Shown here: piece after piece, positions 1 to 64,000 of the stretch
Layout: each line of letters starts with the position of its first letter
Numbering within the stretch: the stretch's first letter is position 1
NCBI GenBank assembly: GCA_024709105.1
Contig: JANJXJ010000016.1
Span: forward strand, 1 to 64,000
Source of the DNA: Lentimicrobium sp.
GTDB taxonomy: Bacteria > Bacteroidota > Bacteroidia > Bacteroidales > Lentimicrobiaceae
Length of the DNA: 64,000 nt
Reading direction: 5' to 3'
The notes under the pieces: generated by a model
Databases searched by the model: none
Seen by the model: the letters and a program-made list of their open reading frames with translations, nothing else
Told to the model about the DNA's origin: nothing
Translations under genes and position numbers: made by a program

Positions 1-61
1 AAACAATACTTTGCTGATTTATTTTTTAGCATGGGCTGAACATTGTTGATTTCGCAATGGG

Positions 62-610
62 TTAGAAGCTGACTTTAGGCGCATTGCGTGCGGGTTCGTC
101 TTCAGCAAAGAAAGGTTTTGCTTTGAAGCCAAACATACCTGCTACCAGATTTTTGGGAAACACTGCAATACTCTGGTTAAACTCGCGTACGGTTCCGTTA
201 TAGTATCTGCGGCTTTGATTGATGCGTTCCTCCATATCGGCAAGCTGCCCCTGAAGTGCCATAAAGTTCTCGTTGGCTTTAAGATCGGGGTATTGTTCTG
301 CCAGCGCCTTGAAGTTGATCATGGCAGCATTCATATTTTTTGCTGCTTCAATCTGTGCTTCGGGGGTAAGTGCTGTTACCGATTCATTTCTTACCCTTAT
401 AACATCGGTAAGTGTTTTGTTTTCGTGGCCGGCATAGCCTCTTACTGTTTCAACAAGATTTGGGATCAGATCGAGCCGCTGCTGCAAAAAAGTGCCAATG
501 CCACTCCATGCTTCCTGAACCAGCACCGATTCTTTGGTAAGCTCGTTGTAAACGGCTATAAGATAAAAAGCCAGCAGAAGGACTATTCCGCCAAAAATCA
601 GTAATGCCAT
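62..610 (-). CDS. lemA: LemA family membrane protein
   Basis: A 182-residue protein with one N-terminal hydrophobic segment (about residues 2-20) and the rest helical, matching the LemA family in length and layout (EAWSGIGTFLQQRLDLIPN, then a central NMNAAMINFKALAEQYPDLKANENF stretch split here as NMNAAMINFKALAEQY and PDLKANENF). LemA proteins sit in the inner membrane with a long helical domain outside; their function is poorly defined. In Bacteroidota the gene is often followed by TPM-domain genes, but only 61 bases lie downstream here, so the partner cannot be checked. Family call is confident; role is unknown. Confidence 0.9.
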   Translation of the reverse strand: MALLIFGGIVLLLAFYLIAVYNELTKESVLVQEAWSGIGTFLQQRLDLIPNLVETVRGYAGHENKTLTDVIRVRNESVTALTPEAQIEAAKNMNAAMINFKALAEQYPDLKANENFMALQGQLADMEERINQSRRYYNGTVREFNQSIAVFPKNLVAGMFGFKAKPFFAEDEPARNAPKVSF

Positions 611-1066
611 AATTGAGAGTATTTGTTGTTAAACTATTTTAATGGAAAGCAAACTGTATAAAAAACTATAAACCACAAATCCCTTTTACATGTTCATTGC
701 ATTTGAGGCTTAAAGCACAAATATAACAAAGCTTTTCAAAAAGTTACCCTGATAAAATATAAAAGCTCAGAAGTGTACCATTAAAACCATGATGTTAATT
801 CAAAAAAAATGGTTCATCAGACCTGAGCCCTTCAGTGTCATTTTAAAAATTTAATATGACTGATAGATTTTTTTATGAGTTTTATTTGATAAAAAAACAC
901 AGGATCTGAAAAACTCGCATACACTTCTGTCCGGATACATATATTTTCAGACAATTGTCAACCGGTGTTAAAAGCACAAATCAATTATGATTTGATTCAG
1001 AACAGCCTTTTCCTTAGTTCCCTGTAATTTTTGAAATTGCATTAACCTCAAGAATGAAAGGAAAAA

Positions 1067-1141
1067 GACCTGACAAGTTGAAAGCTATGTCTACTGCTTA
1101 TCAGTGGGACAAGCTGCCACGGGTGGAAAACTTGTTAGGTC
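1067..1141. repeat. REP-like inverted repeat, outer pair
   Basis: GACCTGACAAGTT at 1067-1079 is mirrored by AACTTGTTAGGTC at 1129-1141; the 13-bp arms differ by one base, which still allows a G-U pair. The 49-nt loop shows no gene. The same 13-mer recurs at 1304-1336, so this is one unit of a local palindrome cluster, resembling the repetitive extragenic palindromes seen between genes in Bacteroidota. Confidence 0.75.
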
Positions 1142-1235
1142 TGTCCGAAATCCACAACCGACCGAAGGCGCACCCCGCAATAGTGCAGCGAAAGCGGGAG
1201 AGCTCACCAGAGGTAATCCGTAACCGCACCTCACC

Positions 1236-1265
1236 GGCGGTAAATCCTAAATCAGATTTACCGCC
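1236..1265. repeat. perfect 11-bp hairpin
   Basis: GGCGGTAAATC (1236-1246) and GATTTACCGCC (1255-1265) form a perfect 11-bp stem with an 8-nt loop. It lies inside the palindrome cluster, is not followed by a T-run, and so is more likely part of the repeat element than a terminator. Confidence 0.7.
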
Positions 1266-1303
1266 ATCAAAAATCAAAAATTTAGCCATATAAAAACCAA
1301 GAA

Positions 1304-1336
1304 GACCTAACAAGTTGAATGAAAACTTGTTAGGTC
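1304..1336. repeat. REP-like perfect hairpin
   Basis: GACCTAACAAGTT (1304-1316) and AACTTGTTAGGTC (1324-1336) form a perfect 13-bp stem with a 7-nt loop, 45 bp beyond the stop codon of the carboxyltransferase gene on the minus strand. It repeats the arm sequence of 1067-1141. It could also act as an mRNA 3' end for the carboxylase operon, though no clear T-run follows. Confidence 0.8.
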
Positions 1337-1380
1337 AATTCGAAATTAATTGGTTATTGGAAATTAGAAATTTGAAATTC

Positions 1381-2919
1381 CTACAAAGGGATATTCCCGT
1401 GTTTCCTTGGCGGATTGCTCTTGCGTTTGTTTGAGCACATGTCGAGGGCCTGTATGAGTTTACGGCGGGTGCTTTTGGGATAGATGATTTCATCAATATA
1501 ACCCTGCTCGGCTGCTTTGTAGGGGCTGGCAAACACATCGCGGTAATCTTTAACAGCTTTGGCTTTGTCCTCATCGGTTAATTTATCGCGGAAGATAATG
1601 TTAACTGCACCCTCGGCACCCATAACTGCAATTTCGGCGGTTGGCCAGGCATAGTTAACATCGGCGCCAATGTGTTTGCTTGACATCACATCGTAAGCGC
1701 CGCCATATGCCTTGCGGGTAATCACTGTAATTTTTGCAACAGTAGCCTCGGCATATGCGTAGAGTAGTTTTGCACCGTGTTTTATAATTCCGCCAAACTC
1801 CTGCGAAGTGCCCGGAAGGAATCCGGGAACATCCACAAAGGTTATAAGTGGTATGTTGAAAGCATCACAGAATCTTACAAACCGGGCTGCTTTAACAGAG
1901 CTGTTGATGTCGAGGACTCCTGCAAGGAAAGCTGGCTGATTGGCAACAATTCCCACCGGTTTGCCGTTGAGCCGACCGAAACCCGTAATGATGTTCTGAG
2001 CATAATGCGGCATCACCTGCATGAAATTACCATCATCCACAACGCTGTGAATAATCTCGGTCATGTCGTAGGGTTTGTTGGGATCGGCAGGCACAATTTC
2101 CTGCAATTTCTCGTCTTCACGATTGGGGTCGTCGGTGGTTTTCGCTACCGGTGGTTCTTCCATATTGTTCGAAGGCAGGAAACTGAGCAGCTCACGAATC
2201 ATCATCATGGCTTGTTCATCGTCGTCGGCCATCAGGTGAGCCACACCGCTTTTGGCATTGTGGGTCATGGCTCCGCCAAGCTCGTCCTTGGTTACTTCTT
2301 CGTGTGTTACGGCTTTGATAACGTCGGGGCCGGTTACAAACATGTAACTCGACTCTTTGGTCATCAGAATAAAGTCGGTAATTGCCGGACTATAAACCGC
2401 GCCGCCGGCACACGCGCCGAGAATAGCTGAGATCTGCGGAATTACCCCGCTGCTCATCACGTTTCTGTAAAATATATCGGCGTAACCGGCCAAACTTTCA
2501 ACGCCTTCCTGAATACGGGCGCCTCCCGAATCATTTAATCCAATTACAGGCGCTCCCATTTTAAGGGCAAGATCCATTATTTTTATCACCTTGTCGGCAT
2601 TGGCACGGCTGAGTGTACCACCAAAAACAGTGAAATCCTGAGCAAAAACATACACCAGACGGCCATCAATTTTACCGTAACCACTCACTACTCCATCTCC
2701 TGAAATCAGTGTCTTTTCCATGTCGAAATCGCGGGCACGATGCACCACAAAGCGGTCGAACTCAACAAAAGTTCCCGGATCAAGGAGCATTTCAATTCGT
2801 TCGCGGGCAGTTTTGCGCCCGGTTTTGTGCAGCTTGTCTATACGTTCCTGTCCGCCGCCCAGTTCTGCCTGGCGGTTGCGCTCTTCAAGCCTGCGGTAAA
2901 TTTCATCAAGATTTGACAT
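1381..2919 (-). CDS. acyl-CoA carboxylase carboxyltransferase (beta) subunit, propionyl-CoA/methylmalonyl-CoA type
   Basis: A 512-residue crotonase-fold carboxyltransferase, the normal length for PccB/MmdA/12S-type subunits. The N-terminal half carries the acyl-CoA-binding side ([36 protein letters not shown]) and an oxyanion-forming Gly pair ([15 protein letters not shown]); the C-terminal half carries the biotin side ([22 protein letters not shown]). It moves a carboxyl group between carboxybiotin and an acyl-CoA, most likely propionyl-CoA/methylmalonyl-CoA. It is the last gene of a minus-strand operon, 94 bp after the biotin carrier gene. Substrate, and whether the complex runs as carboxylase or decarboxylase, cannot be fixed by reading. 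Confidence 0.9.
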
Positions 2920-3013
2920 TGTATTCTGTTTTGTAAAGCTTTAATTTTATTTTTTTGGCCAGAAATATTAATTTATTCCGGCTGACTGATGCTGTTTCCG
3001 AAGCAAGCCAATG

Positions 3014-3523
3014 TTATTCTACAACAATCAGCACTTTATTGGCGTCAACGGTATCCCCTTCGGCAACATGAATTGATTTAACCTTGCCGGCTGACTTAGC
3101 CCTGAACTCGCTTTCCATTTTCATGGCTGAAACAATAATCAGGGTTTGTCCGGCTTCTACATCATCGCCTGTTTTAACCGGGATTTTTACAATCTTGCCC
3201 GGCATAGGACTTACAATGGTGTTGCTGCTGTCGGATGCATCACCTTTTGAGCGGCTTCTGCGATATCGGGTTTGGGCATCAATTACCTCAACCTCGTAGG
3301 AATTATGAAACGAATTTACAGTAAAATGTCTGGGTGAACCGGCATCTATCATTTCCAGGTTGTAAGATCTTCCTTTGTAGATAATGGAATAGATACCTTC
3401 GCCCAACTTCAGTGCATCCACCTGATACACTTCGTCATCCACCTGAAAGGTAACAAGATTACCTTCCCGGCCCAGTTCTTTTACAACGGCATTCCGGCCG
3501 TCAATGTTGATTTCCAATGACAT
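3014..3523 (-). CDS. biotin carboxyl carrier protein of acyl-CoA carboxylase
   Basis: A 169-residue carrier protein. The last 70 residues are a biotinyl domain with the AMKMES site; the biotinylated lysine is about residue 135. Residues 1-80 form a beta-rich domain like the BCCP-partner region that biotin-dependent propionyl-CoA carboxylases carry next to the biotinyl domain, and a basic/serine-rich linker (about 86-101) joins the two. It shuttles the carboxyl group between the biotin carboxylase encoded 6 bp upstream and the carboxyltransferase encoded downstream. Three separate polypeptides is the usual Bacteroidota arrangement. Confidence 0.92.
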   Translation of the reverse strand: MSLEINIDGRNAVVKELGREGNLVTFQVDDEVYQVDALKLGEGIYSIIYKGRSYNLEMIDAGSPRHFTVNSFHNSYEVEVIDAQTRYRRSRSKGDASDSSNTIVSPMPGKIVKIPVKTGDDVEAGQTLIIVSAMKMESEFRAKSAGKVKSIHVAEGDTVDANKVLIVVE

Positions 3524-3529
3524 AAAAGT

Positions 3530-5029
3530 TTATATAAAAGCACCGCGCTGAGAATCTTTCCAGCGGCTTGCGGGTTTAACAATGGGTTCTGAAGACCTGG
3601 TTTTTTCTAGTTTTGCGCTATATTCAAGATACGATGCAATCAGCACAATATCTTCGCAAACGCCGTCGCACTCGGGTTTGGCAAAGAGGAAATCTTTGTT
3701 TTCTTCAATAAAATGCGTGGTGTATTTTCCGGTTTTAAAAGCTTCGGCTTCCATGATGCGCGCCAGAAAAGGAATTGACGTTTTTACACCTGTAATCTTG
3801 TACTCCTCAAGTGCCCGGCTCATTCGCCTGATGGCCTCATCGCGGTTTTTAGCCCAAACAATAAGTTTGGAGATCATGGGATCGTAATAGATGGGAATGG
3901 TGTAACCTTCGTAAACATAGCCATCGTGCCTGACTCCAAGTCCGAGAGGCTCAGTTATGTGTCTGATGGTCCCCGGGCTGGGCATAAAGTTGCGGTCGGG
4001 GTCTTCGGCATAGATGCGGCACTCAATGGCATGTCCGCTTTGTTTCAGGTCTTCCTGTTTAAAAGGCAGTTCAAAGCCATTGGCAATGTTCACCATTTCC
4101 TTCACCAGGTCAACACCTACAACACGCTCAGTTATAGGGTGTTCTACCTGAAGGCGGGTGTTCATTTCAAGAAAATAATAGTTTTGATTGTCGTCGGCAA
4201 TAAATTCAATGGTTCCTGCTCCATGATAGTTGCAGGCTTTTGCAGCAGCAACCGCATGGGCACCCATTTCGGCGCGTACTGCGGGGGTGAGCAGGGGAGA
4301 CGGAGTTTCTTCAATTACCTTCTGATGCCTGCGTTGAACAGAACATTCACGCTCGAACAGGTGCACTGCATTGCCATGTTTATCAGCAAGTATTTGAAAT
4401 TCAATATGGTGAGGAGATTCAATATATTTCTCAATGTAAACTGAATCATCGCCAAAAGCTGCTTTGGCTTCAGACCTGGCACCACGCAGAGAACTTTCGA
4501 TTTCCTCTTCTTTTTTAACCAATCGCATGCCTTTGCCTCCACCACCGGCCGAAGCTTTGATCATAACCGGCAAACCAATTTCACGAATAGTTTTGAGGGC
4601 TTCATCAAAATCGGTGATTTTGTCAACCGTTCCCGGTACTACCGGCACTCCGGCTGCAATCATGGTTTTGCGGGCGGTAATTTTATCGCCCATCTGCCTG
4701 ATGGCATCGGCGTTGGGGCCAATAAATTCAATGCCTTCTTTTTTGCATCTTTCTGAGAATGCTGCATTTTCCGACAAGAAACCGTATCCGGGATGAATGG
4801 CATCGGCTTTCGACTTTTTTGCCACTTCAATGATGCGGTCAATGTTCAGATAGCTTTCAACCGAAGGGGCAGGGCCAATGTGATAAGCCTCATCGGCATA
4901 GCGAACATGCATGGAAGAACGGTCGGCATCGGAATAAACTGCTACGGTGGGAATTCCCATTTCGCGGCACGAACGCATAATGCGTAATGCTATTTCGCCG
5001 CGGTTGGCAACAAGAACTTTTTTTATCAT
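3530..5029 (-). CDS. accC: biotin carboxylase subunit
   Basis: A 499-residue ATP-grasp biotin carboxylase. It starts MIKKVLVANRGEIALRIMRS, the typical N-terminal fold; the Gly-rich ATP loop (AGGGGKGMRL) is at residues 161-170, and the catalytic EMNTRLQVEH segment falls at 288-297, so E288, N290 and R292 match the usual numbering. It carboxylates biotin on the neighbouring carrier using ATP and bicarbonate. It is about 50 residues longer than free-standing E. coli AccC, as in acyl-CoA carboxylases. First gene of the operon; the carrier gene follows after 6 bp. Confidence 0.93.
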   Translation of the reverse strand: MIKKVLVANRGEIALRIMRSCREMGIPTVAVYSDADRSSMHVRYADEAYHIGPAPSVESYLNIDRIIEVAKKSKADAIHPGYGFLSENAAFSERCKKEGIEFIGPNADAIRQMGDKITARKTMIAAGVPVVPGTVDKITDFDEALKTIREIGLPVMIKASAGGGGKGMRLVKKEEEIESSLRGARSEAKAAFGDDSVYIEKYIESPHHIEFQILADKHGNAVHLFERECSVQRRHQKVIEETPSPLLTPAVRAEMGAHAVAAAKACNYHGAGTIEFIADDNQNYYFLEMNTRLQVEHPITERVVGVDLVKEMVNIANGFELPFKQEDLKQSGHAIECRIYAEDPDRNFMPSPGTIRHITEPLGLGVRHDGYVYEGYTIPIYYDPMISKLIVWAKNRDEAIRRMSRALEEYKITGVKTSIPFLARIMEAEAFKTGKYTTHFIEENKDFLFAKPECDGVCEDIVLIASYLEYSAKLEKTRSSEPIVKPASRWKDSQRGAFI

Positions 5030-5331
5030 AGAATATTTACTGGTAGTCTGCTCAATTTCAGGCGTTTTCTGGCCCGACCACTTAATAACAACAAAACCTG
5101 CCTTTTGTTAAATTAATATTAACATTTTAATTGAAAAGCCTGCTGCTTAAGTGTTTTTTACACCTGTCTAAACATGCAAATATATAAATATATGCATTTA
5201 AAAAACCATTTTTTTGAATCATTTATCAATTCTTAAGCCGATGGCCGGTATTGGTAAACGTAAGATGTTTGATATAAGCCGGTTAGGGCTGTGAGCAGTC
5301 TGATGATTTTTTATTCTGCAAATAAGGCTGA
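5030..5331. other. intergenic, no gene seen
   Basis: About 300 bp of AT-rich sequence between the carboxylase operon (its upstream side) and the end of the two-component cluster. A plus-strand CAAATATA at 5177-5184 would read TATATTTG on the minus strand, a possible -7 element for the carboxylase operon, but no -33 element at the right spacing is visible. Nothing else supported. Confidence 0.4.
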
Positions 5332-6813
5332 TTACACCTGTACCGGGAGTGTAAAAATAAACCGGCTTCCTTTTCCGGGTTCACTTTCAGCGTGAATAGT
5401 ACCATTGTGGCGTTCAACAAATTCATGACACAGAATGAGCCCTAATCCAGATCCTGCTTCTCCTTTGGTGCCTGAGGAAGTAAAGTTGGTGTCGACTTTA
5501 AATAGTTTTTCAATTTTTTCTGAAGGAATTCCAACACCATTATCTGCAATGGTAATGGTTGCTATATTGCCGGATAAAATTGCAGATATTATTACTTCTC
5601 CGTTTTCGGGGGTAAACTTAATTGCATTTGAACAGATGTTTCTGACAATTGCATTTATCATGTTCTGATCGGCAAATACCTGCAGGTTTTCATCAACACG
5701 ATTAATCAGTGCAATATTTTTTTCTCTGGCGTTGGCCATAAGCAGCGAAAAAACTGAATTAACCAGATTGAATAACATGATGTTTGAAGGATGAAACTCC
5801 ATTCTTCCGGTTTGAAGTCTCGACCATTGCAACAATTTCTCAAGAAGATCAAAAGTATTCCTGCTAAGATCTTTAATCACTCCAATATATTCCTGTATCT
5901 CTTCTTTACTCAGGCTATCATATTCGTTGGATAAAATATCACTGAAAGCCATTAACCCGTTGAAGGGAGTTCTCAGATCATGAGCAATAATGGAGAACAT
6001 CTTATCCTTGCTGGCATTACTTTCGCGGAGTTTCTCAGAATATGATTTGATGGCTTCTTCTGAGAGTTTCTTTTCTGTAATGTCTTCTGATACTTTTATA
6101 TAACCAATTTGATGGTTGTCGTCATCATAAATAGGTGAAATTTTGGTTGACTCCCAGAATTCTTCTCCGTTTTTCTTGCGATGCCGGGTTGTGCCTTGCC
6201 AGCTCTTTCCCGAACCAAGAGTATTGATGATATCATCAACCACCTTTGTATCATTCAGAGTACCATGATGCTTAAACAGGTTTTCTGATTGTAATTCTTT
6301 TAATGAATACCCTGTTATTTCAGTAACTTTCGGATTTATATACTCAAGCTTCCCCTGATTATCGGTGATGATAAGCATACTTGGGCTTTGGTCCACTGCA
6401 ATGGATAGTTTTTTTAGCTTATAATCCGATAGTTTTTTTTGTAAAGAGCTTTCGATGATGATGGGAAGCATTTTCAAATGCCCGTACTCAACATCTTTGA
6501 TCAGATAGTCACTGGCCCCCATTTTTATGGCCTTAACTGCAACATCTTCGTCACCTGTGCCGGTAACCATAATTACAGGAACTCCTGTACTGATGATATC
6601 CGGAAGAAACTCAAACGAAGTCCCGTCACCCAACAGGAAATCGGAAATGATAATATCAAAATTGTTACCCGGGAAAATCTGCCTGGCTTCCTTTACCGAG
6701 CCTGCAAATGTTACCTGATAAGAAAGGTTGTGTTCTTTTACCAGACGTTTGAATGCCATCTGATCAACAACATCATCCTCAATGTAAAGAAGATTTATTT
6801 TTTCGTGATCCAT
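5332..6813 (-). CDS. REC-PAS-histidine kinase (hybrid sensor kinase)
   Basis: A 493-residue soluble signalling protein with no membrane segment. Domains in order: receiver (about 6-125, phosphoacceptor Asp58 in IIISDFLLGD), PAS (about 135-250, ending in the KVSEDITEKKL exit helix), HisKA dimerisation domain (phospho-His278 in FSIIAHDLRTPF) and HATPase (N-box RNICSNAIKF, DNGVGIP, GSGLGLI). The input is probably phosphotransfer to the receiver plus a PAS signal. It is the last of three minus-strand signalling genes, 12 bp after the single-domain regulator, so the three likely form one phosphorelay. Confidence 0.9.
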   Translation of the reverse strand: MDHEKINLLYIEDDVVDQMAFKRLVKEHNLSYQVTFAGSVKEARQIFPGNNFDIIISDFLLGDGTSFEFLPDIISTGVPVIMVTGTGDEDVAVKAIKMGASDYLIKDVEYGHLKMLPIIIESSLQKKLSDYKLKKLSIAVDQSPSMLIITDNQGKLEYINPKVTEITGYSLKELQSENLFKHHGTLNDTKVVDDIINTLGSGKSWQGTTRHRKKNGEEFWESTKISPIYDDDNHQIGYIKVSEDITEKKLSEEAIKSYSEKLRESNASKDKMFSIIAHDLRTPFNGLMAFSDILSNEYDSLSKEEIQEYIGVIKDLSRNTFDLLEKLLQWSRLQTGRMEFHPSNIMLFNLVNSVFSLLMANAREKNIALINRVDENLQVFADQNMINAIVRNICSNAIKFTPENGEVIISAILSGNIATITIADNGVGIPSEKIEKLFKVDTNFTSSGTKGEAGSGLGLILCHEFVERHNGTIHAESEPGKGSRFIFTLPVQV

Positions 6814-6825
6814 TGTTTAAGTCAA

Positions 6826-7236
6826 CTAGGGCAATTCACTCAAAGACCAGTAAAGTTTGATGGCTTTGATAACTTCGACAAATTGTTTATAATCCACAGG
6901 TTTAACCATATAACCTGCAACGCCCAGGTTAAAAGTATCCACCCGGTCCATTTCCTCCAGAGAGGTGGTAAGCACGATTACAGGAATATGTTTCAGGTTG
7001 TCGTCGTTTTTGGCAATTTTCAGAAACTCAATGCCATTCATTCTGGGCATGTTCAGGTCAAGTAAAATAATACCGGGGAATTCGTTTTTTTCATCCCTCA
7101 GATATTCAAGCGCTTCTTCTCCGTTTTCAACACTCAACACAGGATTGATTACATTCAGTTCCCTGAGAGCCCTTTTAACGGTCATGGCGTCAATCATGTC
7201 GTCCTCAACCAAAAGAATGGGTTTGTTTTTAAGCAT
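6826..7236 (-). CDS. single-domain response regulator
   Basis: A 136-residue stand-alone receiver domain: acidic pair EDD at 11-13, phosphoacceptor Asp60 in IILLDLNMPRMNG, conserved Thr90 and Lys112 in GYMVKPVD. There is no output domain, so it works as a phosphate relay or by protein contact. It resembles the small regulators paired with phytochrome-like kinases. It lies between the two kinases with 19 and 12 bp gaps and is almost certainly co-transcribed with them. Confidence 0.92.
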   Translation of the reverse strand: MLKNKPILLVEDDMIDAMTVKRALRELNVINPVLSVENGEEALEYLRDEKNEFPGIILLDLNMPRMNGIEFLKIAKNDDNLKHIPVIVLTTSLEEMDRVDTFNLGVAGYMVKPVDYKQFVEVIKAIKLYWSLSELP

Positions 7237-7255
7237 TTAAAAGTTGTTTAACAGG

Positions 7256-8941
7256 TTATTTAAGAATTGTAAAGGTAAAGGTTGTTTGCTCTCCGGGTAT
7301 TGAAGACACAGAAATTTTTCCTCCGTTGCTTTCAATGATTTTTTTAACAATGGTAAGGCCTATTCCTGTACTTTCAAACTCGTCGCGCGCCTTTAGTGTC
7401 TGGAAAATCTGAAAGATCTTCTCAAAATATTTTTCTTCGATTCCGGGGCCGTTATCAGTAATTGAAATTGCCCAGTCGTGTTGGTTTTCAGCACAACGGA
7501 TTTCGATAATCCCGGTATCTTTGTTGTTGTATTTCACAGCATTGCTGATCAGATTCTGGAAAATCTGAAGCAAACGGGTTGGGCCGTATTTAACAACCGG
7601 AAGATTTTCATCCGCAATTACAGTGAATTTTTCGGGTGGTGATACCATTTCAATGGCTTCCTTCACCAACTTATTGAGGTCAATGGTTTCTTTTTCTTCT
7701 TTAACCCTGCTCACCCTTGAATAGGCAAGCACACCTTCTATAAGATTCTGCATCCGGTGTACACGGCTCAGCAACAGGTCGAGTTGCATGCGTCCGTCAT
7801 CATCGAGTTTATCGTGATAATCGGTGTGAATCCATTGGGTTATTGATCCAATCGCTCTGAGTGGTGCTTTCAGGTCGTGGGAAACGATGTAGGCAAAATC
7901 TTTCAGTTCCTTGTTTGCAATGTCGAGTTCGTTGATGAGTTTTTCTTTCTGGGCCTCGGTTTTTTTGCGCACCTCAATTTCCATTTCCAAGGATTCCTGC
8001 TGCTCAAAGTATTCCTCAATCATTTGCCCGATTTTATGAAACTCACTTCTGAGCATTCCCAGTTTCAGCCTGTCGGTGCTGCTTCGGCTGGCAAGAGCAG
8101 ATGATATTGTTGATAAAGGTTTCTTCACCAGGAAGTTAAATGACATGAAGAAAATAGCCAGTATAACGATGACCATTCCTGCAAGAAAATAGGTAGAAAA
8201 ACGGGATAGCTTTTTAAAGACTTTAATAAACTCATAATTTCTGCTCAGCCTGACCCACGAAACTGTATTTCCCTGCCAGTCATTCAGAGGGTATTCAACC
8301 ACAATTTCATCACCTTGCGGAGAATCGTCCGGAGTTATTTTTTCAATGATATTTATTTTTCCTTCGGTGAGTTGATTTACACTTTCAATCCAGGCTGAAT
8401 CGAGCAGTTTTCCAACAAAGAAATACCCATAGGCTTCTTTTTCGCGGGCTTCATCGTTGCTGCCGTGCATGGTAGCTGCATGAACTTCAAGTATTCCATA
8501 CACAGTTTTTAAGTAAAAAAGGGCAATTTTCTTTTTCATCACTTCATCAAACATGCCCTTGGGTATTTCTGCAAAAGGCGGAATGGTATCTTTTATAAAT
8601 GCAGAGGCAAAAATTGATTCCTGCCTGAGGTTAAACATCCAAACAACATTTGCACCAAATGAACTGAAAAGTGTTTTAAGGTTGTCGTCAGCAAACAGCG
8701 GATCGGGAGCTTGCAAATAATTCACCAGATCGTCCCAGTAAGTATAATCATATACGGTACGGCCTATAACCTCAGACCTTGCTTCAATTGCAGTTTCAAG
8801 TATTTTTTGCTGCTGAGCTTCTCCTGATGATAAGAGTATTGACGTTTGGCGTTTCTGAATATCCAGAATAATCAGGAATCCGGCAAACATAATCATTGCC
8901 GAGATCACCAGAATGATCAGAAGCTTATTTTGAGTTTTCAT
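7256..8941 (-). CDS. CHASE4-domain sensor histidine kinase
   Basis: A 561-residue membrane kinase. TM1 is about residues 8-27 and TM2 about 251-272; between them lies a periplasmic CHASE4-type sensor domain with the typical YDYTYWDDLV motif near residue 64. After TM2 come a HAMP-like stretch, a coiled coil (about 305-348), HisKA with phospho-His355 (DFAYIVSHDLKAPLRAI) and HATPase (NLISNAVKYN, DNGPGIEE, GIGLTIVKKI). The signal is unknown. First gene of the three-gene cluster; no receiver of its own, so the adjacent single-domain regulator is its probable target. Confidence 0.9.
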   Translation of the reverse strand: MKTQNKLLIILVISAMIMFAGFLIILDIQKRQTSILLSSGEAQQQKILETAIEARSEVIGRTVYDYTYWDDLVNYLQAPDPLFADDNLKTLFSSFGANVVWMFNLRQESIFASAFIKDTIPPFAEIPKGMFDEVMKKKIALFYLKTVYGILEVHAATMHGSNDEAREKEAYGYFFVGKLLDSAWIESVNQLTEGKINIIEKITPDDSPQGDEIVVEYPLNDWQGNTVSWVRLSRNYEFIKVFKKLSRFSTYFLAGMVIVILAIFFMSFNFLVKKPLSTISSALASRSSTDRLKLGMLRSEFHKIGQMIEEYFEQQESLEMEIEVRKKTEAQKEKLINELDIANKELKDFAYIVSHDLKAPLRAIGSITQWIHTDYHDKLDDDGRMQLDLLLSRVHRMQNLIEGVLAYSRVSRVKEEKETIDLNKLVKEAIEMVSPPEKFTVIADENLPVVKYGPTRLLQIFQNLISNAVKYNNKDTGIIEIRCAENQHDWAISITDNGPGIEEKYFEKIFQIFQTLKARDEFESTGIGLTIVKKIIESNGGKISVSSIPGEQTTFTFTILK

Positions 8942-9152
8942 TTTTTATTGGTAGTTAGTAATTCCCCTGCTGTTGTCGTTTACAGCAAATACTCTGAATA
9001 GTTTATGCCAAAAGTTGCCAAATGTAACCTGTTTTTTTGTGCAAATCTTACAATTGATCTGTTAAGCAGTTTTTTTAGCAGAGACCATAAAATGATTTAC
9101 CGGATTACATTATTTTGATTTAAAAAATTAGATGACAAATATTCTGTTTTTC

Positions 9153-9183
9153 TTGCTAAAGGGATCAATCTGCCGTATATTTA
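9153..9183 (+). promoter_or_regulatory. Bacteroidota-type promoter for the 9208 gene
   Basis: TTG at 9153-9155, a 20-bp spacer and TATATTTA at 9176-9183 (one mismatch to TAnnTTTG) match the sigma-ABfr promoter pattern. Transcription would start near 9190, about 18 bp before the start codon. Confidence 0.5.
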
Positions 9184-9207
9184 CCACAGATTATAAAACA
9201 ATAAGTC

Positions 9208-9915
9208 ATGGAAAAGTCAGTAATTATTGAAAAGTTTGGAGGATTGGTTAAACAGGAATCATTAACCTGCCTTGAAGACAAAAGCCTGATGCCCAACGCC
9301 TGTCTTTTGGAAGCGGTTTCACCGTTTTCGGGTTACTACAGCGAAGAGCCCGGTGCGTCAAAACCACTTTATTTATTTCTTGTGCTCGAAGGCAATTACT
9401 CAGCCGAAGATGTGGCCAGAGCGACTATCAATGTTAAAAAGAAAGCAGGTTTTACTTTTGACGCCGCATTTGGTAAAGTAAGCCTTTTTGAGCATACCTG
9501 CCCGGTAATCAGAATACGGGACCTCGAAAACTATGCCAACATCAGGGAATTACAGCTTCTTTACCATGAAGAAGGCCTTGAGTATCGTAAACGAATCAGG
9601 AGCATCAGCAACGAAAAAGGCATTATTACACTAAATAAACTTTTTTATCTGGGGTATTGGGGTGATGAGTTGTTTATTGACCGCTCGCAACAACACCATG
9701 GTTATTTTAAAATTCCGCGTCATCTTGATTTTGAAGAATTTATTAAGATCATCACTGAAGTTAAATATGAAACCAGTCTGCTTTATTTTGATGCTGCCTA
9801 TGCCTGGTATTACGAAGGGGAAGGCATTCAGAATATGGTGCGTATTTACCGCGAAGGCCTGACCAAAGAGAAACTTGCAGCCATCAGAAATAAGTTTTTG
9901 AGTGTAATGAAATAG
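9208..9915 (+). CDS. protein of unknown function, 235 residues
   Basis: I do not recognise this protein. It has no signal peptide, no membrane segment and no obvious catalytic motif. It is soluble, rich in aromatic residues (LFYLGYWGDELF, LLYFDAAYAWYY), with an alpha/beta look in the first 110 residues and a charged middle part (YHEEGLEYRKRIRSISNEKG). It stands alone between two minus-strand operons and has its own likely promoter just upstream and a hairpin about 115 bp downstream. Codon use looks like that of its neighbours, so nothing suggests recent transfer. Likely a real, lineage-restricted gene. Confidence 0.8.
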   Translation: MEKSVIIEKFGGLVKQESLTCLEDKSLMPNACLLEAVSPFSGYYSEEPGASKPLYLFLVLEGNYSAEDVARATINVKKKAGFTFDAAFGKVSLFEHTCPVIRIRDLENYANIRELQLLYHEEGLEYRKRIRSISNEKGIITLNKLFYLGYWGDELFIDRSQQHHGYFKIPRHLDFEEFIKIITEVKYETSLLYFDAAYAWYYEGEGIQNMVRIYREGLTKEKLAAIRNKFLSVMK

Positions 9916-10030
9916 TTGTCGGACAAAATTCTTAAAAAGGAATTTGTACGTGAATACCTGCTTTTCTTCGGAAAAGGATTTTGTACTGCGTGATTTAAAC
10001 TCTTTATCGGAAAAGAAGCTTAATATTGCA

Positions 10031-10080
10031 GATGCTGAAATCAAACCGGAACAACCAGTCTGGTTTCAGCATCTTGTTAT
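10031..10080 (+). terminator. hairpin downstream of the 9208 gene
   Basis: GATGCTGAAA (10031-10040) pairs perfectly with TTTCAGCATC (10064-10073), with further partial pairing inside, followed by T-rich sequence (TTGTTATTGT). It fits an intrinsic terminator for the plus-strand gene, and it sits just before the end of the converging minus-strand operon, so it may serve both directions. Confidence 0.5.
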
Positions 10081-10114
10081 TGTATATCAAATGATTGTGT
10101 GAAGCCTTTTGAGC

Positions 10115-10861
10115 CTATTGTTTGAGCGATGCCTTGGTAAAGAGATGGGGTGGAATGGTTTGATTAAATTTGATGGACGTTATCTTAAACTCGGTGCCAT
10201 CGCCTTGTTTAAGCATGTCTTTATAGATGACCGTTGCCGGAAACCAACGGCCCTGAACCTGAATTACATTGCTCATTTCCATACGTTTAAGCAATTTGCC
10301 ACTTTTGGCATACAACTCCTGTTTCAGCGGGACAAAACGCTCGGCATCCACCCATATCTTTTGGGTATAGTAAGCGGCATCTTCCACTTTTGCAGTTAAT
10401 AACAGAACAAAAGTATTGCGGTCTCCGATTTTTTCCTGTCCCTTGATTTCGGAGCTATAAATTTCATTCAGTTTGCGGTCGTCCATCATATCTTCATACG
10501 ATAAATCGCTGCCCATAACCGATTGCCTGAGCATATGACCCGAAAGTTGAATGGTTCTGTCGGTGGAAGGGGAATAAATCCAGAGCTGTTTTTCCAGTTT
10601 CAGCATTTTGGTTCCTTTCTCTGCTGCTGGCGAAAGGTATTCGGTAAATGATTTGTTGTTCCCCTCTGACCAGCTTTTTGAGGTGATGGTGCGGCTGCCC
10701 CGTTTGGTATGAATGGTCATGCTGCTCTCAAAAATTCTGTTGTCCGACGACATATTGGCATCCACTTTTTCAAGTATGGCTGCTCCGTCCTGGGCTGTGG
10801 CAATTTCTGCAAGGGCCAGAAGCAACAGTAAAAGTGCTGATTTTGTGAATTTCCTTATCAT
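10115..10861 (-). CDS. LolA-like periplasmic protein (outer membrane lipoprotein-sorting family)
   Basis: A 248-residue exported protein: signal peptide about residues 1-23 ending ...ATAQ, then a beta-rich LolA-like domain (SSMTIHTKRGSRTITSKSW, KMLKLEKQLWIYSP, LSYEDMMDDRK, IWVDAERFVPLKQELYAKSG). This family (outer membrane lipoprotein-sorting proteins, LolA-like fold) binds lipid or acylated cargo in the periplasm. It is the last gene of the six-gene minus-strand operon, 12 bp after a permease gene, which suggests that it receives or presents the substrate of the ABC transporter. It is not the housekeeping LolA by context. Confidence 0.85.
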   Translation of the reverse strand: MIRKFTKSALLLLLLALAEIATAQDGAAILEKVDANMSSDNRIFESSMTIHTKRGSRTITSKSWSEGNNKSFTEYLSPAAEKGTKMLKLEKQLWIYSPSTDRTIQLSGHMLRQSVMGSDLSYEDMMDDRKLNEIYSSEIKGQEKIGDRNTFVLLLTAKVEDAAYYTQKIWVDAERFVPLKQELYAKSGKLLKRMEMSNVIQVQGRWFPATVIYKDMLKQGDGTEFKITSIKFNQTIPPHLFTKASLKQ

Positions 10862-10873
10862 AGTTTTAATTTT

Positions 10874-12142
10874 TTAAGCTTCGAGTTCTTTAAAGAGTTT
10901 TGCAGTTTGCCTGCGGTAAATTCCAATGCCTGAAAGTAAAGTTCCAATCACGGTTGAAATCACACCCGGAAAAAATCCGATATAAAAGTCGGTTGGAGTG
11001 ATTCTGGCTTTAATGATAGTAGGCATCATAAGTGAAGCGCCCTGCATCATGCCTGAGATATCAAGTCCGTAAGTTTGAAGCAGCCATGCAAATCCAAGTC
11101 CGGCAGCCGTTCCGGTTACTGAGCCGGCAATACCAATGAAAACCGATTCAGCAATCATACTTCTGTAAACGTGGCCTTTGCTTTCACCCATGGCCAGCCT
11201 GATGCCAACCTCGCCATAGCGCCTTAGCCCGCCCAGAAGTCCGGCATTCCACAGCACCAGCGACATGGCAAAAATAAAAATGAGCGATACATATGCCGAC
11301 CACACTTCCGACATCTGCACATACTGCCCCATATTTCCCTGTTGGCTGAGGCTTAGCATAACCGGAGAAAACTCATCATCAGTTTTAAATTTACTATTAA
11401 AACTATCCGAGAGTTTTTCAGCCTGATTGTTATCATAAAATCCCGTATTACTGAATCCGGTAATTTCACCGGCAGCATTTTCCATTTCCAGGGCCAGCTG
11501 AACGTCTTTAAGGTCAGCAATAATGCTGCCCCGGTCCATAATTTCTACTCCGAAGTGCACAGTGCCTGAAAGCCTGAAATTATACATAGCCATTCCGCCG
11601 TTCATGGTGGAAGAAATCAGGGTAAATTCATCACCCGGAGCAATACCAAGTTTACCTGCAAAGCTATTGCTCAGCAGAGCATCGCCGGATTTTCGGGGGA
11701 GATGTCCGCTTCGCAGGGCTTTCTGCAGATCAAGCCGGTTCAGTTCATCTTGATTTGCAATCAGTTCCAGCCCCCAGCCGATGGCCGTGCCCTGCGATCT
11801 GGTTTCACCGGCAGAATCTGGCACATCAATCAAGCCTCCGAACTGAATGCGGGGAGACCAGCTCATATCAGGATACAGGCTGCGCAAGGAATCGAGCAGT
11901 TCTTCAATTTGCATCAAAGCCAGATCGTTGGGCAGCAAACTGGCATCTTCGGCATATGCCCGGGTCATTACCTTTGCATGACCTGTGGTAAATCTGGCAT
12001 TCATTTCTATGGTATCACCCATAAATCCGGTGATATAAGCATGCATAAACACTGTAAGCGTTACTCCGATGGCGACAACCATGATTGGCAATCTGCTGCG
12101 GCTTTTATCGCGCAAAAGTCCTTTTATCAGAAATTTTATCAT
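10874..12142 (-). CDS. FtsX/LolC-like ABC transporter permease
   Basis: A 422-residue permease of the MacB/LolC/FtsX class: TM1 near residues 16-38, a large periplasmic domain (about 40-280), then three C-terminal membrane segments (about 283-310, 335-360, 385-410). The cytoplasmic motif GEVGIRLAMGESKGHVYRSM is the usual coupling region for the ATPase. It overlaps the upstream permease gene by 4 bp (ATGA), showing translational coupling, and probably forms a heterodimer with it, as LolC and LolE do. Substrate not determinable; see the operon finding. Confidence 0.88.
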   Translation of the reverse strand: MIKFLIKGLLRDKSRSRLPIMVVAIGVTLTVFMHAYITGFMGDTIEMNARFTTGHAKVMTRAYAEDASLLPNDLALMQIEELLDSLRSLYPDMSWSPRIQFGGLIDVPDSAGETRSQGTAIGWGLELIANQDELNRLDLQKALRSGHLPRKSGDALLSNSFAGKLGIAPGDEFTLISSTMNGGMAMYNFRLSGTVHFGVEIMDRGSIIADLKDVQLALEMENAAGEITGFSNTGFYDNNQAEKLSDSFNSKFKTDDEFSPVMLSLSQQGNMGQYVQMSEVWSAYVSLIFIFAMSLVLWNAGLLGGLRRYGEVGIRLAMGESKGHVYRSMIAESVFIGIAGSVTGTAAGLGFAWLLQTYGLDISGMMQGASLMMPTIIKARITPTDFYIGFFPGVISTVIGTLLSGIGIYRRQTAKLFKELEA

Positions 12143-13314
12143 TGCAGTTTCCCCCTTAAAGCATCTGTTGGATTCATTCTGGCGATTTTTCTTGCCGGCA
12201 AATAACTGACAATGGCTGTAGTGATGGTAACCGTAAGCACTGTACCAATAACCAGGCCTGCACTATAAACAGGATACAGAGTCTGGGCTATGGCCATACC
12301 AAATTCGCTGGTATCTACCGGCATTGTCCAGCCTGCTTTTGCCTGCCAGGCAAGGAATGGAAGTCCATAAGCAGCAGAAAGTAAAGCTGCCAGCACCGCA
12401 TGCATACTGCCTTCAACAGTAAAAAGCCCAACCACCTGCTGTTTGGTGTAACCCAGGGCAACATAGGTTCCAATCTCTTTTTGCCGCCGGAAAATGGAAA
12501 GTACCTGAGTGTCAAATATCGCCAGCATGGCCAGCAGCAGCAAGATGAAATACAACACAGTTTGCCCGGCTGATTTGGTTTTTATCATTTCATCCACCTG
12601 CTTTGTGAGCTCTGCTTTTGATTTGTATTTCCAACCCGGTATTTCATTCCAGCCATCAGTTTTGTCGCGCAGAACAATCAGGCTGATTTCATCAGGCAGC
12701 AGCATTACTTCCTGCAAGGTTGCCAATGGAATATAGATCTGCCCGGCATCCACAGCCGGAACATTCGATGAAAAAATGTCTGTAATCAGTACATCAGTGG
12801 CATCGAAAGTGCCATTTGCATTGCGCCATCGCAAGGTAACATAGTCACCGGCCTTTAATTTGCTATGTTTGGCCATCATGTTGCCGATAATTGCCGGTAT
12901 TGCCGATGCTGTGGTGCCCAATTTCCGTGAAGGAAGTTTAAGTATGCTTTGTCCGGGATCCAGGCCTTTTATAACTACTGACATCATGCGTCCTTCAGGA
13001 AAAATTGCGCCCTGGGTAAGCAACAATCCGGTCAGGTCTCCAGCCTTCATAGCATTTTCAAGCTGTGAAGGTAATTTGGCATGACTTCCTGCAAGGGTAA
13101 ACGGGTCGTAAGGGTCATATGATTCGTGCCAGTATTGTCCGCCGCCTATTTCCCACTGAGTCATATCGGTTTTTGCCTGATGATCCCATCCGGTCATGAT
13201 TCCTTTCAGCCAGATGATGACTACAAAAGAAAATGACAGCACAAGCACATTCAGCCAGGTTCTTAAGCCCGCACCGGTTAAATTGCGCCAGGCAAGTTTT
13301 AATGCGATTTTCAT
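12139..13314 (-). CDS. FtsX/LolE-like ABC transporter permease
   Basis: A 391-residue permease of the same class as its downstream neighbour, with TM1 (about 15-38), a periplasmic domain including a PDEISLIVLRDK segment, and a C-terminal three-helix bundle. The coupling motif is RRQKEIGTYVALGYTKQQVVGLF. The two permeases are clearly diverged from each other, which favours a heterodimer. Gene spacing is 3 bp to the ATPase and a 4-bp overlap with the next permease, so all three transporter parts are made together. Confidence 0.88.
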   Translation of the reverse strand: MKIALKLAWRNLTGAGLRTWLNVLVLSFSFVVIIWLKGIMTGWDHQAKTDMTQWEIGGGQYWHESYDPYDPFTLAGSHAKLPSQLENAMKAGDLTGLLLTQGAIFPEGRMMSVVIKGLDPGQSILKLPSRKLGTTASAIPAIIGNMMAKHSKLKAGDYVTLRWRNANGTFDATDVLITDIFSSNVPAVDAGQIYIPLATLQEVMLLPDEISLIVLRDKTDGWNEIPGWKYKSKAELTKQVDEMIKTKSAGQTVLYFILLLLAMLAIFDTQVLSIFRRQKEIGTYVALGYTKQQVVGLFTVEGSMHAVLAALLSAAYGLPFLAWQAKAGWTMPVDTSEFGMAIAQTLYPVYSAGLVIGTVLTVTITTAIVSYLPARKIARMNPTDALRGKLQ

Positions 13315-13317
13315 GAC

Positions 13318-14022
13318 TTATTTGTTGTGGGTTACAACTTCATCTTTATCAACCCTGCCATCGAGCAGGTAAATTTTACGATTCAGATAGCTGATTACCT
13401 TTTCGTCGTGGGTGGCAAAAATAAAAGTGGTTTTCAGCTCCTGATTGAGGGTTAACATGGTTTTGAGAATATGATGGGAGTTGGCTGCATCAAGGTTGGC
13501 AGTCGGCTCATCGGCCAGCACCAGCTTTGGCTTTTTAACCATTGCCCTCGCTATCGCCACCCGCTGACATTGCCCCCCGGAAAGCTGCGGAGGTTTTGAA
13601 CGAATTTTATCACTGAGGCCTACCCATTCCAAAGCTTCCTGAACCATTTTTCGCCTTTCCTGTGATGGGATTTTTAGCAGAAGCAGCGGAAATTCAACAT
13701 TCTCAAACACAGTGTGAACCGCCAGCAGGTTGTAACTCTGAAATATAAAACCCAGGCTTTCGCGCCGAAGCATGGCTGCTTCATGAGTGTTTAATTTGCC
13801 TATAGATTTGCCGAGTACATTTGCTTCTCCCAGCGTAGGCACATCAAGTGAACCGAGTATGTTGAGCAAGGTGGTTTTTCCTGAGCCGCTGGGCCCGATC
13901 AGTCCGGTAAACTCACCTTGTGCAAAATCAAGATTCAGGTTTTCCAGTGCCGTGAATTCTGTTTTGCCCATCGGAAAACGCTTGTACATTTCCTTAACAC
14001 TGATGATTGTTTGTGTTTCCAT
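13318..14022 (-). CDS. LolD/MacB-type ABC transporter ATPase
   Basis: A 234-residue ATPase: Walker A GPSGSGKT at 43-50, signature LSGGQCQRVAIARA at about 147-160, Walker B LVLADEPTANLD at about 167-178, H-loop FATHDEKV near 205. Length and the compact single domain match LolD-type ATPases that drive FtsX-like permeases by mechanotransmission rather than classical import. Located between the barrel gene (25 bp gap) and its permeases. Confidence 0.92.
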   Translation of the reverse strand: METQTIISVKEMYKRFPMGKTEFTALENLNLDFAQGEFTGLIGPSGSGKTTLLNILGSLDVPTLGEANVLGKSIGKLNTHEAAMLRRESLGFIFQSYNLLAVHTVFENVEFPLLLLKIPSQERRKMVQEALEWVGLSDKIRSKPPQLSGGQCQRVAIARAMVKKPKLVLADEPTANLDAANSHHILKTMLTLNQELKTTFIFATHDEKVISYLNRKIYLLDGRVDKDEVVTHNK

Positions 14023-14047
14023 ACCAGTTGGTATTTTGTTTGTTCCT

Positions 14048-15184
14048 TTAATGATGATAAACCAGCATCAGTTGAATTCCATTCCCTGCCATGATCTGGC
14101 TTTCGCCTGAAGAATAGGGCATCTGGTAATTTACCGGATTCACATATCCCAGGATATGCAGATCGAAATTCCTGATGGTTTGTTTTATGTTGATGATGTT
14201 GTAGCTGTTGTTGTTTCGCCAGTCATAATAAGCCATATAACTGATGTTTGTTGAAATATTCAGCGGATAACTTACCGATAATCCGCTGAATGCCAGGGTT
14301 GTCGTTTTTTTGAAAGATTTGTCAGCCGACATGGCCTGCAGGTGCTCAACTGTAAGATTAAGTCCGTTACCAATACCGAAAGTATAATCTGCTCCGGCTG
14401 ATAGAAGTGACAGATGGCTGGCAATACCCATGTTTTTTCCCAGGGCTGTATGTGTAGCCTCGAACCAGAGCCCGATTTTTAAATCCCATTTTCCGTCGAG
14501 TCCAAACCTGTATTCAGGAATTTTGTCGTATTCAGGCAGCCCTGAATTATTGTCAGTTGAACGTGCGGTTCTTGTATGCAAGCTAAAAGCCATCTCTCCC
14601 GATTTCAAAGGGAACTGAAACCGTCCGCCAGCTTCAGGAAACCGGGGATTAGAGCCGGTTATTTCCCATGTTTTCAGATTTTCGGAAGACAAAATTCCCC
14701 AGATCCAGAGATTGGCGTTGTTCAGGAAATAGTATCTGCCCAGCACCGCCCAAACGCCGTCGGTTAGTTGAAGCGGGTCGCGCGGGTCAACTTTGTCGAA
14801 CCACATCAATGGCCTGAGCATGGCAGATGAGCCAAAATTAATTTTTTGTAAACCTGCACGTATTTCAAACTGCTCACCTGAATATCTTAGCCACAAACGA
14901 TATGGCTTTACCGAACCAGAAGTATTTATTGAATCAAAAGGAATTGTACCCAGGCTACCCGAAATGTTGGCTGAAGCTTCTGCGTCAAACATCCTGCTGT
15001 TATTTTTATAACTGTAATTAAGCTGAGGAATGTATCTGCCTCCACCCCAAAGCGACATATCCTGGCTGAAATTGTAATTAAGCCATGCTGATGCCTGCCC
15101 GCTGAACAACAGGGTGTCATTAGTCTGAGAATAACTCAGTCCCTGAATGGTGAAAAACAAAACTAATAGGCTGAGGCGTGTCAT
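14048..15184 (-). CDS. outer-membrane beta-barrel protein
   Basis: A 378-residue exported protein: signal peptide about 1-19 (ending SYSQ), then alternating amphipathic strands with aromatic ends (YRLWLRYSGEQFEIRAGLQ, GVWAVLGRYYFLNNANLW, LNISTNISYMAYYDW). The section LQKINFGSSAMLRPLMWFD followed by KVDPRDPLQLTDG recalls DUF1302-type barrels that pair with LolA-fold proteins and lipid exporters, but this is a weak resemblance by eye. Its start overlaps the TetR gene by 4 bp and the ATPase gene follows after 25 bp, so it is the outer-membrane part of this transport operon. Confidence 0.75.
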   Translation of the reverse strand: MTRLSLLVLFFTIQGLSYSQTNDTLLFSGQASAWLNYNFSQDMSLWGGGRYIPQLNYSYKNNSRMFDAEASANISGSLGTIPFDSINTSGSVKPYRLWLRYSGEQFEIRAGLQKINFGSSAMLRPLMWFDKVDPRDPLQLTDGVWAVLGRYYFLNNANLWIWGILSSENLKTWEITGSNPRFPEAGGRFQFPLKSGEMAFSLHTRTARSTDNNSGLPEYDKIPEYRFGLDGKWDLKIGLWFEATHTALGKNMGIASHLSLLSAGADYTFGIGNGLNLTVEHLQAMSADKSFKKTTTLAFSGLSVSYPLNISTNISYMAYYDWRNNNSYNIINIKQTIRNFDLHILGYVNPVNYQMPYSSGESQIMAGNGIQLMLVYHH

Positions 15185-15780
15185 TTACTGCTCATTTTAC
15201 TGTTGTTTGGGGCAATTCCATAAGTGAAAAAGCGTGTTATTTCCATAATGAGCTCCTGAGGTGTTCCATATAGCTGCAGCAGGTATGGATCATTGATCAG
15301 AGTTGAAATATTCTGAGAAACATAAAGCAGCAACTCCGGTTTAAAGTCTTGCCTGAAAACACCACGTTGCTGGGCTTCTTTGAAATCGGAAATAATCTCG
15401 CTCCATACTTTGGTTGTCTTTTCAGCGATAAACTCCTTTAATCCCGAATCGTTGTCGCTGTAAAAGTCTTTCAGGAATTCCGGGCTGATGTTATTTACTG
15501 AGTCAGATTTCAGACTGAGCATGGCCTGCAGCTTCTCATCTGCCGGTGTTTCTGCCTGCATAATATCCCTGAATTTTTGAATTGCCTGGTCAACCTCTTC
15601 ATCATAAACAGCTTTGGCCAATGACAACTTATCGGTGTAGTACCTGTAAAAAGTCATTTTGCTGCATCCGGCCGCATTACATATTTCATCCACAGAAACC
15701 TTCCTGAATCCATACTTCCAGAATAATTCCCTTCCCGAGGACAATATGGCGGATTGCTTTTTATTTAAAATTGTTACCAT
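15181..15780 (-). CDS. TetR/AcrR family transcriptional regulator
   Basis: About 199 residues with an N-terminal TetR helix-turn-helix (ELFWKYGFRKVSVDEICNAA then GCSKMTFYRYYTDK, about residues 15-55) and an alpha-helical ligand domain. An in-frame start 30 bp further up (15810) exists, but the -7 promoter element at 15808-15815 overlaps it, so ATG at 15780 is preferred. It is the first gene of the operon and overlaps the barrel gene by 4 bp; it most likely represses its own operon, which exports or moves the ligand it senses. Confidence 0.88.
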   Translation of the reverse strand: MVTILNKKQSAILSSGRELFWKYGFRKVSVDEICNAAGCSKMTFYRYYTDKLSLAKAVYDEEVDQAIQKFRDIMQAETPADEKLQAMLSLKSDSVNNISPEFLKDFYSDNDSGLKEFIAEKTTKVWSEIISDFKEAQQRGVFRQDFKPELLLYVSQNISTLINDPYLLQLYGTPQELIMEITRFFTYGIAPNNSKMSSK

Positions 15781-15807
15781 GATTAGGAAAATGTTACTAA
15801 AACAGTA

Positions 15808-15839
15808 CAAAAATACAATAATAGTATCATTGTTGTCAA
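15808..15839 (-). promoter_or_regulatory. promoter of the TetR-transporter operon
   Basis: On the minus strand TTG (15839-15837), a 21-bp spacer and TATTTTTG (15815-15808) match the Bacteroidota promoter pattern. The predicted start lies near 15800. An imperfect palindrome GTTACTAAAACAGTAC at 15793-15808 covers that start and is a candidate operator for the TetR protein. Confidence 0.55.
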
Positions 15840-15993
15840 GAAAAATCTGTTCTTTTTTTTGAATATTTTGTAACTAAACGATAATCAAATAATTAAACAG
15901 GTTATTTTGTAAAAAATCGAATTTGATAACTGGTTTTCATCATGAGTTAATCCCGGTAAACCACTGAGAAATGCTTAAACATACTACTAGTTG

Positions 15994-16025
15994 TTGTTTA
16001 CAAATAAAAAATTGTTCTACATTTG
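15994..16025 (+). promoter_or_regulatory. promoter of the Fur/Zur-family locus
   Basis: TTG at 15994-15996, a 21-bp spacer and a perfect TACATTTG at 16018-16025 form a Bacteroidota-type promoter. Transcription would start near 16032, inside the palindromic box at 16023-16039, about 40 bp before the start codon. Confidence 0.6.
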
Positions 16026-16039
16026 CAACATTGTTGCAA
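16023..16039. promoter_or_regulatory. Fur-family (Zur-like) operator
   Basis: TTGCAACATTGTTGCAA is a perfect 7-1... inverted repeat: arms TTGCAAC (16023-16029) and GTTGCAA (16033-16039) with 3 bp between. It overlaps the end of the -7 element and the predicted start site, so a bound repressor would block transcription of the regulator and the genes behind it. Binding by the adjacent regulator is inferred. Confidence 0.65.
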
Positions 16040-16071
16040 TAACATTGTTTAGTTTCAAATTTTAATCAGTT

Positions 16072-16482
16072 ATGGACGCTGCTGAACTTTTGCATAAGCA
16101 TAATTTGAAAAAGACCTCACCCCGTGTGGCCATCATCGAAGCCCTGCAATCGGCCAAAAGTCCCATGTCGGAGGCTGAAATCAGCAAGCTGATGGGCAAT
16201 CATTACGAGCGTACTACTTTTTACCGCAGTGCCCAGACACTCGAAGAGGCGGGACTATTGCATAAGATTGTGGTGGATAAGCTTCAGGTAAGATATGCAT
16301 TGAATGTAGGCAGGTCGCTTCATACAGTAAGGACAGCCCATGCTCATTTTTATTGCAACAGTTGTCACGAATTAATTTGTCTTGAACACATACATCCCGG
16401 CCCTTACCGCTTGCCGGCAGGTTTTCAATCGCAGGAATCGGAGGTGATCATTAAAGGTTTGTGCGATAAATGCACCCTATGA
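16072..16482 (+). CDS. Fur family metalloregulator, probably Zur-like
   Basis: A 136-residue Fur-family repressor: winged-helix domain about 1-80 (KTSPRVAIIEAL, MSEAEISKLM, ERTTFYRSAQTLEEAGLL) and a dimerisation domain with two Cys pairs (CNSC at about 99-102 and CDKC near 132) forming the structural zinc site, plus HAHFYC and HIHPG histidines for metal sensing. Zinc specificity is inferred from the neighbours: a His-rich protein, a TonB receptor and two His-rich DUF4625 lipoproteins, with no siderophore genes. It probably represses its own transcript through the box at 16023-16039. Confidence 0.85.
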   Translation: MDAAELLHKHNLKKTSPRVAIIEALQSAKSPMSEAEISKLMGNHYERTTFYRSAQTLEEAGLLHKIVVDKLQVRYALNVGRSLHTVRTAHAHFYCNSCHELICLEHIHPGPYRLPAGFQSQESEVIIKGLCDKCTL

Positions 16483-16501
16483 TTAATTGAATTAGTCTGT
16501 T

Positions 16502-16834
16502 GTGAAAAGTTGTGTCAATAAAGTGAAGATGATGTTGTCGGTTATGCTGACAGCCATACTGCTTGCCCCCATAATTATACAGGGCTTGCACAGGCACAGT
16601 CATTCTCATTGTTGCCACATCAGTGCTCCCGATGGCCTGAACAGGTATTTTCATCACCACGACCATCATTCCTGCGGTATTTGCAGTTTTGAAATTTTGC
16701 CCGGGATTTCCGGCGAATCAGTTAATTTGCCATCATCATTTTCCGCTGAAGCAGATGTTGATTTCTTATACAAGAGTTCCGCTGAATTATTTAATCCGGT
16801 TTATGCCCGCCTGAGAGCGCCTCCCGTTGCCTGA
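16502..16834 (+). CDS. small His-rich exported or membrane protein
   Basis: A 110-residue protein starting at a GTG (16502), or at ATG 16529 if shorter. A hydrophobic segment (about 9-25) is followed by a His/Cys-rich stretch (HRHSHSHCCHIS and HHHDHHSCGIC) and an unremarkable C-terminus ending RAPPVA. Metal binding outside the inner membrane is suggested by composition only. It lies 19 bp after the regulator and 76 bp before the receptor, so it is part of the metal locus. Similar short His-rich proteins ending in RxPP precede TonB receptors in Bacteroidota. Confidence 0.65.
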   Translation: MKSCVNKVKMMLSVMLTAILLAPIIIQGLHRHSHSHCCHISAPDGLNRYFHHHDHHSCGICSFEILPGISGESVNLPSSFSAEADVDFLYKSSAELFNPVYARLRAPPVA

Positions 16835-16910
16835 CAGAGTGCTTCAGTGAACTGGCTTTTTGCGAAAAGACCAGCAGATTTTCTTTAACCTTTACCTCAA
16901 GTTTTTAATA

Positions 16911-19289
16911 ATGAAATTTTTTGCAACGGCAGTTGTAATGCTGATGCTGTCGTTTTCTGCAGCGTTCAGCCAACAAAAGTTTGAGCTTGGCGGGCAAGTA
17001 TTTTCGTCCGAAAGCAAGCCATTGGCGGGTATTAATGTCAGGTTGGAAAACAGTTCAGCAGGCGGTGTTACTGACAAAACAGGGCGTTTTACGCTGGGCT
17101 TTTTCCCGGAAGGAGATTACCATATTACAGTTTCTGCAGTGGGTTTTGAAACCCAAAAAGTAAATGTAACTTTAAAAAGTGACACCAGCCTGAAAATCAT
17201 ACTTTTACCTGCGGTAGTGACATTGGCTGAGGTTTCCATTCATGGGGATTACCACAATTACCGGCGTTCGGGCGATTCACGAGCTGTGGAAATAGTAACC
17301 GATGAGTTTTTACGTAAAAACTTGTCAGGCAGCCTGATGAAGACATTAGACCGGCTTCCCGGGGTAAGTTCCATGTCCATAGGATCGGGGCAATCCAAAC
17401 CTGTGATCAGAGGGATGAGTTTTAATCAGGTGATAGTTGCTGAAAACGGAGTTAAACACGAAAGTCAGCAATGGGGTGCCGACCATGGTATAGAAGTAGA
17501 TCAGTTTGCTGTGGAAAGGGTGGAAGTAATCAAAGGGCCCGCTTCTCTCATGTATGGATCGGACGCCATTGCCGGGGTGATTGACCTGAAACAGTCTTTT
17601 GTGCCCGAACCTGGTGAAACTGGCGGCGATATCACGCTGAGCGGACAAACCAACAATATGCAGGCAGCGGCTTCTTTAGGGTTTTATACACGAAAAAACC
17701 AGTGGTGGGCAAAAGCCCGGTTTACTGCCATTGATTATGCCGATTATCAGATTCCTGCTGATAGTGTTGAGTATTATTCCTATTACTTCAGGCTTAAGGA
17801 CAGGAAATTGCGGAATACAGCAGGAGAGGAGAAAAACGGAAATATTGCCCTGGGTTATATTTCCGGGAAGTTCAATTCTACCCTTTTTGTTAACAATACA
17901 TTTTCAGAGAGTGGCTTCTTTGCCAATGCCCACGGGCTCGAAATCCGCAACTCTCAGATTGATTACGACCGCAGCAACCGCGATACTGATCTTCCCATGC
18001 AACAGGTAAATCACCTGAAAATGCACTGGAAAAATTCATGGCAACAAACAGGATTTACCCACCGTTTGGACATTGCATGGCAGCACAATAACCGCAAAGA
18101 GTTTTCGGAAGCGGTGGAACATGGTTACATGCCAAAACCATCCGATAGTCTTGAACGCAAATTTGTAAAACAAACCTGGTCGCTGGCTTATGCTGTGCAA
18201 AACCGTGAATCTGCTGCGGTGAAGCTTTCTGCCGGTGTCAACGCCGAGCATCAGCACAACATTTCAGAAGGGTGGGGATTCATTCTGCCTTCTTACAAAC
18301 GGAATACAGCTGGAGTTTTTCTGCTCGGGGAAACAAAACCATCAGAGAAATGGCTGGTTTTGGCCGGTTTGCGCATGGATGCGGGGTCAGTGATCATTGA
18401 GGATTATTTCGACTGGTTTCTCAGCCCTGTTGACGAAAATGATACAAACCGGATATTTAAACAGCGGGCTTTTGCAAATTCGCCTGATTTCAGTCACCTG
18501 AGTGGTTCGGCCGGCTTTGTTTACAAGTCGGGGAGCATGGTGCTGAAAACCAATCTGGGGAATAGTTTCAGACTACCGCTGGCCAAAGAGCTGGCTTCGG
18601 ATGGAGTAAATTACCACATGTACCGTTTTGAAAAAGGCAATCCGCAACTTAAGCCAGAAACAGCCTGGCAATTGGATGCAGGCATTGAAATTAACCGGTT
18701 GAGGTGGGCTGCTGAAGTTTCTCCTTTTATCGCATGGTTTCCTTCCTACATTTATCTGAATCCAACCTCTGCATATTATGAAGGACTGCAGATATTCAAC
18801 TATACCCAAACAGAAGTGATGCGGGCTGGCGGAGAATTTCATCTGCATTATACTATCCTCAGGGAACTGAAGATCGGGGCAATAGGGGAGTATGTGTGGT
18901 CGCAGCAGATGTCGGGTGAAAAGAAAGGTTTCGGACTGCCTTTTTCGCCACCTGCATCTCTATTGCTTAATCTAAGTTGTCAGCCTGTAACGAAGGGAGT
19001 AATGTCTGATACCTGGATTTCTGTTGATTTTAAAATGGTTTCGGCCCAAAACAACATTGTACCTCCCGAAAAGAAAACCCCGGGGTATAATTTGCTGAAT
19101 GTTGGAGCTGGATCAACCCTGAAAGCAGGAAAACAATCGCTTGAAATCAATTTACGGATCACCAATTTATTGAATCGCCGGTATCTCGACCACACCGGTT
19201 TTTACAGACTAATTGAAGTTCCCGACCCGGGCCGCGGATTTCAAATTAGCCTCAGAATGCCTTTTAATATTAACTCTCAAAAACCTTAA
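16911..19289 (+). CDS. TonB-dependent receptor, probable zinc transporter
   Basis: A 792-residue outer-membrane receptor. ATG at 16911 is chosen because a signal peptide (MKFFATAVVMLMLSFSAAFS) follows directly. Then a carboxypeptidase-regulatory-like domain (about 25-105), the plug (about 125-240, with RLPGVSSMSIGSGQSKPVIRG split as RLPGVSSMSIG and SGQSKPVIRG, and VERVEVIKGPASLMYGSDA) and a C-terminal barrel ending in an aromatic-rich strand. Cargo is taken up with TonB energy. The plug contains GADHGIEVD, and the neighbours point to zinc, comparable to ZnuD-type receptors, but cargo is inferred from context. Confidence 0.9.
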   Translation: MKFFATAVVMLMLSFSAAFSQQKFELGGQVFSSESKPLAGINVRLENSSAGGVTDKTGRFTLGFFPEGDYHITVSAVGFETQKVNVTLKSDTSLKIILLPAVVTLAEVSIHGDYHNYRRSGDSRAVEIVTDEFLRKNLSGSLMKTLDRLPGVSSMSIGSGQSKPVIRGMSFNQVIVAENGVKHESQQWGADHGIEVDQFAVERVEVIKGPASLMYGSDAIAGVIDLKQSFVPEPGETGGDITLSGQTNNMQAAASLGFYTRKNQWWAKARFTAIDYADYQIPADSVEYYSYYFRLKDRKLRNTAGEEKNGNIALGYISGKFNSTLFVNNTFSESGFFANAHGLEIRNSQIDYDRSNRDTDLPMQQVNHLKMHWKNSWQQTGFTHRLDIAWQHNNRKEFSEAVEHGYMPKPSDSLERKFVKQTWSLAYAVQNRESAAVKLSAGVNAEHQHNISEGWGFILPSYKRNTAGVFLLGETKPSEKWLVLAGLRMDAGSVIIEDYFDWFLSPVDENDTNRIFKQRAFANSPDFSHLSGSAGFVYKSGSMVLKTNLGNSFRLPLAKELASDGVNYHMYRFEKGNPQLKPETAWQLDAGIEINRLRWAAEVSPFIAWFPSYIYLNPTSAYYEGLQIFNYTQTEVMRAGGEFHLHYTILRELKIGAIGEYVWSQQMSGEKKGFGLPFSPPASLLLNLSCQPVTKGVMSDTWISVDFKMVSAQNNIVPPEKKTPGYNLLNVGAGSTLKAGKQSLEINLRITNLLNRRYLDHTGFYRLIEVPDPGRGFQISLRMPFNINSQKP

Positions 19290-19293
19290 CAAA

Positions 19294-20136
19294 ATGAAAA
19301 ACTACAAATTATTTTCTTTACTTACTGCCTTGTCTTTAGCTTTTTTACTCATTTCCTGTAATAAGGAAGATGAAATAAATGCTCCGGTGTTCAACACCTT
19401 CGAACTGGGTTATGACAACAACGGATCTGCAGTGATAGGCGACGAGTTGCATATTGACTCAGAAATCATTGCCGAAGGAAAGATATCCACCATCCGGGTT
19501 ACCATTCATCACGAAGGCGATCATGAAAAAAGTATTTTGGTAGATACAGAATGGGAATTCGACAGCACCTACACCACTGGATATGCCGGTGTGAAAAACA
19601 TTGATTTTCATGAACATATTGATATTCCGTTAACTGCTGAAGCTGGTGAGTATCATTTTCATCTGATTGTTACCGATATGGAAGGCAACCGTTCAGAAAA
19701 GGAAGCCGAATTGCTGTTGATTGTACCCGCCGACAATACCGCACCTCAGGTGAGCATTTCTTCTGCTCCTGCTGATATGCAGGTGTTTACCAACGGAGAC
19801 GACATCAGCATTTCCGGGAGTGTTACAGATGAAACTTCGCTGGGAGGGTTGTATATCGGGTTGGTTAAAGCTTCACAAGGATTGCAGGATTCAGTAGTTG
19901 ATGCCACCAATACCATTACTTTGCTGCATACCCATAGTTTTGATTCTGATAAACAGCATAACTTTACAGCTTCCATCAAAGTTGGTGCTGCAATGGACAA
20001 CAACATCACACCTAAAGAAATTACCGGTGATCTTTCATGGACAAGTGGCGAATACTTTTTAATTGTAAAAGTTAAAGATGCCTTTGGGGGCAACTGGGGC
20101 TTTTCACAAAGGTATCCGTTGCAAATAAATATTTAA
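19294..20136 (+). CDS. DUF4625 lipoprotein, His-rich
   Basis: A 280-residue lipoprotein: SpII signal with lipobox LLISC at about 16-20, then two immunoglobulin-like DUF4625-type repeats. The first has the motif TIRVTIHHEGDHEKS and FHEHIDIPL, the second a LLHTHSFDSDKQHNF stretch; such histidine clusters suggest metal handling at the cell surface. ATG 19294 follows the receptor stop by 4 bp, so the two are translated together. Function is not established; it may be a surface metal chaperone for the receptor. Confidence 0.85.
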   Translation: MKNYKLFSLLTALSLAFLLISCNKEDEINAPVFNTFELGYDNNGSAVIGDELHIDSEIIAEGKISTIRVTIHHEGDHEKSILVDTEWEFDSTYTTGYAGVKNIDFHEHIDIPLTAEAGEYHFHLIVTDMEGNRSEKEAELLLIVPADNTAPQVSISSAPADMQVFTNGDDISISGSVTDETSLGGLYIGLVKASQGLQDSVVDATNTITLLHTHSFDSDKQHNFTASIKVGAAMDNNITPKEITGDLSWTSGEYFLIVKVKDAFGGNWGFSQRYPLQINI

Positions 20137-20216
20137 ACCTTACGGACTTATCCTGAATTGCTTTTTTTTTCGGCACTAAAGGGCGATTTGTCACCAATTC
20201 TCAAAAATAAGAATCT

Positions 20217-20684
20217 ATGAAAAAGTTTTTTCCAATCTTTTTTCTGTTAATAATCATTGTTTTGTTTGTTTCTTGTGGCAAAGAGGAAAAAGATGATGTT
20301 TATCCCGAAATAAAAATGGATTGCTGCGGTGGTTTTCCATTGAATTGTGATACCATTGAAAGGGGAACCACGTTTACTTTTGTTGCCCGGTTTACAGATA
20401 ACGAGGAACTTGGAGCCTTCAGCCTTGATGTACACCATAATTTTGATCATCACACCCACAGTACTGACCCGTTACCCTGCGAGTTTGGGCCGGTTAAAGA
20501 TCCGTTGAATCCGTTCAGGCTGATTAAGGAATATCAGATTCCGTCAGGTTTGACCAGCCATCTGGCAGAAGTTGAAATAAGCATTCCGGCAGATGCTGAT
20601 CCAGGCGATTATCATATGATGGTAAGGTTAACCGACAAAACCGGCTGGCAAACGCTGAAAGGAATCAGCTTTAAGGTGAAATAG
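20217..20684 (+). CDS. DUF4625 lipoprotein, short
   Basis: A 155-residue lipoprotein: signal peptide with lipobox FVSC at about 17-20, then one DUF4625-type domain with DVHHNFDHHTHS and a C-terminal EVSIP/DPGDYHMMVRLTDK strand pair similar to the first half of the gene before it. MDCCGGFPLNC adds a Cys group. It follows 80 bp after its longer paralogue and is the last gene before a strong hairpin, so it probably ends the metal operon. Confidence 0.85.
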   Translation: MKKFFPIFFLLIIIVLFVSCGKEEKDDVYPEIKMDCCGGFPLNCDTIERGTTFTFVARFTDNEELGAFSLDVHHNFDHHTHSTDPLPCEFGPVKDPLNPFRLIKEYQIPSGLTSHLAEVEISIPADADPGDYHMMVRLTDKTGWQTLKGISFKVK

Positions 20685-20692
20685 TTAAAAAC

Positions 20693-20727
20693 AACAAGCC
20701 CTGCCTATTCCCGGCGGGGCTTGTTTA
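20693..20727. terminator. bidirectional intrinsic terminator
   Basis: AACAAGCCCTGCC (20693-20705) pairs with GGCGGGGCTTGTT (20713-20725) through 13 bp with one G-U, loop of 7 nt, followed by T's on the plus strand and preceded by A's for the minus strand. It separates the converging metal locus and the Cys-cluster gene. Confidence 0.8.
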
Positions 20728-20761
20728 TGAAGTTTTAAAAATCAAAAGAATTTATTCCTCT

Positions 20762-21532
20762 TTAATCATCAAATCCCGGGCGTTTAAAGTCCATAGCATC
20801 CGGAAACTCCTTTAAGGCGCGTTTCCTGATTCTGGCAAGCCTGACAAGTGCTGTTAAAAACTGATCCTCATCTTCAGGGAAAAAGGACAAAAGTGTACTG
20901 ATGGCCTGAATACATCTGTCAACTGCAATAATGGCAATTTTTGCAGAGCCGTTGTTGTCGTACATGGCCTCAGGCGAATCATCAAAAGGCGGGTCGAGCG
21001 CTCTGGCAAACTTAACTGCAATAAAATGCTGAAACCAAAGCAGAACTTCAATGGCATCGCTCAGCTTATCAGAAGTAGAATTTGAATCTGCATTCAGGAT
21101 TTCCTTCAATTTTTCAACATCCTCTTTTCTGTTTTGAAACCAATCTCTGAACCAGCGCGAGTGCTCGTCGGCTTTTCTGTATAAGTAGTGTTTCCTTACA
21201 TCAGCCCTGCTTCTTTTCTTGTCCGAAATTTCAGCAGCTACCTCCTCATCATCAAAAAGTTCGTCAAGGTTAATACCTTGCTCTTCAGCCATTTCGCGTA
21301 TCATTTCCATGGTATCCGCAAAAATACTGGCCATTTCTTCTACAAAATCGGGTTCGGGCAGGTTGCGTTCTTCGCGGACGCGTTCGCGTTCAAATTCCAT
21401 AAGGTAAACGCTGCAGCGGTGACTTAACCGGCATCTTTCGCACCAACGGTCGCAATAATTGTGTACAGAAGCAATAACATCGTATTCCTTGTGTATTCTT
21501 TTGAGCAGGTCGCGCCCTTTTTCACGCTCCAT
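20762..21532 (-). CDS. uncharacterised protein with N-terminal Cys cluster
   Basis: A 256-residue protein I cannot assign. It has no signal peptide or membrane segment. Near the N-terminus lies a cysteine cluster CDRWCERCRLSHRC (Cys27, 31, 34, 40), which could bind zinc or an iron-sulfur cluster. The rest is highly charged and helical (EFERERVREERNLPEPD, DKKRSRADVRKHYLYRKADE). It lies 22 bp after the S9 peptidase gene on the same strand, so both are probably co-transcribed. Conserved-looking but of unknown role. Confidence 0.75.
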   Translation of the reverse strand: MEREKGRDLLKRIHKEYDVIASVHNYCDRWCERCRLSHRCSVYLMEFERERVREERNLPEPDFVEEMASIFADTMEMIREMAEEQGINLDELFDDEEVAAEISDKKRSRADVRKHYLYRKADEHSRWFRDWFQNRKEDVEKLKEILNADSNSTSDKLSDAIEVLLWFQHFIAVKFARALDPPFDDSPEAMYDNNGSAKIAIIAVDRCIQAISTLLSFFPEDEDQFLTALVRLARIRKRALKEFPDAMDFKRPGFDD

Positions 21533-21554
21533 AAAAAGATCAGACTTGAATTTA

Positions 21555-23705
21555 TTATTCGGTTATGCCCACCCTGTTCAGGATAAATGCAACTTCAAAG
21601 GCTGTTTCCTTCAATGCATCAAACCGGCCGGTAGCTCCGCCATGCCCCGATTCCATATTGGTTTTGAGCAGCAGAATGTTGTTGTCGGTTTTCATGGCCC
21701 TTAGTTTGGCTGTAAATTTAGCCGGTTCATGATATCCTACCTGTGAGTCGTTTAAACCTCCTGTAATGAGCATATTTGGATAATTTTGGGCTTTAACGTT
21801 ATCGTAAGGGGAGTAGGAGAGCATATACTTATAATACTCTTCGATGTTTGGATTTCCCCACTCTTCGTATTCCTGAGTAGTGAGCGGAAGACTGGCATCG
21901 AGCATGGTATTGATAACATCAACAAAAGGAACCTGAGCAACTGCTGTCTGGAAAAGTTCGGGGCGCATATTTACCACTGCACCTACCAGCAAACCACCTG
22001 CACTGCCTCCCATAATGGCAAGCCCTGAGGGAGAAGTGTACTTATCGGCAATCAATTTTTCGGCGCAGGCTATAAAATCGGTGAAGGTGTTCTTTTTCTT
22101 CAGCAATTTTCCATCCTCATACCATTGTTCACCCATATCGCTGCCCCCGCGAATTTGTGCTACTGCAAATACAAAACCACGGTCAATCAGGCTGTAAAAA
22201 CTCGAAATAAAATAAGCATCCGAGCTGGCTCCGTATGAACCATAGGAATAAAGCAATGCAGGATTACTGCCGTCTTTTTTGAGCGTTTTTTTATAAACAA
22301 CCGACATGGGAACCTCAACACCATCGGCAGCTTTGGCCCAAACCCTTTCCACGGTGTAATCATCCGGATTAAATCCTGAAGGGACTTCCTGCTGCTTCAA
22401 CAGCGTACTTTTTCCGGTTGCCAGATCATATTCGTACACGCTGTTGGGCCGGTTGAGCGAAGTGTAGCTGTAGCGCAGACTTGCCGAATTGTACTCAGGA
22501 GTTCCATTCATATAAGCAGTGTACACAGGCTCAGGGAAACTTATGGTTTTGCTGCTGTTGTCTCTGATGTTCAGCACTTTAATTTCGTTTAACCCATTTC
22601 TTCTGATCTGAGCAGCAATATAATCGCTGAAAATATCAATTCCTTCAAGTTTTGCCGATGCATCATGCGGGATCACCACTTTCCAGTTGCTGCGGTTTTC
22701 GTATCCCGTAAGAGGAGCCTCATACAACATGGAATTCAGGTTTTCGCGGTCCTTATATTGAATAAAGAATTTTTCTTTATGATGATATACGTGGTATTCC
22801 ACATCTTTAGTTCTGGGAATAAATACTTTAAACTTGCCGGCAGGTTCATTGGCATTGAGGTAAAGGTATTCCGAAGTAGTAAAGCTGCCGGATGTAATAA
22901 AGATAAAATCGTCGGTTTTTGATTTTTCAACGCCCACAATAAACTGTTCGTTTGGCTCTTCAAAAACAAGTGCGGCAGGTTTGTTGCTGCCCAGTTCCAG
23001 ACGATAAACCCTCCAGGCGCGCAGGGCGTCGTTTCCTAAAGTGTAGAAAACCGTTTTATTGTCGTTTGCCCATGCAAATCCCTGAACATTATCAATAGAT
23101 TCGGGCAAATCGGCTCCGGTTTCAAGGTTTTTAAATTTCAGCGTAAAACTGGCATATGAACCGGTTTCATTTGATGCATAGGCAGCAAGATTGTTGTTGG
23201 TGCTTATATCGTAGCCTGCAAAAATAAATGCGGGTTTTCCTTCGGCCATCTTATTTACATCAAAAACCACCTCTTCGGGGGCATTGGTATCGCCTTTTTT
23301 CCGGCAGTAGATGCGGTATTGTTTTCCTTCCTCGGTGCGGGAATAATAGAAGTAGCCGTTGTCTGACTGCGGCACGGTTTCGTCGGTTTCCTTAATGCGG
23401 CCTTTCATTTCAGCAAAAAGTTTCTCCTGAAGCGGCAGGGTGGATTGCATAACCGTGTCGCAATAAGCATTCTCAGCATTCAGGTATGCCAGTACTTCGG
23501 GATTCTCCTTTTCGCGAAGCCAGAAGTAATTGTCGATTCTTTCGTTGCCGAATTCGTTGAATTTAACCGGTTTTATTGAGGCTACCGGAGGTGCAGGAAA
23601 ATCACTTTGCATAGTTATGGTTGCTGTGTGTTTTGTGTTGTTGGTGCAGGCCGAAAATGCCAGTGCGGCAATGCAACCCATCAGTAGGTTTCTTTGCTTG
23701 TTCAT
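21555..23705 (-). CDS. S9A family prolyl oligopeptidase/oligopeptidase B lipoprotein
   Basis: A 716-residue serine peptidase. The N-terminal signal has a lipobox (AFSAC, Cys at about 20), so the enzyme is exported and lipid-anchored. A seven-bladed propeller region (about 50-450) precedes the alpha/beta-hydrolase domain: nucleophile Ser568 in MGGSAGGLLVG, Asp653 in GGLNDSQVGY and His688 in ESGHGGATGR. The sequence RGGSDMGEQWYEDG before the nucleophile is typical of the S9A family. It degrades short peptides after export. Length is normal for the family. Confidence 0.92.
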   Translation of the reverse strand: MNKQRNLLMGCIAALAFSACTNNTKHTATITMQSDFPAPPVASIKPVKFNEFGNERIDNYFWLREKENPEVLAYLNAENAYCDTVMQSTLPLQEKLFAEMKGRIKETDETVPQSDNGYFYYSRTEEGKQYRIYCRKKGDTNAPEEVVFDVNKMAEGKPAFIFAGYDISTNNNLAAYASNETGSYASFTLKFKNLETGADLPESIDNVQGFAWANDNKTVFYTLGNDALRAWRVYRLELGSNKPAALVFEEPNEQFIVGVEKSKTDDFIFITSGSFTTSEYLYLNANEPAGKFKVFIPRTKDVEYHVYHHKEKFFIQYKDRENLNSMLYEAPLTGYENRSNWKVVIPHDASAKLEGIDIFSDYIAAQIRRNGLNEIKVLNIRDNSSKTISFPEPVYTAYMNGTPEYNSASLRYSYTSLNRPNSVYEYDLATGKSTLLKQQEVPSGFNPDDYTVERVWAKAADGVEVPMSVVYKKTLKKDGSNPALLYSYGSYGASSDAYFISSFYSLIDRGFVFAVAQIRGGSDMGEQWYEDGKLLKKKNTFTDFIACAEKLIADKYTSPSGLAIMGGSAGGLLVGAVVNMRPELFQTAVAQVPFVDVINTMLDASLPLTTQEYEEWGNPNIEEYYKYMLSYSPYDNVKAQNYPNMLITGGLNDSQVGYHEPAKFTAKLRAMKTDNNILLLKTNMESGHGGATGRFDALKETAFEVAFILNRVGITE

Positions 23706-24108
23706 GAAAGTGAGTATTTTGCTGTAAAAGTAAAAAGAATTTCAGAGTTTATTTGAATTATAAGTCTGGTTTAATCATGAAAAACAAAAAGCATAGCGGT
23801 GAAATGGAGCGGCAGTAATAAATTATTTCATCTTTATAACTGAAAATATTTATCATGATTCATTTAGTTTTAATTCAATTTTTTTCAGGATCAATTTCCA
23901 GGTAATTATCAGTTTATTTAATAGGCTCATCACATGGATTTTTATAAATCATAGCACAGGTATTGTTCAAATTTGTACCACTGCTGTTCTTATTCGTGCA
24001 CTTTAATTAAATAAATATTTATGAGAAATATTGTAAAATAAACATTATAAGCAAATTACGATTATGGCTTGGAAATTGGTATGTATTAAAAAACTTAATA
24101 ACTACCTT
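23706..24108. other. intergenic between divergent peptidase genes
   Basis: Roughly 400 bp of AT-rich sequence separating the divergent S9 peptidase and oligopeptidase F genes. It must contain both promoters, but no element with correct -33/-7 spacing stood out. No gene or strong hairpin seen. Confidence 0.5.
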
Positions 24109-25998
24109 ATGAGCTACAAAAACTTACTCTTCTCGTTTTGCCTGATTTTTCAGGTGGTTTCTATCTTCGCAACTCAACCGGTAAAAGACAGGGAATCTGC
24201 CCCTGATTACATGAAATGGAATCTGTCAGATATTTATCCGGGATGGGATGATTGGCAAAAAGACTTTGAACTGGCCAACAATTCGCTTGAAAAGCTTACT
24301 GCAATGAAAGGAACATTGGGCAGTTCGCCTGAAGCATTGCTGGCTTATTACAAGACTAATGATGAGTTGAGTAAATTGGGTACAAAACTTTTCTGCTACC
24401 CATATTTACTCAGATCGCTTGATGCACGTGACAAAGAAGTGAATGAGCGGTTTCAAACAATTCAGGCCTTCTTTGCAAAGGTGGGGCAACAGTTGTCATG
24501 GGTGTCTCCTGAAATGGTTGAGATACCGAAAGAAAGAGTAATGAATTGGATGGATTCAGAAAAAGAATTTGCTCCTTACAAATTCGGGATTCTTAACCGC
24601 TACCGGCTTCAGGAGCATATCCTTCCTGCTGAGCAGCAGGAGTTGGTGAGTTATTTCTCTCTGTTGGGCGACAGCCCCTCGGCAATTTATACTGAGGTTG
24701 CAGTATCTGATAATAAATTTCCTGAATTTATCAGATCAAATGGAGAAAAGGTTACACTCACTTATCCGGTTTTGTCGGAAATTCTTACTTTTTCAACAGA
24801 CCGTGAAGAGCGTCAAAGAGCTTACGTTGAATTTAACAACAATTTCAAATCCCGCGAGAATACCATGGCAGCATTGCTTTCAGCAGTATGCAAATCAGAC
24901 TGGGCATATGCCAGGGCATATCGTTTCCCCGGGGCACTTGAATCATCGCTTAATGCAAACAATATTCCGGTGTCGGTTTATGAAAATCTTATCAGTGCAG
25001 CTAAGGAGAATGCTTCAGCTTATCAGCGTTATCTTGCGCTGCGAAAAAAAGTGTTAGGTTACAGCGATTATAATTCCTGGGATGGATCTGTTAGCCTGGG
25101 AGAGTACACCAGGAAATATTCATTTGATGAAGCTGCCCAACTGATAAAACAGGCATTAAAACCGCTTGGTGAAGAATACAACAACAATCTTAATCTTGCT
25201 CTGCAAGGTGGTTGGATTGATGTACTCGAAGGTGAAGGTAAGGAAACAGGAGCCTATTCCATGAGTGTTTACGGAGCGCATCCTTATATTTTGCTTAATT
25301 ATGATCAAACCCTCAATTATGTTTCAACGTTGGCTCACGAACTTGGACATTCAATTCACTCTATGCTTTCATCAGCATATCAGCCTTTTTCAACCCACCA
25401 CTACAGTACTTTTGTTGCTGAAGTGGCTTCTAATTTTAACGAAGAGCTGCTGTTGGACTATTTATTGAAAAATACTAAAGATCACCACGAGCGCATTGCG
25501 TTGCTTGATCAGGCAATTGTTAATCTTACAGGCTCGTTTTACCGTCAAAGTCAGTTTGCTGATTTTGAGCTGCAGGTTCACAGGCTTGTTGAGCAGGGAA
25601 AGCCAGTAAACGCGGGTATTCTTAATGGTATAATGGAAGACCTGAATCAAAAGTATAATGGTGATATATTGTCGCCCAATGAGTTAAGGAACAGCGTTTG
25701 GGCGCAGGTAATGCATTTCTACAACCTGCAATTTTATGTATATCAATATGCCACCAGTTATGCTGCTGCAATTCAGGTGCTGCAAATGACAACAACAGGT
25801 TCTGAAGAACAAAGAAAGGATGCAACCGAAAAATATCTTAATTTACTTCGGTCAGGAGGAAACGATTATCCTGTTGAGCAGCTGAAAAAAGCCGGAATTG
25901 ACATGACCTCTCCTGGTCCAGTACTTGCTGTTGTTGACAGATTAAACTTTCTTATTGATCAGCTGGAAGCCGAACTTAAGGCAGTAGGAAAGATATAA
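24109..25998 (+). CDS. pepF: oligoendopeptidase F family M3 metallopeptidase
   Basis: A 629-residue M3 peptidase. ATG 24109 is chosen over one 45 bp upstream because a signal-like segment (YKNLLFSFCLIFQVVSIFA) follows directly, suggesting export. The N-terminal helical region (residues about 35-200) has the PepF features; the zinc site is HELGH at 410-414 (LAHELGHSIHSML) with the third ligand Glu in the following VAEVASNFNEELLL helix. Family members cut peptides of roughly 7-17 residues. An exported form fits a Bacteroidota peptide-using lifestyle. Stands alone. Confidence 0.9.
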   Translation: MSYKNLLFSFCLIFQVVSIFATQPVKDRESAPDYMKWNLSDIYPGWDDWQKDFELANNSLEKLTAMKGTLGSSPEALLAYYKTNDELSKLGTKLFCYPYLLRSLDARDKEVNERFQTIQAFFAKVGQQLSWVSPEMVEIPKERVMNWMDSEKEFAPYKFGILNRYRLQEHILPAEQQELVSYFSLLGDSPSAIYTEVAVSDNKFPEFIRSNGEKVTLTYPVLSEILTFSTDREERQRAYVEFNNNFKSRENTMAALLSAVCKSDWAYARAYRFPGALESSLNANNIPVSVYENLISAAKENASAYQRYLALRKKVLGYSDYNSWDGSVSLGEYTRKYSFDEAAQLIKQALKPLGEEYNNNLNLALQGGWIDVLEGEGKETGAYSMSVYGAHPYILLNYDQTLNYVSTLAHELGHSIHSMLSSAYQPFSTHHYSTFVAEVASNFNEELLLDYLLKNTKDHHERIALLDQAIVNLTGSFYRQSQFADFELQVHRLVEQGKPVNAGILNGIMEDLNQKYNGDILSPNELRNSVWAQVMHFYNLQFYVYQYATSYAAAIQVLQMTTTGSEEQRKDATEKYLNLLRSGGNDYPVEQLKKAGIDMTSPGPVLAVVDRLNFLIDQLEAELKAVGKI

Positions 25999-26024
25999 AT
26001 GAATTCTTTACATTTATGTACCAG

Positions 26025-26054
26025 GCGCCCGGATAATATATTTATTACGGGCGC
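26025..26054. terminator. hairpin between convergent pepF and rpoN
   Basis: GCGCCCG (26025-26031) and CGGGCGC (26048-26054) form a perfect 7-bp GC stem with a 16-nt AT loop between the two converging genes. T-runs are weak on both sides, so it may act as a bidirectional transcription or mRNA-end barrier. Confidence 0.5.
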
Positions 26055-26102
26055 TTCTATTATTTCGAAGAAAATTTATTTGATCCTTTTTCTTGTAATA
26101 GT

Positions 26103-27566
26103 CTATAGTTCTTTCCGCAGTCTTGCTACCGGAATATTCAGTTGCTCGCGGTATTTGGCAACAGTACGGCGGGCGATGTTGTAGCCCTTTTCTTTTAAAA
26201 TATCAGTGAGTTGCTCATCGGTGAGCGGTTTGCCTTTTTCTTCGGCTTCAATGCAGTCGGATAATATTTTTTTTATTTCGCGTGTAGAAACCTCTTCTCC
26301 TGATTCTGTTTGCATTGATTCAGAGAAAAATGTTTTAAGCAAAAATGTTCCGAAAGGAGTTTGCACGTATTTTGAATTGGCAACCCTTGAAATAGTAGAA
26401 ATATCCAGGCCCACCAATTCGGCTACATCCTTAAGAATCATGGGGCGCAGCCGGGTTTCGTCGCCCGAAAGGAAATACTCCTTCTGGTATTCCATAATGG
26501 CTGACATGGTTACAAACAATGTGTTTTGCCTTTGTTTGATGGCGTCAATAAACCACTTGGCCGAATCTATTTTTTGTTTGATGAACATTACAGCATCTTT
26601 CTGGCTGCTGCTTTTCGATTTGCTTTCGGCATAGGTTTCAAGCATATCTACGTAAGTGCGGCTGAGCCTGAGTTCGGGTGTATTTCTCGAATTGAGCTGC
26701 AGTTCAAGTTCTCCGTCTTTATTATAGACAAAGAAATCGGGCATAATGTAATGATTGGTTCGGGTGGTTTCGCCCATCGAATTGCCCGGTTTGGGGTTAA
26801 GCTTCAGTATCTCATTTACTGCATCGCGCAGCTCTTCTTCGGTTACCTTAACTTTTTTTGATATTTTGTCGTAATGTTTTTTGGTTAACTCATCAAAATA
26901 GCGATCTACCAGATGTGCTGCAAGTGTGACAGCCGGAGCGGGATCCTGTCTTTGCAGTTGTATCAGCAGGCATTCTCTCAGGTCGCGGGCACCTACACCC
27001 GGAGGGTCAAATCCCTGAACTATTTTTAGCATTTCGGCAAGTTCTTCGGGAGTCGTGGCGATGTTCTGCGTAAAAGCCAGATCGTCAACCATGGCTGTGA
27101 GGCTGCGATTCAGATATCCCGAATCATCAAGGTTACCAATGATGTATGTTGCAATGGCTACCTGTCTTTCATCCAGACGCTGCATACCCAATTGGGCAAT
27201 AAGCGTTTCATGAAAGGAAATTCCTGAGGCATAAGGTACTTCGCGGTGCTCATCGTCTGAACTGCTGTTGTTTGAATTCATCCGGTAAGCCGGAATGTCA
27301 TCGTCGTCGAGGTAATCGGTTATGTCAAAATCTTCGCGTTCCCGCTCCAGTTCATCCACCGGATCGGGCTCTGTATCGGTAGGAAACTCTTCGGCATCGG
27401 TGCTCATTTCGGGGTCAGAGGCATCTTCGAGTGCCGGATTTTCTTCAATCTCCTGCTTGATGCGCTGCTCAAGCGCTATGGAAGGAATCTGCAACAGCTT
27501 CATAAGCAGAATTTGCTGCGGCGACAGCTTCTGCAGGAGTTTCTGTTGTAGTTTCTGAGTTAACAT
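26103..27566 (-). CDS. rpoN: RNA polymerase sigma-54 factor
   Basis: A 487-residue sigma-54. It begins MLTQKLQQKLLQKLSPQQIL, the Gln/Leu-rich activator-contact region I; an ATG 39 bp further up is less likely because this sequence is the canonical N-terminus. Next come an acidic linker (about 50-110), the core-binding region and a C-terminal DNA-binding part with the RpoN box (ARRTVAKYREQL, near residue 470). It directs polymerase to -24/-12 promoters that need an AAA+ activator. No such activator is encoded in the window. Confidence 0.95.
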   Translation of the reverse strand: MLTQKLQQKLLQKLSPQQILLMKLLQIPSIALEQRIKQEIEENPALEDASDPEMSTDAEEFPTDTEPDPVDELEREREDFDITDYLDDDDIPAYRMNSNNSSSDDEHREVPYASGISFHETLIAQLGMQRLDERQVAIATYIIGNLDDSGYLNRSLTAMVDDLAFTQNIATTPEELAEMLKIVQGFDPPGVGARDLRECLLIQLQRQDPAPAVTLAAHLVDRYFDELTKKHYDKISKKVKVTEEELRDAVNEILKLNPKPGNSMGETTRTNHYIMPDFFVYNKDGELELQLNSRNTPELRLSRTYVDMLETYAESKSKSSSQKDAVMFIKQKIDSAKWFIDAIKQRQNTLFVTMSAIMEYQKEYFLSGDETRLRPMILKDVAELVGLDISTISRVANSKYVQTPFGTFLLKTFFSESMQTESGEEVSTREIKKILSDCIEAEEKGKPLTDEQLTDILKEKGYNIARRTVAKYREQLNIPVARLRKEL

Positions 27567-27835
27567 GCAAACCGGTGTTAAATTATGCTGCGAATATAAG
27601 GGCAATTTACAAATTATTTTGCTTCATTGTTGCATTAGTCTGTTAATTTTAAGAATACATTAATGTTTTGCGGGTGTAATGGCTTGCTCCTGAGTGAACT
27701 GTAATTAATTGTGTTCTTATATAAATCATTGTAAATCAATAAAATAAATGGTTTCATAGAATAGTTTTCCCTGAATAGAAGGGAAATTTGTTTTATACAA
27801 ATCCAATGAATTAAGAACCTTTAAAATTCCGCAAT

Positions 27836-27871
27836 AAAAAACCTGACTGTTAAACAAACAATCAGGTTTTT
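27836..27871 (-). terminator. intrinsic terminator of asnS
   Basis: On the plus strand AAAAACCTGA (27836/7-27846) mirrors TCAGGTTTTT (27862-27871); read on the minus strand this is a stem closed by A's and followed by a T-run, 30 bp beyond the asnS stop codon. The rest of the 27567-27900 gap shows nothing else. Confidence 0.75.
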
Positions 27872-27900
27872 GTGATAAGTCAGATACTGAAGGTATTTTT

Positions 27901-29307
27901 TTAGAATTCAGCGTTTTGCGGAGTCCTCGGGAATGGAATTACATCGCGTATGTTGGCCATTCCGGTTACGAACAGCATAAGCCGCTCAAAACCCAGTCCG
28001 AATCCTGCATGTGGCGCGGTGCCGTATTTGCGGGTATCGAGATACCACCAGATGTCTTTTTCGGGAATATGCATTTCGTTGCACCTTTGAACGAGTTTTT
28101 CGAGAATCTCTTCGCGCTGCGATCCGCCAATGATTTCGCCGATTCGGGGGAACAACACATCCATAGCCCTCACAGTTTTGCCATCGTCGTTTTGTTTCAT
28201 GTAAAACGCCTTGATGTGTTTGGGATAATTGGTAAGGATTACAGGCCGCTGAAAATGTTTTTCAACGAGATAGCGCTCGTGTTCGCTCTGCAGATCGGTG
28301 CCCCAGTCTACCGGAAACTCAAATTTCTGTCCTGAAGCTTTCAGTATGTCAATGGCTTCGGTGTAGGAAAGCCGCATAAAGTCATTGTTTACAACAAATC
28401 TGAGTCTTTCAATCAGCTCGTTGTCGTACATTTTGTTCAGAAACTCCAGGTCATCCATACAATGTTCCAGCGCATAATTTACCAGGTACTTCAGGAAATC
28501 TTCGGCCAGATCCATGTTGTCGTTGATATCGTAGAATGCCATTTCGGGTTCTATCATCCAGAATTCGGCAAGATGCCGCGGTGTGTTCGAATTCTCGGCT
28601 CTGAAGGTAGGCCCGAAAGTATAGATATTTGATAAGGCCATAGCTCCGAGCTCACCTTCGAGCTGTCCGGAAACAGTAAGATTGGTGGCTTTTCCAAAGA
28701 AATCCTGACTGTAATCTACTTCTCCGGCATCGTTCAGGGGAGGGTTTTTGGCATCAAGGGTCGTTACTCTGAACATAGCACCTGCACCCTCAGCATCAGA
28801 ACCTGTGATGATTGGTGTGTGGAGATAATAAAAGCCGTTGTCGTTGAAATATTTATGAATAGCAAAGGCCATGGCATGCCTCATGCGCAGCACAGCACCG
28901 AAGGTATTTGTCCTTGGCCTCAGGTGGGCTATTTCACGTAAAAATTCCATGGAATGGCCTTTTTTCTGAAGCGGATAGGTTTCGGCATCGGCTGTGCCAT
29001 AAACTTCAAGTTCTTTGGCCTGAATTTCAACAGCTTGTCCCTGTCCCGGTGATTCTACCAGAATGCCGTTTACTGAAATACAGGAACCGGTGGTAACCAA
29101 TTTCATGGTTTCTTCATCGAATGAAGCAAGGTCAACCACAATCTGTATGTTATGAATAATGGAACCGTCGTTTAAGGCTATAAATGCAACATTTTTATTG
29201 CCGCGTTTGGTGCGCACCCAACCTTTAAGGTTTACCATGTTGCCAGCCCCAATGGCCTGCCATTTACTCAGAATTTCAGAGATTTTTGTTCTTTTAAGCG
29301 ATTCCAT
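27901..29307 (-). CDS. asnS: asparaginyl-tRNA synthetase
   Basis: A 468-residue class IIb synthetase, normal length for AsnRS. The N-terminal OB-fold anticodon-binding domain (about 15-115, [20 protein letters not shown]) is followed by the catalytic core with motif 2 ([21 protein letters not shown] split as [16 protein letters not shown] and MIEPE) and motif 3 GFGLGFERL near the C-terminus. It charges tRNA-Asn. Single-gene unit with its own terminator; a minus-strand TAACTTTG at 29361-29354 is a likely -7 element. Confidence 0.95.
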
Positions 29308-29353
29308 TATGAAGGGAATTGAAATTGAGTTTAAATTTCATTTTAAAACGCTG

Positions 29354-29361
29354 CAAAGTTA
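29354..29361 (-). promoter_or_regulatory. probable -7 element of asnS
   Basis: CAAAGTTA on the plus strand reads TAACTTTG on the minus strand, a perfect TAnnTTTG, 47 bp upstream of asnS. No TTG at the usual spacing is visible, so only the -7 half is supported. Confidence 0.4.
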
Positions 29362-29508
29362 CAAAAATTGACCAAGCTTCCATATGGCTTGTTGCCGAAA
29401 CAAATTTCCATTTTTTTACATTCCTCTTCAGCAATCTTCTGAAACAGTCGATTTTGCGGAACTAATAAGGAGCTTATAATCAATGGAATAGAATACCATC
29501 TATATTAT

Positions 29509-29528
29509 TTCGACCATTCGACTAAAAT
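29509..29528. promoter_or_regulatory. candidate TetR operator, copy 1
   Basis: TTCGACCA-N4-ACTAAAAT at 29509-29528 is found again, with the same spacing, at 30209-30228. This copy lies 14 bp upstream of the -33 element of the TetR gene. Sharing between the regulator gene and the operon behind it suggests a binding site of the TetR protein. Confidence 0.5.
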
Positions 29529-29542
29529 ATTCGATATTTTTC

Positions 29543-29573
29543 TTGCTTTTCGGAAATTGCCATTGTAATTTTG
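29543..29573 (+). promoter_or_regulatory. promoter of the TetR gene
   Basis: TTG at 29543-29545, a 20-bp spacer and a perfect TAATTTTG (TAnnTTTG) at 29566-29573 match the Bacteroidota promoter pattern; start expected near 29580, about 28 bp before the ATG. Confidence 0.65.
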
Positions 29574-29607
29574 CAGCCGCAAACAAAATCAGGAGAACTT
29601 CCGGATC

Positions 29608-30192
29608 ATGCTCGACAAAGAAGAAGTAAAAAATTCAATCATTGCTGTTGCCAGGCAGATTTTCAGCCGTTTTGGTTTCAAAAAAACCACCATGGACGAG
29701 ATTGCCATTGCCTCGCGCAAAGGAAAGAGTTCCATATACTATTATTTTGAGAGCAAGGAAGATATTTTTCAGGCGGTTGTCGAAAAGGAGGCATCCATGC
29801 TCAGGCGTGAACTGCAGGAAGCCATAAAAACAGTTGCTGATCCCAAAGAAAAGCTTAAGGTTTACGTTCTGGTGAGGATGAAAACGCTGAAAAACCTGGC
29901 CAATTATTACGATGCCATCCGCAGCGAATACCTCAGCCATCTTGATTTTGTGGAGAACATCCGCAAAAAATACGACGACGAGGAAATTACCATGGTGGAA
30001 TCCATCCTGAAAGAAGGTGCCGAAAAAATGGAATTTAATATTGATAACACACGCCTGGCTGCGATTGCTATTGTCACAGCACTGAAAGGACTTGAAATTC
30101 CGATGTTCTGGCAGAATAACGCCGATTTCGATATGGAAAAACGCCTCGACGACCTTATCAATATTCTTTTTTACGGATTGGTGCGTCGCTGA
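29608..30192 (+). CDS. TetR/AcrR family transcriptional regulator of efflux operon
   Basis: A 194-residue TetR-type regulator: the helix-turn-helix covers about residues 10-55 (IFSRFGFKKTTMDEIAIASR then KGKSSIYYYFESKEDIF), followed by an all-helical ligand-binding domain. It is followed after about 125 bp by a TolC-HlyD-ABC permease operon on the same strand, a very common arrangement for TetR control of efflux. A 20-bp motif found both before this gene and before that operon is its likely operator. Confidence 0.9.
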   Translation: MLDKEEVKNSIIAVARQIFSRFGFKKTTMDEIAIASRKGKSSIYYYFESKEDIFQAVVEKEASMLRRELQEAIKTVADPKEKLKVYVLVRMKTLKNLANYYDAIRSEYLSHLDFVENIRKKYDDEEITMVESILKEGAEKMEFNIDNTRLAAIAIVTALKGLEIPMFWQNNADFDMEKRLDDLINILFYGLVRR

Positions 30193-30208
30193 TTTTTTTT
30201 GTAATTTA

Positions 30209-30228
30209 TTCGACCAAAAAACTAAAAT
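30209..30228. promoter_or_regulatory. candidate TetR operator, copy 2
   Basis: Second copy of TTCGACCA-N4-ACTAAAAT, exactly 700 bp after the first, 89 bp upstream of the TolC gene. It runs into ACTAAAATGGTC followed by ACTAAAACAGTC, so GACCA...TGGTC also forms a short inverted repeat. Confidence 0.5.
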
Positions 30229-30316
30229 GGTCAAAAACTAAAACAGTCAAAAATATATTCTTTTTTGATTGAAAAACACAGAGTAAAACCAAACAATGAT
30301 TAACCAAAGTTGTATT

Positions 30317-31819
30317 ATGAAAAAAACTGTTTTGCAAATAAGCCTGCTTTTACTGCTGTTCTGCCAGCCAGTGACAATTAAGGCACAAATCAGCGGGCTT
30401 TCTCCGGAACTAACAGAACTCATCAGGCTTTCCGTTGAAAAAGACCGCAAGCTGGCAGCAACTCAAATTGACAGGGAAATCACCCTGCAGCAGCACAAAG
30501 CGGTAAGGAATTCTTATTACCCTAAGCTTGAAGCCGGTGGTAAATATGTTTTTGCCAAATCGCCGCTGAACACAGAATTGGGCGACATTACAGGCTTTGA
30601 AAGTTTCGGAAAAATCACTCAGTTTATGCAAAGCCCTGCTTTTCCGCAAATGTTTCCCGGCCTGGCTGGACTAACCGGTGAATTGATGCAACTGGAGCAG
30701 TTACTTGCTTCTCAGGGAATGGCATTGCCGGCTTTCAGTAAAGAAATTGAGGGCGATTTTTCAGGCAATTATTTTGGAGTGGATGTAACTGCCAGCGTGC
30801 TGTTATTCAGCGGGGGCAAGGTTCCCCGAATTTCTCAGGCGCTTGCAGAAAAGGCAGAGGCTCAGCAACAACTTTCGCGTAAAAGTACAGCCGATCTGAT
30901 TGCCGAAGTGATAACTTCTTATGACCAATTGGCTCTTCTGGGGCAGTCGGGTTTATTGATTGATGAATCATCGCGCAGGCTTGAAGCTGAAAAGCGCTTT
31001 GCCACCTCAGCCCTGCGAAATGGCTTTGCCACCGCATACGATACGTTGAGAATTGCTGCTGCCGAAGCAGCGCTTAATGCAAAGAAAGCTGATTTTGAAG
31101 GGAAAAAGCTGTTGTTGTCACAAAATCTTGCCCGGCTCACAGGACAGCCATCAAGTCGCTTTTACAATATGTTTCCTGATCTTCAGCCCTTACTTCCGGC
31201 GGTGAATGCATCTGCAATTGCCAATCGTCCTGAATTGATGGCCCTTGAATCGGGCCTGCAGGCGCAAAAATATATGCTCGGCGCCGAAAAGTCACATTAT
31301 CTGCCAAAAGTACAAGCGTTTGCATCTGCCCGCTACGATAACATTTTTAATGCAGAAGCTAATTTCAAATCGCCCATGAATATTGGTGCAGATATAAATT
31401 CAATGACACTGGGACCGGCATTTATGGCAGGGGTTGGCTTTAAATGGGATATTTTCGATTTATCAGGAGGCGACTCAAAAGTTAAACTGGCCAAACTTGA
31501 AGTAAAAAAGGCCGCCAATGCTCTTGAAGAAGCCCGCGAACTGCTGGAGCTCAACCTTACCAAAACCAAAACGGCTTTAGAAACTGCCAATGCACAGGTA
31601 ATTCTTAAAAGCAAAGAGAAAGCCGTTGCTGAAAAGGCGCTGGAAATGGCATCAAAATCCTACAGTGAAGGCCAGATAAGCATTACCGAACGCCTGGCTG
31701 CCGAAACCGGCTACCAGCAATCGGCACTTGAGTATTACCAGGCAATATTTGCCCAGCGGCAAGCTGCCATTGAGTTGTACAAAGCCACTGGTGACCTCGA
31801 AATTGAAAAAATCAAATAA
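30317..31819 (+). CDS. TolC family outer-membrane efflux protein
   Basis: A 500-residue outer-membrane factor. ATG 30317 is preferred to one 21 bp upstream because MKKTVLQISLLLLLFCQPVT is a clean signal peptide. Two tandem helical hairpins with coiled-coil character (about 195-260 and 400-480) and short strands (VRNSYYPKLEAGGKYVF, YLPKVQAFASARYD) fit the TolC fold. It gives the outer-membrane exit duct for the tripartite pump encoded by the next genes, 29 bp before the membrane fusion protein gene. Confidence 0.9.
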   Translation: MKKTVLQISLLLLLFCQPVTIKAQISGLSPELTELIRLSVEKDRKLAATQIDREITLQQHKAVRNSYYPKLEAGGKYVFAKSPLNTELGDITGFESFGKITQFMQSPAFPQMFPGLAGLTGELMQLEQLLASQGMALPAFSKEIEGDFSGNYFGVDVTASVLLFSGGKVPRISQALAEKAEAQQQLSRKSTADLIAEVITSYDQLALLGQSGLLIDESSRRLEAEKRFATSALRNGFATAYDTLRIAAAEAALNAKKADFEGKKLLLSQNLARLTGQPSSRFYNMFPDLQPLLPAVNASAIANRPELMALESGLQAQKYMLGAEKSHYLPKVQAFASARYDNIFNAEANFKSPMNIGADINSMTLGPAFMAGVGFKWDIFDLSGGDSKVKLAKLEVKKAANALEEARELLELNLTKTKTALETANAQVILKSKEKAVAEKALEMASKSYSEGQISITERLAAETGYQQSALEYYQAIFAQRQAAIELYKATGDLEIEKIK

Positions 31820-31848
31820 TTTCTTAAATCTTTAAAAAAACAACCAAA

Positions 31849-32886
31849 ATGAAAACGCTTAATAAACGCAATGCCGGAATGTTGGGGGCATTTATTACTT
31901 TCCTGTCAATAATAATTTTAGTAAGCATTGCAGGTTGGTTATTTCTTAAACCTCAGCCTGAAATGTTACAAGGGGAGATAGAAGCAACTGAAACCAGAAT
32001 TTCTGGGAAAGTACCTGCCCGGATTCAGAAAATTTTAGTTGAAGAAGGCGCGCAGGTAAAAGCCGGGGATACACTGGTAATTCTAGAAAGCCCTGAACTT
32101 GAAGCAAAACTCATGCAGGCTTCATCTGCCGAAAGCGCAGCTATGGCACAAAACAGAAAAGCTGTCAAAGGAGCGCGTCAGGAACAGATAACTGCCGCCT
32201 TTGAAATGTGGCAAAAAGCTGAGGTAGGTGCAGGATTCGCCAAAAAAACCTTCGACCGGGTACAGAATATGTTCAACGACGGTGTGATTTCTGCCCAAAA
32301 ACGCGATGAAGCGGAGGCAGCGTACAATGCTGCTGTGGCTACTTCAAAAGCAGCACGTTCACAATACGATATGGCTGTGAATGGCGCTGAAACCGAAGAC
32401 AAACAGGCTGCTTTGGCTTTGGTTGACCGTGCCCGCGGTGCTGTGTCGGAAGTTCAGGCTTACCTTTCCGAAACCGTATTGTTGTCGCCTGTAAACGGCG
32501 AAGTTTCAGATATTTTCCCCCAAACCGGTGAATTGGTGGGCTCCGGAGCTCCCGTTATGAGTCTGGTGGATTTAACGGATGTGAAAGCCATCTTCAGCAT
32601 ACGCGAAGACAAAATGCAGCTTTTACAGAAAGGAAAGGAATTTGAAGCGGTAGTGACTGCCCTTGGAAACAAGAAAATCACATTAAAGGTGAGCTACATC
32701 AAAGCCATGGCGGCTTATGCCACCTACAAACCTACTAAAAGCAACGGTGGATTTGATGTAAAAACCTTTGAAGTTCACGCCCGCCCTGTAGATGGAAGCA
32801 CAGGCCTGCTGCCTGGAATGAGTGTGCTGGTGGATTACAGCAGCCTTGAAAATAGCCATGCCAATGGCATGTCTGCCAGAAAGTAG
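31849..32886 (+). CDS. HlyD/EmrA-type membrane fusion protein
   Basis: A 345-residue periplasmic adaptor with one N-terminal membrane helix (about 12-32) acting as anchor. It then has a biotinyl/lipoyl-like half-motif (KVPARIQKILVEEGAQVKAG), a helical hairpin (about 85-190) and the returning lipoyl half (TVLLSPVNGEVSDIFPQTGE) followed by a beta-barrel domain. It joins the inner-membrane permeases to the TolC-like channel. Located between the TolC gene and the two permeases. Confidence 0.9.
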   Translation: MKTLNKRNAGMLGAFITFLSIIILVSIAGWLFLKPQPEMLQGEIEATETRISGKVPARIQKILVEEGAQVKAGDTLVILESPELEAKLMQASSAESAAMAQNRKAVKGARQEQITAAFEMWQKAEVGAGFAKKTFDRVQNMFNDGVISAQKRDEAEAAYNAAVATSKAARSQYDMAVNGAETEDKQAALALVDRARGAVSEVQAYLSETVLLSPVNGEVSDIFPQTGELVGSGAPVMSLVDLTDVKAIFSIREDKMQLLQKGKEFEAVVTALGNKKITLKVSYIKAMAAYATYKPTKSNGGFDVKTFEVHARPVDGSTGLLPGMSVLVDYSSLENSHANGMSARK

Positions 32887-32911
32887 CCTGGAACCAAATC
32901 CCGATCAGATT

Positions 32912-34141
32912 ATGAATAATAAATTCAAGGCTCTAATAGATGTGTCGGCCAGAGAAATTAACCGTATGACATCCAGGCCGTTGTATTTTCTTGCGGTGGT
33001 GATTTTACCCTTGCTGAGTCTGCTGTTTTTTGTGTCGCTTATGAAGGAAGGTGTGCCGGTAAAATTACCCATTGCGGTAGTTGATTACGATCACACAGCT
33101 TTATCGGCAAAATTCAGGCGTACCATAGATGCAACTCCGGGAAGCAGTGTGGTGATGACTCCTGCCACTGAACATGAAGCCCTGTCAGAACTCAGAAAGG
33201 GCAACATCTATGGTTATGTGGTATTGCCTCACAACCTTCAGGCTGAGATCATGAATGGCACACAACCTGTGGTCAGGTTCTATTATCAGAATGGATTACT
33301 GATTGCAGGAGGACTGATACAGAATGATTTAACGGTAACCCTGCATACACTTTCAGCGGGTGTTAACAAGCAGAAACGTGAAGCCATGGGGCAGGATGTA
33401 CCATCAGTTTATGCTGCAATTCAGCCTGTTAAACCCGAAGCACATTTGCTTTTTAATCCCGAAACCAGTTATCCGGTTTACGTTACCAGTATTATGTTGC
33501 CCATTATGCTGCAGATTTTCATTCTGATGATTACCGTTTACAGCATTGGGATTGAAATAAAGGAGCGCACTTCGCGCGAATGGCTCAGAATCTCAGGAAA
33601 ATCTGTTGCAGTTGCACTTACAGGCAAGTTATTGCCTTATACGGCAATTTTCTTCATCCTGACAATGTTTTCCAACTTTTTACTCTTCAGGGTGCTGGTG
33701 ATTCCTTTAAACACAGGTATAATTTACCTGGTATTGTTGTCATTGCTTTACGTGCTGGCTTATCAGGCAATTGCTGTATTCTTCGTCGGATTGTTGCCCA
33801 TGATGAGGCACTCCCTTAATCTGGCAGCTTTTTACGGCATTCTGGCTCTTACACTTTGTGGCTTTTCGTTTCCCATTGAACACATGCCCGAAGTTTTCAG
33901 GCTGTGGGCAGAAGCATTTCCCGTAAGGCACTACATGCATATTTTTCAGAGTCAGATACTTGCCGGTTTTGATTTTGTGTATGCTGCCCCATCTTATCTG
34001 AAGTTTATGCTGTTTCTGCTGTTGCCGTTTGCTGTTATTTACAGGTTAAAATCAGCACTTATCTATCAGAACTTTATTGAAAAAATTCAAATCACAGATG
34101 CTGCTTTGGCAGTTGTTTCTGAAAAATCGCACATTCAATGA
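32912..34141 (+). CDS. ABC-2 type transporter permease
   Basis: A 409-residue ABC-2 permease (YbhS/YhhJ-like): TM1 at about 20-42, a long periplasmic loop (about 45-205), then five C-terminal membrane helices. ATG 32912 is preferred to an in-frame start 90 bp upstream that would overlap the adaptor gene. It overlaps the next permease gene by 4 bp (ATGA). It forms the inner-membrane part of the tripartite exporter, probably as a heterodimer with the next protein. No ATPase gene is in the operon. Confidence 0.88.
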   Translation: MNNKFKALIDVSAREINRMTSRPLYFLAVVILPLLSLLFFVSLMKEGVPVKLPIAVVDYDHTALSAKFRRTIDATPGSSVVMTPATEHEALSELRKGNIYGYVVLPHNLQAEIMNGTQPVVRFYYQNGLLIAGGLIQNDLTVTLHTLSAGVNKQKREAMGQDVPSVYAAIQPVKPEAHLLFNPETSYPVYVTSIMLPIMLQIFILMITVYSIGIEIKERTSREWLRISGKSVAVALTGKLLPYTAIFFILTMFSNFLLFRVLVIPLNTGIIYLVLLSLLYVLAYQAIAVFFVGLLPMMRHSLNLAAFYGILALTLCGFSFPIEHMPEVFRLWAEAFPVRHYMHIFQSQILAGFDFVYAAPSYLKFMLFLLLPFAVIYRLKSALIYQNFIEKIQITDAALAVVSEKSHIQ

Positions 34142-35394
34142 AGATTATAATTTCAAAAACTTTCGAAAGGTTTAGAAGTGCAATAAGCAATACCGCGCTT
34201 ATTTTTCAGCGCGAACTGCATCTTTTGCTTTCCGATCTCGGCGTAACCATCCTTCTGCTGATTGTGCCGGTGGTGTATCCCTTTTTATATTCGCTGATTT
34301 ATTATCCCGAAGTGGTTCGCGATCTCCCGGTGGCTGTTGTTGATTTATCTCAAACTGCTGACAGCAGGGCTTTTATCAGAAAACTCAATGCTACACCCGA
34401 TTTGGACATCAGGTATGAAAATATCTCGATGGAGGAGGCTGCCGAAAAGTTCAGAAAGCGCGAAAACAGAGGCATTATTCTGATTCCTGAGACCTATTCA
34501 TCCGATCTGGCTCTGGGCAGACAGGCAGTGGTGTCATTGTATGCCGATATGGAATTTTTTCTGTATTACAAGGCTATGGTAATGGGAGCCGGGCTGGTTT
34601 CTATAGAGGAAGGCAACGATATTCAGGTAAAGAGGTTGTTGAATGCGGGCCTTTCGGAAAGACAAGCCGAGGTTTTCAGCAATCCCTTTGTCATCAGCGG
34701 AAGCGCCATAGCCAATCCGGCCGGAGGATTTGCCTCTTACGGAATTCCAGCCGCCCTTATGCTGATTATTCAGCAAACGCTTGTACTCGCCATTGGCATT
34801 ATGGCAGGCACAGCACGCGAACGTCATAAAATGGGCACACTTATTCCCTGCGATTTGCGCCGTATGGGAACTTTAAGAATGGTAATGGGAAAATCAGCAG
34901 CCTACTTTTTTATTTATGCAGTAATGAGCTTTTACATGCTGGGCGCAATTCCTGCCTGGTTTGGTTATCCCGATAAGGCTGGTTTCTGTCAGTTGGTTGC
35001 CTTGATAGTGCCTTACCTGCTGTCGGCCATATTTTTCGGGTTAAGCCTGTCAGTATTTTTCAAAAACAGGGAGACCCCCATGCTGCTCTATTTGTTTTTG
35101 TCGCTTCCGCTGTTGTTCCTATCCGGGATTATCTGGCCATTGTCGAACATGAGTCCTGTTTGGCAGGCTGTGAGGAGCATCTTTCCATCGTCTCATGCTA
35201 TGCTTGGTTACATTAAAATGAACTCACTGGGCGCAGACATATCTGAAACCAGCCACGAAATAGCCATGCTTTGGAAGCTCACAGCCTTTTACTTTATGAC
35301 AGCATGTCTTGTTTACAAAACCCAAATCGCAAAGGTTAAAAAACTTGTGCTCAATGCCGGTGGTGAGCAAAATGAAACAATTCCGGCACTTTAA
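34138..35394 (+). CDS. ABC-2 type transporter permease
   Basis: A 418-residue permease paralogous to its upstream neighbour, with TM1 near residues 33-55, a periplasmic domain (about 58-200) and a C-terminal group of five helices. The ERHKMGTLIPCDLRRMGTLR segment takes the place of the coupling region after TM2. Gene order TolC-HlyD-permease-permease without ATPase recurs in Bacteroidota; the ATPase must be supplied by another locus. Substrate not predictable. Confidence 0.88.
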   Translation: MKIIISKTFERFRSAISNTALIFQRELHLLLSDLGVTILLLIVPVVYPFLYSLIYYPEVVRDLPVAVVDLSQTADSRAFIRKLNATPDLDIRYENISMEEAAEKFRKRENRGIILIPETYSSDLALGRQAVVSLYADMEFFLYYKAMVMGAGLVSIEEGNDIQVKRLLNAGLSERQAEVFSNPFVISGSAIANPAGGFASYGIPAALMLIIQQTLVLAIGIMAGTARERHKMGTLIPCDLRRMGTLRMVMGKSAAYFFIYAVMSFYMLGAIPAWFGYPDKAGFCQLVALIVPYLLSAIFFGLSLSVFFKNRETPMLLYLFLSLPLLFLSGIIWPLSNMSPVWQAVRSIFPSSHAMLGYIKMNSLGADISETSHEIAMLWKLTAFYFMTACLVYKTQIAKVKKLVLNAGGEQNETIPAL

Positions 35395-35426
35395 TTAAAA
35401 AACAAAACTCTTAATAATTAAAAACA

Positions 35427-36053
35427 ATGAAAACAAAACTTTTAACACTGGCCATTTTTGCAATGGCAACCCTTTTTACAGCTCCTGTATATGCACAGGT
35501 TTCTTTTGGTACCCGCCACGGCCTGGCAATCAGCACGCTGTCAAAGACCGGAGATTTTTACGATAACGATGAGATGCATTTCTCCTACACTGGCGGAATC
35601 TTTGTTACTGCCCCGGTAAAGGGAGTTTTTGCGATACAACCCGAACTTAACTACATCTGCAAAGGTCGCAGCAGCGAAACCAGCGGATTATTGGAAACCA
35701 GTTACCAAAGCCGGTATCATTATCTTCAGCTTCCGGTTTTGGCCAGGTTCAACACTCATCTTTCCATGACCGAAAAAACCAAGGTGTATTTTAATGCAGG
35801 CCCTTATGTTGCTGCATTGCTGAAATCGCAGAACAAACCCGAAAATGTAACCGAATGGAAAGACGATAGCTACAGCGGTGTAGACAAAGATCCCGATCTG
35901 GGTTTGGTTTTGGGCATGGGAGTTACATTCCCTGTTAAGAAACTTACCTTGCAGGCTGACCTGCGCTACGATATGGGCTTATCCAAAGTAAACTTTCAAC
36001 CCGATGATTACCATACCAAAGCCATGAGCCTGAGTCTTGGTATTTTATTCTGA
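35427..36053 (+). CDS. outer-membrane beta-barrel protein, PorT-like
   Basis: A 208-residue exported protein: signal peptide about 1-23 (ending PVYAQ) and an eight-strand barrel of the Bacteroidota outer-membrane-protein (PorT/OmpW-like) type, with the family's features FGTRHGLAISTL, FAIQPELNYICKGRSSE, YLQLPVLARFNT, KVYFNAGPYVAALL and a final strand KAMSLSLGILF. It follows 32 bp after the last permease gene and ends before a terminator, so it is likely the last gene of the efflux operon; its role there is unclear. Confidence 0.85.
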   Translation: MKTKLLTLAIFAMATLFTAPVYAQVSFGTRHGLAISTLSKTGDFYDNDEMHFSYTGGIFVTAPVKGVFAIQPELNYICKGRSSETSGLLETSYQSRYHYLQLPVLARFNTHLSMTEKTKVYFNAGPYVAALLKSQNKPENVTEWKDDSYSGVDKDPDLGLVLGMGVTFPVKKLTLQADLRYDMGLSKVNFQPDDYHTKAMSLSLGILF

Positions 36054-36182
36054 TTTTTTAATCTCCGTAAGTGGAATTCCTTTAATTTACGGATCAGGGA
36101 AATGAAATGTTGCTTCAATAACGGAATTAATAATTTCATTTCCATTTTTCGGGTTAATTAGATCTTTTAAAGGATAATACAG

Positions 36183-36225
36183 ATAATCAGGTTGTTTGCA
36201 GTTAAGAACAGCCTGATTATTTTTT
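36183..36225 (+). terminator. intrinsic terminator of the efflux operon
   Basis: ATAATCAGGTTGTT (36183-36196) pairs with AACAGCCTGATTAT (36207-36220) with one wobble, 10-nt loop, followed by five T's. It lies about 130 bp after the barrel gene. Confidence 0.8.
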
Positions 36226-36298
36226 CAGCCAGAATTATGGCGCGGCTTGCTGAACAGTTGAAATGTTTTTCTTGTTAATGATTGATTAAACAAAAGTT

Positions 36299-36718
36299 AT
36301 GAGCGAGCACACACGAAAAATAAGCGGATGGATTCTGTTAACCATGCCAACCATAATTTACGGAGGGTATTTTTTGCTCACAATATTGAGCGGACAGCAG
36401 GATCACCTGAATCTCACCGATTTTCAGAAATCCATGTTCAGGGCCGGACATGCGCATGCTGGTGTGCTGGTATTGCTGGCACTTATTGTGCAGTTGTTTG
36501 TAGATAGTATGTCATTTTCAGAAAACTGGAAATGGTTTGTTCGCATTACTATTCCTGTTTCATCAATCCTGGTGAGTATGGGTTTCTTTGCTTCAGCTAC
36601 GGGAGAAGGCCTTACAGCCCCCAATGGGTTAATCTTTATTCTTTATGCAGGTATGATTGTGCTTGCATCGGGTTTGGTTGCCGCCGGAATCGGGCTGATC
36701 ATGAGGAAGCAGAAATAG
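36299..36718 (+). CDS. small integral membrane protein, unknown function
   Basis: A 139-residue protein with four predicted membrane helices (about 10-28, 52-70, 80-100, 112-134). A notable motif is FRAGHAHAGVLVLLAL, with two histidines at the membrane boundary that could bind metal or heme, though nothing proves this. It stands alone between the terminator of the efflux operon and an opposing small gene. I do not recognise a named family. Confidence 0.7.
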   Translation: MSEHTRKISGWILLTMPTIIYGGYFLLTILSGQQDHLNLTDFQKSMFRAGHAHAGVLVLLALIVQLFVDSMSFSENWKWFVRITIPVSSILVSMGFFASATGEGLTAPNGLIFILYAGMIVLASGLVAAGIGLIMRKQK

Positions 36719-36885
36719 GGGGATGGGCTGTTCATAACACAGGCGGGAAGTTACTCAGGATTTAGATGATGTTGGTGGTTGTGGACAGAGCAAGTATTGA
36801 ACGAAAAAATCAAACTACTGATTTCATGATTTCGCTTAAGATTGTTGACTAAAAAATCAAACTCCAGCAGCATCAGCCCTGATTA

Positions 36886-37134
36886 TTAAGCCAATATAGT
36901 AGATATTAGAAGTATAACCAGCAGATAAAACAGAGTTCCAAATGAAAGCAGAAAAGTAACCCTTTTTTTATCCTTATCACCAGGTTTACCGTTGAAGAAT
37001 ATCTGATAACCTGTAAATTTAACCAACAGTATGAATGCCAGCGGGCCAAGCAGAAATATCAGGATATCACGTCCGGTTTTTCTACTTTTATTGCTGGCTG
37101 CTGGTTCTGTCTCTTTTTTCATAGGTTTCGGCAT
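36886..37134 (-). CDS. small two-helix membrane protein
   Basis: An 82-residue protein with a Lys/Pro-rich N-terminus (MPKPMKKETEPAASNKSRK) and two hydrophobic helices (about 25-45 and 62-81). No family recognised. The codon use and the hydrophobic pattern support a real gene, but it is short, and a minus-strand neighbour lies only 67 bp upstream, so it could be in one transcript with the nuclease gene. Confidence 0.5.
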   Translation of the reverse strand: MPKPMKKETEPAASNKSRKTGRDILIFLLGPLAFILLVKFTGYQIFFNGKPGDKDKKRVTFLLSFGTLFYLLVILLISTILA

Positions 37135-37201
37135 TGCTTAAATATTTGTCCTCAGGAGGTCTGGATTAATAGAAGTCCTTACAATCAAAGGTTGTTGGTC
37201 A

Positions 37202-38239
37202 TTAATTCTCTTTATTTTCTATCAGTTGTTTTAACTCTGTTTTACTTGGTAAAACAGTTTGATATTTGTTTGCAAATATCTGTTCGTTATTGTCAGGTAG
37301 TGTAATTTCAACAAGAGTGTCTTTCTTGTCTTTACAAAGGATTATTCCAATGGTTTTATTTTCAGTATCAAGTTTAACAAATCTGTCATAATAGTTTACA
37401 TACATTTGCATTTGCCCTAAATCTTGATGCGTTAGTTTCCCTATTTTTAAATCAATTACAACGAAACATTGTAAAAGCCGATTATAAAATACCAAATCAA
37501 CCCGAAAATGTTCTTCATCAAAAGTAAACCTTACCTGACGACCAACAAAAGTAAACCCTTTTCCAAGTTCAAGTAAAAAGTGTTCTAATTTATCTATGAT
37601 TCTATTCTCTAAATCACTTTCAGAATACTTCACATCTTCAGGTAATCCAATAAATTCTAAAATATATGGGTCTTTCAGGCTATCATTAGCATTTTCAATT
37701 ATTTGTCCTTTTTCAGAAAGTGCTTTTATTGCTTTTTTATCGCGGCTTAATGATAGCCGTTCATAAAGAGATGTATCAAACTGTCTTTGCAATTCTCTTA
37801 TACTCCAATTATTTTGAATTGTTTCGATTTCATAAAATTTCCTCTCTTCAATATTGTCAATCCTCATTAAAAACAAGTAATGTGACCAACTTAATTGTAA
37901 ATTATTATTCTTCAAAATGGTATTCTCAGATTTAGCAGACACTGTCTGTTGTTTTCCGTAAACATTATAAAAATTCTTCATTTGTTGAAGATTAGTTACA
38001 GAAAATCCTTTACCAAATTCTAAGGTTAAGCTTCTGGATAATTCCTTTAAAATTTGTTTGCCATATTCGGCGCGTTCCTTCCCATTTTGCTCTTCTTCAA
38101 TAATCATTCTACCAATTTCAAGATAGGTATATACCATTGTTTTATTAACAGTGCGAACAACACTTTCCCGAGCTTCTTTTAACAAGTTAGCAACTTTATT
38201 ATAAAAGTCTATATGCCTATTGTGCTCAATTTTGTTCAT
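37202..38239 (-). CDS. PDDEXK nuclease, YhcG/DUF1016 family
   Basis: About 345 residues: a N-terminal DUF1016 helical domain (IGRMIIEEEQNGKERAEYGK, FGKGFSVTNLQQMKNFY) and a C-terminal PDDEXK nuclease domain with the active-site pattern VDLVFYNRLLQCFVVIDLKIGK (split as VDLVFYNRLL and CFVVIDLKIGK). ATG 38239 is used because the -7 element CAAAGATA (38257-38264, minus strand) would overlap the two earlier starts (38251, 38257). The gene is clearly more AT-rich than its neighbours, a sign of horizontal transfer. Family members are linked to mobile or restriction-like loci. Confidence 0.85.
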   Translation of the reverse strand: MNKIEHNRHIDFYNKVANLLKEARESVVRTVNKTMVYTYLEIGRMIIEEEQNGKERAEYGKQILKELSRSLTLEFGKGFSVTNLQQMKNFYNVYGKQQTVSAKSENTILKNNNLQLSWSHYLFLMRIDNIEERKFYEIETIQNNWSIRELQRQFDTSLYERLSLSRDKKAIKALSEKGQIIENANDSLKDPYILEFIGLPEDVKYSESDLENRIIDKLEHFLLELGKGFTFVGRQVRFTFDEEHFRVDLVFYNRLLQCFVVIDLKIGKLTHQDLGQMQMYVNYYDRFVKLDTENKTIGIILCKDKKDTLVEITLPDNNEQIFANKYQTVLPSKTELKQLIENKEN

Positions 38240-38256
38240 ATAAAGAATCATTTTCA

Positions 38257-38264
38257 CAAAGATA
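38257..38264 (-). promoter_or_regulatory. probable -7 element of the PDDEXK gene
   Basis: CAAAGATA on the plus strand reads TATCTTTG on the minus strand (perfect TAnnTTTG), placing transcription start near 38250. No good -33 partner is visible. Confidence 0.4.
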
Positions 38265-38632
38265 ACATATTTCAGGTTTTTGACGTGCAGGTTTATTGTT
38301 TTAAATTATAATCAGAGATTGAATAGAAGTCGCTATTAATTTTAAGACAGCGGTTTTGATTAAGTGGATACTCACTGTTAAATTACAGCCAGTTGATGTT
38401 AATTCGCTTGAGAAGTATGGCTTTTTTAGAAAATGCATTAAAGTATCCGGGGTTGAACAGGCTTTTGCGCGTATTCCTCATTTTGAGAATGAAGCATAAT
38501 TCTGATCAACAGGTAGTTTTGTGCGGCCAAAACATAAGTGATCGAATAGAATACAACTGCGCTTATCTCAGTTCAGCCAACCATTTTCAGCCCAAAAAAA
38601 CTAATATTGCAGTAAGAACCTAATCCCAAAGT
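38265..38632. other. intergenic, possible decayed sequence
   Basis: About 370 bp without a supported gene. A plus-strand frame at 38393-38623 is open for 76 codons but shows no family features. This stretch lies next to the AT-rich nuclease gene and may be part of the same acquired segment. Confidence 0.4.
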
Positions 38633-39124
38633 CTACTGCTTATCGTACTTCATCAGCTCTTCGCTTACATAATCAAGGGTAATGCCGGCTTCTTTAAACA
38701 TCTCCTCAGATTCACCACCGGCATGATATTTTTTCTCGCAAACCACGCGCTCAATACCGCAGTTGATTATCAGCATGGCACAGGTACGGCAGGGTGTCAT
38801 GCGGCAGTAAAGTGTGGCACCTTCAAGGGCGATGCCCAGTCGTGCAGCCTGGCAAATGGCGTTTTGCTCGGCGTGTACCGTGCGCACACAATGGTTGGTG
38901 ACTTTGCCATCGTCATGTACCACCTGTTTGAATAAATGTCCAACATCATCGCAGTGCGGAAGTCCTCTGGGCGAACCTACATAACCGGTCACCAAAATCT
39001 GTTTGTTGCGGGCGATCACACAACCGCTTCGGCCGCGGTCGCAGGTAGCACGTTTGGCAATGGTGTTGGCCACTTCCATAAAGTACTCATCCCAGGTAGG
39101 ACGAATGTATTGATTTTCTTCCAT
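38633..39124 (-). CDS. deoxycytidylate (dCMP) deaminase family protein
   Basis: A 163-residue cytidine/deoxycytidylate deaminase-fold enzyme. The zinc site is HAEQNAI (about 83-89) and PCRTCA (about 111-116), the standard pair of His-Ala-Glu and Pro-Cys-x-x-Cys. The extra TCDRGRSGCVIARNKQILVT and GSPRGLPHCDDVGH parts match ComEB/dCMP deaminases, which make dUMP for thymidylate synthesis. The zinc-binding and catalytic residues are intact. Single gene; transcribed away from the BlaI promoter region. Confidence 0.9.
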   Translation of the reverse strand: MEENQYIRPTWDEYFMEVANTIAKRATCDRGRSGCVIARNKQILVTGYVGSPRGLPHCDDVGHLFKQVVHDDGKVTNHCVRTVHAEQNAICQAARLGIALEGATLYCRMTPCRTCAMLIINCGIERVVCEKKYHAGGESEEMFKEAGITLDYVSEELMKYDKQ

Positions 39125-39290
39125 AATGTTTTATTTATAGGCTGTGTCCGGCTGCAATGCGCCTCCCATTCAACCTTAATTATTAGGGCAGTGAAGCGCG
39201 CTGCTGCGATTTAACATCGTCTACCGGCAAAGATACTACCTTAATTTCAATTAAAAATTCAAGAAAAATTTAAAAAAAGTGCTCAAAAAC

Positions 39291-39321
39291 TTGACTAACT
39301 AAAAATTTAGTTGTACATTTG
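39291..39321 (+). promoter_or_regulatory. promoter of the BlaI-M56 operon
   Basis: TTG (39291-39293), a 20-bp spacer and a perfect TACATTTG (39314-39321) form a strong Bacteroidota promoter. Start expected near 39328, leaving a leader of about 160 nt before the BlaI ATG. Confidence 0.7.
39297..39312. promoter_or_regulatory. BlaI-type operator 1
   Basis: AACTAAAAATTTAGTT is a perfect inverted repeat (7-bp arms, 2-bp centre) sitting between the -33 and -7 elements. Its arms share ACTAA/TTAGT with the operator 19 bp downstream, the pattern expected for a BlaI/MecI-family repressor. Confidence 0.7.
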
Positions 39322-39330
39322 TCATACTAA

Positions 39331-39350
39331 ATAACTAAAAACTTAGTTAT
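39331..39350. promoter_or_regulatory. BlaI-type operator 2
   Basis: ATAACTAA (39331-39338) and TTAGTTAT (39343-39350) form a perfect 8-bp inverted repeat with a 4-bp centre, extended on both sides (ATACTAA.../...TAGTAT) by an imperfect match. It lies at the predicted transcription start. Confidence 0.7.
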
Positions 39351-39489
39351 TAGTATTGACTTGTTAAGTTTGCTGTTCAGGTTCTCAATACATGAAGCCT
39401 GGCTGGCTTATAAGTCACGCAAAACCAGCACTTTGAACTTCTCCGTATTTCTGCCTGAACTGCGGAGAATTAAAACCAATCAATACACA

Positions 39490-39870
39490 ATGAAAGAATT
39501 AACACGAGCAGAAGAGCAGGTAATGCAGATATTGTGGCGCATAGGCAAGGGGCATGTAAACGATGTACTCGAACATTTTCCCGAGCCCAGGCCAGCCTAC
39601 AACACAGTATCTACCATTATCCGTATTCTTGAAAAAAAAGAATTTGTTGATCACGAAGCCATCGGCAAATCTCACCGTTACTTCCCCAAAGTGAGCAAAC
39701 GTGAATATACACGTTTTACCATGAAACAGATGCTTACCGGGTATTTCAGCAATTCTTACAAACAAATGGTATCATTTTTTGCAAATGACCAGGAGTTAAG
39801 CATCAGCGAAATGGAAGAGATCAGGCAATTGATGGAGAATCAGATCAATCAGAAAAAGAAAAAGATATGA
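39490..39870 (+). CDS. BlaI/MecI family transcriptional repressor
   Basis: A 126-residue winged-helix repressor. It starts MKELTRAEEQVMQILWRIGK, the canonical BlaI/MecI N-terminus, so ATG 39490 is used. The DNA-recognition part is PAYNTVSTIIRILEKKEFVD, then the wing EAIGKSHRYFPKVSKREYT, which contains the protease cleavage area in this family, and a C-terminal dimerisation helix. Its stop overlaps the M56 peptidase start by 4 bp. By analogy with BlaI-BlaR1, the partner relieves repression by signal-induced proteolysis; the operators at 39297-39350 are its likely sites. Confidence 0.92.
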   Translation: MKELTRAEEQVMQILWRIGKGHVNDVLEHFPEPRPAYNTVSTIIRILEKKEFVDHEAIGKSHRYFPKVSKREYTRFTMKQMLTGYFSNSYKQMVSFFANDQELSISEMEEIRQLMENQINQKKKKI

Positions 39871-42254
39871 CACCGTTATTTTTATATCTGCTCAAGGCTT
39901 CGGCCATACATGCCCTGCTGCTGGCATTCTATTATTTTGTCATCAGGCCGGGGCGGCGGTTTCACCTGATGCGTGCTGTTCTGGTATTGGCCATGCTGCT
40001 TCCGCTGCTGTTTCCGCTGCTTCCGCAACCGGCTGTAAAACAGGGTGAAGAAGTAATACCTCTTTACGTTATTGCTTTACCCGAAGTTACTCCCGAAATA
40101 ACAGTAAACGTGGAAAAAAGCAGCTGGTCAGTCAGCGACTGGTTATCATTAGGATATTTTTTAACTGCATCACTGCTCTCGGCAGGGCTGTTGCTTTCGG
40201 TGGCATCAGTGGTCAGGCGGCTGCGCAAAGCGGACTTTTCAATCACACCCTACGGAAAGGTTTATATTGATAATAAGGCCATCAGCCCGTTTTCGTTTTT
40301 TAAATGGGTTTTCTTTCCCAAAAATACGCTGCGGCGCGATGATGCCGACTTGCTGCTCAGGCACGAATTCAGCCATGTAGCTCATAAACATAGCATTGAC
40401 AGGTTATTGTCGGCTGGTTTCAGGGCATTTTTCTGGTTCAGCCCATTTGCTCACCTGAATTATAAATGGTTGTCGGAAGTGCATGAATATCAAGCCGATG
40501 CCGATGCCATCAATGCCAGCAGCGACCGGATTTCCTACACCCGGCTCATGGCCGAATGGTCAGGAATTTACACCGAAAATCAAATTGCTCATCCATTTAG
40601 TGCTCATCTTAAAAAACGATTTATTATGCTTAACCATTTTAAACCTGGCAAATTAAATTTTGCAGCCATTGTTGCAGGCCTTATGCTTGTAACTTCCGCC
40701 GTTGTGCTTACCTCCATGATTCAACCCGAAAATCACTTGAAGGGCAATCTGCTCGACAACAGTTTAACAGTAAGTGCTGATTCTGAGGTTACTGCCAACG
40801 CGAGTTCTGCAAATACAGAAGGTGAAACCATACTTTTAGCAGATGAAACTTCATTCCCTGCTGATCTCAACTCATTTAGCAATGGCGACACCAATCTGAT
40901 TCCGGCAGAATACCCCGGGGGAGAAGAAGCCAGAATCAGGTTCTTTACCAGTACGATAAGGTATCCGGCTGAAGCCAGAACCAGAAACATACAGGGTACC
41001 GTTTATTTTTCGTTTACCATTGATGCTGAAGGCAAAGTAGGTTCGTTAAAAATTGTGCGCGGAATAGGAGGGGGCTGCGACGAAGAAGTGCTTCGTGTGG
41101 CCGCACTTATGCCTGACTGGAAACCAGCGACCCGCAACGGTAAGGCAGTCGCCAGTTCAATGGTACTGCCGGTAAAATTTACTTTATCTTCAGGAAATGA
41201 GGACGAGAAAACAGTATTTACAGTTGTTGAAGAAATGCCCGAATTTCCCGGTGGCGATGAGGCTAAGGCCGCTTACATGAAATCTAAATTGTCCTATCCC
41301 GAATCAGCATTGAAAAGCAAGACAGAAGGAACAGTTTATATAACATTTGTTGTTGAAAAGGATGGTAGTGTAAATGATGTAAAGATTCTAAGAGGTGTAC
41401 ATCCCGATCTGGATGCAGCGGCAATGAAAGCCGTTATAGAGATGCCCGCCTGGAAACCCGGCAAACAGAGAGGCGAACCGGTGCGGGTTCAGTTTAATTT
41501 GCCTGTTAGGTTTAAGTTACCCGCCGAAAGTCAGAAACCTGTTAAGGAAGTCAAAAACTCCTCCATGGTGGATGGCCGCGAGGTATTCAATGTAGTTGAA
41601 GTACAGCCTGAATTTCCGGGAGGTATTGACGCATTGGTCAAATACCTGAAAGAGAAGAATGTATATCCTGAAAAAGCCAGACAGGAAAAAGTAGAAGGCA
41701 CTGTGTATATAAATTTTATTATTGAGGCAGACGGTAGTGTAAGCAATGCCAAATTGTTGCGGGGCATTGGTTCGGGTTGCGACGAGGTAGCCCTGGAATC
41801 AGTTAAAAACATGCCCGCCTGGAAGCCCGGTAAAAATAGGGGAGTTGCGGTTCCGGTATCCTTCAACATTCCCATTAAATTTACCCTTGACCCGTCTAAA
41901 CCTGCGAAAGAGCCAGAAATGCCTGAAAAATCGATGTATGGAGGGCGCGAGGTTTACAATAAAGTTGATGAAGCTCCTGTTTTTCCGGGTGGAAATGACG
42001 CTTTGCTGGCTTATTTCCGGAGTTTTGTTCCCGGAATCAGCTTTACAGGCCCGGAGGTAAGCGCTGACGTTTATTATGTAAGTTTGATTATTGAAGCTGA
42101 CGGTAAGGTGACCCCCGGCGGAATTTCCGGCAGCGAAAGCAAGCAGGTGAAAGAGCAGTTGATGTCAGCTGTAAAGGATATGCCGGACTGGAAACCTGGA
42201 AAAAAGGCTGGTAAAGCGGTTCCGGTAAGGGAGATATTGTTTCTGAAAAAATAG
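39867..42254 (+). CDS. M56 (BlaR1-like) metallopeptidase with four TonB C-terminal domains
   Basis: A 795-residue membrane protein. Hydrophobic helices at about 5-25, 35-53 and 92-112 flank the M56 zinc-peptidase domain with HEFSH at 166-170 and the later Glu in EVHEYQADADA (about 204-214). A further helix at about 264-285 takes the chain out of the cytoplasm. After a linker come four repeats with the TonB_C pattern FPGG...YP..A....GTVY..F.....G.V......RG....D......MP.WKPG at about 345-440, 450-550, 573-675 and 695-795. The last repeat is the most diverged. Translationally coupled to BlaI. It is probably a sensor-protease with periplasmic protein-contact domains; most relatives have one such domain. 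Confidence 0.9.
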   Translation: MTPLFLYLLKASAIHALLLAFYYFVIRPGRRFHLMRAVLVLAMLLPLLFPLLPQPAVKQGEEVIPLYVIALPEVTPEITVNVEKSSWSVSDWLSLGYFLTASLLSAGLLLSVASVVRRLRKADFSITPYGKVYIDNKAISPFSFFKWVFFPKNTLRRDDADLLLRHEFSHVAHKHSIDRLLSAGFRAFFWFSPFAHLNYKWLSEVHEYQADADAINASSDRISYTRLMAEWSGIYTENQIAHPFSAHLKKRFIMLNHFKPGKLNFAAIVAGLMLVTSAVVLTSMIQPENHLKGNLLDNSLTVSADSEVTANASSANTEGETILLADETSFPADLNSFSNGDTNLIPAEYPGGEEARIRFFTSTIRYPAEARTRNIQGTVYFSFTIDAEGKVGSLKIVRGIGGGCDEEVLRVAALMPDWKPATRNGKAVASSMVLPVKFTLSSGNEDEKTVFTVVEEMPEFPGGDEAKAAYMKSKLSYPESALKSKTEGTVYITFVVEKDGSVNDVKILRGVHPDLDAAAMKAVIEMPAWKPGKQRGEPVRVQFNLPVRFKLPAESQKPVKEVKNSSMVDGREVFNVVEVQPEFPGGIDALVKYLKEKNVYPEKARQEKVEGTVYINFIIEADGSVSNAKLLRGIGSGCDEVALESVKNMPAWKPGKNRGVAVPVSFNIPIKFTLDPSKPAKEPEMPEKSMYGGREVYNKVDEAPVFPGGNDALLAYFRSFVPGISFTGPEVSADVYYVSLIIEADGKVTPGGISGSESKQVKEQLMSAVKDMPDWKPGKKAGKAVPVREILFLKK

Positions 42255-42268
42255 TTTAACTGAATAAA

Positions 42269-42739
42269 ATGTATCGGAGTCGTTTCACTTTGATTTTTAT
42301 AATGCTGATTGCAGCAAGCAGTGTTTCGGCTGCCTGGCCCGGAATATTTAAAACCAACCGCTACAACAGCAACGGGCTTCGGCATGGCCGCTGGGTTTAT
42401 TACTGGAACGATACCACAAAAGTTCCCATGAACCGGCTGCGTTTTAAAAACGGCCGGGAATTCGGACTCAACCGGTATTACGACATCCATGGAAAAGTCT
42501 GGCTTAAGTTCAGGGCTGCTGCCGATGGCAGAATGAAAGTAACATATTATGATGAAAAAGGGCGCAAAGAAAAGTCAGGCAGAGCGTTGATGATTTATGA
42601 TCCTGCCGAAATCCGCTATTGCTGGCATGGGAAGTGGAAATTCTATGAAAACGGCAAATTGGTGAGAAAGGCTGTTTTTGAAATGGGAAACGAAAAAACA
42701 GCTGATACAGAACCCTCAGGGGAAGCGCTTAAAGAATAA
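42269..42739 (+). CDS. exported MORN-like repeat protein
   Basis: A 156-residue protein with a signal peptide (about 1-22, ending VSAAW) followed by MORN-variant-like repeats: YNSNGLRHGRWVYYWND, FKNGREFGLNRYYD, YYDEKGRKEKSG and CWHGKWKFYENGKLVRK. Such repeats are beta-hairpins that often sit at the cell envelope; function unknown. It begins 14 bp after the M56-TonB gene and is probably the third gene of that operon. Confidence 0.7.
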   Translation: MYRSRFTLIFIMLIAASSVSAAWPGIFKTNRYNSNGLRHGRWVYYWNDTTKVPMNRLRFKNGREFGLNRYYDIHGKVWLKFRAAADGRMKVTYYDEKGRKEKSGRALMIYDPAEIRYCWHGKWKFYENGKLVRKAVFEMGNEKTADTEPSGEALKE

Positions 42740-42876
42740 TTAAAAAGGTTCACAGTTAATGCTCCGGCTATTCTCATGTTTATATTGAGAATGGCCGGTT
42801 TTGCCAAATATTGTTAATTCAGAACTTTACCCAAACAATGGGTTTTCTGCTTTGTTTTTCTAAAAAAACCAAAACC

Positions 42877-43146
42877 ATGAACTGTCCTGTTTGCAATGTT
42901 TCCCTCAATATTACCGAGCGTTCGGGTGTTGAAATTGATTATTGTCCGAAATGCCGGGGCATTTGGCTTGACCGCGGAGAGCTTGACAAGATTATTGAAC
43001 GCAATAGTGAATCCATCCAGCAGAGGCCGGCTTCGGGAGATAACTACAGGCCCCATGACCATAATCAGGGCAAATATCCCCAGCACGGATACGGCCAGCC
43101 TTACAAGAAAAAGAAAAATTTTCTGGAAGATATTTTTGATTTCTAA
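42877..43146 (+). CDS. TFIIB-type zinc-ribbon protein
   Basis: An 89-residue protein with a zinc ribbon at the very N-terminus: CPVC at about 3-6 and CPKC near 23-26, followed by RGIWLDRGELDKI, the signature of the zf-TFIIB family of small bacterial proteins. The rest is a His/Gln/Tyr-rich low-complexity tail ending KKKKNFLEDIFDF. ATG 42877 is chosen over 42811 because the zinc ribbon family begins at this Met. Role unknown. Confidence 0.85.
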   Translation: MNCPVCNVSLNITERSGVEIDYCPKCRGIWLDRGELDKIIERNSESIQQRPASGDNYRPHDHNQGKYPQHGYGQPYKKKKNFLEDIFDF

Positions 43147-43275
43147 TCAGCCTGAACCTCAGAAATTCTTTCATGTGCAGGTTAACCGGGTTTTTGCTGT
43201 AACAATAATGAATCAACCAGTGCACCATTTTTGATTTCCAGGCTGCTTTCCCGGCAAATCTGTAAGCATTTTTAG

Positions 43276-43283
43276 TATCTTTG
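43276..43283 (+). promoter_or_regulatory. probable -7 element of the thioredoxin-like gene
   Basis: TATCTTTG is a perfect TAnnTTTG 27 bp upstream of the ATG; no clear -33 partner is visible. Confidence 0.4.
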
Positions 43284-43309
43284 GCCCCCTAACCCAACAA
43301 ACTTAAAAG

Positions 43310-44413
43310 ATGAGAAACCTGTTTTTCAGTTTATTGGCCATTGTTCTTGTGGCTTCCTGCACATCGCGCAAAGGTGATGAGTATATCATAAAAGGTACTT
43401 TAACCGGAAGTAACCTCCCCGAAAAAGTTTTTTTACAAACCAGTAAAGACGGCCGTTTCGAGGTACTTGACACAGCCGATGTAGTGGAAGGAAAGTTCAG
43501 ATTCGAAGGTAAAATCGGCAATCCCGATATGTTTTATGTCGCACTGGATGAAAACCGTTTTGCGTCATTTTTTAACGAAGCCGCAAGCATAAACATCGAA
43601 TTGCACAGCGACAGCCTGATGAACCCCAAAGTTAATGGTTCAGAGTCTGACAAACAATACCGTGAATATCTCAGGATGGTGGAGCGCCAGCGCAGCGTTG
43701 AGATTGGGCTGTATACTGCATACAACGAAGCAGCCCGTCAGAACGACACCGTTACGCTTCAAAAGCTGGAAAAAGACATAGAAGCCAATGACCTGGCTCA
43801 GAAAGAGGAAATTATAACTTATATTAAGGACAACAATGCTTCATTTGTAACCCCCTACGTTGCCCTAAGGCATGCTTATTTGTTTGAGCTGGAAGATATG
43901 GAAACCATTTATGCCGCTTTCGATAAAAAGATTACTGACGCCAAGTACGCAGTAATGTTCAACGAAAGGATTGTAATTCTGCAGAATGTTGCCATTGGCA
44001 AAACTGCACCCGATTTTACCATGAACGATGTGGAAGGCCGTCCGGTGAGTCTCTCGCAATTCCGCGGTAAATATGTACTTGTTGATTTCTGGGCTGCCTG
44101 GTGCGGGCCATGCCGTGCCGAAAATCCCAATGTTGTAGAGGCTTACAATAAATTCAAGGATGCAGGATTTGATGTACTGGGTGTGTCTCTCGACCGCAGT
44201 AAGGAGGACTGGATGCAGGCCATTGCCAAGGACAACCTCACCTGGACCCATGTTTCTGATTTACAATACTGGCAGAACGCGGCCGCAAAACTTTACGGAG
44301 TCAACTCAATTCCGGCAAATGTGCTGCTCGATAAGGATGGGGTAATCATTGCCCGAAACCTCAGGGGAGAGGATCTGCACAAAAAACTTGCAGAAGTATT
44401 GGCAGGGGTATAG
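43310..44413 (+). CDS. TlpA/AhpC-type thioredoxin-fold lipoprotein with DUF4369 domain
   Basis: A 367-residue exported protein: SpII signal with lipobox VASC (Cys at about 17), a DUF4369 domain (about 22-115, YIIKGTLTGSNLPEKVFLQT), a helical linker and a thioredoxin-fold domain (about 228-367) with the redox pair WAAWCGPCRAE and the cis-Pro segment GVNSIPANVLLDKDG. It probably catalyses thiol-disulfide exchange at the envelope. Length and order are usual for Bacteroidota. Single gene with its own terminator. Confidence 0.92.
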   Translation: MRNLFFSLLAIVLVASCTSRKGDEYIIKGTLTGSNLPEKVFLQTSKDGRFEVLDTADVVEGKFRFEGKIGNPDMFYVALDENRFASFFNEAASINIELHSDSLMNPKVNGSESDKQYREYLRMVERQRSVEIGLYTAYNEAARQNDTVTLQKLEKDIEANDLAQKEEIITYIKDNNASFVTPYVALRHAYLFELEDMETIYAAFDKKITDAKYAVMFNERIVILQNVAIGKTAPDFTMNDVEGRPVSLSQFRGKYVLVDFWAAWCGPCRAENPNVVEAYNKFKDAGFDVLGVSLDRSKEDWMQAIAKDNLTWTHVSDLQYWQNAAAKLYGVNSIPANVLLDKDGVIIARNLRGEDLHKKLAEVLAGV

Positions 44414-44435
44414 TTAAAACCAAAAACTTTTTTAG

Positions 44436-44466
44436 CGGCAGTCCATTTTACGGATTGCCGTTTTTT
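44436..44466. terminator. bidirectional intrinsic terminator
   Basis: CGGCAGTCC (44436-44444) pairs with GGATTGCCG (44452-44460) with one G-U, followed by TTTTTT on the plus strand; A-rich sequence precedes it for the minus-strand tadA. It separates the two converging genes. Confidence 0.85.
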
Positions 44467-44472
44467 GTTTAT

Positions 44473-44922
44473 CTACCTTTTCTTCTTAAAAAAATCTGTA
44501 ATCAGTGCGCTGCATTCGTCGGCCATTACCCCCCCTTTGATTTTGGTTTTGGGGTGTAACAGCGATGCATTAAGGGTAGAATAACCGCGTTTGGGGTCGC
44601 TGGCTCCAAATACAATTTCTCCTATTTGCATCCACATGGAAGCAGCGGCGCACATGGGGCAGGGCTCCAGAGTAACGTAGAGTGTGCAATCGTTCAGGTA
44701 TTTGCCGCCAATAAAGTTGGCTGCAGCAGTAAACGCCTGCATTTCGGCATGTGCTGTGGCGTCGTTAAGTGTTTCGGTAAGATTGTGCCCCCTTGCAATG
44801 ATTTTGCCATTGCTCACAATTACCGCACCAACCGGCACCTCATCGCGCTGCAATGCCTTGAGCGCTTCTTTATATGCTTCGCGCATAAATTGCAGGTCGG
44901 TGTTTTTTGATAACATTTCCAT
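44473..44922 (-). CDS. tadA: tRNA-specific adenosine deaminase (TadA-like nucleoside deaminase)
   Basis: About 150 residues with the deaminase fold: HAEMQAF (catalytic His-Ala-Glu) and PCPMCAAASMW (two zinc Cys), VPVGAVIV near the N-terminus and a C-terminal LITDFFKKKR tail. These match TadA, which makes inosine at the wobble position of tRNA-Arg. Relatives act on guanine instead, so the substrate is not fully certain. Starts at 44922 (MEMLSK) or 44916 are both plausible; an upstream start at 44982 adds a non-conserved stretch. Confidence 0.85.
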   Translation of the reverse strand: MEMLSKNTDLQFMREAYKEALKALQRDEVPVGAVIVSNGKIIARGHNLTETLNDATAHAEMQAFTAAANFIGGKYLNDCTLYVTLEPCPMCAAASMWMQIGEIVFGASDPKRGYSTLNASLLHPKTKIKGGVMADECSALITDFFKKKR

Positions 44923-45475
44923 GTAGCGGTTATTATTCCTGGTGCAAATATAGTGCAGGTTGGCTGATTGGCACATCAGCAATCGGGTAAGTATGTATAC
45001 ATATAGAACAAAATTAACAGATTGTCCCTGATGCAGTTGTTTTGAATCCTTATGGCAACCGGGAATGGCTGGTGATGGAACTGAGCCAAAACTCGGGATG
45101 CACTGGCATATATAATCCCGGGGAAGAGGGTTTTGTTTAATTTATAAATGAGTTATAATTAACATTAAGCCAACAAAATGTGCAGCTATAGTATTTAGTT
45201 TAAAAGCAATTTTGAAACAGAATAACCCAAAGTAACAAGCATTATATCTCCGGACCATCTGTCGCAGCAAAAAAAATGCAATGAATCTTCAGTAAGTCAA
45301 ACATTTTACCCAAACACTTGTTTAAGCCATTGCCCGAAGAAATGCCAGTCTGAAACGATTTTTTTCTGAATGCACTCATAATTTGGTTTTGCAGTTAAAG
45401 CAAGCCTTATTTTTCCTATAATTGCAGTCCCGAAAGGGAAGTTTTATTATTTTAATATCGGTTTTAACAACTGGA
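44923..45475. other. intergenic upstream of the ATP synthase operon
   Basis: About 550 bp without a supported gene. It must hold the promoters of tadA and of the atp operon. A TATAATTG (45417-45424, one mismatch to TAnnTTTG) lies 52 bp before atpB but has no well-spaced TTG. A short open frame without ATG (45030-45140) is noted among the rejected items. Confidence 0.5.
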
Positions 45476-46579
45476 ATGAAGAAATTTTACCTGATTATTT
45501 TTCTGTGGGTTTTCTCCCTGCAAATGCCAAATGTTGCATTAGCCGTGGGTTCCGGCGAAAACTCCGGCCACGAAGAAGACTTCAATGCAGGAGTGATGAT
45601 TATCGATCACATTGTTGACAGTTATGAGTGGCACATTGCCAGCATTGGTCATACACACATTTCCATTCCCCTGCCGGTAATACTTCTCGATGAAGGAAAA
45701 CTGCATGTTTTTCTCTCCTCAAAGTTTCATCACGGACACGATGCTTACAAGGGATTTAAAATTGAAACTGCTCAAGGTACCAACCGGGGTAAAATTGTAA
45801 AAGTAGTTCCTGAAACTATGGAAACCGACCATGAAGCCGGTAAGCCCGTTGATTTATCCATTACCAAGAATGTGGTAGGAGTTTTTGTTAGTTTTACTGT
45901 CTTGCTGCTGGTTTTCTTTTCGGTAGCCAGGGCTTACAAACGCAATGCAGGCCACGCACCCAAAGGCCTTCAGTCGGTACTGGAGCCACTTATACTCTTC
46001 ATCCGCGACGAAATAGCAAAACCCTCTATTGGGAAACATTATGAGCGGTTTATGCCGTTTTTGCTCACCATGTTCTTTTTTATCTTTTTTACCAACCTCA
46101 TTGGTTTGATACCCATATTTCCGGGAGGAGCAAATGTAACCGGCAACATTGGAGTAACCATGGTGCTGGCGCTTTTCACGTTTTTTATGACATCATTCAG
46201 TGCCAACAAGTCGTACTGGCTGCATATTTTCAACACTCCCGGCGTTCCCTGGTGGCTTAAATTTCCGGTGCCACTTTTCCCTATAATCGAGATAACCGGA
46301 GCTGTGGTAAAGCCATTTGTACTGATGATTCGTTTGTTTGCCAATATTACAGCCGGTCACATCATTGTGCTGGGATTCATCAGTCTGATTTTTGTATTTG
46401 CCAAAATTAGTCCGGGCCTGGGCTATGGTGTATCGGTAGTATCGGTATTTTTTGCCATTTTTATCAGCCTGTTGGAGCTGTTGGTGGCATTTATACAGGC
46501 CTACGTTTTTACCCTTTTGTCGGCTTTGTATTTTGGTATGGCAACAGAAGAGCATGCACACGCAGGTGAGCACCACTAA
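45476..46579 (+). CDS. atpB: F-type ATP synthase subunit a
   Basis: A 367-residue subunit a. ATG 45476 is followed by a signal peptide (KKFYLIIFLWVFSLQMPN then VALA) and a His-rich periplasmic stretch of about 90 residues (EWHIASIGHTHISIPLP, KFHHGHDAYKGF), an extension typical of Bacteroidota. The membrane part keeps the key Arg in MIRLFANITAGHI and the last helices facing the c-ring. It forms the proton path at the a-c interface. First gene of atpB-E-F-H-A-G. Confidence 0.93.
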   Translation: MKKFYLIIFLWVFSLQMPNVALAVGSGENSGHEEDFNAGVMIIDHIVDSYEWHIASIGHTHISIPLPVILLDEGKLHVFLSSKFHHGHDAYKGFKIETAQGTNRGKIVKVVPETMETDHEAGKPVDLSITKNVVGVFVSFTVLLLVFFSVARAYKRNAGHAPKGLQSVLEPLILFIRDEIAKPSIGKHYERFMPFLLTMFFFIFFTNLIGLIPIFPGGANVTGNIGVTMVLALFTFFMTSFSANKSYWLHIFNTPGVPWWLKFPVPLFPIIEITGAVVKPFVLMIRLFANITAGHIIVLGFISLIFVFAKISPGLGYGVSVVSVFFAIFISLLELLVAFIQAYVFTLLSALYFGMATEEHAHAGEHH

Positions 46580-46625
46580 GAATTTTTAAAGTTAATTTTT
46601 TGATTCATCCTTAAACCAAACAATT

Positions 46626-46886
46626 ATGACAATTTTATCAGTACTTCTGCAGGCAGCAACTGATCTGGCCCCATTGGCCAAGATGGCTGCCGCTTTCGGC
46701 GCAGGAATCGCCGCAATTGCCGCTGCATTTGGTATCGGCAACATCGGCCGTGCAGCACTTGAATCCATTGCACGCCAGCCCGAGGCTTCAGGAGACATCA
46801 GGTCAAACATGATTGTATCGGCTGCTCTTATCGAGGGAGTTGCCTTCTTTGCCATCGTGGTTTGTCTGCTTATCCTGTTCATCTGA
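46626..46886 (+). CDS. atpE: F-type ATP synthase subunit c
   Basis: An 86-residue two-helix proteolipid with the polar loop ARQPEASGD and the ion-binding Glu in ALIEGVAFF of helix 2. The residues that mark sodium-binding c subunits (Gln in helix 1 and a Ser/Thr pair next to the Glu) are absent: helix 1 has Ile at that place and Gly-Val follow the Glu, which favours protons. A strong hairpin sits directly behind the gene. Confidence 0.93.
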   Translation: MTILSVLLQAATDLAPLAKMAAAFGAGIAAIAAAFGIGNIGRAALESIARQPEASGDIRSNMIVSAALIEGVAFFAIVVCLLILFI

Positions 46887-46896
46887 TTTAAAGCAG

Positions 46897-46940
46897 AAAA
46901 AGCTTCCGGTTCAACGGTTGGTTGCGCCGGCAGCTTTTTT
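46897..46940 (+). terminator. hairpin between atpE and atpF
   Basis: AAAAAGCT (46897-46904) pairs with AGCTTTTT (46932-46939), with an inner CCGG/CCGG pairing after one mismatch, 11 bp behind the atpE stop. It looks like a partial terminator or a stabilising 3' end that could raise subunit c yield over the rest of the operon. Confidence 0.55.
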
Positions 46941-46974
46941 AAACTGAAACAGTCATTAAACTAAAAGGAACAAT

Positions 46975-47469
46975 ATGGAATTGGTAAATCCCGGAATTGG
47001 TCTCATTTTTTGGATGGCCCTTTCGTTTGGGTTGCTGTTGTTTATCCTCGGCAAATTTGTGTGGCCTCCCATTATGAAGGCATTGCACGAACGCGAAAAA
47101 AATATCGAACTGGCACTTCACGAAGCCGATAAGGCCCGCGAAGAGATGAAACAGCTTATGTTCACCAACGAGCAAATGATGCTCGAAGCCAAGGAAGAGC
47201 GCGATAAGCTTATCGGAGAAGCCCGTCAAATAAGGGAATCATTGATTGAGGAAGCCAGAGCCAAAGCTGCTGAAGAGGCCTCGCGCATGATAGAAAATGC
47301 AAGAGAACGCATTCATTTTGAGAAACTTGCTGCCATAACCGAGCTCAAAAACCAAATCGCAAACCTGTCAATCGAAATTGCAGAAAAGGTGCTGAAAAAA
47401 GAACTTTCAGACCCTGCAAAGCAGGAAGAAATGGTACGTGAATCGCTCAAAGAAATCAATCTCAATTAA
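46975..47469 (+). CDS. atpF: F-type ATP synthase subunit b
   Basis: A 164-residue subunit b: one N-terminal membrane helix (about 8-28, IFWMALSFGLLLFILGKFVW) and a long charged coiled coil (about 35-160) that forms the peripheral stalk. Follows atpE after 88 bp, a gap filled by the hairpin, and is 5 bp before atpH. Confidence 0.92.
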   Translation: MELVNPGIGLIFWMALSFGLLLFILGKFVWPPIMKALHEREKNIELALHEADKAREEMKQLMFTNEQMMLEAKEERDKLIGEARQIRESLIEEARAKAAEEASRMIENARERIHFEKLAAITELKNQIANLSIEIAEKVLKKELSDPAKQEEMVRESLKEINLN

Positions 47470-47474
47470 ATCAA

Positions 47475-48032
47475 ATGAATAATCCAAGGGTAAATATTCG
47501 TTATGCACAGGCGCTTTTCGACCTGGCCATCGAACGAAACGAAATAGAAGAAGCCCGCAGGGACATGAAACTGATTGCAACAGTTTGCAGTCAGAACGAA
47601 GATTTAATTTCGATGCTGAAAAGCCCGGTAATCAACAGCGATAAAAAAACAGGGGTAATCCGTCAGTTGTTTGGAAATCAGATCAGCAAACTGTCATTAA
47701 GTTTTGTGGAAATCATTATCCGCAAAAGAAGAGAAGCGCATCTTTATCCGATAGTAAGCACTTTTGAGGATTTGTACCTTGATTACCGAAAAATAATAAA
47801 GGCAACAGTAACTTCGGCTGAGCCACTTTCGGCGGGAGCACGCGAAAGCCTGCTTCAATTGCTTGAAAGTCAATCCGAATCAAAAATTGTGTTGTCGGAG
47901 GTGGTTGATCCGTCCATTCTTGGAGGTTTGATAGTAAAAGTAAAAAATCAGTTGTTCGACGACAGCATAAAGCAGAAACTTCAGTTACTGCGCAAAGAAT
48001 TTAATGTTAACACTTACATCAGAGAATTTTAA
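47475..48032 (+). CDS. atpH: F-type ATP synthase subunit delta
   Basis: A 185-residue delta subunit (OSCP): N-terminal helical bundle ([15 protein letters not shown], about 5-105) and the C-terminal motif [20 protein letters not shown] near residues 145-165. It joins the b stalk to the alpha3beta3 head. Eleven bp before atpA. Confidence 0.92.
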
Positions 48033-48043
48033 ACTGGAAACCA

Positions 48044-49627
48044 ATGGCAGAAATTAAACCTGCAGAAGTATCGGCAATATTGCGGCAACAGCTTGCCGGG
48101 TTCAGCACACAGGCTGAGCTTGAAGAAACAGGAAGTGTTTTACAGGTGGGTGATGGAATTGCCCGCGTTTATGGCCTCACCCATGTGCAGGCTGGCGAAC
48201 TTGTTGAATTTGCAACCACAGGAGTAAAAGGTATAGTTCTGAATCTTGAAGAAGACAACGTTGGAGTGGTTATGCTCGGCGAATCTTCCTCCATTAACGA
48301 AGGTGATCTTGTGCGCCGTACCAGGCAAATTGCTTCAATTCCGGTTTCTGAGGGTATGCTGGGCAGGGTCATCAACACCGTTGGTGAGCCCATTGATGGC
48401 AAAGGCCCGTTACTGGGAGAGGTTTTTGAAATGCCACTCGAGCGAAAAGCTCCCGGGGTAATTTTCCGTCAGCCCGTAAATGAGCCGCTTCAAACCGGTA
48501 TCAAAGCCATTGATGCTATGATCCCCATAGGCCGCGGTCAGCGGGAGTTGATCATCGGCGACCGGCAAACCGGTAAGACCGCCATTGCTATTGATACCAT
48601 TCTCAATCAGAAAGAGTTTTTCGATAAAGGTGAGCCGGTTTATTGCATTTATGTTGCCATTGGACAGAAAGGCAGCAACGTTGCCAATATTGTACAGACT
48701 CTTGAGCAAAAGGGTGCCATGCAATATACAGTGGTTGTGGTTGCTACTGCCAGCGATCCTGCTGCCATGCAGTTTTATGCACCATTTGCAGGTGCTGCCA
48801 TTGGGGAATATTTCCGCGATACAGGACGTCCGGCCCTCATTATTTATGATGATCTTTCGAAGCAGGCTGTAGCTTACCGCGAAGTGTCGCTGCTGCTTAG
48901 ACGCCCTCCCGGACGTGAAGCTTATCCCGGAGATGTTTTCTATCTGCACTCTCGTTTGCTTGAAAGAGCTGCCAAAATCATCAGTTCCGATGATATTGCT
49001 AAAAACATGAACGACCTTCCCGAAAGTCTGAAAGGTAAAGTTAGAGGCGGTGGTTCGCTTACGGCACTGCCTATCATTGAAACACAGGCGGGCGACGTTT
49101 CTGCCTATATTCCCACAAACGTTATTTCAATTACCGACGGGCAGATTTTCCTTGAAAGTAATTTGTTTAACTCCGGAATCAGGCCGGCGATTAATGTTGG
49201 TATTTCAGTGTCGCGCGTTGGAGGCAATGCTCAGATTAAACCTATGAAAAAAGTGGCCGGGACTCTGAAACTTGACCAGGCTCAATATCGCGAACTGGAA
49301 GCTTTTGCCAAGTTTGGCTCAGATCTCGATGCAGTTACCAAATCCATTCTTGACAAAGGTGCACGCAACGTTGAAATTCTGAAACAGGCGCAGTATTCTC
49401 CGCTTCCTGTAGAGCAGCAGATTGCAATTATTTATTGCGGGTCAAAAGGTCTGCTGCAGAAAATTCCAATGAAAAATGTTCATAATTTTGAAGTGGAGTT
49501 TTTACACCGTTTGGAAGATACCCGCCCTGCTTTGCTTGAAAGCCTGCGCAAGGGAGCGTATACTCCTGAAATTGAGAAAGAACTGGAAGAAGCTGCACGC
49601 GAACTGGTGCGGAAATATGAAGTTTAA
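48044..49627 (+). CDS. atpA: F-type ATP synthase subunit alpha
   Basis: A 527-residue alpha subunit with beta-barrel N-domain (about 28-95), Walker [12 protein letters not shown] near residue 170, [21 protein letters not shown] (split as [14 protein letters not shown] and DVFYLHS) and the C-terminal helical domain. It holds the non-catalytic nucleotide sites. The catalytic beta subunit gene is not found in the window. Confidence 0.96.
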
Positions 49628-49644
49628 TCCTACATTTTTTCTTT

Positions 49645-50529
49645 ATGCCCAGTTTAAAAGAGGTAAGAACCCGAATCACTTCAGTAAAGTCAACGCAGCA
49701 GATTACCAGCGCTATGAAAATGGTGGCTGCATCAAAGTTGCGTAAAGCGCAGACCAGCATTCTGCAGCTGAGACCTTTTGCTGCACAGCAAAAGCTATTG
49801 CTTCAGCAACTTACTGCAGGGCTTGGGGATAAAACTCCAAATGTTTATGGCCGCGAACCCGAATCTGGTAAAGTATTATATGTGGTATTTTCTTCAAACA
49901 GGGGTTTGTGCGGAGCATACAACACCAATGTTATCAAACAAATGAATGCTTTATTGGCCCGGCACAGGATTGATAACAACATTCAGCATGTTTCACTGAT
50001 GACCATCGGGAAAAAAGTGAGCGAATTTTTTGCCCGTCAGCAGGTAAACATTGTTTCTTCGCACGATGAGCTATACGATCAGATGAGCTATGCAAAGGCA
50101 GTTGCAGTTGCCGAAGACCTCATGAAAAAGTTTGTTTCAGGAGAGTATGACCGTATACTTTTTGTTTATCACCAGTTCAAAAATGCTGTGGTTCAGAAGC
50201 TTCAGGTGGAACAATTTCTGCCGGTTGAAAGCCCTGAAAACGAAAACGGAGGAGCTCATCATGAAGTAGAGTATATTTTTGATCCTTCACGGACAGAAAT
50301 TCTCGAAGATTTGGTTCCACAGATTCTTAAAACACAGTTTTACAAGGCTTTGCTCGACTCATGGGCATCAGAACTGGGAGCCAGAATGACTGCCATGTCG
50401 CAGGCTACCGATAATGCTTCGGAATTGCTTAAAGAACTCAGGCTTACCTACAACAAAGCAAGGCAAGCGGCCATTACCAAGGAGATTCTTGAAATTGTCG
50501 GAGGTGCCGAAGCATTGAAAAATTCGTGA
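49645..50529 (+). CDS. atpG: F-type ATP synthase subunit gamma
   Basis: A 294-residue gamma subunit: N-terminal helix RTRITSVKSTQQITSAMKMVAASK (split as RTRITSVKSTQQ and ITSAMKMVAASKL), the Rossmann-like middle (VVFSSNRGLCGAYN) and the conserved C-terminal helix (ARMTAMSQATDNA, RQAAITKEILEIVGGAEAL). It forms the central rotor shaft. It is the last atp gene here; atpD and atpC must lie elsewhere, as in other Bacteroidota. Confidence 0.95.
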   Translation: MPSLKEVRTRITSVKSTQQITSAMKMVAASKLRKAQTSILQLRPFAAQQKLLLQQLTAGLGDKTPNVYGREPESGKVLYVVFSSNRGLCGAYNTNVIKQMNALLARHRIDNNIQHVSLMTIGKKVSEFFARQQVNIVSSHDELYDQMSYAKAVAVAEDLMKKFVSGEYDRILFVYHQFKNAVVQKLQVEQFLPVESPENENGGAHHEVEYIFDPSRTEILEDLVPQILKTQFYKALLDSWASELGARMTAMSQATDNASELLKELRLTYNKARQAAITKEILEIVGGAEALKNS

Positions 50530-50584
50530 CAAGATTGTTTAATTCAGTAAATTCATTAACTGATAACCCAAAAACCTAAGAGTT

Positions 50585-51103
50585 ATGATTTCGAAAAAAG
50601 TTGAAGAAGCAATTAATGTTCAGATTAAGAACGAGGAGCATTCATCGCGCATCTATATGGCTATGGCTTCGTGGTGCGAAACCAATGGATACCGTGGTGC
50701 TGCTGATTTCCTTTACAAGCAGAGCGACGAAGAGCGTATGCATATGCTCAAGTTTATCAAATACCTGAATGATCGTGGTGGATACGCTGTACTGGCCGGA
50801 CTTGAACTTCCTGCTTCTGAGTACAAATCGCTGCGCGATGTTTTTGATCATGTACTCAGCCACGAGGAATTTATTACTGCGTCAATCAATCAGTTGTACG
50901 AAGTATCCCTCAACGAAAAAGATTATACCACCGGTAATTTCCTGCAGTGGTATATCAACGAGCAAATCGAAGAAGAAAGCACTGTTAACGGCATCCTCGA
51001 CCGTATGAAGCTACTGGGCGATGACAAAGCCGGTATGTTCCATATAGACAAGGAACTTGAAACCATGGCAGCCGCCAAAGTGATAGACCCGCTAACTGAA
51101 TAG
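50585..51103 (+). CDS. ftnA: ferritin
   Basis: A 172-residue non-heme ferritin with all ferroxidase ligands at their E. coli FtnA positions: E17, E50, H53, E94, Q127 and E130. It oxidises Fe(II) and stores iron as a mineral in a 24-mer shell. It follows atpG by 55 bp but is probably a separate unit; a strong terminator follows. Confidence 0.94.
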   Translation: MISKKVEEAINVQIKNEEHSSRIYMAMASWCETNGYRGAADFLYKQSDEERMHMLKFIKYLNDRGGYAVLAGLELPASEYKSLRDVFDHVLSHEEFITASINQLYEVSLNEKDYTTGNFLQWYINEQIEEESTVNGILDRMKLLGDDKAGMFHIDKELETMAAAKVIDPLTE

Positions 51104-51152
51104 GGATTTTAGCTATCGGTTGTCGCAGTTGACAATATCCAACTCAAAATAA

Positions 51153-51186
51153 GCGGTTCATCGGGTTACTGATGAGCCGCATTTTG
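51153..51186. terminator. bidirectional intrinsic terminator
   Basis: GCGGTTCATC (51153-51162) pairs with GATGAGCCGC (51171-51180) with one wobble, then ATTTTG. It separates ferritin and the converging nucleotidyltransferase gene. Confidence 0.75.
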
Positions 51187-51193
51187 TATAACT

Positions 51194-51889
51194 TCACGAG
51201 TCAATATCTGCAATACTTTGGAATAAGGCAAAGATGAAGTCAGTTGCTGAATCTCCTGAACCATATGGCAATGCACTTTCGATACCTTCAGTAATGTTTG
51301 GATTTTCCAAAAGTTTCTGGCATTCTGCTTTTAAATACAATTTAACTTTTGGCTTTGAGCCATTTATATTTTTCAAAATGTTTGTACAGTTATCCAAAAG
51401 ATAAATAATATCTTCAAAATCATGACTTTGGCGCAAATCATTTCCCCCTCTGCCATTGTGGGCTTCGAATTTGGCAGCCAGGTAATATTCAGAAGGAAAC
51501 ACAAATATCCGGGTTCCATCTGGGAGTATTTTTGATATCCTATGTTCAAACCCGCTTTCGTACCATCTATTACTGAACCCAAGTACATCTGATTCTGTTG
51601 GCATAATATCTACTTTGATGCCATTGTATATCCATCTGCAAATTGGAGCACCAATCGAAGTGTCATTTTTAAATCCTTTAAATCTCAGATTATTCTCAAG
51701 TCTGAAGAAATGTAGTTTAGAACTTATCTCAATGACACAATCAATATCAAGAGTTGTTCTTATTTCTGAAACCGCCGGATTATCTGCGTATAGTTCAGCA
51801 ACAGCGCCACCTACAAACACCATCTCATCTTTTAGTTCTCCCAACCCATTTGCAACGGATTGGAGCATAAGCATATTGGTACTAGGCAT
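51194..51889 (-). CDS. nucleotidyltransferase, AbiEii/MenA-like (probable toxin component)
   Basis: A 231-residue protein with the features of minimal nucleotidyltransferases: FVGGAVAELY (about 26-35), TLDIDCVI with the two metal-binding Asp (about 47-52), a third acidic GIKVDIMP (about 92-99) and then the MenA/AbiEii-like K/R and D region (YYLAAKFEAHNGRGG, HDFEDIIYLLD). Such enzymes transfer nucleotides to tRNA or protein and act as toxins with a partner. The start overlaps the wHTH gene by 8 bp. Function as toxin is inferred. An alternative start is at 51874. AT-richer than the atp genes next door. Confidence 0.7.
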   Translation of the reverse strand: MPSTNMLMLQSVANGLGELKDEMVFVGGAVAELYADNPAVSEIRTTLDIDCVIEISSKLHFFRLENNLRFKGFKNDTSIGAPICRWIYNGIKVDIMPTESDVLGFSNRWYESGFEHRISKILPDGTRIFVFPSEYYLAAKFEAHNGRGGNDLRQSHDFEDIIYLLDNCTNILKNINGSKPKVKLYLKAECQKLLENPNITEGIESALPYGSGDSATDFIFALFQSIADIDS

Positions 51890-52403
51890 TCTTCAAGCGT
51901 TTGGTTAATTCTTCAATGGCAATTTTTATCTCTCTGGCCCGGCCAACCCTAAGAGTATCGACTATGGACAAAAGTTCATAGAACATTTTATCTTCTTTTG
52001 CAAGAACAGGCAGGGTTTTATATAATGGCTCAATGGCCTGACCTCTTTGGGATCCCTTCGAATTCGGCCATACATAAACATCAGTATCAGATAATATTTG
52101 TTCCTTTATCGGTGATGCAGAATGAGCTGTGGGAATTCCTTTGACCATTGATCCAGGTTCAGCAGGGAAAACATATTTTAATCCGTAAATTAAAAACTCA
52201 GTGAAAGAGCTGATATTTACTTTTCTTTTTTTACTGTCAATCAGTTTTGCTATCCTACATCTGTTCAAAGCTTCAGAAACTTCAGATTGACTTATTCCAA
52301 CACCATTGGCAAGATCAATATTTCTCCATTTATCATCTGCAAATGATATTATTTTTAAAAGAACAGCAATATCCTGAGGGCGCATCCCATTATGTTTCTT
52401 CAT
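51882..52403 (-). CDS. winged-helix protein, probable antitoxin/regulator partner
   Basis: A 173-residue protein with an N-terminal winged helix (residues about 8-65, DLANGVGISQSEVSEALNRC) and an unassigned C-terminal part (EPLYKTLPVLAKEDKMFYEL, then a REIKIAIEELTKRLKN helix). ATG 52403 is chosen because an upstream start at 52439 would read through the palindrome at 52417-52435. It overlaps the nucleotidyltransferase gene. The arrangement recalls AbiEi/AbiEii: a wHTH antitoxin represses its own operon. The C-terminal domain does not match AbiEi by eye. Confidence 0.65.
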   Translation of the reverse strand: MKKHNGMRPQDIAVLLKIISFADDKWRNIDLANGVGISQSEVSEALNRCRIAKLIDSKKRKVNISSFTEFLIYGLKYVFPAEPGSMVKGIPTAHSASPIKEQILSDTDVYVWPNSKGSQRGQAIEPLYKTLPVLAKEDKMFYELLSIVDTLRVGRAREIKIAIEELTKRLKNA

Positions 52404-52416
52404 AATTTTTCTTATT

Positions 52417-52435
52417 AATTCGCGATTCGCGAATT
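52417..52435. promoter_or_regulatory. palindromic operator of the wHTH/nucleotidyltransferase pair
   Basis: AATTCGCGATTCGCGAATT is a perfect inverted repeat (8-bp arms, 3-bp centre) 14 bp upstream of the wHTH start. Next to it lies the minus-strand -7 element TATATTTG (52444-52437), so the palindrome covers the expected start of transcription, the place for autorepression. Confidence 0.7.
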
Positions 52436-52476
52436 GCAAATATATCTATAATAATAACACAAAATATATTTCTTTA

Positions 52477-52577
52477 CACTATTGTCCGGAAAAACATATT
52501 AACGCTCAAAGAGATTACCTTCCACCTCCGCCAGCGGCGGTGGAAGGTAATCTCTTACTTTTTCCCGGACAACAGTG
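52477..52577. mobile_element. 101-bp MITE-like element
   Basis: Left end CACTATTGTCCGGAAAAA (52477-52494) and right end, read inverted, CACTGTTGTCCGGGAAAAA (52577-52559) differ by one substitution and one gap. Inside sits a strong hairpin GAGATTACCTTCCACC (52511-52526)/GGTGGAAGGTAATCTC (52539-52554) with a GC-rich centre. There is no coding capacity. Terminal inverted repeats plus an inner palindrome suggest a miniature inverted-repeat element, though no target duplication was found. Confidence 0.6.
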
Positions 52578-52695
52578 AAACATAATATTTAAAGAAGTAT
52601 AATAATTCCTTGCCGATAAAAGACTGAGAATTATAAAGGCAGCCCTCTTTTCCCTGAAATGCGTGTGCAACCAGAATCAGTAAAATTGGACTAAA

Positions 52696-53262
52696 TCAAT
52701 GCCGGCCTTCAATCTTCTCAACCAATTCGCGGTACCATTTTTCCCCGTATTTCCTTACGAGGGAATCTTTAAGGAAAACATATAAAGGAACGTTCAGCTT
52801 TTTGCCGAATTCTAGTGCAGGCTGGCAAATGTGCCACTGATGGTAGTTAACGGCATCAAAATCGTTGTATTTACTGATTCTTACCGGATATAAGTGACAG
52901 GAAACCGGTTTTCTGAATGAAGATTTTCCTGCTTCCCAGGCTTTTTCCATGGCGCAGGCAGCAATTCCGTCGTCGGTAAATATAACAAATGCACATTCAG
53001 CCCCATTGATGAGCGGAGTAACATAATGTCCGTAGGCATCGTAGTCAAAAACTCCCATTTCTTCAACGGCATCAACACCTTCGGTGCGCATAAAGGGCTT
53101 GATGTAGATCAGGTTGTCTTCAATTTCGGATATTTCATCTTCATCAAGAGGCGCTCCGGCATCACCTTCCACACAGCAGGCACCTTTACAGGCCTGAAGA
53201 TTGCAAACAAAGCAGACTTTGTACAGGTCGTCAGAATTCAGAGTATCGTCAATGGCTATCAT
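52696..53262 (-). CDS. DUF3109 family cysteine-rich protein
   Basis: A 188-residue protein. Start at 53262 gives MIAIDDTLNSDDLYKVCFVC, the usual DUF3109 N-terminus; the open frame extends 279 bp further up but without family features. It has conserved cysteines CNLQACKGACC, then AECAF, PVSCHLYPVR and WHICQPAL, a pattern like the YkgJ-type zinc/iron-cluster proteins. Function unknown. It lies divergent to the START-domain gene. Confidence 0.85.
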   Translation of the reverse strand: MIAIDDTLNSDDLYKVCFVCNLQACKGACCVEGDAGAPLDEDEISEIEDNLIYIKPFMRTEGVDAVEEMGVFDYDAYGHYVTPLINGAECAFVIFTDDGIAACAMEKAWEAGKSSFRKPVSCHLYPVRISKYNDFDAVNYHQWHICQPALEFGKKLNVPLYVFLKDSLVRKYGEKWYRELVEKIEGRH

Positions 53263-53392
53263 GCGGCAAAGATATACATATTGATCAGAAACCGGATTGA
53301 TTGTTTTAAGTACCTGTTTGATTTTCATATTGGTGCATTGTATTTGCTTTTTAATAATTTTTAAAGTAGGTTTGCGCCTCAAATTCAAACTG

Positions 53393-54058
53393 ATGGGAAT
53401 TTTTAAGGGACATTTTATTCTCATTCTTGTAGTGGCCATGTTTAATTCAAAGCATGGAAGTATTAATAATATCGAAATCAGTGAAGTATCAAATAATCCC
53501 TCTTCCCGATGGGAGCTTACTGATGAAGAAGAGGGAATCAAATTTTATGTGAGGTGGGTGCCCATTTCTGATGAGCAAAAAGTCAGAGAACGAAAAGTAG
53601 AAATTCTGGCGCATACATCGCTGGATAATGCTTTGAAGATGGTCACCGATATGGAAAAAGTCAGGCTTTGGATGTCGGGGATAAAAAAGGCCTCTTTATT
53701 GCATCGCGACAGCAAAAACCAATGGTACTCATATGCCTTGTATGGCTTGCCCTGGCCTTTTAACGACCGTGAAATGATTACCCTGTGTAAAATGAAACAG
53801 GAAGCCGCTCAGCCCCGCATTTCAATAAACATGGAGAGTATTGATCAATCCTATCCTCCTGCAAAGGGTGTTGAAAGGCTCACCAATTACAAGGCAAGCT
53901 GGGAGTTGATTGAGATTAACAAAACTCTCGTAAAAATGACTTTTATTGCCCGTTCGGGCGACCCTCCGGCTTTTCCAAGGGTTATTCAGGACCCGGTAAT
54001 TAAAAAAGTATTTATGGGGAACATGCGCGCCCTGAAAAGTCTGCTGGAAAAATCCTGA
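53393..54058 (+). CDS. START-like lipid-binding protein
   Basis: A 221-residue protein with an N-terminal hydrophobic segment (about 8-17) that may be a signal or anchor, then a START/SRPBCC-type fold: WELTDEEEGIKFYVRWVP, KVEILAHTSLDNALKMVTDM, WYSYALYGLPWPFNDREMIT and a C-terminal helix QDPVIKKVFMGNMRALKSLL. Such domains bind hydrophobic ligands in a deep cavity. Start 53393 follows the best fit; the frame is open further upstream. Ligand not known. Confidence 0.7.
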   Translation: MGIFKGHFILILVVAMFNSKHGSINNIEISEVSNNPSSRWELTDEEEGIKFYVRWVPISDEQKVRERKVEILAHTSLDNALKMVTDMEKVRLWMSGIKKASLLHRDSKNQWYSYALYGLPWPFNDREMITLCKMKQEAAQPRISINMESIDQSYPPAKGVERLTNYKASWELIEINKTLVKMTFIARSGDPPAFPRVIQDPVIKKVFMGNMRALKSLLEKS

Positions 54059-54095
54059 ATTCCCGCATTTAATTGCAAGAACATGTAATTTTAGC

Positions 54096-55886
54096 TTATA
54101 CTTCCTCTCCCGGAAGTTTTATGTCTTTGATATTGAGTTGTATGGATTTCTGGTTATTCCATTCATTTTCTTCTATGTGGTAGCAGATATTAAATGGTTT
54201 TCCCTGATTGATATGGTTAAAATGTTCGCCTTGCTGAAATGCAATGGCAGGAAAAGGCGCTGACGCAATTTCGTGATGGCCTATGGTAAGTTTCAGGTGG
54301 TTCTTACCTACAATTCTTCCGTATCCGTTATCAATCACTCCATCGGTTCTGAACACCGGCGACATGTTTCCGGGTCCAAAAGGAGCAAACTGTTTTAAAA
54401 CCTTATAAAACCTGGGTCCGATTTCATTAAGATTGATTTTCAGGTCAATTTCAACCTCCGGAGAGAGCATATCTTCAGTAAGACCTCTTTTTACCACCGT
54501 TTCGAACTTTTCGATAAAAGCTTCGAGGTTTTCGGGCTTTAGCGATAAACCAGCAGCATACTTATGGCCGCCAAAATGCTCAAGCAGTTCGCTGCATTCA
54601 TCAATGGCATCGTAAATGTCAAAGTCTTTGATTGACCTGGCAGAGCCTGTCACCAAACCATTGGATTGAGTGAGAACAATGGTTGGCCGGTAATATGCCT
54701 CAATAAGCCGGGAGGCTACAATGCCAATTACACCTTTATGCCATTCCGGATGATAAACTACTGTGGAGCAGGCTTTCATGAGCCGAGGGTTGGTCTTGAT
54801 AGCATCCAGCGCCATATCGGTGGTGGTTGCATCAAGATCGCGGCGGGTGGTATTAAAATCGTTGATCTGCTTTGCAATTTCTTCAGCTTCGTCGGGTATT
54901 TCGCTTACAAGCAGGCGAACCGAATTGCGGCCACTTTCAATTCTTCCTGCGGCGTTGATGCGGGGCCCAACCAGAAAAACCATATCAGAAATGGTCAGTT
55001 CCCTGTTAAAAACACATGGCGGATCTTCATTGCCGTTAGGCGCTGTTATCGCCGGCACATCCTCAGTCTTTCTTATTATATTTGAATACTTAAGAATAGA
55101 CTCAAATCCCGGCCGGGGATTTTGATTGATCAGCCTCAGGCCATAATAAGCCAGAATTCTGTTTTCTCCGGTAATGGGAACTATGTCAGATGCAATACTA
55201 ACAACAACCAGATCGAGGTATTTATGCAGATTTTCAAAAGGGAGGTTCTTACGTGATGAAAGTGCCTGAATAAGTTTAAAACCTACACCGCATCCCGAAA
55301 GTTCCTTAAAAGGATAGTTGCAGTCGGGTCTTTTGGCGTCAAGAACTGCTACAGCATCGGGTAGCATTTCATCGGGGCGGTGGTGATCGCAGATAATGAA
55401 ATCAACACCGTATTCATTGGCTTTTTTAACTTTTTCGATGGCTTTGATCCCACAATCCAGGGCAATTACCAGCGCAAAGTCATTTTCGTGAGCAAAATCA
55501 ACTCCTTTGAATGACACTCCATATCCTTCTGAGTAACGGTCGGGAATGTAATAATCGAGCTGAGCATGGCCCAGTTCTCTTAAAAAAGTGTAAACCAGAG
55601 ATACTGCAGTAGTACCATCAACATCGTAATCGCCGTAAACAAGGATTTTTTCATTTTTCTCCAGGGCTGCAAGTACGCGATCAACGGCCTTGTCCATATC
55701 TTTCATTAAGAAGGGATCATGCAGATCTTCAAGCGATGGCCTGAAAAACTGCTTAGCCTCTTCAAATGTATTAATTCCCCGCTGTACCAGCAGTTCGGCC
55801 AGCACGGGACCAATGCCCAGCTCAGCCGACAAGCCGGCAACCTTTTCGGGATTGCCCCTCTCTTTCAACACCCAACGTTTCTGCAT
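54096..55886 (-). CDS. recJ: single-stranded-DNA-specific exonuclease RecJ
   Basis: A 596-residue DHH-family exonuclease: motif I YGDYDVDGTTA, motif III ICDHHRPDE, then the DHHA1 domain with GSARSIKDFDIYDAI and HFGGHKYAAGLS, plus an OB-like C-terminal part. RecJ degrades single-stranded DNA 5' to 3' in recombination and mismatch repair. Length is standard. Convergent with the START-domain gene. Confidence 0.95.
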   Translation of the reverse strand: MQKRWVLKERGNPEKVAGLSAELGIGPVLAELLVQRGINTFEEAKQFFRPSLEDLHDPFLMKDMDKAVDRVLAALEKNEKILVYGDYDVDGTTAVSLVYTFLRELGHAQLDYYIPDRYSEGYGVSFKGVDFAHENDFALVIALDCGIKAIEKVKKANEYGVDFIICDHHRPDEMLPDAVAVLDAKRPDCNYPFKELSGCGVGFKLIQALSSRKNLPFENLHKYLDLVVVSIASDIVPITGENRILAYYGLRLINQNPRPGFESILKYSNIIRKTEDVPAITAPNGNEDPPCVFNRELTISDMVFLVGPRINAAGRIESGRNSVRLLVSEIPDEAEEIAKQINDFNTTRRDLDATTTDMALDAIKTNPRLMKACSTVVYHPEWHKGVIGIVASRLIEAYYRPTIVLTQSNGLVTGSARSIKDFDIYDAIDECSELLEHFGGHKYAAGLSLKPENLEAFIEKFETVVKRGLTEDMLSPEVEIDLKINLNEIGPRFYKVLKQFAPFGPGNMSPVFRTDGVIDNGYGRIVGKNHLKLTIGHHEIASAPFPAIAFQQGEHFNHINQGKPFNICYHIEENEWNNQKSIQLNIKDIKLPGEEV

Positions 55887-56003
55887 CCTTGCTTTTTTTC
55901 GATTTGTAAAAATAGGGATAATGCAGCTAAGTTGGAAAGAAAATTTACGCTGAAAATTTAAAAATGAATTTCAAAGCTGCTATTTCGCTGTTTTACTGAT
56001 TGT

Positions 56004-56843
56004 TTATTCTATGCCATTAACATTATCCTGATGACTGTCATCATGGGCATAAGGCAGTGATTTTGGGCTGTACTGCCTTTTGAGCCAGCTGCTTAAGCCA
56101 TCAAGACCCGGAAAAAGCACCCTTTCGGTGATGTTTGCCTGGTCAAGTTTATCGCGGATTTCCCATTTTAATTCTTTGGGGATAATGATGCGATAAAAAA
56201 GTTCCGGATGGTCTTCAAGCCAATGGTTCATCAACAACCTTGCATTCGACATCAAAGAAAACAAAGCATGTTGATTGACAATTCTTTCGTCCATGGAAGG
56301 GGGCTCCAGAAAAATTACAAATCGCCTTTCATGCAAGGTTTCAAGCTGTTTTAAACTATTACATACGGTATCGAGCATGGTGGGAGTGAAAACATTGGCT
56401 CCTTCTTCCTTGATGGTATTAAATAAGGGAGTTGGCAGAAATTCATTGGCTTTCACATAATTTACGCACCAGATAGCGCCATCGGTATTAAACCTCATCA
56501 GGTTGGCTGTGGCAAAATGCAAAGCTATGTAAGGAGAATAAGTCCAGTCGAGCAGTCGGGTGGGCAAGCCATGGTGCTGAGCAATGGCCATAAGGTTCCA
56601 CACCGATTCGCCTGAAACTGTATTCCGGTGTGCGTATTTTCTGAAATTTCTCAGCAGATGCCTTTCCAGGTCGCTGTAAGGGCCTTCCAGTCGCATCAGG
56701 CTGGTTTTTAGCTCATAACCTGCATCAGATAAACCCCTGAAAACGTGCGCAGACCTGAATCGTCCCAAACTGGCATCGTAAGAATCACGAAAAAGTTCTT
56801 CCTGCAACTCAGCCCAGCTTTTTACAATAACATCGTTTTTCAT
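56004..56843 (-). CDS. FRG domain protein
   Basis: A 279-residue protein with an FRG domain over about residues 8-130: VFRGLSDAGYELKTSLMR, then HHGLPTRLLDWTYSPYIALHFA. The C-terminal half (RRFVIFLEPPSMDERIVNQHALFSLM) is also typical. FRG domains recur in accessory and defence-linked loci, but a biochemical role is not settled. It is 48 bp downstream of a MacB-like permease gene, so both may be one transcript, although nothing in the sequences ties their functions. Confidence 0.85.
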   Translation of the reverse strand: MKNDVIVKSWAELQEELFRDSYDASLGRFRSAHVFRGLSDAGYELKTSLMRLEGPYSDLERHLLRNFRKYAHRNTVSGESVWNLMAIAQHHGLPTRLLDWTYSPYIALHFATANLMRFNTDGAIWCVNYVKANEFLPTPLFNTIKEEGANVFTPTMLDTVCNSLKQLETLHERRFVIFLEPPSMDERIVNQHALFSLMSNARLLMNHWLEDHPELFYRIIIPKELKWEIRDKLDQANITERVLFPGLDGLSSWLKRQYSPKSLPYAHDDSHQDNVNGIE

Positions 56844-56891
56844 TTTTTGATTGTTGGTGCCATTATTTCCAATTTCTGCAAAATGAAATTC

Positions 56892-58154
56892 TCAGAAAGT
56901 TGACCTCATGGCTTCCACAGGGTCAAGCCTTGATGCTGACCAGGCGGGAAGGAATCCTGAGACCAGGCCTATAACTGCCGAAACGCCAATTCCCAGTGCA
57001 ATATTTCCGGTAGTTAAAATAAGATTCATGTCGAATGCTGCAGAAATTGCCAGAGTAAGCAAGAAAATGATGGCCAGCCCGAGCAAACCACCGAAAATGG
57101 ACAGAAAAACTGCTTCAAACAGGAACTGAAGCAGAATAAAGTAATTTTTTGCACCCATTGCTTTTTGTATACCTATCTGTGCTGTTCTTTCCTTTACAGA
57201 AACAAACATGATGTTGGCAATGCCAAACCCGCCGACCAGCAGCGAAAATCCGCCAATAATCCACCCAACTGCCGAAACAATCCTGAAAAAGCTATCGAAT
57301 CCCTGCGAGATTACACTGGTTTCATTAATGGCAAAGTCATCTTCAATTCCAGGTTTTAGTTTACGAACAGAGCGCATGATACCTGTCAGTTCATCGCGCA
57401 ATTCCTCGTTACTGACATTGGGCCTGGCTCTTACCATGATAGCCGCGCCTATATTGTCGCTTTTCATATCAATGAAATTGCGGGCAAAATTTACCGGAAG
57501 TAATACCTGATTGTCATTGGAGTTGCCAAAATTGTTGTTGCCTTCTTTCTTCAACAAGCCGATTACCTCCACTTTCTGCCCAAAGACTTTTATTCGTTGT
57601 CCAACAGGACTGATACCTGCAAACAGGTTTTTTTCTATTTCGCTGCCGATTATTGCGACAGGGCGGCCTCCCAGCGATTCTTCCAGAGTAAAGTACCTGC
57701 CCGAAGTTAACTCAATGGGGGTAACCTCGCTGTAATCGTGCGAAACAGCAACTACCGAGGCATTATCAACTGCTGCAGCATTAAACTTAACAGTTCGGTT
57801 CATACCTACCATATAGCTGCTGGCTTCGGCGGCCTGACTTCGTTTTTGAATTTCAGCAAGATCGGCCATGGTAGGCTCGGGTCTTTTCATGTACTTCCAC
57901 CAGGGGTAGTCGTTTCCACCGAATGCCCAGGGCCATTTCTGCACAAACAACACATTGCTGCCCAGGGTATTGATGCTGTCGCGCAGTGTATTTTCGATGG
58001 AATCAAAAACAGTGAAAACCGATATAATAGCAAAGATTCCAATAGTAATACCAAGCAGAGACAGAAAAGTGCGTACCTTGTTTACAATAATGGCAGTGAT
58101 TGCAAAAAGATAGCTTTCGCGGATTAGCCGGATCAAAATTATGGGTTTGTTCAT
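56892..58154 (-). CDS. MacB-like ABC transporter permease
   Basis: A 420-residue permease: TM1 at about 20-46, a MacB-like periplasmic core (about 48-285) and three C-terminal membrane helices (about 297-320, 342-375, 385-410) with the coupling motif KERTAQIGIQKAMGAKNYFI. It would need an ATPase (MacB/LolD-type); none is next to it. The FtsX-like fold acts by moving periplasmic partners. Its substrate cannot be predicted. Confidence 0.9.
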   Translation of the reverse strand: MNKPIILIRLIRESYLFAITAIIVNKVRTFLSLLGITIGIFAIISVFTVFDSIENTLRDSINTLGSNVLFVQKWPWAFGGNDYPWWKYMKRPEPTMADLAEIQKRSQAAEASSYMVGMNRTVKFNAAAVDNASVVAVSHDYSEVTPIELTSGRYFTLEESLGGRPVAIIGSEIEKNLFAGISPVGQRIKVFGQKVEVIGLLKKEGNNNFGNSNDNQVLLPVNFARNFIDMKSDNIGAAIMVRARPNVSNEELRDELTGIMRSVRKLKPGIEDDFAINETSVISQGFDSFFRIVSAVGWIIGGFSLLVGGFGIANIMFVSVKERTAQIGIQKAMGAKNYFILLQFLFEAVFLSIFGGLLGLAIIFLLTLAISAAFDMNLILTTGNIALGIGVSAVIGLVSGFLPAWSASRLDPVEAMRSTF

Positions 58155-58646
58155 AGGAAGTAGTTTGGCAGGGATGTAAAATTACTAATTATTTGAGACA
58201 CGATGCTAAGTTTACGTAATGAATTAAGAAAGATGGGCAGTTGAAAAAAAATCAGAAGAATACTAAAGCTAAGTTGTTACTTTTTTATCCTTCCCCAGGC
58301 CGGTTTAAACTTTTCTGATATATCATTGCTTCATTACCACTGCTATCTTTATAACATTGTTTTTGTTCATTCTAAACCTACAGAGATATAGTTTTAACCG
58401 GGGCAGTAAGTTATACAACCGGTGCAGAGCTGCTGTTATTATCTAAAAAAAGTTTATATGTTAAAAAGCCTGACTGATGAAAAAACAGGTTGCATACTGA
58501 GCCGATTTTTAATAAACTTGCAAACTAAAATAAAGGCAGCCTTTTATTGTTTAATAAAGTGAAAGTCACTTATTTGCAATTTTGTTGCTTTTATAAAAAA
58601 TCTTCTTTAATTGCCAATCTACCCAAAGAAAAATCCGGGAAAAATC
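58155..58646. other. intergenic between macB-like gene and purH
   Basis: About 490 bp of AT-rich DNA between divergent genes. It must contain the purH promoter; CAATTTTG (58577-58584) is close to the -7 consensus but has no -33 partner at 19-21 bp. No riboswitch-like structure, gene or repeat was recognised. Confidence 0.45.
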
Positions 58647-60173
58647 ATGAGCGAAAAAAAACAAATCAGGTCGGCCCTGATATCGGTTTATTATAAAGAC
58701 GGGCTTGAGCCTGTGGTAAGGTTATTGCATAAACATGGAGTTGCCTTGTACTCTACAGGTGGTACTCAAACCTTTATCGAATCGCTTGATATTCCGGTTC
58801 AAACGGTGGAGTCTCTCACAAGTTACCCATCAATACTCGGAGGCAGGGTAAAAACCCTGCACCCAAAAGTTTTTGGAGGAATACTCGGCCGCCGCCACAA
58901 CAACAGCGATCAGGCTGAAATGCAGCAATACGGAATACCATCATTCGATCTGGTAATTGTTGACCTTTATCCTTTTGAGCAAACAGTAGCATCAGGCGCC
59001 GACCATGCTTCCATTATCGAGAAAATAGATATTGGAGGGATTTCTCTCATCAGAGCCGGTGCCAAAAATTATCAGGATGTTCTGATAGTTCCTTCATCTG
59101 CTCATTATCCCGAATTGTTAAAAATACTTTCGGAAAATGAAGTGAGCAGTACCATGGAGGAGAGAATGCGTTTTGCCGCTTATGCTTTTGCAATGAGTTC
59201 GCATTACGATTCAGCAATTTTCAATTATTTTTCCGGGCAAACAGCTTATCAGGAGTTTCGCAGCAGTGTGGGGAATGCCCATACGCTCAGGTATGGAGAA
59301 AATCCGCATCAGAAAGGGGAATTTTTTGGTAATCTGAACGAAGTATTTGAACAGTTGCATGGTAAAGAGCTGTCGTACAATAATTTACTCGATCTGGATG
59401 CTGCTATTGCGCTGATCAGCGAATTTGATGAAACCACTTTTGCCATCATAAAACACAACAATGCATGCGGAATTGCATCGCGCGAACGGTTGATTGATGC
59501 ATGGCAGGCAGCATTGGATGGCGACCCGGTATCTGCATTTGGAGGCGTGCTGGTTACCAACAAGGCTGTTGATACTGAAACAGCTGCAGAAATCAATAAG
59601 TTATTCTTTGAGATAATTCTGGCTCCGGGTTACGAAAAAAATGCGTTGGATCTACTGCAAACTAAGAAAAATAGAGTAATTTTGCAGGCTAAATCATTTG
59701 ATTTTCAGGGAAAACAGTTCAGAAGCCTTCTTAATGGTGTTTTGCAGCAGGACAAAGATCTGAAAACCGAAGTCGCAGCCGATCTTAGGGTAGTAACCCA
59801 TATTTCGCCCGGCGATGAGGAGATACAGGATTTGTTGTTTGCCAATAAAGTGGTAAAGCACAGTAAGTCAAATGCCATAGTTCTGGTTAAAAACAGGCAG
59901 ATGGCAGGCAGCGGAGCAGGGCAAACCTCAAGGGTAGATGCCTTGCGTCATGCCATAGAAAAGGCCGGTAGTTTTGGTTTTGACCTGAACGGAGCAGTAA
60001 TGGCATCTGATGCTTTCTTTCCTTTTGCCGATTCGGTTGAACTGGCTCACAAGGCAGGTATAGTTTCGGTGATACAGCCCGGAGGGTCGGTACGCGATGA
60101 AGATACAATTGATTACTGCAATGCAAACGCACTGAGCATGGTTTTTACCGGAATCAGACATTTTAAACACTGA
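58647..60173 (+). CDS. purH: bifunctional AICAR transformylase/IMP cyclohydrolase
   Basis: A 508-residue PurH. The N-terminal IMP cyclohydrolase (MGS-like, about 1-195, SVYYKDGLEPVVRLLHK, LHPKVFGGILGRR) is followed by the AICAR transformylase domain (LRYGENPHQKGEFFG, KHNNACGIAS, DPVSAFGGV, AGSGAGQTSRVDA). It carries out the last two steps of IMP synthesis. ATG 58647 gives the usual N-terminus MSEKKQIRSALISVY. MreB follows after 19 bp, so purH and mreBCD may be co-transcribed. Confidence 0.96.
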   Translation: MSEKKQIRSALISVYYKDGLEPVVRLLHKHGVALYSTGGTQTFIESLDIPVQTVESLTSYPSILGGRVKTLHPKVFGGILGRRHNNSDQAEMQQYGIPSFDLVIVDLYPFEQTVASGADHASIIEKIDIGGISLIRAGAKNYQDVLIVPSSAHYPELLKILSENEVSSTMEERMRFAAYAFAMSSHYDSAIFNYFSGQTAYQEFRSSVGNAHTLRYGENPHQKGEFFGNLNEVFEQLHGKELSYNNLLDLDAAIALISEFDETTFAIIKHNNACGIASRERLIDAWQAALDGDPVSAFGGVLVTNKAVDTETAAEINKLFFEIILAPGYEKNALDLLQTKKNRVILQAKSFDFQGKQFRSLLNGVLQQDKDLKTEVAADLRVVTHISPGDEEIQDLLFANKVVKHSKSNAIVLVKNRQMAGSGAGQTSRVDALRHAIEKAGSFGFDLNGAVMASDAFFPFADSVELAHKAGIVSVIQPGGSVRDEDTIDYCNANALSMVFTGIRHFKH

Positions 60174-60192
60174 CAATAAAGAAATTACAATA

Positions 60193-61215
60193 ATGGGACT
60201 TTTTTCCTTCATGACCAAAGAGATCGCAATGGATCTCGGTACAGCCAACACTATTATTATTTACAACGACAAAGTAGTGGTTGATGAGCCTTCCATCATC
60301 GCCATTGAACGAAATACCGGCAAAATCATCGCAGTAGGAAAAAGAGCAATGATGATGCATGGCAAAACACATGAGAACATAAAAACAATCCGCCCCCTTC
60401 GCGATGGTGTAATCGCTGATTTTCAGTCGGCTGAATACATGATCAGGGAGTTAATAAAAATGACCGGCCCTACCCGTAGTCTTTTTCCGCCGGCATTGAA
60501 AATGGTTATTTGTATTCCTTCAGGGATTACTGAAGTAGAAGAAAGAGCTGTTAAAGATTCAGCAGAGCAGGCCGGAGCCAAGGAAGTAAGGCTTATTCAC
60601 GAGCCTATGGCCGCTGCCATCGGAATTGGTATTGATGTGCTTGAACCCACCGGAAACATGATTATTGACATAGGTGGTGGTACCAGCGAAATTGCTGTTA
60701 TTGCACTGGGAGGTATTGTCAACAATAAGTCAATAAGAATTGCCGGCGACGATTTTAACAATGATATTGAAGAATATATGCGCAAGCAGCACAATATCAA
60801 TATTGGAGAGCGCACTGCCGAAGCCATTAAGATAAATGTGGGTGCAGCACTTACCGAAATTGACAATCCTCCGCCTGACTATCCGGTGCACGGCAGGGAT
60901 ATGCTTACAGGTATTCCCAAAGAAATTTATGTTAATTACAGCGAAATAGCTCATTGCCTTGATAAATCAATCGCCAAAATAGAAGCGGCTGTGCTGAATG
61001 CGCTGGAAATGACTCCTCCAGAACTCTCAGCCGACATTTACCGCACCGGAATCTATCTTGCAGGAGGCGGCTCTATGCTCAGAGGCCTTGATAAAAGGCT
61101 GCATCTTAAAACCAAACTTCCGGTGCATGTAGCTGAAGATCCGCTCAGGGCTGTTGCCAGGGGCACTGGTATTGCGCTGAAGAACTTCAATAAGTTCACC
61201 TTCCTGATCAAGTAA
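60193..61215 (+). CDS. mreB: rod shape-determining protein MreB
   Basis: A 340-residue actin-like protein: phosphate-1 DLGTANTIIIYND near the N-terminus, phosphate-2 DIGGGTSEIAVI (about 157-168), adenosine motif YLAGGGSMLRGLDK (about 289-302). It forms membrane filaments that guide cell-wall synthesis. First of three shape genes. Confidence 0.97.
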   Translation: MGLFSFMTKEIAMDLGTANTIIIYNDKVVVDEPSIIAIERNTGKIIAVGKRAMMMHGKTHENIKTIRPLRDGVIADFQSAEYMIRELIKMTGPTRSLFPPALKMVICIPSGITEVEERAVKDSAEQAGAKEVRLIHEPMAAAIGIGIDVLEPTGNMIIDIGGGTSEIAVIALGGIVNNKSIRIAGDDFNNDIEEYMRKQHNINIGERTAEAIKINVGAALTEIDNPPPDYPVHGRDMLTGIPKEIYVNYSEIAHCLDKSIAKIEAAVLNALEMTPPELSADIYRTGIYLAGGGSMLRGLDKRLHLKTKLPVHVAEDPLRAVARGTGIALKNFNKFTFLIK

Positions 61216-61252
61216 TAAAGACCTTTCAGGAAATTCACACCAGGGAAATGGT

Positions 61253-62095
61253 ATGCGGCACATTCTTGCTTTTATCTGGAAACACAGCTTTTTCTTCCTG
61301 TTCCTGACTCTGGAATTTATTGCGCTTATACTCATTGCAAACCGAAGTTTTTACCACCGTTCAGTGTTTTCAAATGCTAACGACAATTTTACCGGCAGTG
61401 TACTAACATCATGGTCGGGCATTACTTCTTACTTTTCGCTAAAACAGGAAAACAAATTGCTGTCTGCTGAAAACGCCCGGCTTATGCAGCTGCTCACCAA
61501 AAGCCAGGTGAGTAATGACACTGCATCGGAATACGTAAATGACACTTTATACAAGCAACAGTACACCTATACCCCGGCTCAGGTAATCAACAATTCTGCA
61601 TCGAGACGCGACAATTACATTATGCTGAATAAAGGCCGCAGGATGGGAATCAAACCCGATATGGCTGTTATTAATCCGCAGGGAATTGTTGGGACAGTAG
61701 TGAGTGTATCTGAAAACTTCAGTTGGGTAATGTCATTGCTTAACAAACATTCGCGCATCAGTGCCAGAATTGAACGTATCAACCAGATGGGAACGGTTAT
61801 CTGGGAAGGCGGAAATCCTGCAACCGGAACACTCATTGACATTCCAGCCCACGTAAAAGTACTGCCCGGCGACAGTATTACCACAAGTGGTTACAGCAAT
61901 ATTTTTCCTGAGGGAATTATGATTGGTACTGTGGAAGAAATTACAGTAGATAAAGGGGCTCATTTTTATACCATTTATTTCAGGTTCTCAGCCGATCTAA
62001 ACAGCCTGAGACATGTTTATGTGGTAGGAAATCTGTTTCGTGAGGAACAAATTGAACTTAGTAAGAAGATCATAAATGGAGAAGTTCCCAGGTAG
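61253..62095 (+). CDS. mreC: rod shape-determining protein MreC
   Basis: A 280-residue protein with one N-terminal membrane helix (about 9-28), a short coiled coil (about 60-85, LKQENKLLSAENARLMQLL) and the beta-rich periplasmic MreC domain (NYIMLNKGRRMGIKPDMAVI, GIVGTVVSVSENFSWVMSLL, PGDSITTSGYSNIFPEGIM). It links MreB to the cell-wall enzymes. The end overlaps mreD by 20 bp. Confidence 0.94.
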   Translation: MRHILAFIWKHSFFFLFLTLEFIALILIANRSFYHRSVFSNANDNFTGSVLTSWSGITSYFSLKQENKLLSAENARLMQLLTKSQVSNDTASEYVNDTLYKQQYTYTPAQVINNSASRRDNYIMLNKGRRMGIKPDMAVINPQGIVGTVVSVSENFSWVMSLLNKHSRISARIERINQMGTVIWEGGNPATGTLIDIPAHVKVLPGDSITTSGYSNIFPEGIMIGTVEEITVDKGAHFYTIYFRFSADLNSLRHVYVVGNLFREEQIELSKKIINGEVPR

Positions 62096-62588
62096 AGATA
62101 TCGCCAGATTTTTTATTTTGATTGTGGTTCAGGTAACTATGCTCGATCACATCAATCTGCAGGGTTTTGCCAACCCTTCTTTGTACCTGTATTTTATTCT
62201 GCTGCTTCCTTTTGAAGTTGCCGGCTGGATGCTGCTACTTTCTGCATTTCTGATTGGCTTTGGAATTGACAGCTTTAGCAATTCTGTAGGATTACATGCA
62301 GCAGCAGCAACTGCAGCAGCTTTTGTAAGGCCTTATGCCATTAAACTGGCAGGTGCTCCTGCCGAATACGAGGGCAACCTCAAACCGGGAATCGGCGATA
62401 TGGGTTTACGCTGGTTTTTTGCCTATACTCTGGTAGTGGTTTTTGTACATCAATTTTCGCTCTATATGCTTGAGTCATTGCGACTGGCCGAAGCCGGGAT
62501 AATTCTTGTCAAAACCATAACCGGTACAGTGTTTACTCTGGCTCTAATTGTTGTTGTAGAATATCTATTTATGAGAAAAAGGGGGTAG
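62076..62588 (+). CDS. mreD: rod shape-determining protein MreD
   Basis: A 170-residue integral membrane protein with about five helices and the family features IDSFSNSVGLHAAAATAAAF. MreD is a small, poorly conserved member of the MreBCD complex; the call rests on its place directly behind mreC (20-bp overlap) and its helix pattern. Confidence 0.88.
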   Translation: MEKFPGRDIARFFILIVVQVTMLDHINLQGFANPSLYLYFILLLPFEVAGWMLLLSAFLIGFGIDSFSNSVGLHAAAATAAAFVRPYAIKLAGAPAEYEGNLKPGIGDMGLRWFFAYTLVVVFVHQFSLYMLESLRLAEAGIILVKTITGTVFTLALIVVVEYLFMRKRG

Positions 62589-62608
62589 TTGCAAAAACAA
62601 CTTCCCCC
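62581..62608. terminator. hairpin at the end of mreD
   Basis: GGGGGTAGTTG (62581-62591) pairs with CAACTTCCCCC (62598-62608) with one mismatch; it starts inside the last codons of mreD. A second stem TCCTGAA/TTCAGGA (62621-62639) covers the stop codon of the converging gene. Together they probably end both transcripts. Confidence 0.55.
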
Positions 62609-62633
62609 TCAATAACTATATCCTGAAGTTTTT

Positions 62634-64000
62634 TCAGGAATGGCCCAGAATATCTCCTTCCTCCGTTGTCCAGTTGTACTGATACAAACCATCAATCAGC
62701 CTTTGTTCTTTCTGTTCAGGACTTAAGGAATCATACGCTCGTTTTTCTGCTTCAAAACGGGCTCGTTTTTCTTCTTCTATTTTATGTATTTCGTCAAGAT
62801 AATTCTGCTCAACACGTTTCTTTAAAAAATCGTGCGCTACTGAAGGAAATAACTCAAGCAACAATTCTTCTTTTTCGCTGGCAGCCAGTTTTACATCGCC
62901 GTATTCATGAAATACAGGATTTTCCTGACGTTTGTAGAATCTGGTATCGTAAGCTGTTTCGTCCTTAACTCCTGCTATCTTGTACCTGAACTCAGGGTCA
63001 ACCGGAACCGGTGTTTTTCCATAAATACCTTTTACGAGATTTACAAACTGAATGGATTTGGTAGTATAAAGAGGCTGGCCTTTTGATTCATCAATAGCAC
63101 AATTTACTGCCTGAACTCCCACAATCTGGCTGGTTGGAGTAACAAGCGGAGGACAACCGGCATCCATCCTTACGGAAGGGATAAGTTCAAGCGTTCTCGG
63201 CAGGAGTTTTTCAAGTTTCAGTTGTTTAAGCTGGGCCAGCATGTTGGAATACATCCCGCCAGGGACTTCTGCTTCCTTAACTTTTTCGTCGGGTTCAGGA
63301 AACCCGAAATAACTTTCGATGCGCTGGCAGGTGCTGAGCAAATCGTCCTGTTTGTCGGCTTTGGCAAATGCAATGGCAAGTTCAAACAGCTCCTCTATGT
63401 CTTTGGGTAACTTATCGGTAAGCAGATTAAATTCTTTGGGTAATTTTTTGTACTGATCGTATTCGGCAAGCTCATAACGGATGTCTCGGAGTATGGCATC
63501 AATTTTCAACACTGCTTCTGCATTAACGCCGGTTTCAATATTCATGCGGTTGCAGAAAAGCTGAATAATTTCGTAGGATGATGCAGCTGTGCCTCCTGCA
63601 AAGGGCATAATGCAGGTATCAACAATATCTGCTCCGTTTACAATGGCCATCAGTGTAGAGGCGAGTCCGTAGCCGGGAGTGCAATGGGTATGAAAATCGA
63701 GAGGAATGTGGAGGTGTTTTTTCAATAATCTAATCAACCGTCCGGCTCTGTGCGGAGGAATAAGGCCAGCCATGTCTTTGATGGAAATCATATCAGCACC
63801 CATATCCTGAAGTTTCAGGGCTAGATCGAGATAATACTGATCGGTAAAAATATGGGTTTGCAGTGGTTTAGCCTGCAGTATGGCCTTAAGTTTTCTGAAA
63901 GCAGAAAAATACGGATCTACTGTGTAGCAAATGGCGCAGTCGGCTATTCCTCCATTTGCTTTTACTGATTTGATGGTTGAACCAATGTTGTTTACATCAT
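62634..64000 (-). CDS. pyruvate carboxylase subunit B / oxaloacetate decarboxylase alpha-like carboxyltransferase (5' end beyond window)
   Basis: The 3' part of a gene whose start lies past the right edge. The 455 visible residues continue in frame upstream of the Met at 63803 (YLDLALKLQDMGADMISIKD). This is the HMG-like TIM-barrel carboxyltransferase with SIKDMAGL (catalytic Lys), DFHTHCTPG (metal-binding HxH), GCPPLVTPTSQIVGVQAVN and the PYC/OADA conserved domain at the end (about 200 residues). It ends YNWTTEEGDILGHS with no biotinyl domain, as in the transcarboxylase 5S subunit or split pyruvate carboxylase B. Its biotin carrier must be another protein. Confidence 0.85.
   Translation of the reverse strand, partial: DVNNIGSTIKSVKANGGIADCAICYTVDPYFSAFRKLKAILQAKPLQTHIFTDQYYLDLALKLQDMGADMISIKDMAGLIPPHRAGRLIRLLKKHLHIPLDFHTHCTPGYGLASTLMAIVNGADIVDTCIMPFAGGTAASSYEIIQLFCNRMNIETGVNAEAVLKIDAILRDIRYELAEYDQYKKLPKEFNLLTDKLPKDIEELFELAIAFAKADKQDDLLSTCQRIESYFGFPEPDEKVKEAEVPGGMYSNMLAQLKQLKLEKLLPRTLELIPSVRMDAGCPPLVTPTSQIVGVQAVNCAIDESKGQPLYTTKSIQFVNLVKGIYGKTPVPVDPEFRYKIAGVKDETAYDTRFYKRQENPVFHEYGDVKLAASEKEELLLELFPSVAHDFLKKRVEQNYLDEIHKIEEEKRARFEAEKRAYDSLSPEQKEQRLIDGLYQYNWTTEEGDILGHS

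Follow-up and report, generated by a model that had tools for sequence, protein, structure and literature searches.

Putative BlaI/BlaR1-type repressor-protease pair with a variable array of TonB C-terminal domains in Lentimicrobium

BlaR1 controls a beta-lactamase, and the TonB_C domain normally contacts outer-membrane transport proteins. One gene of Lentimicrobium sp. combines a BlaR1-type membrane protease with four consecutive TonB_C domains, which raises the question of what such a protein could sense and which genes would respond. The gene lies in a stretch of 64,000 nucleotides (contig JANJXJ010000016.1, positions 1 to 64,000 of the forward strand, hereafter the window). The original prediction, made from the letters of the window, described a BlaR1-type M56 sensor with four tandem TonB_C domains that might couple the state of the outer membrane to BlaI cleavage. 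From the analysis below we consider it probable that the locus encodes an autoregulated BlaI/BlaR1-type repressor-protease pair in which a variable TonB_C array takes the place of the penicillin-binding domain as sensor.

A BlaR1-type protease gene adjoining a BlaI-type repressor gene

The open reading frame at 39867-42254 (+ strand) begins with ATG and encodes 795 amino acids; its predicted limits were exact, and the architecture claimed for it is borne out by Pfam, which finds M56 and four TonB_C stretches, and by its recurrence in independent genomes. Peptidase_M56 matches residues 153-255 with 40.2 bits (cut-off 31), and homology to Staphylococcus aureus BlaR1 spans all four membrane helices, after which the TonB_C domains follow. 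The M56 membrane protease part comprises residues 1-290 (39867..40736, + strand), and a profile of the homologues' first 290 residues (A4; 1-283) matches residues 1-325 of the BlaR1 structure 8exp with an E-value of 1e-14. Its helices fall at about residues 3-26, 32-48, 92-121, and 265-284 in a low-confidence full-length AlphaFold model, which had three sequences as input and cannot be relied on for the membrane region (pLDDT below 50).

The HEFSH zinc motif (H166, E167, H170; 40362..40376, + strand) and the third zinc ligand E207 with D211 in an ExxxD motif (40485-40499, + strand) are invariant in 20 homologues, as are Y224, F244, and R251. In BlaR1 the site consists of H201-E202-xx-H205, E242, and D246, with Tyr261 and Arg294 nearby, and autocleavage occurs before Phe284, the P1' residue (PMC9834060). 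The histidine-to-glutamate spacing is 41 in the M56 protein and likewise in BlaR1 (H201/E242; PMC9834060). Profile alignment pairs F244 with the autocleavage residue Phe284 and K250-R251 with Arg293-Arg294; the position of BlaR1 D210 is occupied by H175, and an invariant D178 lies three residues on. With HExxH, a downstream ExxxD, and a protease part homologous over its length, the protein belongs to the BlaR1/MecR1 type of M56 and is predicted to be a zinc protease whose active site would face the cytoplasm. No penicillin-binding domain was found in it by Pfam and NCBIfam searches, and the NCBIfam BlaR1 model scored 12.5 bits against a cut-off of 400.

Immediately upstream, 39490..39870 (+ strand) encodes a BlaI/MecI/CopY-type repressor of 126 amino acids. 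Penicillinase_R covers its residues 4-116 (Pfam, E 6.4e-32), and it is related to the MecI/BlaI structures 1okr and 1sd4 (E about 3e-10 for MecI structures), with the winged-helix fold and the dimerisation region of that family. The stop codon of blaI and the start codon of the M56 gene overlap by 4 bp (ATGA), and the two genes are adjacent in 16 of 16 orthologues (blaI being incomplete in G017). BlaI and MecI are cleaved between Asn101 and Phe102 (PMC9834060); F97 of the window's BlaI aligns with this P1' Phe102 and hardly varies among 19 relatives. The P1' phenylalanine positions are conserved, and the M56 protein may cut both BlaI and itself.

Fourteen bp after the M56 gene, 42269..42739 (+ strand) encodes a small protein of 156 amino acids that appears to carry a signal peptide and shows faint MORN-like similarity (MORN_2, E 0.08, below the Pfam cut-off). 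The gene is kept beside most orthologues and is probably the third and last of the operon. A deaminase gene lies divergently upstream of the operon, and ATP synthase genes (atpB, E, F, H, A, G) occupy 45422-50529, about 3 kb downstream. Among the open reading frames beside the operon no ExbB/ExbD or receptor gene was recognised, and no beta-lactamase gene was recognised in or beside it; a TonB-dependent receptor gene is present in the window at 16860-19289.

The TonB_C array and its variable repeat number

Pfam recognises TonB_C in four stretches of the protein (204 bits, E 3.4e-61), three of which are picked up by NCBIfam tonB_Cterm. The domains, d1 to d4, occupy residues of about 345-442 (40899..41192), 450-552 (41214..41522), 573-676 (41583..41894), and 695-795 (41949..42251), all on the + strand, in agreement with the predicted limits of about 345-440, 450-550, 573-675, and 695-795. 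A profile from homologues recovers all four, with scores of about 117, 127, 127, and 78 bits. The last copy had been called diverged, and its low score and its placement in a clade of its own agree with this. Three sequence landmarks had been claimed for every copy, which holds for d2 and d3 (FPGG, GTVY, MPAWKPG) but not for d1, where two are altered (YPGG, GTVY, MPDWKPA), nor for d4, which has FPGG and MPDWKPG without GTVY. Pairwise identities among the four are 28-51%, so the copies are diverged repeats; an assembly artefact is ruled out by these identities and by the occurrence of the four-copy layout in independent genomes.

AlphaFold modelling, proposed with the original prediction, was informative for the array and poor for the membrane part of the full-length protein. 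The model of d3, computed with ten related repeats, reached a pLDDT of 93, and its best PDB matches were TonB C-terminal domains (top E 2.9e-5) from Helicobacter pylori, Pseudomonas (FoxA-bound), Neisseria, and E. coli, with no other fold convincing. The order of helices and strands is alike in all four domains of the full-length model, d4 included. Profile matches thus identify four TonB C-terminal domains, the d3 model fits TonB C-terminal domain structures, and the array is probably periplasmic. It has this fold in common with the TonB energy transducer, from which the protein differs in its four copies, in the M56 part that serves as anchor, and in the lack of a recognised ExbBD gene among the adjacent open reading frames.

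Purifying selection predominates in each repeat, d4 too (dN/dS about 0.06-0.24, with one outlier that has very few changes). Of four close pairs compared for d4, three give 0.10-0.15 and the fourth, where changes are very few, gives 0.41. A reading of d4 as a decaying remnant was rejected on the strength of this mostly purifying selection, its own clade, and its predicted fold.

The number of copies varies among relatives. Same-genus orthologues, 16 in number, carry one (G003), two (G002, G008), three (G004, G009, G011, G017, G018), or four (the window, G001, G005, G007, G012, G013, G014, G016). In 27 other genomes of the order, taking one best locus per genome, there are no copies in 6 (one of these loci being cut by a contig end), one in 14, two in 4, and three in 3. 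Across 26 genomes mostly of the wider class, some with long tails cut off, the counts are none in 19, one in 5, and two in 2. Among all 163 proteins collected, a set in which the genus and long open reading frames are over-represented, four copies occur outside the genus once (G484). The idea of four as a fixed, specialised number does not survive this count in homologues, which had been put forward as a test of the original prediction and goes partly against it, the number being variable. Four lies at the upper end of this variable range and is no special state.

The domain tree has few columns, hence only its supported forks were used. It contains a d1 clade of 13 rows (support 100/99) and a d4 clade of 8 rows (100/99) on a long stem. 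Repeats of the same gene are sisters in G018 (d2/d3), G057 (d2/d3), and G007 (d3/d4), and therefore duplication has been lineage-specific. Between G001 and G013 (loci L044 and L054), d2-d4 are nearly identical (dS 0.03-0.06) and the M56 part has a dS of 0.58; an exchange of the array between genomes by recombination seems to have taken place.

An operator pair and the predicted regulon

The predicted promoter of the operon (39291..39321, + strand) consists of TTGAC at 39291-39295 and a TAnnTTTG-type -7 element, TACATTTG, at 39314-39321, both kept in the same-genus orthologues compared. At this promoter the predicted operator, AACTAA-N4-TTAGTT, occurs in two copies 36 bp apart, with no strand assigned. 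Operator 1, TAACTAAAAATTTAGTTG (39296..39313), is conserved in orthologues and sits between the two promoter elements, as it does in the same-genus orthologues also; operator 2, TAACTAAAAACTTAGTTA (39332..39349), has perfectly palindromic half-sites. The spacing of 36 bp recurs in same-genus orthologues (34 in G002), and the second copy is imperfect in G007 and G008. In the window's genome they stand about 140 bp upstream of the blaI ATG, compared with roughly 10-20 bp in relatives of the same genus, and the leader from operator 2 to the ATG (39350-39489) is about 120 bp longer than theirs. Conservation of the pair supports a role for BlaI as the repressor that would bind it.

Operators 1 and 2 are the sole sites with one mismatch or less in the genome of 4.47 Mb. 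In 19 genomes of the genus there are 35 exact sites, 32 of them at this promoter and the others in G006 (two) and G012 (one). No BlaI/M56 pair was detected in G006; its two sites (contig C80, locus L125, 4031-4046 and 5057-5072) are identical and flank a Porph_ging (GLPGLI-type) gene by an outer-membrane-like gene. Neither an operator site nor a BlaI/M56 pair of this type was found in G010 and G015, incomplete genomes in which absence is uncertain. Sites with two mismatches number 18 in the window's genome against 128 for a reversed control; a wider regulon there was rejected, such sites being at or below chance, and an operator on the downstream ATP synthase operon was rejected also, no site being present. 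BlaI may still reach a wider regulon through degenerate operators. Similar sites occur near BlaI-M56 genes in other Bacteroidota, so this type of operator extends beyond the genus.

Because the operator stands almost exclusively in front of the M56 operon, expression of that operon is the output predicted. The regulon seems to be a closed autoregulatory loop of blaI, the M56 array gene, and the gene for the small secreted protein, and the suggested coupling of outer-membrane state to a wider response finds no support in this distribution. Of the new results, the operator pair, near-exclusive to the blaI-M56 operon, is the most useful.

Possible signals and relation to known systems

Architecture, homology, catalytic and cleavage-site residues, and the operator pair with its near-exclusive location were computed here, and around them the following sequence of events is proposed. 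BlaI dimers on the two operators would span the blaI promoter and keep the operon off; a signal at the periplasmic array would lead the cytoplasm-facing zinc protease to cleave BlaI before F97; and with BlaI cleaved the operon would be expressed, yielding more BlaI, more array protein, and more of the small secreted protein. The BlaR1/BlaI systems of Staphylococcus aureus and Bacillus licheniformis, and MecR1/MecI too, have in common with this locus a repressor gene adjoining the gene for a four-helix M56 zinc protease, the catalytic residues, the P1' phenylalanine in protease loop and repressor, and palindromic operators on the repressor's own promoter. They differ in that their sensor is a penicillin-binding domain, whereas here it would be the TonB_C array, the operator is AACTAA-N4-TTAGTT, and the predicted target is the operon alone, without a beta-lactamase. 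That the protein is a beta-lactam sensor like BlaR1 with extra domains is very improbable despite the homology to BlaR1 and BlaI; this reading was rejected: the Pfam and NCBIfam searches gave no penicillin-binding domain, neither the operon nor its neighbourhood has a recognised beta-lactamase gene, and the genome has no other operators.

M56 proteins with a single TonB_C domain in Bacteroidota resemble the window's protein in M56 type, in the fusion, in the BlaI-type gene upstream where examined, and often in operator type; the window's protein differs in its four copies, the highest number found, and in its diverged fourth. M56 proteins elsewhere in the phylum carry TonB_C, Plug, CarboxypepD_reg, or amidase modules, and therefore the periplasmic part is interchangeable. 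Those at loci L213, L217, and L227 combine TonB_C with Plug, CarboxypepD_reg, Amidase_3, or a type IX sorting tail, and at L060 (G040:C11) three tandem M56-TonB_C genes behind one BlaI gene are followed by a three-TonB_C protein without M56. In the window's own genome (L131, G000:C227) a 406-aa protein (3639-4856) ends in TonB_C, has an anti-sigma-like cysteine motif, adjoins a sigma-factor-like gene (4863-5453), and is possibly a second TonB_C-bearing signal transducer; on the same contig, 6593-8902 encodes a VIT/VWA protein with a terminal TonB_C domain.

Binding of TonB boxes, or of other partners of TonB in the periplasm, by the array is a guess with which the fold is compatible. A tentative refinement of the preferred reading, on balance doubtful, has the TonB_C domains bind the TonB boxes of receptors, with occupancy or pulling setting protease activity. 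The fold fits TonB C-terminal domains, some of them solved bound to receptors, and the receptor modules Plug and CarboxypepD_reg on other Bacteroidota M56 proteins, some alongside TonB_C, point the same way; however, the operon contains no receptor or ExbBD gene, the repeat number is not conserved, and the VIT/VWA protein and the sigma-factor-like gene's neighbour are unrelated proteins to which the same genome fuses TonB_C, so the presence of the domain does not prove TonB-box binding. We give about the same modest credence to the repeats being an element of length or avidity, spacers or dimerisation domains whose copy number drifts near-neutrally through inter-repeat recombination. The range of one to four copies within a genus, the recent in-gene duplicates in G018, G057, and G007, and the apparent swap of the array between genomes argue for this, but every repeat is mostly under purifying selection (with the one outlier) and d1 and d4 stay distinct clades.

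The operon could also be its own effector, the induced TonB_C modules competing with TonB for receptors in the periplasm as a regulated decoy, assisted by the small secreted protein. No further target gene is predicted and the operator is almost exclusively at the M56 operon, which speaks for this, but judging by sequence the array remains fused to the protease, and we regard the proposal as unlikely. A slightly more unlikely extension would make the membrane-tethered array both the sensor and the sole effector of an autoregulated loop, competing with TonB for receptors, its length tuned between species by duplication and loss of repeats.

We thus return to an autoregulated BlaI/BlaR1-type pair with a TonB_C array as its probable sensor. 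BlaR1-like signalling with such an array is a genuine variant, of an ordinary kind and apparently unstudied. M56-TonB_C proteins are numerous in Bacteroidota; in the open literature searched, whose coverage is incomplete, no relevant paper on M56 with TonB_C, on tandem TonB domains, or on the signal or target of such proteins was found, and a BlaI/M56 pair appears merely in Porphyromonas gingivalis tables (PMC10470040). The suggestion that the system is undescribed is therefore plausible. The operator pair and its near-exclusive regulon yield a directly testable prediction, and the copy numbers of one to four that occur naturally in a single genus offer a ready experiment on the role of TonB_C arrays in sensors.
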